DNA of 33,121 nucleotides from assembly GCA_022843175.1 (NCBI GenBank), contig JALHOE010000088.1, positions 1 through 33,121 on the forward strand, in the 5' to 3' direction. Shown piece by piece: positions 1-33,121 of the stretch. The stretch comes from Deltaproteobacteria bacterium. GTDB lineage: Bacteria > Myxococcota_A > Polyangia > Polyangiales > JADJMO01. Below the pieces are notes generated by a model. That model saw nothing but the letters and a program-made list of their open reading frames with translations, was not told the origin of the DNA and ran no database searches. The position numbers were made by a program, and so were the translations under genes. The stretch's first letter is position 1, and the number at the start of each line of letters is the position of its first letter.

Positions 1-949
1 CAAGATCGGCAACAACTGGGCGTATCGCGTCAGCATCACCGCCAACTCGCCCACCGAGCCCGACGCGTTCGCCACCTACGCGGCCGAGCCGTTCCAGCTC
101 CCGCTCGAGGGCGGCTGGTTCGTGCTGCTCCACCGCTTCCCGGTAACCAGCAACATCGACAAGCTGCTCGCCGCCGTCGAGGGCGTGGACACGATCATCG
201 AGGTCCGCGACGACGTGATCGAGGTGAGCCAGATGTTCGACGTGATCAACGCCGGCACCACCACGTGGAGCCTCGGCAAGGGTCTCGAGCTCACGCTACC
301 CAAGGGCTTCAAGGCCGTGCGCGCCGCCGAGGCGATGGAAGACCACACAGCGGTGTCGACCGAGACCGGTGTGCGTTGGTCGGGCTCGTTTCCGCCCGGT
401 CGCAGCCGCATGGCGTACGACTTCAAGATCCCCTACGAGGGCGTGTCCTCGGTCGACTTCGACGTGATGATGCCGCCGCGGGTGCTCGCCGCGCGGGTCC
501 GCATCGCCGCCCACCGCGGCATGGAGCTCACGGTCGGCGGGTTTCCGCCGGCGCAGGCCGAGGCCTCCACCACCGGCGTGAAGGTCCTATCCACGGTGAA
601 GCAGGGCACGCCGCAGGATCCGGTGCGCTCGCTCCGCATCATGATCAAGGGCATTCCCACGCCGGGCAACGAGCGTTGGTTGTTCACCGCGGTCGCGCTC
701 GCCGCCGCGGGCATAGGCGTCTACTTCTCGCGCATCTCGCCGGCCCAGATCGATCGCAAGGCAACGGTCGCGGCGCGCAAGAAGAAGCGTAACTCGCTCC
801 TGGCAGAGCTCGTCGAGCTCGAGCGCGCGCACCGCGCGGGCGACGTGGGGCCCAAGGCCTATGCGCGCGAGCGTGCGAAGCTCGTCGATGCCATCGCCGA
901 CACGCTCGACCCCGACGCCCCCGCTCGCACCAGCGCCGCGACTGAGTAA
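1..949 (+). CDS. Membrane protein of unknown function, 5' partial
   Basis: The reading frame is already open at base 2 and reads through without a stop to TGA at 947-949, so the true start lies before the window. A GTG at 122 is inside the protein. About 315 residues are visible. The bulk looks like a beta-rich extracytoplasmic region. One hydrophobic helix follows (encoded near 680-730, WLFTAVALAAAGIGVYF), then a basic, Lys/Arg-rich stretch and a charged C-terminal helix (LLAELVELERAHRAGDVG) of the kind seen at the ends of many membrane proteins. That layout fits an exported domain held by one C-terminal helix with a short cytoplasmic tail. I do not recognise a catalytic motif or family. It ends 11 bases before def, so the two could be co-transcribed. 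Confidence 0.75.
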   Translation, partial: KIGNNWAYRVSITANSPTEPDAFATYAAEPFQLPLEGGWFVLLHRFPVTSNIDKLLAAVEGVDTIIEVRDDVIEVSQMFDVINAGTTTWSLGKGLELTLPKGFKAVRAAEAMEDHTAVSTETGVRWSGSFPPGRSRMAYDFKIPYEGVSSVDFDVMMPPRVLAARVRIAAHRGMELTVGGFPPAQAEASTTGVKVLSTVKQGTPQDPVRSLRIMIKGIPTPGNERWLFTAVALAAAGIGVYFSRISPAQIDRKATVAARKKKRNSLLAELVELERAHRAGDVGPKAYARERAKLVDAIADTLDPDAPARTSAATE

Positions 950-960
950 GCTCTCGCCGC

Positions 961-1536
961 ATGGCGATACGTAAGATCGCGGTCGTAGGGCATCCGATCC
1001 TCCGCACGGTCGCGCGCAGGCTCACGCGCGAAGAGCTGCTCTCCGAGCCCATCCAACGCTTCATCGACGACCTCGTCGAGACGATGCGCGACGCCAACGG
1101 CGCGGGACTCGCAGCGATTCAGGTCTACGAGCCGGTGCAGATCTGCGCGATCGAGGTGAAGGACAACCCTCGCTATCCCTACAAACCGAACGTCCCGCTC
1201 ACGGTGCTGGTCAACCCCGAGATCACGCCGATCTCGGCCGAAACCTTCGAAAATTTCGAGGGCTGCCTGAGCGTCCCCGATCTCCGCGGCGTCGTCGATC
1301 GCGTGACCGAGATCCGCGTGAGAGCGTGGGACAGGCACGCCAACGAGATCGACCAAGTCGTTCGCGGACTCACCGCGGGGACCTACCAGCACGAGGTCGA
1401 CCACCTGCACGGAAAGCTGTTCCTCGACCGCGTCCGCGACACCACCACGCTCTGCACGTGGAAGGAGTTCGAGCGCCACCACCAGGCGTCGTTCGCGGAA
1501 CGAGCGCGGGCCCTGGTGGCTCGATTCGGGAGCTAG
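961..1536 (+). CDS. def: Peptide deformylase
   Basis: Removes the formyl group from the N-terminal methionine of new proteins, using a bound metal (usually Fe2+), in the cytoplasm. All three family motifs are present: GAGLAAIQ (residues 47-54), EGCLSVP (100-106, metal ligand Cys102) and HEVDH (144-148, two His ligands and the catalytic Glu145). At 191 residues it is slightly longer than the usual 165-190, with a C-terminal tail rich in charged residues. The ATG at 961 gives the family-typical opening (AIRKIAVVGHPIL). No fmt gene lies next to it, although the two are often paired. The next gene is dnaN, 347 bases downstream. Confidence 0.96.
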   Translation: MAIRKIAVVGHPILRTVARRLTREELLSEPIQRFIDDLVETMRDANGAGLAAIQVYEPVQICAIEVKDNPRYPYKPNVPLTVLVNPEITPISAETFENFEGCLSVPDLRGVVDRVTEIRVRAWDRHANEIDQVVRGLTAGTYQHEVDHLHGKLFLDRVRDTTTLCTWKEFERHHQASFAERARALVARFGS

Positions 1537-1883
1537 GCCCCCCCGAAATCGGCCTTCGATGCCTGTGGACATCGTGCGTTGCGTGCCTGTGGTCCGCAGG
1601 TGCTCAAGGGGTGGGGAGGATACGTCGGCACATCCATCCACCGGTGTGCCTCTTCCAGCCCTCTGGTTTGTGCCCGGGGCCGAGGCGCGATCGGCTCACG
1701 AATGCTCGGGGCTCCATCGGTTATCCACAGAACCCACAGGGCTCACGTACATCTACGAACCTTAATTTAACCTCTCTGAGAGAGGAGAGACCGAGAGGGC
1801 GAGCCCCCCGGCCCGGGACAGGAAGCCCGTAGACCCTGCGCTCGCGTGGGCGTATGACGCTCGGTCCAAGGAGCTCGCAGGGG
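1537..1883 (+). promoter_or_regulatory. Spacer before dnaN with DnaA-box cluster and AT tract
   Basis: This 347-base gap has no convincing gene. It contains a perfect consensus DnaA box TTATCCACA at 1721-1729. The box core CCACA/TGTGG also occurs at 1564-1572 (TGTGGACAT, 7 of 9 on the reverse strand), near 1588-1592 and at 1734-1738. An AT tract TTAATTTAA (1762-1770) stands out in the GC-rich surroundings. It is followed at once by the near-perfect 15-base palindrome CCTCTCTGAGAGAGG (1771-1785). Established knowledge: DnaA boxes beside an AT-rich stretch near dnaN can mark oriC or DnaA control of dnaN. Which applies here is not decided by the sequence, and dnaA is not in the window. Confidence 0.5.
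1868..1873 (+). promoter_or_regulatory. Ribosome binding site deciding the dnaN start
   Basis: AAGGAG lies 10 bases before the ATG at 1884. The in-frame ATG at 1854 has no such site. The family alignment also favours 1884, because beta clamps open directly with the MDVTLPKKDLLRLF-type strand. Confidence 0.65.
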
Positions 1884-3008
1884 ATGGACGTCACGCTGCC
1901 CAAGAAAGATCTGCTTCGCCTCTTCGGTCGCACCCAGGGGGTCGCCGACAAGAAGAGCACCATGCCGATCTTGTCCAACGTGCTCATTTCGGCCGAAAAA
2001 GAGGGCGTTCTGCGCGCTTCGGCCACGGACCTGTTCATGGCGGTCACCACGACCGCGCCCGCCGAGGTCAAGAGCACCGGCACCGTCGCCGTGCCGGCCA
2101 AGGACTTGATCGAGCGCGTCAAAGCCATGCCCGACGGGCCGGTGCAAATGAGCTCGACCGAGGGGGCCACCGTCCTGATCAAGGCCGTCGGCGGCAAGCG
2201 TGAGTTCCGCCTGCGCGGCATGCCCGGCGAGGATTTCCCCGCGCTGCCCAAGCCCGACGCCAAGGCCACCGAGACCTCGATATCGGCCAACACGCTCGCC
2301 GATCTGATCTCGCGTACGCACTTTTCCATCTCGCCGGACGAGACCCGCCCGCACCTGAACAGCGCGCTGTTCGAGTGGGACGGCGACACCATCCGCATGG
2401 TCACGACCGACGGGCACCGCCTCTCGAAGTACGAGGTCGCGGCCGACGGCGGTCAGAAATCCGCTTTCTCGCTGCTCGTTCCGCTCAAGGGGATCCTCGA
2501 GCTGCGCCGCCTGTGCGACGAGCTCAAGGCCGAGGGCTCGCCGCCGCTCAAGCTGCTCCGTGGCGGCCCGAACGTGTTCTTCGCCACCAGCGACTCCACG
2601 CTCGCGATCAAGCTCGTCGACGCGCAGTTCCCGCCCTACCAGCAGGTCATCCCGCAGCGCGTCGAGAGCCATGTCGCCGTCGGCCGCGCGTCGATGATCG
2701 ACGTGCTCCGCGCGATGAGCGTCGCCGCGAGCGAGCGCACCGGCAGCGTGAAGATCGGGATCCAAAAGGGCCTGATGCGCGTCACGAGCGAGAACCCCGA
2801 CAGCGGCGACGCGCTCGACGAGATCCCGATCGACTACGCCGGCAACGACATGACGATCGGCTTCAACGTCCGCTACCTGCTCGACGCGCTCGGCTCGCTC
2901 GAGGAAGACGAGATCAAGCTCGGTCTGTCCGGTGAGCTCGATCCGGTGATGATCGAGCCGGTCAGCGCGCGCCGCTTCCTCGCGATCGTGATGCCGATGC
3001 GCATCTGA
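1884..3008 (+). CDS. dnaN: DNA polymerase III beta subunit (sliding clamp)
   Basis: Forms the ring-shaped dimer that holds DNA polymerase III and other partners on DNA. The protein is 374 residues from the ATG at 1884, close to the usual 366-375. It opens with MDVTLPKKDLLRLFGRTQGV and soon after has the conserved STMPILSNVLI. The middle has HLNSALFEW and VTTDGHRLS, and the protein ends in FLAIVMPMRI, the family C-terminal signature (MPMR) that forms part of the partner-binding pocket. The stop TGA overlaps the recF ATG by one base (TGATG at 3006-3010), so translation of the two is probably coupled. An alternative ATG at 1854 would add ten residues not seen in the family. Confidence 0.97.
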   Translation: MDVTLPKKDLLRLFGRTQGVADKKSTMPILSNVLISAEKEGVLRASATDLFMAVTTTAPAEVKSTGTVAVPAKDLIERVKAMPDGPVQMSSTEGATVLIKAVGGKREFRLRGMPGEDFPALPKPDAKATETSISANTLADLISRTHFSISPDETRPHLNSALFEWDGDTIRMVTTDGHRLSKYEVAADGGQKSAFSLLVPLKGILELRRLCDELKAEGSPPLKLLRGGPNVFFATSDSTLAIKLVDAQFPPYQQVIPQRVESHVAVGRASMIDVLRAMSVAASERTGSVKIGIQKGLMRVTSENPDSGDALDEIPIDYAGNDMTIGFNVRYLLDALGSLEEDEIKLGLSGELDPVMIEPVSARRFLAIVMPMRI

Positions 3009-4114
3009 TGCTCTCGCTTCGTGAGCTCGAGGTCAGGGGCTTTCGCAACCTCGCACCGCAGCGGATCTCGCTCGGTGCGAGGTTCAACGTTTTTGCCGGA
3101 GAGAACGGGCAGGGGAAGACCAACCTGCTCGAGGCGATCTACCTCGTTTCCACGTCGCGGAGCTTCCGCACGGCGTCGCTCGCCGATTGCGTCGCCCACG
3201 GCTCCGACTCCGCGCGCGTCCGCGCCGTCATCGAGGATCCCCGCCTCGGCGATGGCCCGCCGCGCGAACAGATCCTCGCCATCGCCGGCACGCGACGCAC
3301 GGTGACCTCGGACGGCAAGCGACCGCGGACGCTGGCCACCTACGCGCTCGCGACGCCCGTGGTGCTCTTCGAGCCCGCGAGCCTGGTGCTCTCGCAGGGC
3401 GGGGCCACCGAGCGCCGCAAGCTCATGGACCGCGTCGCGGTGCACCTCGCGGCCCGGTACGGCGGCGGGGAGTCGCTCGTGCACGACGCCGAGCGCTATC
3501 GGCGCGCGCACCAACAGCGCAAGCGTGCGCTCGAGGGGCGGTACGATTCGCGCACCGTCGCGTCGTTCGAGCGGGTCATGGCCGAGCACGGGTCGAGGAT
3601 CATTCGCGCCCGGCGCGAGGCGGTGACGGCGCTCTCCGGGCACTGCGTCGCATCGTTCCGGCGCATCGCCATGACCCCGCTGGAGCTCGTGGTCGCCTAC
3701 GCCCCGCGCGGCCCGGAGGACGTCGAGGAGCTCGCCGCCCTCTTCGCCTCCCGGCGCGAGGAGGACGCCCGCCGCGGCTCGGCCACCCGCGGCCCGCACC
3801 TCGACGACCTCGCCATCACCCTCGGCGGTCACGACGCCCGCCGGGTGGCCTCACAGGGCCAGCACCGGGCCATCGTGCTCGCGCTCAAGAGCGCCGAGCT
3901 CGAGGCCATTCGCGAGGCCAGGGACGTCGAGCCGGTCATGCTGCTCGACGATGTATCCAGTGAGCTCGACGCCACCCGTAACGCCGCGCTGTTCGAGCTG
4001 CTCCATGCTCGGCAGGGGCAAGTTGTGCTCACGACAACTCGCCCGGAGCTGATTGGGCTGACCTCCGACCGGCGCGATTTCCGGGTCGTCTCGGGCAGGT
4101 GCGAGCCGCGCTGA
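3008..4114 (+). CDS. recF: DNA replication and repair protein RecF
   Basis: SMC-like ATPase that helps load RecA onto gapped DNA at stalled forks, in the cytoplasm. Walker A is GENGQGKTN (residues 31-39). The ABC-type signature appears as SQGQHRA (282-288), and Walker B is VMLLDDVSSELD (310-321). It is 368 residues, normal for the family (about 355-375). The start overlaps the dnaN stop by one base. It ends 80 bases before gyrB, so dnaN-recF-gyrB keeps the classic bacterial order without dnaA in front. Confidence 0.96.
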   Translation: MLSLRELEVRGFRNLAPQRISLGARFNVFAGENGQGKTNLLEAIYLVSTSRSFRTASLADCVAHGSDSARVRAVIEDPRLGDGPPREQILAIAGTRRTVTSDGKRPRTLATYALATPVVLFEPASLVLSQGGATERRKLMDRVAVHLAARYGGGESLVHDAERYRRAHQQRKRALEGRYDSRTVASFERVMAEHGSRIIRARREAVTALSGHCVASFRRIAMTPLELVVAYAPRGPEDVEELAALFASRREEDARRGSATRGPHLDDLAITLGGHDARRVASQGQHRAIVLALKSAELEAIREARDVEPVMLLDDVSSELDATRNAALFELLHARQGQVVLTTTRPELIGLTSDRRDFRVVSGRCEPR

Positions 4115-4137
4115 AATCTCCGAGTTTTCTCGGGTGA

Positions 4138-6657
<2,520 letters not shown>

Positions 6658-6660
6658 GCC

Positions 6661-7038
6661 GTGGCTCGTAAAAAGCGCCGCAGCTCCGCGAAGGGAACCC
6701 CGGCTCCCTCCGTGGAGCCGCCCGCGCGCAAGCCGATCGCGCCCAAGCCCTCGGCGCCGAGCGGTGTGTCGTTCGACGCGAGCGGCGACGGCTACCGCGA
6801 GGCTACGCGCGAGGAGAAGCCGCTGCGTCCCCCGAGCGACATCCCGGCGGCTCGAGCGCCGGTGTGGCGCACGCGGGCTCTGGTGATCGCGGTGTGGACG
6901 GTGTTGGTGTTCCGCTTCGCGGTGGCGATTCGCGAGCATGGTCTCACCGGGAAGGCGGCGCTGGTTGGGACGCTGTCGTCGCTCGCGATTCTGCCGATCG
7001 TGGTCGGGGCCGTTTTGCTGCTCGTTCCGAACCGATAA
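6661..7038 (+). CDS. Small two-helix membrane protein of unknown function
   Basis: 125 residues from a GTG three bases after the gyrB stop, so it is probably translated with gyrB. The N-terminal 65 residues are Lys/Arg/Pro-rich and likely disordered (MARKKRRSSAKGTPAPS and on). Two hydrophobic segments follow (about 72-90 and 98-121), with a short loop REHGLTGK between them and almost nothing after the second. A basic N-terminus suggests both ends are cytoplasmic. I do not recognise a family. Codon use is like that of its neighbours, which supports a real gene. Confidence 0.7.
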   Translation: MARKKRRSSAKGTPAPSVEPPARKPIAPKPSAPSGVSFDASGDGYREATREEKPLRPPSDIPAARAPVWRTRALVIAVWTVLVFRFAVAIREHGLTGKAALVGTLSSLAILPIVVGAVLLLVPNR

Positions 7039-7060
7039 CCCGACCGAGACCCAACCGGAT

Positions 7061-7112
7061 AACCCGCTCCCTCACGGTCGCGGCTCCCTTCCTGACGGTC
7101 GCGGCTTGCTTC
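7061..7112 (+). repeat. Dispersed repeat family 2, single arm plus 21-base tandem copy
   Basis: Bases 7061-7087 match 17219-17245 with one difference in 27. Within the stretch, 7071-7091 is repeated in tandem at 7092-7112 with three differences; the shared core is ACGGTCGCGGCT. It lies between the small membrane-protein gene and the kinase gene. Read as protein it gives low-complexity text (SLTVAAP), which explains why frames extended upstream of the kinase look spurious. No paired arm is visible here, unlike the copy at 17179-17245. Confidence 0.7.
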
Positions 7113-7127
7113 CGCTACGCTCTCGGG

Positions 7128-8855
<1,728 letters not shown>

Positions 8856-8894
8856 ACCTCGCGGCTCCCAGCATTCATTGATAAATAGGCGCCC

Positions 8895-10535
8895 ATGCTC
8901 CCGATCGAAGAGATTGCCGCGAAGCTCGAGGTGCCGCGCAGCGACTGGGTTCCGTTTGGCGAGGGCGTCGCCAAGCTCCGCGCCGAATCGGCGTTCGTGC
9001 CCGAGGGGCAGAAGCTCCGCGGGAAGCTCGTGCTGGTGTCGGCGATCAACCCCACGCCGGCGGGCGAGGGCAAGACGACGATCTCGATCGGCATGTCCGA
9101 CGGCCTCTCGCGCCGCGGCAAGAACGTCGTCGTCGCGCTCCGTCAGCCCTCGCTCGGGCCCACGCTCGGGAGCAAGGGCGGCGGCGCGGGCGGCGGGCGG
9201 TCGCGCCTCGAGCCGTTCGAGCGGGTCAACCTGGGGCTCACCGGCGATATCCACGCGGTGACCTCGGCGCACAACCTCCTCGCGTCCCTCTGCGACAACG
9301 TCCTCCACTTCGGCGACACCAAGCTCGACGCGCGAAAGATGGACTTCCCGCGGGTGATCGACCTCGACGACCGCAGCCTCCGCGACGTGCTCGTCGGCCT
9401 CGGTGGCTCGCTCCAGGGCGTCCCGCGCGAGACGCGCTTCGACATCACGGCGGCCAGCGAGGTGATGGCGGTGCTCTGCCTCGCGCGCGACTACGCAGAC
9501 CTCAAGCGGCGCCTCGCGCGCATTCGCGTGGGTTGGACGAGAGACAACCAGCCGGTCTACGCGGCGGACGTCGGCGCGGTCGGGGGCATGGCGGTCGTCC
9601 TCCGCGAGGCGATGCTGCCGAACCTCCTGCAGACGCACGAGGGCACGCCCGCGCTCGTGCACGGCGGTCCCTTCGGCAACATCGCGCACGGCTGCTCGAG
9701 CATCGTGCAGACCCGCTACGCGCTGTCGCGCGCGGACATCGTCGTCACCGAGGGCGGCTTCGGCTTCGACCTCGGGGGCGAGAAGTTCCTCGACATCAAG
9801 TGTCGTCTCGCGGGGCTCTTTCCCCACGCGATGGTGCTCGTCGCCACGCTCAAGGCGCTCAAGTATCACGGCGGCGTCGACGTCAAAGAGGCCACCAAGC
9901 CCAACCTCGAAGTGCTGAAGAAGGGCTTCGGCAACCTCAAGAAGCACATCGACACCGCCAAGACCGCGTTCGGCCTCGAGCCGGTGGTCGCGATCAACAT
10001 GTTCCCGACGGACACCGACGCCGAGCTCAAGACGCTCGAGTCGATGGTCGCGGAGCTCGGGTGCAAGGTCGCGCGGGCGTCCGGCTACGCCAACGGCGCC
10101 GAGGGCGGCCTCGCGCTGGCCGACGTGATGAGCGACGTGCTCGCCAACGCGGGCGAGCCCAAGCCGCGCTTCGTCTACGACCTCACCGATCCGGTGGTGA
10201 CGAAGATCGAGAAGATCGCCCGCACGGTCTACGGCGCGAGCGGCATCGAGCTGTCGTCGCAGGCGCACAAGGACCTCGCTCGGGTCTCCGCGGCTGGGCT
10301 CGATCAGGCGCCGGTGTGCATGGCCAAGACGCACCTCTCGCTCACCGCCGAATCCAAGCTCGGCGGTCTGCCGCAGGACCACGTCGTGCCCATCCAGTCG
10401 GTCCGGTTCTCGTCCGGTGCGGGCTTCGTGGTGCCGCTGTGCGGAGACATCATGACGATGCCCGGCCTCGGCCGTCAGCCGGCGGTGCTCGGCATGGACC
10501 TCACCGACGCAGGCGAGATCCTCGGCCTGAAGTGA
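8895..10535 (+). CDS. fhs: Formate-tetrahydrofolate ligase
   Basis: Makes 10-formyl-tetrahydrofolate from formate, ATP and tetrahydrofolate, feeding one-carbon units to purines and formyl-Met-tRNA. Diagnostic motifs are the P-loop TPAGEGKTT (residues 54-62) and RQPSLGP (83-89). Other family blocks are VTSAHNLLAS, HGGPFGNIAHG, VTEGGFGFDLGGEKF and, near the C-terminus, MTMPGLGRQPA. At 546 residues it is near the usual 555-560; the N-terminus is slightly short because the leader before MLPI is absent. No clear ribosome binding site precedes ATG 8895. The spacer holds only an AT-rich ATTGATAAATA stretch. Confidence 0.96.
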   Translation: MLPIEEIAAKLEVPRSDWVPFGEGVAKLRAESAFVPEGQKLRGKLVLVSAINPTPAGEGKTTISIGMSDGLSRRGKNVVVALRQPSLGPTLGSKGGGAGGGRSRLEPFERVNLGLTGDIHAVTSAHNLLASLCDNVLHFGDTKLDARKMDFPRVIDLDDRSLRDVLVGLGGSLQGVPRETRFDITAASEVMAVLCLARDYADLKRRLARIRVGWTRDNQPVYAADVGAVGGMAVVLREAMLPNLLQTHEGTPALVHGGPFGNIAHGCSSIVQTRYALSRADIVVTEGGFGFDLGGEKFLDIKCRLAGLFPHAMVLVATLKALKYHGGVDVKEATKPNLEVLKKGFGNLKKHIDTAKTAFGLEPVVAINMFPTDTDAELKTLESMVAELGCKVARASGYANGAEGGLALADVMSDVLANAGEPKPRFVYDLTDPVVTKIEKIARTVYGASGIELSSQAHKDLARVSAAGLDQAPVCMAKTHLSLTAESKLGGLPQDHVVPIQSVRFSSGAGFVVPLCGDIMTMPGLGRQPAVLGMDLTDAGEILGLK

Positions 10536-10557
10536 CGCGCCTTCGTGAGGGAGAGCG

Positions 10558-10581
10558 ATGATACGCTCGACGCGCCGATGA
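10558..10581 (+). CDS. Possible 7-codon leader peptide (MIRSTRR)
   Basis: A good ribosome binding site (GAGGGAGAG, 10547-10555) precedes an ATG at 10558. The tiny frame MIRSTRR ends at TGA 10579-10581, overlapping the ATG of the next gene (10578) by four bases (ATGA). The next gene has no binding site of its own at 10578, so translation could start here and re-initiate. The alternative is that the larger protein simply starts at GTG 10545. Confidence 0.3.
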   Translation: MIRSTRR

Positions 10582-11801
10582 ATCCCGAGCTGCGTCGCCT
10601 GTACAACGCTGCCTACACCCCGGAACTCTACCGCAACTACGTGGGCCGCCTCGAGGGCTGGCTCGACGTGAAGATCCCGTTCCGCATCGCGGAGACGCCG
10701 TTCTTCATCCCCTACGCGCTGCGCAAGAAGCTCGCGACGGCGGCGCGCGAGATCGTCGCGCAGATCTCCGACCCCGCGGTGATCGCGGCGATGAAGTCGG
10801 CGATCCCGCCCGCGCTCGACGTGCCGCGCGTCGACGCGCTCTCCAACTGCCTCCAGGTCGATTTCGCGATCGTGCGCGGCGAGGACGGCGAGCTCACCGG
10901 TAAGGTCGTCGAGCTGCAGGGGTTCCCCTCGCTCTATGCGCTGATGGTCCTGCAGACCGAGGCGATGAGCGAGGAGCTCCAGAAGCACCCCGGGCTCGAG
11001 GGGCCGTGGTCGCTCTACTACTCGGGCCACAACCGCAGCAGCTTCGTGGCGCGCTTCAAAGAGGCGCTCCTCGCGGGCAACCACCCCGACGAGGTCGTGC
11101 TGCTCGATCTCGATCCGCGCGCGCAGAAGACCTACGCCGACTTCGTCGCGACCGAGCAGCTCACCGGCGTCCAGGCGATCGGCCCCGACCAGATCGAGCG
11201 TGAGGGCATGCGTCTCTTCCGCCAGAAGGACGGCAAGCGCGTCCCGATCAAGCGGATCTACAACCGCGTCGTCTTCGACGAGCTCGAGAACAAAGCCATC
11301 GAGCTGCCGTTCGACTACCGCGACGACCTCGACGTCACCTGGTTCCCGCACCCCAACTGGTACTGGTTGTGGTCGAAGTACACGCTGCCGCACGTGAACC
11401 ACTCGGCGGTGCCCAAGGCCACGTACGTGTCCGACCTCGCCGAGTGGCCGAGCGATCTCTCGCGCTACGTGCTCAAGCCGCTGTTCTCGTTCGCCGGCTC
11501 GGGCGTGAAGGTAGACCCCACGCGAGAGGATCTCGACGCGATCCCCGAGAACGAGCGCGGCGGCTGGATCCTCCAGGAGAAGATCGTCTACGAGCCGGCG
11601 CTCAAGATGCCGAGCGGCGACGGCGTCAAAGCGGAGGTGCGCATGATGTTCCTCCGCGGGCCCGACCAGGCGGTCCCCGAGCTCGTGCTCAACCTCGTGC
11701 GCTTGTCGCGCGGCAAGATGCTCGGCGTCGACCACAACAAGGACTTCGACTGGGTCGGCGGAAGCATCGGCATCTGGCCTGAGTCCGAGGGCTCCGTTTA
11801 G
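10578..11801 (+). CDS. ATP-grasp-like protein of unknown function
   Basis: 407 residues from ATG 10578. GTG 10545 in the same frame would add eleven residues and is the other possible start. It is soluble, with no signal peptide or membrane helix. Parts resemble ATP-grasp enzymes: the glycine-containing YVLKPLFSFAGSGV (lysine on a nucleotide-binding loop), GGWILQEKI and KAEVRMMF (acidic and basic residues of a metal/ATP site). The N-terminal half has VELQGFPSLYAL and ETPFFIPYALRKK. ATP-grasp proteins join a carboxylate to an amine or thiol, but nothing here tells the substrate. It follows fhs with a 42-base gap. I call the fold as likely and the function as unknown. Confidence 0.55.
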   Translation: MNPELRRLYNAAYTPELYRNYVGRLEGWLDVKIPFRIAETPFFIPYALRKKLATAAREIVAQISDPAVIAAMKSAIPPALDVPRVDALSNCLQVDFAIVRGEDGELTGKVVELQGFPSLYALMVLQTEAMSEELQKHPGLEGPWSLYYSGHNRSSFVARFKEALLAGNHPDEVVLLDLDPRAQKTYADFVATEQLTGVQAIGPDQIEREGMRLFRQKDGKRVPIKRIYNRVVFDELENKAIELPFDYRDDLDVTWFPHPNWYWLWSKYTLPHVNHSAVPKATYVSDLAEWPSDLSRYVLKPLFSFAGSGVKVDPTREDLDAIPENERGGWILQEKIVYEPALKMPSGDGVKAEVRMMFLRGPDQAVPELVLNLVRLSRGKMLGVDHNKDFDWVGGSIGIWPESEGSV

Positions 11802-11812
11802 GGCCAATTCAT

Positions 11813-11876
11813 AGGCGCGCGCGTAAGCGAGCGCCTAAACGGTTCCAGCCGAAGGCGCTCGCTCACGCGCGCGCCT
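11813..11876. repeat. Palindromic repeat family 1, copy A (REP-like, possible terminator)
   Basis: Two 24-base arms (11813-11836 and 11853-11876) pair with a single mismatch around a 16-base loop. Each arm runs from AGGCGC to GCGCCT, so each arm can also fold on itself. The stem is almost wholly G/C and no T-run follows, so it is not a classic terminator, though it sits 11 bases past a stop codon. Copy B is at 19647-19718. Confidence 0.85.
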
Positions 11877-11956
11877 GTCAGACCATCAGGCCCTGTGTTT
11901 CGGAGACGGCTCCCCGGGGCGAGAGCCGGGGGCTTGCGAGCGCGAAATGCGTGCGC

Positions 11957-12319
11957 ATGGTTGAGGCCGTGTCGAACCTCGTGAAGCTGCTGCTCGAGTT
12001 CGTGTTGTCGGGCGTGAGCGTGCTCATCGTCGCCGCCGTGCTGCCCGGCATGAAGGTGCGGAGCTTCTTCGACGCGTTCGGCTTCGCCGTCGTCGTCGGC
12101 CTGCTCAACGTGCTCGCATGGAAGACGTTCCTCGCCATCTTCTCGGTGTCGTTCTCGGTCATCACCCTCGGCATCGGCTTCTTCATCATCAACGGGCTGA
12201 TCTTCCTCGTGGCGCAGAAGGTCGTCCGCGGCGTGGAGATCTCCGGCTGCTTCATCGCCTCGATCGCCGCCATCCTCGTGTCGCTGTGCAACTCGGCGAT
12301 CATGGCGCTGCTGCGCTAG
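11957..12319 (+). CDS. Four-helix membrane protein (PF04020/phage-holin superfamily IV type)
   Basis: 120 residues from ATG 11957; GTG 11951 would add two. Four hydrophobic helices are evident: about residues 8-28, 34-57 (FDAFGFAVVVGLLNVL), 62-88 (FSVSFSVITLGIGFFIINGLI) and 95-118. The block ITLGIGFFIINGLIF is typical of the small membrane family annotated as mycobacterial four-TMS holin or DUF360/YvlD-like. Members are common chromosomal genes with no proven lysis role, so the holin name should not be read as phage evidence. It lies between a palindromic repeat and the agmatinase gene, 19 bases upstream of the latter. Confidence 0.8.
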   Translation: MVEAVSNLVKLLLEFVLSGVSVLIVAAVLPGMKVRSFFDAFGFAVVVGLLNVLAWKTFLAIFSVSFSVITLGIGFFIINGLIFLVAQKVVRGVEISGCFIASIAAILVSLCNSAIMALLR

Positions 12320-12338
12320 TCCGAGTAATTGAAGCCGC

Positions 12339-13379
12339 ATGGCTTTCGATCCCAACGCGGCCGCGCAGCCCGGGTCCGGAGTGTTCGGGCTGTTCAACAC
12401 CGAGGCCGACGCGCGGGTGGTGTTGCTCCCGGTGCCGTTCGACGCGACCACGAGCTACGGAAAGGGGGCGGCGAAGGGGCCGGCGGCGATCCTCGAGGCG
12501 AGCAAGCAGGTCGATCTGTTCGACCTCGAGACGGGGCGCCCGTACGAAGCCGGCATCTTCATGCTCGACGAGAGCGCCGACGTGCGCGCGTGGAACGACG
12601 AGGCCAACGGCTTCTCCGCGCGCGTGATCGAGGCGGCGGGCAACGTCGCGGGCGACCGCGCGCTCGAGCAGGCGCTCGAGAAGACCAATGAGCTCTCGGC
12701 GCGGGTCAACGACTTCACCCACCGCGAGGCGGCGCGGCTGATCGCGGCCGGCAAGATCGTCGGGCTCGTGGGCGGCGATCACGCGGTGCCGTTCGGCTGC
12801 ATCCGCGCGCACGCCGAGGCGTATCCCGGGCTGTCGGTGCTCCACTTCGACGCGCACGCCGATCTCCGCCCTGCCTACGAGGGCTTCGAGTGGTCGCACG
12901 CGTCGATCATGAACAACGTCGTCCGCCACTGCGGCGTGCAGAAGCTGGTGCAGGTCGGCATCCGCGACCTCAGCGAGGAGGAGTACGCGCAGATCCAGGG
13001 CTCGGGCGGCCGGATCGAGGCGTTCTTCGACGTCGATCTCAAGCGCGCGCTCCGCGCCGGCGAGCCCTTCGACCACGCCTGCGAGCGGATCGCGGGCTCG
13101 CTCTCGCAGCACGTGTACATCTCGTTCGACATCGACGGCCTCGACCCGACGCTGTGCCCGCACACCGGCACGCCCGTCCCCGGCGGGCTCCTGTTCCACG
13201 AGGCCATGGCGGTGATCGAGGCGGTCGCGCGCTCCGGTCGCACCATCGTCGGCTTCGATCTCAACGAGGTCGCTCCCGGGCAGGACGACGAGTGGGACGC
13301 CAACGTCGGCGCGCGCGTGCTCTACAAGCTCATCGGTTGGACGCTGGTCTCCCGCGGTCTCTCCACGCCGCGGTACTGA
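12339..13379 (+). CDS. speB: Agmatinase-type ureohydrolase
   Basis: Member of the arginase/agmatinase family, which hydrolyses guanidino compounds to urea and an amine with two Mn2+ ions. Metal ligands are GGDHA (His148), FDAHAD (Asp171, His173, Asp175) and SFDIDGLD (Asp264, Asp266), so the active site is complete. It is 346 residues, somewhat longer than E. coli SpeB (306), with an N-terminal extension and an insert around residues 65-120. Agmatine is the most likely substrate (putrescine synthesis), but the family also includes guanidinobutyrase and formiminoglutamase-like members, and I cannot separate these by eye. No ribosome binding site is evident before ATG 12339. Confidence 0.87.
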   Translation: MAFDPNAAAQPGSGVFGLFNTEADARVVLLPVPFDATTSYGKGAAKGPAAILEASKQVDLFDLETGRPYEAGIFMLDESADVRAWNDEANGFSARVIEAAGNVAGDRALEQALEKTNELSARVNDFTHREAARLIAAGKIVGLVGGDHAVPFGCIRAHAEAYPGLSVLHFDAHADLRPAYEGFEWSHASIMNNVVRHCGVQKLVQVGIRDLSEEEYAQIQGSGGRIEAFFDVDLKRALRAGEPFDHACERIAGSLSQHVYISFDIDGLDPTLCPHTGTPVPGGLLFHEAMAVIEAVARSGRTIVGFDLNEVAPGQDDEWDANVGARVLYKLIGWTLVSRGLSTPRY

Positions 13380-13462
13380 ACATCCGCTCCACGGTGTCCA
13401 TCGCGTCAGGCGCGGCTTTCTTGACCCGCACCCCCCTCCGCGCGAGACGCTGTGCCGCTCCG

Positions 13463-15559
13463 ATGTTGTCGTTGCGCCGTGGAGCCGCCGTTGTCTCGTT
13501 CGCCGTGCTCGCCCTCGCCGCGTTCGGGAGCAGCGCTGCGCCGAGCGTAGCGGGCTCGGCGACGCCCAAGCCGAGCGCCAAACCAGCGACGAGCAGCAGC
13601 GCTCCGAAGAAGCCCGCGCCGGCAGCGAGCGCGTCGGCCGCGGCGCCCAAGACGCCCAAGGCGATCGTCAGCCCGTTCAAGCCGGGGCTCACGCCGAACG
13701 CGAACGCGCAGAAGGCGATCGCGGGCGCGCCGTCCCCGAGCGACTCCACCGGCGCGGAGTCCACCGAGCTCCGCGCGCTCCGCGAGGCCGAGGTCGATCT
13801 GTTCGGGGGCGTCCCCGGCGCCGCACCCTCGCCCGGATCTCCGTGGCCGAGCGATCTGCCGAGCGCGCCGAAGGGGCCCCTCTCGCTCGGCGGTGGCGGT
13901 GGTCTCCCGCCGTCGGCGGTCGCCGCGCCGCCCGCGCCCCTCGCGGTGGGAGGCAAGTCGCTCTCGTGGCTCGCCGATCTGAAGATGCCCGACATCCCCG
14001 TGCGCTGGGACTCCCGGGTCGTGAAGTACCTCGAGTTCTTCCGCGACGATCCGCGCGGCCGGAAGATCATCGCGGTGTGGTGGAAGCGGAGCGGCCGCTA
14101 CCGCGAGCTGATCCAGGAGTCGCTGCGCGCGCGCTCCATGCCCGAAGACCTCGCGTGGCTCGCGATGGTCGAGAGCGGCTTCGATCCGGTGATCAAGTCC
14201 CCCGCGGGCGCGGCGGGCCTGTGGCAGTTCATGCCCGACGCCGGGAGGATCTACGGCCTCTCCAGCGATCGCTGGGCCGATGGTCGTCACTCGCCGCTCC
14301 GCGCCACCTCGGCCGCGATCGCCTACCTCGCCGATCTCAAAAAGCGGTTCGGCTCCTGGGAGCTGGCGATGGCCGCGTACAACATGGGCTACGGCGGCGC
14401 GCTCTCCGCGGTGAAGCGGTTCAACAGCAACGACTACTGGGAGCTCTCGCGTTTCGAGAACGGGCTGCCGTGGGAGACCACGCTGTACGTCCCGAAGATC
14501 ATCGCCGTCGCGGTCGTCTCGAGGAACCCTCAGGTGTTCGGGCTCGACGCGATCGTCCCCGAGAGCTCGCTCAAGGGCGACTCGGTCGACGTGCCGGCCG
14601 GCACCGAGCTCAAGGCGGTGGCGAGCATCGCCAACTGCTCGGTGAAGGAGCTCGAGGCGCTCAACCCCGAGCTGCGCGCCGGCCGCGCACCGCCCGCGCC
14701 CGACAAGGCCCTCGGCGACGACGCCGTCTACACCATCGTCGTCCCTGCCGGAAAAGCCGCCGCGATCAAGGACGCGAGCGCCAAGCTCGCGCCCAAGGGC
14801 TCGGCGCTCGAGAAGTACGTCGTCCGCTTCGGCGAGACGCTCGACCAAATCGCGACTGCGCGGAAGATCACCAAGCAGAAGCTGGTCGAGCTCAACGGCA
14901 TCTCCAAGGACGAGGCCGTGCGCGGGGGGACAGTGCTCCTGGTCCCCGCGGGCGTCGTCGCGCCGACGTCTCCGTTCGGCGATAGCAAGCCGATCGCGCT
15001 CGTTCCGGGCGTGGCCTTCGCCTACCCCGACCGCAGCCGCGTGTTCTACCGCGTGCTCGTCGGCGACACCCCCCGCGAAATCGCCGACGCGTTCGGCGTC
15101 ACCCTCGACGAGTTGAAGACGTGGAACGCGATCGAACCCACGGCGCGCCTGCAAGAGGGCATGACCGTGCAGGTGTTCGTGCCCAAGAGCGCCGATCTCT
15201 CCCGCGTCGTCTTCATGAAAGAGGGCGACGTAAAGATCCTCGCGGTCGGCAGCGACGAGTTCTACGACCACGAAGAGGCAGCCAAGGGTCGCAAGCGCAC
15301 CACGGTGCACGCCACCGGCGGCGAGACGCTCGAGTCGATCGGCAAGAAGCACGGCCTCTCGCCCGCGGTGATGGAGAAGATCAACCGCCGCCCGCGCAGT
15401 GATGTGCTCGCCAAGGGCGAGGCGGTGATCGTCTACGTGCCCGTCAGCAAGCCCGCGATCACGGCGGCGCCGTCGGCAGTGGCAGAGAGCGAGCTGCCGG
15501 CGCTGCCCTCGCCCCCGCTGCCCTCGGCGGTGGCCGAGAACAAGAAGTCAGAGGACTAG
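13463..15559 (+). CDS. mltD: Secreted MltD-like lytic transglycosylase with LysM repeats
   Basis: Cleaves peptidoglycan glycan strands in the periplasm. 698 residues from ATG 13463. A signal peptide (residues 1-25, hydrophobic core VVSFAVLALAAFGSSA) has no lipobox cysteine. A long Ala/Pro/Ser-rich linker follows to about 165. The GH23 transglycosylase domain spans about 185-350, with catalytic Glu237 in AMVESGFDP, then AAGLWQFMPDAGR and AAYNMGYGG. Three LysM-like repeats follow (about 450-496, 528-572 and 612-660), which bind peptidoglycan. The C-terminus is again Pro/Ala-rich. The frame stays open upstream into the previous gene, but 13463 is the first start giving a signal peptide. Its stop shares CTAG (15556-15559) with the opposing gene. 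Confidence 0.92.
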   Translation: MLSLRRGAAVVSFAVLALAAFGSSAAPSVAGSATPKPSAKPATSSSAPKKPAPAASASAAAPKTPKAIVSPFKPGLTPNANAQKAIAGAPSPSDSTGAESTELRALREAEVDLFGGVPGAAPSPGSPWPSDLPSAPKGPLSLGGGGGLPPSAVAAPPAPLAVGGKSLSWLADLKMPDIPVRWDSRVVKYLEFFRDDPRGRKIIAVWWKRSGRYRELIQESLRARSMPEDLAWLAMVESGFDPVIKSPAGAAGLWQFMPDAGRIYGLSSDRWADGRHSPLRATSAAIAYLADLKKRFGSWELAMAAYNMGYGGALSAVKRFNSNDYWELSRFENGLPWETTLYVPKIIAVAVVSRNPQVFGLDAIVPESSLKGDSVDVPAGTELKAVASIANCSVKELEALNPELRAGRAPPAPDKALGDDAVYTIVVPAGKAAAIKDASAKLAPKGSALEKYVVRFGETLDQIATARKITKQKLVELNGISKDEAVRGGTVLLVPAGVVAPTSPFGDSKPIALVPGVAFAYPDRSRVFYRVLVGDTPREIADAFGVTLDELKTWNAIEPTARLQEGMTVQVFVPKSADLSRVVFMKEGDVKILAVGSDEFYDHEEAAKGRKRTTVHATGGETLESIGKKHGLSPAVMEKINRRPRSDVLAKGEAVIVYVPVSKPAITAAPSAVAESELPALPSPPLPSAVAENKKSED

Positions 15560-15834
15560 CTCCACGAGTGGCGGACGACCCGCAGGTCTCGCCCTCCGAC
15601 GACGCGCTCGCGCCGGTCGCTGCCGAGCACGAAGTCTCTACCGACTGTGCCGTCTTCCCTATGGACGACGATGCGCGCCCAGCCGTGGCCCCTGGCGAGC
15701 TCCTTGGCGTAGGCGACCGCCTGCTCGTGAGAGGGGTAGGTCGCCGACGCGAACGCGCCGTTCGCTGCGCGCACGCGCCAGCCGCTGTTTTCGTGGATGT
15801 ACACGACACGATAGAGACGGTGCACGTCGTTCAT
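15556..15834 (-). CDS. Small DUF2188-like protein
   Basis: 92 residues. The pattern YRVVYIHENSGWRVRAANG, then a helix EQAVAYAKELARGHGWARIVVHREDGTVGRDF, matches the DUF2188 layout: a short strand with a Trp, a helix rich in Ala/Glu, and a second strand with a HxxDG motif. The function of the family is unknown. GAGG lies six bases before the ATG. It is the last gene of a minus-strand run with the KGG, YqjK-like and Holin-X genes, which suggests a general stress role by association. It converges tail-to-tail with the transglycosylase gene, the two stop codons lying in one CTAG. Confidence 0.75.
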   Translation of the reverse strand: MNDVHRLYRVVYIHENSGWRVRAANGAFASATYPSHEQAVAYAKELARGHGWARIVVHREDGTVGRDFVLGSDRRERVVGGRDLRVVRHSWS

Positions 15835-15852
15835 CGAAGACCTCGGTTGTGG

Positions 15853-16191
15853 TTACTGGCGTGACTCTCGGCCGCTCTCCTCGGAGTCGTCGTTCAACGA
15901 GGTGCGCGACTCGCGCGCCCCCTTACCCCTCGCCTCGCCGCCCTCGCGGCCGATGCGCGACATGTGATCGCGATCGCGACTGACCGCCTCGCCGCCGGAG
16001 CGACCGATACGGGCCATGTGATCGCGATCGCGGCTGACCGCCTCGCCACCCTTCCGACCTGCGGCGCGCGCCTCGTCGGCCGAGAACTCGTGCGCGGTGC
16101 CCTTGGCGTGCGCGGCCTTCCCACCCTTGCTCGCGATCTCCTTCTGCTTGGCAGGATCCATCGCGGCGAATCCACGTTTGCTCTGGGCCAT
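15853..16191 (-). CDS. KGG-repeat general stress protein (Con-10/GsiB-like)
   Basis: 112 hydrophilic residues with repeated Gly-Gly motifs: SKGGKAAH, RKGGEAVS, RSGGEAVS and REGGEARG. This is the KGG domain seen in Bacillus GsiB and fungal Con-10, proteins made on starvation, drying or other stress and likely disordered. Residues GGEAVSRDRDHMxRIGR occur twice in tandem; at the DNA level the unit is 54 bases (15961 and 16015 start matching stretches), a recent internal duplication. GGAG lies eight bases before ATG. It belongs to the minus-strand operon that starts at 17089. Confidence 0.88.
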   Translation of the reverse strand: MAQSKRGFAAMDPAKQKEIASKGGKAAHAKGTAHEFSADEARAAGRKGGEAVSRDRDHMARIGRSGGEAVSRDRDHMSRIGREGGEARGKGARESRTSLNDDSEESGRESRQ

Positions 16192-16241
16192 TGGAAAACT
16201 CCATTCGGAAATGCCCCGCGCTGGTCGGGGACGTCATCGGT

Positions 16242-16709
16242 TCATGCGGGGAGCGTCCTCACGATCGAGGTCGCAAGAGCGGGCGGTTCCGGAGCGGGGA
16301 GCGCGCCGCGTACGGCGCGTTTGGTGAGCTCCAGGGCGACGAAGGTCAGCGTGGCGACGACCACCTTTCGGCCGATCTCGACCACCAGTGAGCCCGGCGG
16401 CGGATCCTTGCGCGCGAGGCGTTCGGGGTGACTCCACAGGCGCCGCAGCGCCTTCCAGCGCTCCTCGCGGAGTCTTTGCTCGCGCGTGGCGAGCCGGTAG
16501 ACCGAGTAGCCGACGGCGCCGGTCACCGCAGCGACCAACGAGCCCGCGGTGATCGCGATCGACACCTTGTGCTGCTGGTACTCGTAACGGACGAGGCCAT
16601 GGCGGCGCTGATCGAGCGCGAACAGCGCGTCGGCGAGGCGTTCGCGCGTGCGATTGGCGCTACGCTCGAGGAGCTCGCGCCGGCGCTCGAGACCTTCCCG
16701 GGCGCTCAT
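16242..16709 (-). CDS. YqjK-like membrane protein
   Basis: 155 residues. The N-terminus is a charged helix (REGLERRRELLERSANRTRERL) like that of E. coli YqjK. A hydrophobic segment lies at about 48-70 (VSIAITAGSLVAAVTGAVGYSVYRL), followed by a basic stretch and a second, weaker hydrophobic segment (VVVATLTFVALELTKRAVRGAL). Its start overlaps the stop of the Holin-X gene by four bases (ATGA at 16706-16709), so the two are translated together, as yqjE and yqjK are adjacent in E. coli. The function is unknown. The YqjK assignment rests on layout and neighbour rather than on a strong motif. Confidence 0.65.
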   Translation of the reverse strand: MSAREGLERRRELLERSANRTRERLADALFALDQRRHGLVRYEYQQHKVSIAITAGSLVAAVTGAVGYSVYRLATREQRLREERWKALRRLWSHPERLARKDPPPGSLVVEIGRKVVVATLTFVALELTKRAVRGALPAPEPPALATSIVRTLPA

Positions 16710-17089
16710 GTGATGCCCTCCTTGATGACCTGCACATCGGTCTCGAGGCGGCGTCGCGTACGCTCGAGTGGCTTCTTCGGGACCCTCTGGAGTCCGACGA
16801 ACGCGAGGATCGCGGCCGTGGCGATGAGGACCGCGCCGATGACCAGCGCCGGCAAGGGCCCCGGGAAGATCGCGAGAGCGAGCGCGACGAACATCATCGC
16901 GGCGGCCAAGAGCGCGGCCACGGCCGCGACCCCGAACATGATCGCCGAGCGTTTGGCGTCGGCGAGCTCCTCTCGCAGCTCGTCCTTGGCGAGCTCGACC
17001 TCGAGCCGCACCAGGTTCTTGGTCTCGTCGAGCGCGTCCCGCACGAGCTGCGGAATGGTCGCGTCCGACCTCGGAGCGGTGACGTTCAT
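16706..17089 (-). CDS. Holin-X family membrane protein (YqjE-like, PF07332)
   Basis: 127 residues. A charged amphipathic helix (IPQLVRDALDETKNLVRLEVELAKDELREEL) leads into two hydrophobic helices (about residues 50-72 and 80-100) and a basic tail. This is the Actinobacterial Holin-X/YqjE layout. The family is chromosomal and common, and a lysis role has not been shown for it. GGGAGAGG lies five bases before the ATG, a strong binding site. It is the first gene of the minus-strand operon and is divergent from the Rieske oxidoreductase gene across a spacer with a palindromic repeat. Confidence 0.82.
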   Translation of the reverse strand: MNVTAPRSDATIPQLVRDALDETKNLVRLEVELAKDELREELADAKRSAIMFGVAAVAALLAAAMMFVALALAIFPGPLPALVIGAVLIATAAILAFVGLQRVPKKPLERTRRRLETDVQVIKEGIT

Positions 17090-17178
17090 GATGACCTCTC
17101 CCACCACTCGACTGCAGGCGGTGCGCCACACGATCTGTGCAGGGAGCGACCTCGTGCGTGCGCAAGAGCCGCGGGTCG

Positions 17179-17245
17179 GGAGCCGCAAGCGTGAGCGAGC
17201 GGGTTGTCGAGGATGGACAACCCGCTCCCTTACGGTCGCGGCTCC
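17179..17245. repeat. Palindromic repeat family 2, full copy
   Basis: Two 30-base arms (17179-17208 and 17216-17245) pair with four mismatches around a 7-base loop. The right arm repeats the sequence at 7061-7087 with one difference in 27. The left arm contains GCGTGAGCGAGCG, which is also the core of family 1. It lies between two divergent genes, 64 bases before the Rieske oxidoreductase start, so it could also influence their promoters. Confidence 0.8.
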
Positions 17246-17308
17246 GGTCGTGGCCCCGTCGTGTTGGAGCTGCCCATCCGGCCGACGAATTGCTCCGAAG
17301 GCGAACCC

Positions 17309-18868
17309 ATGGACTACGTCACCAAGCACCCCTCGATCTGGATCGACACAGCGCCACTGCCGGAGCGCTCGGCGCTACGCGGCGACATCGCCGTCGATGT
17401 TTGCATCGTCGGCGCCGGGATCACCGGTCTCACCGCCGCCCGCCTCCTCGAGCGCGCGGGGGTGACGGTCGCGGTGGTCGAAGCGCTGAGCGTTGGGGGC
17501 GGCGAGACCGGGCACACCACCGCGCACCTCGCGACTCATCACGACCTCAACTACTCGGACACGATCAAGAGGTTCGGCGAGGACGAGTCGCGGATGATCC
17601 TCGAGTCGCGGCGCGCAGCGATCGCGCAGATCGAGGAGCTGATCACCGACGACGCGATCTCGTGCGGCTACGAGCGCGTGCCGGCATACCTGTACGGCGA
17701 GGACTCTGCGTCCGCGCGCGCGCTGCAGGAAGAGCTCGCGGCGTGTCAGCGCCTCGGCATGCCCGCCGAGTGGGTCGAGACGATGCCGGTCTCCTTTCCG
17801 ATCTCGGCGGCCATTCGGTTCCCCAATCAGGCGCAGCTACATCCGCTCGAATACCTCCGCGGCATCGCCGCGCGCGTCAGCGGCAGGGGCAGCTACCTGT
17901 TCGAGCACACCCGGGTGATCGCGGTGGAGCCCGGTGCGCCGTGTCGGGTCCTCGCGGCAGAGGGCACCATCACCTGCAAGCATGTGATCCATGCCGCCCA
18001 CGCGCCGATCAACGCGACCGGGCTGCTCATCACCAAGGTCGCTGCCTACCGCACGTACGCGATGGCGTTCCGGATCGATCCCGTCGCGGCGCCGCTCGCG
18101 CTCCTGTGGGACAGCGCCGAGCCCTACCACTACGTGCGCGTTCACCGCGCGGGGGACGCGACGTTCCTCATCGTCGGCGGCGAGGATCACAAGGTCGGCG
18201 TCGCCGAGCAAGACGAGAACGCCGCTTGGGCGCGCCTCGAGGGCTGGACTCGCGGTCGCTTCGTCGTCGGAGAGCTCGCCGCCAAGTGGTCGGGCCAGCT
18301 GCTCGAGCCGGCCGACGGGCTCCCCTTCATCGGCCAGTACGACGATCACGTGTGGGTCGCGACCGGCTTCTCGGGCGACGGCCTCACCAACGGGACGATG
18401 GCCGCGATGCTCCTGACGCAGGAGATCCTCGGCGAGAAGACGGCGCTCGCGAAGGTCTACGACAGCAAGCGCATGCCGACGTCGGGCGCGGCGGTCTACA
18501 TGCGCGAGAACGTCGACTTCCCGAGGCACCGGATGACCGATCGCTTGAAGCGCGCGGAGGCCGATCGCTTCCGCGAGGTCTCCGCCGGCGAGGGGAAGAT
18601 CGTTCGCGTCGGCAAGGAGAAGCTCGCGGTCTTCCGCGACAACGAGGGCCGCTGCCACGCGGTCTCGCCGGTGTGCACGCACATGGGCTGCCACGTGAAG
18701 TGGAACAGCGCGGAGTCGTCGTGGGACTGCCCCTGCCACGGCTCCCGCTTCGACGCGCGCAACGGCGAGGTGCTCAACGGACCCGCTACGGTCGGGCTCG
18801 CGGTGCAGTCGATCGAGGACCGTCCGTCGGCGATACCGGTTCGCGACTCGCGCACGTCGATCCCGTGA
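17309..18868 (+). CDS. FAD-dependent oxidoreductase with C-terminal Rieske [2Fe-2S] domain
   Basis: 519 residues. The N-terminus carries a DAO-type FAD site, VCIVGAGITGLTAARLLERAG (Gly-rich loop at 35-40), and the conserved FAD-end block VWVATGFSGDGLTNG. The C-terminal 100 residues form a Rieske domain: CTHMGC (Cys456, His458) and CPCHGS (Cys474, His477) bind the cluster, and Cys461 and Cys476 can form the stabilising disulfide. Similar fusions are annotated as glycine/D-amino-acid oxidase-like or YhfW-type proteins; the substrate is unknown. GAAGG lies seven bases before ATG 17309. Upstream in-frame codons (from GTG 17204) cross a palindromic repeat and are unlikely to be coding. Its context, divergent from stress genes, hints at a stress or redox role (inference). 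Confidence 0.9.
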   Translation: MDYVTKHPSIWIDTAPLPERSALRGDIAVDVCIVGAGITGLTAARLLERAGVTVAVVEALSVGGGETGHTTAHLATHHDLNYSDTIKRFGEDESRMILESRRAAIAQIEELITDDAISCGYERVPAYLYGEDSASARALQEELAACQRLGMPAEWVETMPVSFPISAAIRFPNQAQLHPLEYLRGIAARVSGRGSYLFEHTRVIAVEPGAPCRVLAAEGTITCKHVIHAAHAPINATGLLITKVAAYRTYAMAFRIDPVAAPLALLWDSAEPYHYVRVHRAGDATFLIVGGEDHKVGVAEQDENAAWARLEGWTRGRFVVGELAAKWSGQLLEPADGLPFIGQYDDHVWVATGFSGDGLTNGTMAAMLLTQEILGEKTALAKVYDSKRMPTSGAAVYMRENVDFPRHRMTDRLKRAEADRFREVSAGEGKIVRVGKEKLAVFRDNEGRCHAVSPVCTHMGCHVKWNSAESSWDCPCHGSRFDARNGEVLNGPATVGLAVQSIEDRPSAIPVRDSRTSIP

Positions 18869-18913
18869 CGGGTTTGCCCATCGGTTTCCCCCTCGTCACG
18901 CGCCCGTCACGGG
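18862..18913. repeat. 11-base inverted repeat around the phoB promoter
   Basis: CCCGTGACGGG (18862-18872) and its exact complement CCCGTCACGGG (18903-18913) are separated by 30 bases. The left arm covers the stop codon of the Rieske oxidoreductase; the right arm includes the second GTCA of the putative Pho box. It could be a terminator stem or a bipartite operator. Confidence 0.6.
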
Positions 18914-18926
18914 CCCACAATATCGT
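18893..18926 (+). promoter_or_regulatory. Putative Pho box and -10 before phoB
   Basis: GTCA at 18895-18898 and again at 18906-18909 are exactly 11 bases apart, the spacing of PhoB half-sites. A TATCGT at 18921-18926 could serve as the -10, which would put the transcript start at or inside the ATG at 18929 or just past it. Autoregulation of phoB is known in other bacteria. Confidence 0.5.
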
Positions 18927-18928
18927 GC

Positions 18929-19639
18929 ATGCGCATGGCGCCGCGGGTTTTGGTGATCGAGGACGAGAAAGATCTCTCGACCGTCATCGCGTACAACCTG
19001 CGCGCGGACGGGCTCGAGGTCGTCGTCTGCGACACCGGCGAGGCGGGCATCCGCGAGGCCACGTCGCGCCGCTTCGATCTCGTCGTGCTCGACCTCATGC
19101 TCCCCGACATGAGCGGCCTCGACGTCTGCCGCAAGATCAAGGCGACCTCGGCCACCAAGGGCATCCCCATCCTCATCGCGTCCGCGCGCGGCGAAGAGGT
19201 CGACCGCGTCGTCGGCCTCGAGCTCGGCGCCGACGACTACGTGGTCAAGCCGTTCAGTGTCCGTGAGCTCGTACTGCGCGTGCGCGCGATCCTGCGGCGC
19301 GCGGAGTCCGCGCCCCCGCCGACCGACATCGTCGAGTTCGGCGTCCTCAAGATCGATCGCGGCGCGCATCGCGTGTTCGTCAACGACGAAGAGGTCCAGC
19401 TCACCGCGCTCGAGTTCCGCCTGCTCTCCACGCTGCACGAGCGGCGCAACCGCACCCAGGGGCGCGATACGCTGCTGCTCGACGTCTGGCAGATGAACAC
19501 GCCGGTCGAGAGCCGCACCGTCGACACCCACGTCAAGCGGCTGCGCGAGAAGCTCGGCGCGGCGTCGGGCTACATCCGCACGGTGCGCGGCGTCGGCTAC
19601 CGCTTCGCTTCGTCGCCCGACGAACCCGGCGGCGACTAG
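18929..19639 (+). CDS. phoB: PhoB-type response regulator
   Basis: 236 residues. The receiver domain (about 5-125) has acidic residues IEDEKD, phosphoacceptor Asp55 in VVLDLMLPD, and Lys107 in VVKPFS. The winged-helix DNA-binding domain (about 137-228) has VQLTALEFRLLSTL, SRTVDTHVKRLREKLG and IRTVRGVGYRF, as in OmpR/PhoB. The phosphate genes downstream, including a PhoR-type kinase at 23601, make PhoB the best name; PhoB and PhoR are separated here by the porin, uppP and PiT genes. The start may be ATG 18929 or ATG 18935 (two residues shorter). A 26-base-arm palindrome lies just after the stop. Confidence 0.88.
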   Translation: MRMAPRVLVIEDEKDLSTVIAYNLRADGLEVVVCDTGEAGIREATSRRFDLVVLDLMLPDMSGLDVCRKIKATSATKGIPILIASARGEEVDRVVGLELGADDYVVKPFSVRELVLRVRAILRRAESAPPPTDIVEFGVLKIDRGAHRVFVNDEEVQLTALEFRLLSTLHERRNRTQGRDTLLLDVWQMNTPVESRTVDTHVKRLREKLGAASGYIRTVRGVGYRFASSPDEPGGD

Positions 19640-19646
19640 GCGCCCA

Positions 19647-19718
19647 ATAGGCGCGCGCGTCAGCGAGCGCCTGACCAACCCATGCACCCGTTAGACGCTC
19701 GCTGACGCGCGCGCCTAT
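19647..19718. repeat. Palindromic repeat family 1, copy B (REP-like, possible two-way terminator)
   Basis: Two 26-base arms (19647-19672 and 19693-19718) pair with one mismatch around a 20-base loop. The arms match those of copy A at 11813-11876 except for a single variable base in GCGTNAGCGAGCG and one end base; loops differ. It lies between the convergent phoB and porin genes, where a stem could stop transcripts from both sides. Confidence 0.87.
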
Positions 19719-19751
19719 CACGACGCGCGCGCGTTGCGTTCGCGCGGCCGG

Positions 19752-20948
19752 TCAGTAGTTGAACTGCGCCTGCAGGCGGAGCAGGGAGCCCGTCTCCTGG
19801 GTGTGGGTCTTCGGGTTGGTGCGGTTGCCGTAGGCGAAGGCCGCGGTGAGCTCGAAGTTCTTCCACGGCAGCCACTCGACGCCGGCTTCGAGGTCGCGCA
19901 CCGAATAGTTCGGCGCGTTCTTCTCGTGCTTCTTGCCGCCCTCGTAGTTCCACACGCGCACGTAGGGAATGAACTGCCCGACCTTGAGCATCATCATCGC
20001 GTAACCGCCGTGCAGCGGCCGCTCCTTGATCACCTTGGCGACCGGATCGAGCTCCGGCCCGATGCCGACGTTGTATTCGACCTGGAAGCCGAGCGGCTGC
20101 GGGTAGATCACGAGCGTGCCGGCCGCGCGGATGTCGCGGAATGTGTCGTTGCCCACGACCGCGTACTTCGGATCGCGCTCGATCACGTACTTGCCGGCGT
20201 ACCCCTGCACGGACGCCTCGACGAACTGCTTGCCGAACTTGAACGGGTAGGTGACCCGCGCGACGACGTGCTTGTTGTCGTTGAGTTCTTTGCGATTCGC
20301 CGTCTGGCCGTTGTAGATGCCCCACCCGAGCATGCCGTAGTCGCCCGAGCCCTTGAGGCCGGAGTCGACGAGCTCCTTGAACCGCGCCCGAATGTGCTTC
20401 GGTGCCCAGTACATGAACACGCCGAGGTCGCGCTCGTTGCTCACCGAGCTGTTGAGCGGATCGGAGCGGTCGAGCGGGAGCCGGTTCTGGCTCGATTGCA
20501 TGTTCTCGAAGCCGTACGGGACCTTCGACTGCCCCACGCGGAAGCGGAGCTCCTTGGCCTTGTCGATGAAGATGTCCGCGTACCAATCGCGGAGCGCGAC
20601 CGCGTGCATCATCGAGTCGCTCAGCGAGTTGGCGACGTCGGGCTGGAGGTAGATCGAGACGTGCTCGTGCACATCGCCGAAGATGATGATCCGGCCGCGG
20701 CGGATGAAGAACCCGCCGTTGTCGCCGATCGACTTGTCGCCCTGCTCGTTGACGTAGTCGTTGTTGCTGGCGAAGAGGCGGTTGTACCGGATCTGGGCGT
20801 AGCCCCGGATCTTGATCTTCTCGAACCAGTGCTCTTCTTTCTTCTTCGGCTCCGCGGCGGCGGGGTGCTCGGCCTTCTCGGAGGCAACGGCAGCCGCCGG
20901 GGACGCGAGCAGCAGGGAGGCGAACAGCGCGGCGCGGGCACACTTCAT
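19752..20948 (-). CDS. Phosphate-selective porin (OprP/OprO family)
   Basis: 398 residues. A signal peptide (MKCARAALFASLLLASPAAAVA) is followed by a charged Lys/Glu/Ala linker, then beta-rich sequence with alternating aromatic and hydrophobic residues. Blocks such as IRGYAQIRYNR, FFIRRGRIIIFGDVHEHVSIYLQPD, RVGQSKVPYGFE and DLEAGVEWLPWKNFELTAAFAYG fit the Porin_O_P family (PF07396). It ends QAQFNY, a C-terminal aromatic residue as expected for outer-membrane barrel insertion. OprP in Pseudomonas forms a trimeric phosphate channel induced by starvation. The phosphate-locus setting and the Pho-like boxes upstream support a similar role. Exact anion preference cannot be told from sequence. Confidence 0.85.
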   Translation of the reverse strand: MKCARAALFASLLLASPAAAVASEKAEHPAAAEPKKKEEHWFEKIKIRGYAQIRYNRLFASNNDYVNEQGDKSIGDNGGFFIRRGRIIIFGDVHEHVSIYLQPDVANSLSDSMMHAVALRDWYADIFIDKAKELRFRVGQSKVPYGFENMQSSQNRLPLDRSDPLNSSVSNERDLGVFMYWAPKHIRARFKELVDSGLKGSGDYGMLGWGIYNGQTANRKELNDNKHVVARVTYPFKFGKQFVEASVQGYAGKYVIERDPKYAVVGNDTFRDIRAAGTLVIYPQPLGFQVEYNVGIGPELDPVAKVIKERPLHGGYAMMMLKVGQFIPYVRVWNYEGGKKHEKNAPNYSVRDLEAGVEWLPWKNFELTAAFAYGNRTNPKTHTQETGSLLRLQAQFNY

Positions 20949-20956
20949 GGGCGGAC

Positions 20957-21020
20957 AACCTAGGCGCAGTTCTTTGACGAGGTGGTGACACCTTGGTGGC
21001 GTTGGTGACGGTTTGGTGAA
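20957..21020 (-). promoter_or_regulatory. Putative Pho-box array and -10 before the porin
   Basis: Read on the minus strand, half-sites occur as TTCA (21020-21017), GTCA (21009-21006), GCCA (21000-20997), GTCA (20989-20986) and GTCA (20978-20975). Steps are 11, 9, 11 and 11 bases. The last two read GTCACCACCTCGTCAAAG, very close to the pstB array. TAGGTT (20962-20957) nine bases after it may be the -10. Confidence 0.6.
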
Positions 21021-21120
21021 CGACAGGTCGCGCGCCGGCGAAATCGGAAACGGCTGAGTGAAGGGTGGGTGACACGACTCTTCCGTCGAGCCCCGCGGGC
21101 GACCCTGCTAGGGCGGTCCC

Positions 21121-21933
21121 GTGCCGACCTGGATGGCTGCCCTGCTCGGGGTCGTGGAGGGCCTCACCGAGTTCCTCCCGATCTCCTCGACCGGCCACCT
21201 CATCCTCACCGCGCACGCCCTCGGCCTGCACGACGACGCGACCAAGTCGTTCGAGGTCGTCATCCAGGCCGGGGCCATCCTGGCGGTCGTCTTCCACTAT
21301 CGAGCCCTCCTCTGGACCCGGGTGTCGGGGCTCGCACGCCGCGATCCGCTTTCGATGCGCCTCGCGGCGGCGCTGCTCGCGGCCTTCGTGCCCACCGCGA
21401 TCGCCGGCCTCCTGCTGCGCAAGACCATCAAGCGCCTTCTGTTCGGACCGACGCCGGTCGCGCTGGCCCTGGTGGTCGGCGGCGTCGTCATGATCGTCGG
21501 CGAGCGGCTCCTTGCGCGGCGGCAGCGTACCGAGACCGACAAGCTCGAGGACGTCACTGTGCTCGACGGCTTCTTGGTCGGCGTCGCGCAGTGCTTCTCG
21601 CTGTGGCCCGGCACCTCGCGCGCGATGTGCACCCTGCTCGCCGGCCGCGCGCGCGGCCTCGACGCGCGAACCAGCGCCGAGTTCTCCTTCCTCCTCGCCA
21701 TCCCGGTCCTCGGCGCGGCGACCGCGCTCGATCTTTACAAGGACGGGCGCGCGCTCCTGGCCACCGGGTCGATGCGGCTCGCGCTGCTGGTCGGGTTCGC
21801 CACGTCCTTCCTCGTCGCCTGGGCCGCCATCGGGTGGTTCCTGGCGTTCCTCCGAAAACGGGGGCTCGAGGCCTTCGGGTGGTACCGGATCGCGGTCGGG
21901 ATCGCGGTTTTCCTGCTGATCCGGCGGTCTTGA
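21121..21933 (+). CDS. uppP: Undecaprenyl-diphosphatase (UppP/BacA)
   Basis: Integral membrane enzyme that removes one phosphate from undecaprenyl diphosphate, recycling the lipid carrier for peptidoglycan and releasing phosphate outside the inner membrane. 270 residues with about eight hydrophobic helices. The signature EGLTEFLPISSTGHL (residues 13-27) is intact. The second conserved loop reads WPGTSRA (162-168), with Ala where many members have Ser. Start is GTG 21121; no strong binding site is visible. It lies head-to-head with the porin gene across a spacer that has Pho-like repeats and 36 bases before the DUF47 gene, an unusual place for uppP. Confidence 0.94.
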   Translation: MPTWMAALLGVVEGLTEFLPISSTGHLILTAHALGLHDDATKSFEVVIQAGAILAVVFHYRALLWTRVSGLARRDPLSMRLAAALLAAFVPTAIAGLLLRKTIKRLLFGPTPVALALVVGGVVMIVGERLLARRQRTETDKLEDVTVLDGFLVGVAQCFSLWPGTSRAMCTLLAGRARGLDARTSAEFSFLLAIPVLGAATALDLYKDGRALLATGSMRLALLVGFATSFLVAWAAIGWFLAFLRKRGLEAFGWYRIAVGIAVFLLIRRS

Positions 21934-21969
21934 GCTCCGTTCCGGTCCGGCTTACGAGTCGCCACCCGC

Positions 21970-22593
21970 ATGTTCGGCAAATCGAAGTCCGACGAGAGTT
22001 TCTTCGACGGCTTCGTTCGCCACGGGCGCTCGACGCTCGAGGCCTCGAAGCTGATCCGGTCCCTGTTCGACGAGCTCGGTAACGCGAAGGATCTCGCGCG
22101 CGCCGTGTCGGAGGCCGAGCACGCCGGCGACCAGATCACCCACGACACGATCAAGCGCCTCCACGAGACGTGGATCACGCCCTTCGATCGCGCCGACATC
22201 CACACCCTCATCTCCCGCATGGACGACGTGCTCGACCTCACCGAGGCGGTGAGCGAGCGGGTCATTCTCTTCGAGCTCAAGGAGTCCCGCCCGCAAGCCA
22301 GGGAGCTCGCCGACGTGCTGGTCCGCTGCTGCGAGGCGATGCTCCGCGCGATGGAGCTCCTGCCCAACCTCAAGAGCTCCAAGGAGCTCCTCGAGCTGTG
22401 CGTGAAGATCGGCAAGATGGAGAACGAGGCCGACGTGCTCTATCGCCAGGCCATCGCCGACCTCTACAAGGCGGGCAACGACCCGCTCGACGTCATGAAG
22501 TGGCGAGACATCTTCGATGCGCTCGAGACGGCGACCGATCGCTGCGCCGACGTCGCCAACGTGATCGAGGGAGTCGTCCTGGAGTACGCGTAA
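21970..22593 (+). CDS. DUF47/PhoU-like accessory protein of PiT transport
   Basis: 207 residues, all-helical and soluble. Repeated E-x-x-D patterns (SEAEHAGDQITHDTIKRL, ISRMDDVLDLTEAV, LETATDRCADVANVIEG) match the DUF47/TIGR00153 family, structurally related to PhoU. DUF47 genes commonly sit beside a PiT permease, and here the stop TAA overlaps the PiT ATG by one base (TAATG, 22591-22595). It is inferred to modulate that transporter, as PhoU does for Pst. The locus thus holds two PhoU-type proteins, this one and PhoU at 25860. Confidence 0.92.
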   Translation: MFGKSKSDESFFDGFVRHGRSTLEASKLIRSLFDELGNAKDLARAVSEAEHAGDQITHDTIKRLHETWITPFDRADIHTLISRMDDVLDLTEAVSERVILFELKESRPQARELADVLVRCCEAMLRAMELLPNLKSSKELLELCVKIGKMENEADVLYRQAIADLYKAGNDPLDVMKWRDIFDALETATDRCADVANVIEGVVLEYA

Positions 22594-23597
22594 TGGTCGC
22601 CCTCACCGCGATCATCCTCCTCGCGCTCGCGTTCGATTTCATCAACGGCTTCCACGACGCCGCGAACTCGATCGCGACCATTGTCTCCACGCGGGTGCTC
22701 TCGCCGCGGGTGGCCGTCATGTGGGCGGCGTTCTTCAACTTCATCGCCTTCCTCATCTTCGAGACCCACGTCGCCGGCAACATCGCCAAGGGCGTCAACC
22801 CGACGATCGTCACGCTCACCGTCGTGGGCTGCGGCCTCGTCGGCGCGATCGTGTGGAACCTCGTCACCTGGTACTACGGGCTCCCCTCGTCCTCGTCGCA
22901 CGCGCTGCTCGGCGGCATGGCCGGCGTCGCGGTCACCAAGGCCGGGTTCGGCTCGCTCGACAGCGCGTTCTTCGCCAAGACCGCGCTGTTCATCGTGGTG
23001 TCGCCGGTGGTCGGGTTGGTCATCGGCTTCCTCCTGATGCACCTGATGATGGCGGTGTTCGGGCGCACTTCGCCGCGGAAAATCGACCGCACCTTCCGCG
23101 GCATGCAGCTGCTCTCGGCCTCGCTCTACTCGCTCGGCCACGGCGGCAACGACGCGCAGAAGACGATGGGCATCATCGTCGCGGCGCTGGTCGCGAGCGG
23201 GCACCTCATCGTGGCCAAGGGGCAGAAGCCGCACGTGCCGCTGTGGGTCGTGCTGATCTGTCACGCGGCCATGGGGCTCGGCACGCTGTCCGGCGGCTGG
23301 CGCATCGTGCGCACCATGGGCATGAAGATCACCAAGCTCGCGCCGGTCGGCGGGTTCTGCGCCGAGACGAGCGGCGCGGCCACGTTGTTCATGGCCACCG
23401 GCCTCGGCATCCCGGTCTCGACGACGCACACCATCACCGGCTCGATCGTCGGTGTCGGCAGCACGCGCAAGCTCACGGCGGTGCGCTGGGGCGTCGCCGG
23501 TCGGATCGTGTGGGCGTGGGTCCTCACGGTGCCGGCTGCGGCCGGGGTCGCCGCGCTGACCTACCTCCTGCTGCGCGCCGCGGGCGTTCCGGGCTGA
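22593..23597 (+). CDS. pit: PiT-family inorganic phosphate transporter
   Basis: Low-affinity, ion-coupled phosphate permease in the inner membrane (PF01384). 334 residues with about ten hydrophobic helices. Both family repeats are present: FDFINGFHDAANSIATIVST near the N-terminus and LGHGGNDAQKTMGII in the middle, each followed by a serine/threonine-rich loop (GLPSSSSHALLGG and GIPVSTTHTITGSI). Length matches the short DUF47-linked PiT type. Start overlaps the DUF47 stop by one base. The phoR gene starts three bases after the stop, so DUF47-pit-phoR form one unit. Confidence 0.95.
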   Translation: MVALTAIILLALAFDFINGFHDAANSIATIVSTRVLSPRVAVMWAAFFNFIAFLIFETHVAGNIAKGVNPTIVTLTVVGCGLVGAIVWNLVTWYYGLPSSSSHALLGGMAGVAVTKAGFGSLDSAFFAKTALFIVVSPVVGLVIGFLLMHLMMAVFGRTSPRKIDRTFRGMQLLSASLYSLGHGGNDAQKTMGIIVAALVASGHLIVAKGQKPHVPLWVVLICHAAMGLGTLSGGWRIVRTMGMKITKLAPVGGFCAETSGAATLFMATGLGIPVSTTHTITGSIVGVGSTRKLTAVRWGVAGRIVWAWVLTVPAAAGVAALTYLLLRAAGVPG

Positions 23598-23600
23598 TCG

Positions 23601-25019
23601 ATGAAGAGCCCCGCCACCGTCGCCGCTCGGGTCCGAGTGGCGATCGTGTGCGGCCTCGCGCTGTGCCTGCTCGCCGGCGCCTTCATGTTCCGCGTGCACG
23701 ACGCGGTGCCGGCGGCCGACAAGCGCACCGTCTTCGAGCTCGGGGTGCTGCTCGTGATCGGCGCGGCGCTGTGCGGCGTCGCGATCGCGCTCGTCGCGTC
23801 GAGCGTCGCCATCGCACCGCTCGACGCACTCACCATCACCGCCCGCGCGATGCGCCGCGACCTCGGGCTCCGCACGCGCATCCGCGGCGAGGACGAGCTC
23901 GGCCAGCTCGGCGAGGCGCTCGATGGCCTCGCCGCGTGGGTCTCGAGCGAGAAGCAGGGCCTCGAGGACGACCGCAACCGCCTGGTCGCCATCCTCGAGT
24001 CGATGACCGAGGGCGTGCTCGTCACGTCGGGGGAGGGCGCGCACGACGGCGTCGTCGTTCTGGCCAACGCCGCGCTGCGCGAGATGTTCCTCTTCGAGCG
24101 CGCGATCGTCGGCCGGCCGCCGGTCGAGGTGATCCGGGCCGCGGGGCTCGACGAGATCTTCACCCGCGCGGCCCAGACCAAGTCCGCGTCGTCCGGGGAG
24201 CTCGAGCTTCACGGCTTGCGACCGCGTCGGGTGTTCGTTCGCGTCGCGCCGATCAAGGCCGACCGCCCCGGCCTCGTCGCCGTGTTCAACGACGTGACCG
24301 AGCTCCGCCGCCTCGAGAGCGTGCGCCGCGACTTCGTGGCCAACGTCTCCCATGAGCTGCGCACGCCGATCCATGCGATCTCGGCGTCGGCCGAGACGCT
24401 GCAGAACGGCGCGCTCGACGACCGGGCTTCGGCCGCGGACTTCGTCGACATCATCCGCCGCCACGCCGCTCGGCTGCAGCTCCTCGTCGAAGATCTGCTC
24501 GAGCTGTCGCGGATCGAGGCGCGGGAGTGGAAGCTCGAGCTCGAGGACACCGACGCCGCCGAGGTGATCACCGCGGCGATCGAGGCGGTCGCGGTCGCCG
24601 CGGCGCAGCGCGAGGCGACGATCACGCGCGCCGAGACCTCCCTGCGGGTGTCGGCCGACCGGCGCGCGCTCGAGCACGTGCTCTCGAACCTCCTCGACAA
24701 CGCAGTGAAGTACGGGGGGCAGAAGCCGGTGATCGAGCTCACGGTCGAGCGGGCGGGGGACCGCGTGCTCTTCCGTGTCCGCGACCACGGCCCCGGCATC
24801 GAGCCGCGCCACCTCCCGCGGATCTTCGAGCGGTTCTATCGCGTGGACGCCGGGCGCTCGCGCGCGATCGGCGGGACCGGCCTCGGCCTCTCCATCGTGA
24901 AGAACCTGGTCGAGGCGATGCACGGGAGCGTCGAGGTCGAGAGCCGGGTCGGCCTCGGGACGACCTTTACCGTGTCCCTGCCCGGCCCGGGCGGCGTCAC
25001 CGGGGCGAGCGCCGGCTGA
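23601..25019 (+). CDS. phoR: PhoR-type sensor histidine kinase
   Basis: 472 residues. Two membrane helices (about 10-30 and 47-68) enclose only about 15 residues, so there is almost no outside sensor, as in PhoR. A HAMP-like region (IAPLDALTITARAMRRDL, about 70-120) and a PAS domain (about 130-240) follow. HisKA has FVANVSHELRTP with phospho-acceptor His251; HATPase_c has NLLDNAVKYGG, RDHGPGIEP, IFERFYRV and GGTGLGLSIVKNLVE. PhoR is known to sense phosphate through the Pst complex and PhoU, both encoded directly downstream. It is separated from phoB by about 4 kb. Confidence 0.88.
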   Translation: MKSPATVAARVRVAIVCGLALCLLAGAFMFRVHDAVPAADKRTVFELGVLLVIGAALCGVAIALVASSVAIAPLDALTITARAMRRDLGLRTRIRGEDELGQLGEALDGLAAWVSSEKQGLEDDRNRLVAILESMTEGVLVTSGEGAHDGVVVLANAALREMFLFERAIVGRPPVEVIRAAGLDEIFTRAAQTKSASSGELELHGLRPRRVFVRVAPIKADRPGLVAVFNDVTELRRLESVRRDFVANVSHELRTPIHAISASAETLQNGALDDRASAADFVDIIRRHAARLQLLVEDLLELSRIEAREWKLELEDTDAAEVITAAIEAVAVAAAQREATITRAETSLRVSADRRALEHVLSNLLDNAVKYGGQKPVIELTVERAGDRVLFRVRDHGPGIEPRHLPRIFERFYRVDAGRSRAIGGTGLGLSIVKNLVEAMHGSVEVESRVGLGTTFTVSLPGPGGVTGASAG

Positions 25020-25063
25020 CACCGAATCGTCACCGAACCGTCAAAGGGACGGCACCCTATGTG
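25016..25063 (+). promoter_or_regulatory. Putative Pho box and -10 before pstB
   Basis: Half-sites GACA (25018), GTCA (25029) and GTCA (25040) are each 11 bases apart, with shared flanks (CACCGAA twice, then GTCAAAG). TATGTG at 25058-25063 lies 11 bases after the array and could be the -10. The GTCACC-N5-GTCAAAG layout is shared with the porin promoter. The array begins inside the phoR stop codon. Confidence 0.65.
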
Positions 25064-25077
25064 CCTAACGTCCGGGC

Positions 25078-25863
25078 GTGCCGACAGCAGCCCTGCCCAC
25101 GAAGATTGAGGTGCAGAACCTCAACGTCTTCTATCGCGCCGAGAAGAAGGCCGAGACGCAGGCTCTCAAGGATGTTGCGCTGGAGATTCGCGATCGCGAA
25201 GTCCTTGCGCTGATCGGCCCGTCCGGCTGCGGAAAGAGCACGTTTCTCCGCGTGCTCAACCGCATGAACGACACGGTCCCCGGCGCTCGCGTCGAGGGGC
25301 GGGTGTTGCTCGAGGGCGAGGACGTCCTCGCGAAGGGGTACGACGTCGTCGGGCTCCGCCGCAGGGTCGGGATGGTGTTCCAGCGTCCCCAGCCGTTCCC
25401 CAAGTCGATCTTCGACAACGTGGCGTTCGGCGTGCGCGCCCACGGGCTCACCGACAAGAACGAGATCGTCCGTCGCGTCGAGTCCGCGCTCGGCCGCGCC
25501 GCGCTGTGGGACGAGGTCAAGGACCGGCTCGAGGCCTCGGCGCTCAGCCTCTCGGGAGGTCAGGCGCAGCGCCTCTGCATCGCCCGCGCGCTCGCCGTCG
25601 AGCCCGAGGTGCTCCTCATGGACGAGCCGACGAGCGCGCTCGACCCCATCGCGACCGCGCGCCTCGAAGAGCTGATCCACGAGCTCCGCGCGGATCTCAC
25701 GATTGTGATCGTCACCCACTCCATGCAGCAGGCCGCGCGCGTCTCGCAGCGGACGGGCTTCTTCTACATGGGCAACCTGATCGAGGTCGGCCCGACCAAG
25801 CAGATGTTCACGCGTCCGCGCGAGAACAAGACCGAGGACTACATCTCGGGGAGGTTCGGATGA
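25078..25863 (+). CDS. pstB: Phosphate ABC transporter ATP-binding protein
   Basis: Powers high-affinity phosphate import through PstC/PstA. 261 residues, usual for PstB. Walker [10 protein letters not shown] (47-55), Q-loop [16 protein letters not shown] (typical PstB wording), signature LSGGQAQR (from 158), Walker [14 protein letters not shown] and switch His in [12 protein letters not shown]. The C-terminal [23 protein letters not shown] is diagnostic of PstB. The start is GTG 25078. Its stop overlaps phoU by four bases. Having pstB first in the operon is unusual; most operons place it after pstA. Confidence 0.96.
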
Positions 25864-26540
25864 GACCCTCGCGCCACACCAGCAACGAGTTCGAGCTCGA
25901 GCTTCGCGAGATCCGCGGCCAGTTGGTGGCGATGGGCGCCCGCTGCGAGCGCGCCGTCCAGCTCGCGATCGCTGCGTTCCTCGATCGCGACGAGGCGAAG
26001 GTCGCCGAGGTCGTGGCGATCGACGAGAAGGTCAACCAGGACGAGATCGAGCTCGACGAGATGGCGGTACGCGTCCTCGCGCTGCGGCAGCCAGTCGCCT
26101 ACGACCTCCGCTTCATCGCGAGCACGCTCAAGTTCGTCACCGACCTCGAGCGCATCGCCGACGAGGCCGTCAACATCGCCGAGCGCGTCGAAACGCTGAA
26201 GAAGGCCGCCGAGGTGCCGCCGGTCTTCGACATCCCCAAGATGGGGCGGCTCGCGCAGAAGATGCTGCGCGAAGCCCTCGATGCCTTCGTCGAGGGAGAC
26301 GAGGAGCGCGCGCGCAAAGTGCTGACCGCCGACGACGAGGTCGACGCGCTCTACAGCGAGACGCTGCGCGCGGTGCTGACCTGGATGTCTGCGCACCCGA
26401 ACGACATCCCCGCGGCGATGTGCGTCGCGTCCGCGTCGAAATACCTCGAGCGCATCGCCGACCACGCCACCAACCTCGCCGAGCACGTGATCTATCTCGA
26501 GAAGGGTGACGACGTTCGTCACCGCAGGAGCCCGCAATGA
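25860..26540 (+). CDS. phoU: Phosphate signalling regulator PhoU
   Basis: Links the Pst transporter to PhoR and keeps the Pho regulon off when phosphate is ample. 226 residues, all helical, with the two three-helix repeats of the family. Conserved stretches are [51 protein letters not shown] and, in the second repeat, [22 protein letters not shown], whose E/D-rich motifs bind metal. It overlaps pstB and pstS by four bases on each side (ATGA), so translation is coupled through the operon. PhoU between pstB and pstS is not the enterobacterial order. Confidence 0.95.
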
Positions 26541-27391
26541 AACGCCGTGTCGCGATCGTGTGTGGACTGCTCTTCCTGACCGCCTGCACGCGAAAGGCCG
26601 ATCAGGGGCAGGGCGCCGCCGGCAAGCAGTCGGTGACCATCAAGGGCAGCGACACCATGGTGCTCCTCGGCCAGCGCTGGGCCGAGACGTACATGAAAGA
26701 GCACCCGGGCACGTCGATCCAGGTGACCGGCGGCGGCTCGGGCACCGGCATCGCCGCGCTGATCAACGGCTCGACCGAGCTCGCCAACGCGTCTCGTCCG
26801 ATGAAGGACAAGGAGAAGGCCGAGGTGAAGACCAAGCGCGGCGTCGACATCGTGGAGACGAAGGTCGCGCTCGACGCCCTCGCGGTCTACGTCGCCGAGG
26901 CGAACCCGGTCAAGGAGCTCGATCTCGAGACGCTCGCGAAGGTCTACCGCGGAGAGCTTACGAACTGGAAGGACCTCGGCGGCGCCGACCACAAGATCAC
27001 GCTCTACGGGCGCGAGAACAACAGCGGCACCTACGCCTACTTCAAGGAGCACGTGCTCTCCGACAAGGACTTCGCGGCGCAGGTGCAGACGCTCGCCGGA
27101 ACGAGCGCGGTCGCCAACGCGGTGAAGGGCGACGAGTTCGGCATCGGCTACGGCGGCATCGCCTACGCCGCCGGCATCCGCGCGCTCAAGATCAAGAAGA
27201 CCAAGGACGGGCCGGCCGTCGAGCCGAACCTCGCGACGGCGAAGGACGGAAGCTACCCGATCAGTCGATTCCTCTACGTCTACAGCGCGGGCGAGCCGAA
27301 GGGGCTCGCCAAAGACCTCCTCACGTGGATCGTGTCCGACGCGGGACAGAAGGTGGTGAGCGATGTCGGCTACTTCCCCCTCCCGAAATAG
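26537..27391 (+). CDS. pstS: Phosphate-binding lipoprotein PstS
   Basis: Substrate-binding protein of the Pst transporter, anchored in the periplasm by lipid. 284 residues. A lipoprotein signal ends in LTAC, giving acylated Cys17. The phosphate-site blocks are present: IKGSDTMV near the N-terminus, GGGSGTGIAALINGSTELANASRP in the middle and ENNSGTYAYFKEHVL later (Ser/Thr and Gly that coordinate the anion). The C-terminal PISRFLYVYSAGEPKG and VVSDVGYFPLP are family typical. Its 3' end overlaps pstC by 29 bases. Confidence 0.94.
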   Translation: MKRRVAIVCGLLFLTACTRKADQGQGAAGKQSVTIKGSDTMVLLGQRWAETYMKEHPGTSIQVTGGGSGTGIAALINGSTELANASRPMKDKEKAEVKTKRGVDIVETKVALDALAVYVAEANPVKELDLETLAKVYRGELTNWKDLGGADHKITLYGRENNSGTYAYFKEHVLSDKDFAAQVQTLAGTSAVANAVKGDEFGIGYGGIAYAAGIRALKIKKTKDGPAVEPNLATAKDGSYPISRFLYVYSAGEPKGLAKDLLTWIVSDAGQKVVSDVGYFPLPK

Positions 27392-28403
27392 ACCGGCGCC
27401 GGTGCCGGTGCCCGAGTCGGAGCCCGAGCCCGATCGGGAGCACACGCCGACCGGCGCGTTCCGCACCGTGGAGTGGCGCAGGAGCCCGCCCGCGTGGCAC
27501 CGCGTCGCCGAGATCGCGATCAAGGTCACCGCGCTGACCGCGATCGTGGCCATCGCGCTGATCTTCGTGTTCATCGCGCTCGAGTCGCTCCCGCTCTTCA
27601 CCTCCAAGCTCGTCCACCAAGAGGTCACCTTCGCCAAGATGTGGCTGCGTCAGGCGTGGGACGGCCCCGGTTGGGCGTGGCAGCCCACCTCGGGGGTGCC
27701 CAAGTTCTCGATCCTGCCGCTGCTCATCGGCTCGCTGAAGATCACCGTGGTGTCGGTCGCCGTCGGCGCGCCCCTCGGCATCCTCGCGGCGATCTTCACC
27801 TCGCAGATCGCCCCGCGGTGGCTGCGCGAGATCCTCAAGCCGACCATCGAGCTGCTCGCCGGCATCCCCTCGGTGGTCATCGGTGTGTTCGCGCTCCTGG
27901 TGATGGCCACCTGGTTCCAGCGGGCGTTCGGGTTCGAGCACCGGCTCAACGCGCTCGTCGCGGGTTGCGCGCTCTCGCTCACCATCATTCCCCTGGTGTT
28001 CACCCTCGCCGAGGACGCGCTGTCGTCGGTGCCCAAGTCGTTCGCCGATGCGTCGCTCGCGCTCGGCGCCACGCGCATGTACACGATCGTGAACGTGATC
28101 GTCCCGGCGGCGCTGCCGGGCATCGCGGCCGGCGTGGTGCTCGGGTTCGGGCGCGCGATCGGCGAGACGATGATCGTGGTGATGGCTTCGGGCAACGCGG
28201 CGCTCGTCAACTGGTCGCTCGGCACCTCCACCCGCACGATCACCGCGACGATCGCCCAGGAGATGGCCGAGGTCGTCCACGGGAGCCCCCACTACGTCGT
28301 GCTGTTCGTGCTCGGCGCCACGCTCTTGCTCTTCGCCTTCGCGACCAACCTCGTCGCCCAACGGATCGTCGACCGCTTTCGTCGCAAGCGAGGTGGAACA
28401 TGA
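27363..28403 (+). CDS. pstC: Phosphate ABC transporter permease PstC
   Basis: Inner-membrane permease half. 346 residues with about six helices. The BPD_transp loop is present (SFADASLALGATRMYTIVNVIVPAALPGIAAGVVLGFGRAIGET), which contacts PstB. The N-terminal 45 residues are Pro/Glu-rich and basic (RPAPVPVPESEPEPDRE), longer than usual. The ATG at 27363 lies inside the pstS end but has AAGGTGG nine to ten bases upstream, so I keep it; in-frame GTG codons near 27402 would remove the extension and the overlap. The stop overlaps the pstA start by four bases. Confidence 0.94.
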   Translation: MSATSPSRNRPAPVPVPESEPEPDREHTPTGAFRTVEWRRSPPAWHRVAEIAIKVTALTAIVAIALIFVFIALESLPLFTSKLVHQEVTFAKMWLRQAWDGPGWAWQPTSGVPKFSILPLLIGSLKITVVSVAVGAPLGILAAIFTSQIAPRWLREILKPTIELLAGIPSVVIGVFALLVMATWFQRAFGFEHRLNALVAGCALSLTIIPLVFTLAEDALSSVPKSFADASLALGATRMYTIVNVIVPAALPGIAAGVVLGFGRAIGETMIVVMASGNAALVNWSLGTSTRTITATIAQEMAEVVHGSPHYVVLFVLGATLLLFAFATNLVAQRIVDRFRRKRGGT

Positions 28404-29305
28404 ACCGCAAGATTCGCGACACCGCGCTCGTCGTCGCCACCGCGCTCGCCGCGCTGGTCGTGGTCGCGATGCTCGCCGTGATCCTCCTCGACGTCGTTCG
28501 CAGCGGCGCCTCGGCGATCTCGTGGACGTTCCTCACGCAGCCGCCGAGCGGCGGCATGCAGAGCGGCGGCGTCGGCCCGGCGATCTTCGGGACCGCCGCG
28601 CTCACCATCCTCATGACCGTCGCGGTGGTGCCCGTCGGGGTGGTCACCGCGATCTGGCTCACCGAGTACGCCGCGCCCGACTCGCGCCTCGCGCGCTATG
28701 TGCGGCTCGCGGTGTCCAACCTCGCCGGCGTTCCGTCGATCGTCTTCGGCTTGTTCGGCCTCGGGTTCTTCGTGCAGACGCTCGGCCGCGGGGTCGACAA
28801 GGTCGCGTTCGGGGGCGTGGTCACCTACGGCAAGCCGGGGCTGATCTGGGCGGCGCTCACCCTCGCGATCCTCACCATGCCGGTGGTGATCGTGGCCACC
28901 GAAGAGGCGCTCCGCGCCGTCCCGCGCGATCTCCGCGACGCGTCGCTCGCGCTCGGCGCGACCAAGTTTCAAACGACGTTCTACGTCGTGGTGCCGCAGG
29001 CGATGGGCGGCATCCTCACGAGCGCCATCCTCGCGGTGAGCCGCGGGGCCGGCGAGGTCGCGCCCATCTTGTTCACCGGCGCGGCGTACTTCCTCGCCGA
29101 GCTGCCGACGCACCTGAACGACCAGTTCATGAACCTCGGCTATCACGTATACGTCCTCGCCACGCAGTCGCCCGACGTCGACAAGACGCGCCCCCAGCTC
29201 TACGGGACTGTGCTCGTCCTGCTCCTGCTCACCTTTCTTCTCAATTTGCTCGCGGTCGTCATCCGCGTGCGGGCACGCAGAGCTTCCTCGATCGCGCGCG
29301 CGTAG
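28400..29305 (+). CDS. pstA: Phosphate ABC transporter permease PstA
   Basis: Second permease half, pairing with PstC. 301 residues and about six hydrophobic helices. Family blocks are AVSNLAGVPSIVFGLFGLG, LTMPVVIVATEEALRAVPRDLRDASLALGATKFQT and VPQAMGGILTSAILAVSRGAGEVAPILFTGAAYF. The frame is open further upstream, but ATG 28400 is where PstA homology begins and overlaps the pstC stop (ATGA). A kinase gene begins 15 bases after the stop, so the transcript may continue. Confidence 0.95.
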   Translation: MNRKIRDTALVVATALAALVVVAMLAVILLDVVRSGASAISWTFLTQPPSGGMQSGGVGPAIFGTAALTILMTVAVVPVGVVTAIWLTEYAAPDSRLARYVRLAVSNLAGVPSIVFGLFGLGFFVQTLGRGVDKVAFGGVVTYGKPGLIWAALTLAILTMPVVIVATEEALRAVPRDLRDASLALGATKFQTTFYVVVPQAMGGILTSAILAVSRGAGEVAPILFTGAAYFLAELPTHLNDQFMNLGYHVYVLATQSPDVDKTRPQLYGTVLVLLLLTFLLNLLAVVIRVRARRASSIARA

Positions 29306-29320
29306 CCATACTGATCGGCA

Positions 29321-30415
29321 GTGTCCGGCGGCCCCGTAGGCGACGATCTCTTCCGCTTGCTCGTTTCGAGCGTGCGCGACTACGCGATCTTCCACCTCGA
29401 CGTGAACGGACGCGTGGCCTCGTGGAACGCGGGCGCGGAGCGGATCAAGGGGTACCAGGCCTCCGAAATCATCGGGCAGTCGTTCGAGGTCTTCTATCCG
29501 CCCGAGGATCTGCACAAGTGCGCGCGGGCGCTCGAGGCCGCGCAGCGTGACGGCTCGGCGACGGACGAGGGGTATCGCGTCCGCAAGGACGGGTCGCGCT
29601 TCTGGGCCAACGTCGTGATCACCGCGCTGTTCGACGGCGGCAAGCACATCGGCTTCGCCAAGGTCACCCGCGACCTCACCGAGCGGCGCGCGGCCGAAGA
29701 GGAGCGGGTGCGACTCGCGCAATCGAACGAGGCGCTCCGCTTGCGCGACGAGTTCCTCTCCATCGCGTCGCACGAGCTCAAGACGCCGCTCACCGCGCTC
29801 AAGCTGCAGGTGCAGAGCCTGCTCCACGAGCGTGCTGCGCTGGAGCCGCGGGTCGCCACCAAGCTCGAGCGTATCGACCGCGCGACGCTGCGGATCACCC
29901 AGCTCGTCGACACACTCCTCGACGTGTCGCGCATCGCCACCGGGCGGCTGAAGCTGCGGGCCGCGCCGGAGGAGCTGCGCGCCGTGGTGACCGAGGTCGT
30001 CGAGCGCCACGACGCGCGCGCCCGCGCCGCGAACGTCGCGGTCTCGCTCCACGCGGACGAAGATGTCGTCGTTCACGGAGACCGGCTGCGGCTCGATCAG
30101 ATCGTGGCCAACCTGCTCGACAACGCGATCAAGTACGGCGGGCGAACACCGGTCGACATCACGGTGCGCGCCGAGGGCGACGTCGCGATGCTGCTCGTCG
30201 AGGACCGCGGCCCCGGCGTCCCAGTGGAGCAGCGTGGCCGCATCTTCGAGCGCTTCGAGCGCGCGGTGTCCGAAAACCACGGCGGTCTCGGTCTCGGTCT
30301 CTACGTCACTCGCGAGATCGTCGCAGCGCACGCCGGGAAGATCGCCGTCGAGGATCGACCCGGCGGAGGCGCCTCGTTCGTGGTGCGGCTCCCGCGGTGG
30401 GTGACACCGAAGTGA
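29321..30415 (+). CDS. Soluble PAS-domain sensor histidine kinase
   Basis: 364 residues with no membrane helix. One PAS domain (about 10-128: DYAIFHLDVNGRVASWNAGAERIKGY and a RKDGSRFW block) leads to HisKA (SIASHELKTP, phospho-acceptor His151) and HATPase_c (NLLDNAIKYGG, EDRGPGVP, FERFERAV, GGLGLGLYVTREIV). The start is GTG 29321, 15 bases after pstA. No response regulator is adjacent, so the partner is unknown; PhoB is possible given the setting. A gene after pstA that joins a second kinase to the Pst operon is unusual. Confidence 0.88.
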   Translation: MSGGPVGDDLFRLLVSSVRDYAIFHLDVNGRVASWNAGAERIKGYQASEIIGQSFEVFYPPEDLHKCARALEAAQRDGSATDEGYRVRKDGSRFWANVVITALFDGGKHIGFAKVTRDLTERRAAEEERVRLAQSNEALRLRDEFLSIASHELKTPLTALKLQVQSLLHERAALEPRVATKLERIDRATLRITQLVDTLLDVSRIATGRLKLRAAPEELRAVVTEVVERHDARARAANVAVSLHADEDVVVHGDRLRLDQIVANLLDNAIKYGGRTPVDITVRAEGDVAMLLVEDRGPGVPVEQRGRIFERFERAVSENHGGLGLGLYVTREIVAAHAGKIAVEDRPGGGASFVVRLPRWVTPK

Positions 30416-30476
30416 CGGTGGCGTGAACCGTCACCTCCGTCACCAGATCGTCGCGATCGCGTGCCCTCCGTGTCAC
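30402..30476. promoter_or_regulatory. Putative Pho-like half-site arrays before tonB
   Basis: On the plus strand GTCA occurs at 30430, 30439 and 30472, with weaker GTCG (30450) and GTGC (30461) in the same 11-base register after 30439. On the minus strand TGAC at 30402 and 30413 and TGAA at 30424 also step by 11. The reverse array partly overlaps the end of the kinase gene. TGACGG (30413-30418) and CCGTCA (30428-30433) form a dyad. The opening GTCACC-N3-GTCACC matches the porin pattern. Confidence 0.45.
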
Positions 30477-30498
30477 CACGCTGTGCGAAATACCGCGC

Positions 30499-31335
30499 GT
30501 GGCGTTCGAGGCCTTCACTCGTAAAGACAGCGGCGGTGGGCTGCACCAGCGGCGCGCGATCTCGTACGCCGCGGCTGCGTGCGTGCTGGTCGGTCTCGGC
30601 ATCGCGTCGGCCGCGCTGAAGTCGAAGGAGCTCCCGGCGCCCGCGCCCCCGAAGGAGCCCGATCCGGTCGAGGTGCAGCTCGAGGAGAAGATCGAGGAGG
30701 AGAAGCCGCCGGAGCCCTCACCCGAGCCGCCGCCCGTCGAGGTGCCCAAGCACGTCAAGGTGAGCGCGGCCCCGCCTCCTCCTCCGCCGCCCGATCCCGA
30801 TCCCAACCTCAAGGCGAAGCTCGACGAGAAGGATCCCTCGAAGGACGTCGGCGCGGCGGGCGCGCACGGCGGCTCCGGCGGGGGCAAGCCCGGTGGCACC
30901 GGCACCAAGACCGACGCGCCCGTGTGTGGTGGTGACGGTCAAGCGTGCTGCCCCGGCTCGCTCTGCAACGGCCCGCTCACGTGCGAGGCCAACACCTGCC
31001 GCAAGCCGGCCCCGCCGCCGATGCCGAAGGTCGAGATCAAGAAGCCGGCGCTCGTGTCGGAGGACGACCTTCCCGCCAAGGCGCTGAGCACTCCGCCGCC
31101 CGCGTATCCCGCCGCCGCGCGCGCCGCCGGCGTGACCGGCAAGGTCGTCGTGCGCCTCACCATCGACGAGCAGGGCAACGTCAAGGACGCGAAGATCGCC
31201 AAGGGCGATCCGAACTTCGACGACGCCGTGCTCGCCGCGGTGAAGAGCTGGAAATACGAGCCCGCCAAGCACCAGGACGGCAAGCCGTTCCTCTCGATCA
31301 AGACCGTAGCGATCCCCTTCAAGATCAAGCTGTAA
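30499..31335 (+). CDS. TonB-family protein with Cys-rich insert
   Basis: Transfers energy from the inner-membrane ExbB/ExbD motor to outer-membrane receptors. 278 residues from GTG 30499. One membrane helix (about 21-40) is followed by a Pro/Glu/Lys-rich periplasmic spacer (41-120), then a Gly-rich stretch. Residues 143-167 hold six cysteines (C143, C150, C151, C156, C162, C167) in a spacing like the disulfide-rich modules of secreted myxobacterial proteins; this is rare in TonB. The C-terminal TonB domain (about 185-278) has PPPAYPAAARAAGVTGKVVV, LTIDEQGNV and SWKYEPA. exbB follows 10 bases later. Confidence 0.9.
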   Translation: MAFEAFTRKDSGGGLHQRRAISYAAAACVLVGLGIASAALKSKELPAPAPPKEPDPVEVQLEEKIEEEKPPEPSPEPPPVEVPKHVKVSAAPPPPPPPDPDPNLKAKLDEKDPSKDVGAAGAHGGSGGGKPGGTGTKTDAPVCGGDGQACCPGSLCNGPLTCEANTCRKPAPPPMPKVEIKKPALVSEDDLPAKALSTPPPAYPAAARAAGVTGKVVVRLTIDEQGNVKDAKIAKGDPNFDDAVLAAVKSWKYEPAKHQDGKPFLSIKTVAIPFKIKL

Positions 31336-31345
31336 GGAAACGACG

Positions 31346-32050
31346 ATGGAATTCAATCTGAGGCACATCTGGGCTGAAATGGGCGGCCCCTCGCGGGTCG
31401 TCGCGCTCGCGCTGGTGATCATGGCGCTGATGTCGCTCGGCGTGCTGTTCGAGCGCATCGTCTTCCTCATGCGATCGACCGCCGAGACGCGCGTGTTCGC
31501 GCGCAAGGCGTCGGCGCTGATGAAGACGGCCGACCTGGTCGGGCTGACCAAGGCCGCCGTCGCGCACGAGAAGTCTCCCCTCGCCGGCCTGCTCCACAGC
31601 GGCGCGCTCAAGTACCTCGAGTACTGCGAGACCGAGGAGAGCGACAACCTCGGACCGATCGAGGCGGCCAAGCGCGAGATGACGCGCAAGGCCGAGGTGA
31701 TCTCCGCCGAGCTCCGCCGGGGCATGTCGATCCTCGCGTCGGTCGGCTCGCTCGCGCCGTTCGTCGGGCTGCTCGGCACCGTGCTCGGCATCCTCGGCGC
31801 GTTCGGCAAGATCGGCTCGTCGGGCAGCGCCGGCTTGTCGACGGTCGCGAGCGGCATCGCCGAGGCGCTCATCGAGACCGCGTTCGGCCTCTTCGTCGCG
31901 ATCCCGTCGGTGGCCTTCTTCAACTACCTGAGCGGCCGCGTCGACTCGCTCGAGCGCGACCTCACCAACGCCAACGGCGAGTTCCTCGACGAGCTCGAGC
32001 GCAACCACCAGCCGCTCGTCCCCGCCAAGCACAAGTCGAAGGCGGCCTGA
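31346..32050 (+). CDS. exbB: MotA/TolQ/ExbB-type proton channel
   Basis: 234 residues. Three membrane helices: about 17-42 (RVVALALVIMALMSLGVLFERIVFLM), 123-146 and 166-192. The conserved core LASVGSLAPFVGLLGTVLGILGAF and the later GIAEALIETAFGLFVAIPSVAFFNYL mark the family; the latter lines the proton path. ExbB pentamers surround ExbD and drive TonB. AAGGAA lies six bases before ATG. ExbB and TolQ are hard to tell apart; the tonB gene in front favours ExbB. It is 24 bases ahead of the first exbD. Confidence 0.93.
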   Translation: MEFNLRHIWAEMGGPSRVVALALVIMALMSLGVLFERIVFLMRSTAETRVFARKASALMKTADLVGLTKAAVAHEKSPLAGLLHSGALKYLEYCETEESDNLGPIEAAKREMTRKAEVISAELRRGMSILASVGSLAPFVGLLGTVLGILGAFGKIGSSGSAGLSTVASGIAEALIETAFGLFVAIPSVAFFNYLSGRVDSLERDLTNANGEFLDELERNHQPLVPAKHKSKAA

Positions 32051-32074
32051 GAGTCCGGGTTCGAGGAGGTCGTC

Positions 32075-32536
32075 ATGGGCGTGAGCGTTGAGACCGGGAA
32101 GAAGAAGCGGAAGGGGCCGACGCCCGACATCAACATCACGCCGCTCGTCGACATCGTGCTCGTGCTGCTCATCATCTTCATGGTGGTGACGCCGCAGCTC
32201 GAGGCCGGCGAGTCGGTCGATCCGCCGCACCTGCAGAACGTCGATCCGAGCAGCAAGACGAAGATCGACGTGCTCATGCTCACGTACACCAAGAGCGGTC
32301 GGTACTTCGTCGAGAAGGAGCAGCTGCCCGACGCCGCGGCGTTCGAGGCGCGCTTGAAGCAGGAGTTCGCGCGATCGCCGAACCGCCGGGTGATGCTCAA
32401 GGGAGATCACGCGACGCCCTACGGCAAGATGCGCGAGGTGTTCGGCGTGGTGCAGCGGGCCGGGTTCCGCGGCGTGGCGTTGGTCGTGGCGCAGAAGAAC
32501 GGCGACCCCAACGCCGCCGTCACCGGGGGTGAGTGA
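32075..32536 (+). CDS. exbD: ExbD/TolR-family protein, copy 1
   Basis: 153 residues. A short basic N-terminus (KKKRKGPTPDINITPL) leads into one membrane helix (about 24-40) with the essential proton-carrying aspartate, Asp26 in PLVDIVLVLLIIFM. The periplasmic domain follows, ending in GVVQRAGFRGVALVVAQ. GAGGAGG five bases before ATG 32075 is a strong binding site. The stop overlaps the second exbD by one base (TGATG). Confidence 0.94.
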   Translation: MGVSVETGKKKRKGPTPDINITPLVDIVLVLLIIFMVVTPQLEAGESVDPPHLQNVDPSSKTKIDVLMLTYTKSGRYFVEKEQLPDAAAFEARLKQEFARSPNRRVMLKGDHATPYGKMREVFGVVQRAGFRGVALVVAQKNGDPNAAVTGGE

Positions 32537-32964
32537 TGGCGATCGAGATTGGCGGACCGAAGAACGACAAGGTCAAGCCGGCGATGAACATCACGCCGCT
32601 GGTCGACATCGTGCTCGTGCTCCTCATCATCTTCATGACGGTGGCGCCCTCGCTGGTGAAGCAGTTCTACGTGCAGATCCCGAAGCACGAAGAGAAGAAG
32701 GCCGAAGCGGCCGACGACAAGAACAAGCCGGTCGTCCTCAAGGTGAAGAAGGACGGCACGCTCGAGATCACCGGCAACCCGATCGCGAAGACCGAGCTCC
32801 GCGAGAAGCTCAAGCGCGTGCTCGCCGCCAAGAACGGCGACCACACGGTGTTCTTCATCGCCGACGAGGAAGCGCCCTACGGCGCCGCGGTCGAGGCGAT
32901 GGACATCGCGCGCGCCGGCGGCGCCGCGCCGCTCACCGTGCTGACCGAAAAACCGAAGACCTGA
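32536..32964 (+). CDS. exbD: ExbD/TolR-family protein, copy 2
   Basis: 142 residues from ATG 32536; GTG 32533 would add one. The membrane helix carries the same PLVDIVLVLLIIFM block (Asp24). The periplasmic part differs from copy 1 but ends with the same kind of EAMDIARAGGA helix. Two ExbD proteins behind one ExbB is known from several Gram-negative TonB systems (for example Xanthomonas exbD1/exbD2). Here the copies share the membrane block but diverge outside it, as expected for two subunits of one motor. Confidence 0.94.
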   Translation: MAIEIGGPKNDKVKPAMNITPLVDIVLVLLIIFMTVAPSLVKQFYVQIPKHEEKKAEAADDKNKPVVLKVKKDGTLEITGNPIAKTELREKLKRVLAAKNGDHTVFFIADEEAPYGAAVEAMDIARAGGAAPLTVLTEKPKT

Positions 32965-32967
32965 AAC

Positions 32968-33003
32968 GTCACCTTCGCCACGTGGTCGTCACACGCGAGT
33001 CGC
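32968..33003 (+). promoter_or_regulatory. Putative Pho-like half-sites before the last gene
   Basis: GTCA (32968), GCCA (32977), GTCA (32988) and GTCG (32999) follow steps of 9, 11 and 11 bases, the same step order as in the porin promoter (GTCA, GCCA, GTCA, GTCA). The last base lies 22 bases before ATG 33025. No clear -10 is seen. Confidence 0.4.
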
Positions 33004-33024
33004 GTGGACGCCGAGGTTTGTCCC

Positions 33025-33121
33025 ATGCGTCGCTCGACGATCATCGCAGTGATTCTCTCCTCCGCGTCGGTCGCGCACGCGCAGGCCGGCGGCGGTAGCG
33101 GCGCGGGCGGCGCGGGCTGCG
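33025..33121 (+). CDS. Start of a secreted protein, 3' partial
   Basis: Only 32 residues are inside the window. A classic signal peptide (RRSTIIAVILSSASVAHAQA, with a likely cut after AHA) is followed by a Gly-rich segment with a Cys (GGGSGAGGAGC). The gene follows exbD copy 2 by 60 bases on the same strand. It could be an exported protein of the TonB system, such as an outer-membrane receptor or an accessory protein, but the visible part does not decide this. Confidence 0.7.
   Translation, partial: MRRSTIIAVILSSASVAHAQAGGGSGAGGAGC

Follow-up and report, generated by a model that had tools for sequence, protein, structure and literature searches.

The window, that is the whole stretch of 33,121 nucleotides that was analysed, ends with a tonB operon. 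The genes and features are as follows:

30499..31335, + strand: tonB, an open reading frame of 278 amino acids with a GTG start and the Pfam domain TonB_C; exbB, exbD and exbD directly downstream
30556..30612, + strand: predicted membrane helix (residues 20-38), the most hydrophobic 19-residue stretch
30664..30687, + strand: D-box-like stretch PVEVQLEE (residues 56-63), from a by-eye motif comparison
30850..30918, + strand: Gly-rich hinge that precedes the module (residues 118-140), from the sequence
30925..30999, + strand: six-cysteine module (residues 143-167), from the sequence, an independent profile (33.6 bits) and its retention at locus L055 of genome G001
31000..31047, + strand: short Pro-rich linker that follows the module (residues 168-183), from the sequence
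31093..31323, + strand: TonB C-terminal domain (residues 199-275), from Pfam
31346..32050, + strand: exbB (Pfam MotA_ExbB, E 3.8e-32)
32075..32536, + strand: exbD, first copy (Pfam ExbD, E 1.4e-22)
32533..32964, + strand: exbD, second copy (Pfam ExbD, E 8.5e-22)
33025..33121, + strand: probable 5' end of a TonB-dependent receptor gene, with a signal peptide and a Gly-rich start; the contig ends inside it

The assignment of the first gene as tonB is supported by the TonB_C domain (PF03544; E 4e-19, 69.3 bits at a cut-off of 24.6), by the N-terminal hydrophobic stretch (residues 20-38) and the Pro-rich spacer, and by the linked exbB and exbD genes identified with Pfam; a receptor gene follows at L055 and a probable receptor start in the window. 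The stretch PVEVQLEE was compared with the D-box, the ExbD-binding motif as given in the available text of PMC10907165, but it differs at the sixth position and at the C-side proline and is a resemblance only. In the predicted membrane helix (30556-30612) there is no histidine, and by eye this also applies to the predicted helices of several relatives. An SHLS motif is described for TonB in the available text of PMC12204202.

Apart from the window's genome, the searches covered a single genome of the genus, G001, which by position and receptor identity corresponds to the MAG of locus L055 (JACPFM010000044, groundwater). At L055, the gene order is phoR-, pstB-, phoU-, pstS-, pstC- and pstA-like, tonB, exbB, exbD, exbD, receptor and a lipoprotein-like gene, the pho/pst names being read from the translations with no family scan. 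The window shows the same order up to the probable receptor start, with an extra sensor-kinase-like open reading frame before tonB. The L055 receptor consists of a carboxypeptidase-regulatory-like domain, a plug and a barrel, and its counterpart in the window's genome, which is 61% identical, is located on contig C99. The remaining receptor sequence lies at the end of this contig; no overlap with the window contig was found, and from the gene order at L055 we infer that the two contigs join in the receptor gene. When three other genomes of the family were searched for the receptor, no match at E ≤ 0.001 was obtained. Both in the window (23625-32964) and at L055, the tonB-exbB-exbD-exbD-receptor genes are thus linked with a pho/pst-like cluster, and phoR-like or other pho/pst hits were seen near the same tonB operon at L119, L120, L128 and L129. 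Two additional long frames of the window's genome (L002, L003) resemble outer-membrane receptors by eye and carry TonB_C near their start; they would be receptors with their own TonB-like domain.

A six-cysteine module in the TonB spacer

Residues 143-167 of the window TonB (30925-30999) read CGGDGQACCPGSLCNGPLTCEANTC. The cysteines C143, C150, C151, C156, C162 and C167 form the framework C-x6-CC-x4-C-x5-C-x4-C, and thus the six-cysteine segment that the earlier note had described in the TonB spacer is present at the residues, the coordinates and the spacing it had given. A Gly-rich hinge precedes the segment, a Pro-rich stretch follows it, and there is no CxxC motif within these 25 residues. 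The seventh cysteine of the protein (C28) is located in the membrane helix and is shared by the two genus genomes.

The earlier note had also held that TonB spacers are normally free of cysteines, and our counts agree. Between the predicted helix and the C-terminal domain, 39 of 43 ExbB-linked TonBs lacked cysteine, the exceptions being the two proteins of the window's genus (six each) and those at L070 and L072 (two each); four of the 43 rows (L032, L063, L175, L187) are cut by a contig end, have a mis-placed helix and test little. When the 110 residues that precede the C-terminal domain were inspected in 80 TonB-like open reading frames, any cysteine was present in six of them (the genus pair, L070, L072, L177 and L196). 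L070 and L072 come from two genomes of one other genus and carry GCVGC, i.e. two cysteines in a CxxC, in a Gly-rich TonB spacer; at this place, some relatives have GVAGG or GVVGG, and we read the cysteine pair as a separate gain. The available text of PMC12204202 characterises the spacers of TonB proteins as Pro-rich, helical or disordered, and the words 'cysteine' and 'disulfide' do not occur in the main text of this paper. A cysteine module in TonB was absent from the titles and abstract openings of the literature searched, among the matches listed.

The segment can be assigned to a family of 25-residue modules with the rough sequence CG..GQ.CC.G..C..GL.C..GTC. We collected 153 distinct modules from 27 loci and found that the spacing of the window module, 6-4-5-4, was the commonest (n = 82), followed by 6-5-5-4 (n = 20), 6-3-5-4 (n = 12), 6-4-5-5 (n = 11) and others in smaller numbers. 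The 82 modules usually read C-G-x-x-G-[QE]-x-C-C-x-G-x-x-C-x-x-G-L-x-C-x-x-G-x-C. Compared with this composition, the window module keeps the framework and the conserved positions G2, G5, Q6, G11 and L18, but it has a proline at the usual G17 and an asparagine at the usual G23.

To avoid circularity, a profile was prepared from 78 modules of other genera, excluding the window's genus. This profile matched residues 143-167 of the window TonB over its full length with 33.6 bits and the TonB of the second genus genome with 16.8 bits. For 2000 shuffles of the window TonB a maximum of 5.5 bits was obtained, and 41 other ExbB-linked TonBs gave no match at E ≤ 10. The difference between 33.6 bits and the best shuffle indicates that the module is present beyond chance. 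The six-cysteine module in the TonB spacer of this genus is real, and it is unusual.

The usual hosts of the module are different proteins. A six-copy profile, which combined the two genus TonB modules with the four copies of an open reading frame on contig C140 of the window's genome, matched 38 of the 56 genomes searched at E ≤ 0.01, the own genome included. At least two module copies were detected by a loose pattern in 25 of the 27 module open reading frames read (L114 gave no frame and L115 was left out), and a script flagged a lipobox in 17 of the 27; the latter is a rough count with at least two doubtful flags, L093 and L097 among them, and with likely ones such as L095 missed. In the whole genome of the window, the DNA pattern of the module gave six matches, compared with two for a reversed control pattern. 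Four of the six are located in the C140 open reading frame, which has a lipobox-like start and four module copies, and the match on C157 falls in what appears by eye to be a low-complexity stretch. The resemblance to disulfide-rich repeats of secreted proteins, which the earlier note had pointed out, is borne out by these findings: repeats of the same kind occur in lipoprotein-like proteins of related genomes.

We know of no established function of this module, and no curated family of Pfam or NCBIfam covers it alone at E ≤ 10. NF041620 over residues 42-211 of the TonB (E 0.22, 11.2 bits at a cut-off of 200) and RCDG1 in the C140 lipoprotein (E 0.91) stayed below their cut-offs. Seven other module proteins were searched in Pfam, and five of them in NCBIfam, with a single match above the cut-off; this was Cu-binding_MopE in L089 (residues 216-245), which is located after the modules. 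The protein at L100 (genome G017) combines a lipobox-like start, a weak beta-helix match below the cut-off and a single module copy near its N-terminus. A pattern scan of viral contigs yielded 35 loci, of which 14 have an open frame carrying the pattern; 13 of these frames look Cys-rich or of low complexity and were rejected. The remaining one, a frame of 484 aa at L146, lies on a viral-collection contig of 168 kb, and by eye its segment 5921-5995 looks like a real module.

Distribution and origin of the module

The TonB encoded at L055 shares 71% protein identity with the window TonB and carries the module at the same place, with all six cysteines kept. Its spacing is 6-3-5-5, which is not among the twelve spacings listed for the 153 modules, although each of the changes occurs separately.

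For the wider distribution, the module and the C-terminal domain together served as query against 183 genomes from the order and 377 from the phylum, the latter being a selection from a larger group; at most 489 different genomes were covered in this way. TonB-like open reading frames were read at the best-match loci, in the fetched regions and at 20 places whose alignments reached the module. Here, the module was found in 2 of 80 distinct open reading frames, both from the window's genus, and in none of the 78 read outside it. Considering the 43 TonBs with exbB directly downstream, it was absent from all 41 that remain when the genus pair is excepted. The contig scan for the module used two peptide patterns, and its outcome holds among the matches listed. 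The earlier note had counted absence from close homologues, which would point to a chance insertion, or free variation against its own reading, and in this respect the result is divided: the module is kept with its six cysteines in G001 but it does not occur in any TonB read outside the genus.

Of 15 regions retrieved from other genomes, 11 show the order tonB-exbB-exbD-exbD-receptor (the exceptions are L120, L124, L125 and L127). In 10 of the 15 a lipoprotein gene also comes last, in some of them after a gap; L129 is without it. None of the TonBs in the 15 regions carries the six-cysteine module. Since the operon is shared with module-less TonBs and is thus widespread in the order, what is new here is the module. 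A mapping of the module to particular receptor types, as the earlier note had envisaged, led nowhere, because TonBs without the module are found with the same receptor operon and the module does not track the receptor type.

In a tree built from the 125 C-terminal residues of the 43 ExbB-linked TonBs, a single change suffices to explain the module and the genus pair is supported by 100/100; the deep forks of this tree are weak, its root is for drawing only and the window row is unusual in composition. Many module-less relatives have, at the corresponding place, a similar Gly-rich stretch followed by Pro-rich sequence. The spacers of the genus comprise 144-146 residues compared with a median of 123 (range 109-148) in 37 uncut relatives, and this difference of about 22 residues is what an inserted module predicts. 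However, the ranges overlap. Because the genus spacers lie inside the range of the relatives, length alone is no proof of insertion, and the case for it rests on the flanks and the tree. Most simply, the module was gained once, in the ancestor of one genus.

Predicted structure and conservation

When the module alone was modelled (from three sequences), the mean pLDDT was 79.1 and the pTM 0.46, and two short strands were predicted. For the whole TonB, modelled from two sequences, the mean pLDDT was 52.6, and it can be seen that the blocks of residues 141-170 (63, 69 and 75) stand between blocks at 35 and 47. The spacer is thus predicted to be disordered apart from one small ordered island, and the suggestion of a rigid element made in the earlier note would be compatible with this. 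Foldseek returned 20 PDB matches at E ≤ 10 (best E 0.4), whose names indicate small disulfide-rich peptides or domains, and none at E ≤ 0.001. With VIA, the best Z was 3.6, which is weak, and a sequence search of the PDB gave three hits (E 0.11, 0.16 and 5.9), none of them significant. A knottin-like bead would fit the predicted module.

Selection was assessed by comparing the two genomes (window and L055). All six module cysteines are kept, with one codon differing (TGT/TGC), and 10 of 18 aligned non-cysteine positions are identical. The dN/dS of the module was 0.28 with and 0.42 without the cysteines; the corresponding values were 0.38 for the spacer before the module, 0.52 for the linker after it and 0.46 for the C-terminal domain. 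With the cysteines left aside, conservation in the module does not exceed that of the surrounding spacer, and this two-genome comparison provided no evidence of constraint on the non-cysteine positions. By simple arithmetic from the same comparison, keeping all six cysteines has a chance of about 0.03 if each of them is given the identity of the remaining module positions, 0.56. For the two genomes, these data weakly suggest constraint on the module cysteines.

Proposed working and relation to known systems

We consider it probable that a lipoprotein-type module was grafted once into an ordinary TonB, where it would form a disulfide-stapled structural bead. The sequences show an ordinary ExbB/ExbD-linked TonB whose spacer gained a single module copy, most simply once, in the genus ancestor. 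In the oxidising periplasm, the six cysteines would form three disulfides, in keeping with the 16 DSBA-family matches in the window's genome, and a compact knottin-like bead would have the flexible Gly-rich hinge on one side and, on the other, the Pro-rich linker by the receptor-binding domain. Such a folded bead would add about 25 residues and little reach. Its most likely role would be that of a stiff, protease-resistant knob that sets the spacer geometry near the outer-membrane end, and a docking surface for an envelope partner would be the next most likely one. ExbB/ExbD would exert their pull through the spacer in the same manner as for any other TonB.

A docking role taken by itself, in which the bead binds the receptor, peptidoglycan or module-bearing lipoproteins and localises or gates TonB, is a tentative alternative. 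The module lies in a suitable position near the receptor-binding domain, and related modules occur in lipoprotein-like proteins, one of which, with four copies, is encoded in the window's genome. However, no partner was found, and the module-less TonBs with the same operon in 11 of the 15 regions imply that this type of receptor can do without the module. We regard it as rather unlikely that the TonB module was recruited from outer-membrane lipoproteins as a docking bead for one particular partner in the envelope, perhaps the lipoproteins that contain the same module; if true, this bead would give TonB a kind of positioning or gating that no other TonB is known to have.

It is likewise conceivable, and we say so with reserve, that the domain graft was simply tolerated in a permissive spacer and was kept by chance in two related genomes. 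Only these two genomes carry the module in TonB, its non-cysteine positions evolve like the spacer, and spacer sequence varies widely across relatives. Against such neutrality stands the retention of all six cysteines at 71% protein identity, and the x3 and x5 changes in the L055 spacing each occur in other modules, the combination not being listed.

A redox switch, in which the cysteines sense periplasmic oxidation and change the reach or pairing of TonB, had been offered in the earlier note and now appears very improbable. The cysteines do lie in a force-bearing linker and the window's genome contains 16 DSBA-family matches, but the module is without CxxC and its six cysteines are arranged as in a module that occurs in repeats and is evidently structural. 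We regard a structural or docking role as more likely. Finally, the idea that a frameshift or a chimeric assembly put the module into tonB deserves practically no credence: the window stems from a draft genome in 470 contigs, but the separate assembly JACPFM010000044 has the module in frame, at the same place and with the same flanks.

If the structural bead is the correct reading, the pulling path would contain a folded element held by disulfides, and this would provide a natural test of how much local structure a TonB spacer tolerates and of the part of TonB on which the force acts. A further suggestion is that transfer into a transducer of the inner membrane is open to a widespread lipoprotein module.

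Among known systems, the module may be compared with inhibitor-cystine-knot (knottin) peptides, since it is a small six-cysteine unit and its weak best structural matches are mostly knottins. In the classical knottin framework (C..C..CC..C..C), which has the disulfides I-IV, II-V and III-VI, the adjacent pair is formed by the third and fourth cysteines, whereas in the window module it is formed by the second and third; the classical order was therefore rejected for this module. With the CG..CC modules of lipoprotein-like proteins it shares the cysteine framework and many conserved positions, but those hosts have several copies per protein, whereas the window protein has a single copy in an inner-membrane-anchored transducer. 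In all other respects listed here, the window protein resembles a canonical TonB: it has the membrane helix, the D-box-like stretch, the Pro-rich spacer and TonB_C, and its gene is followed by exbB, two exbD genes and then the receptor. It differs from the canonical TonB in the 25-residue six-cysteine module that its spacer contains.
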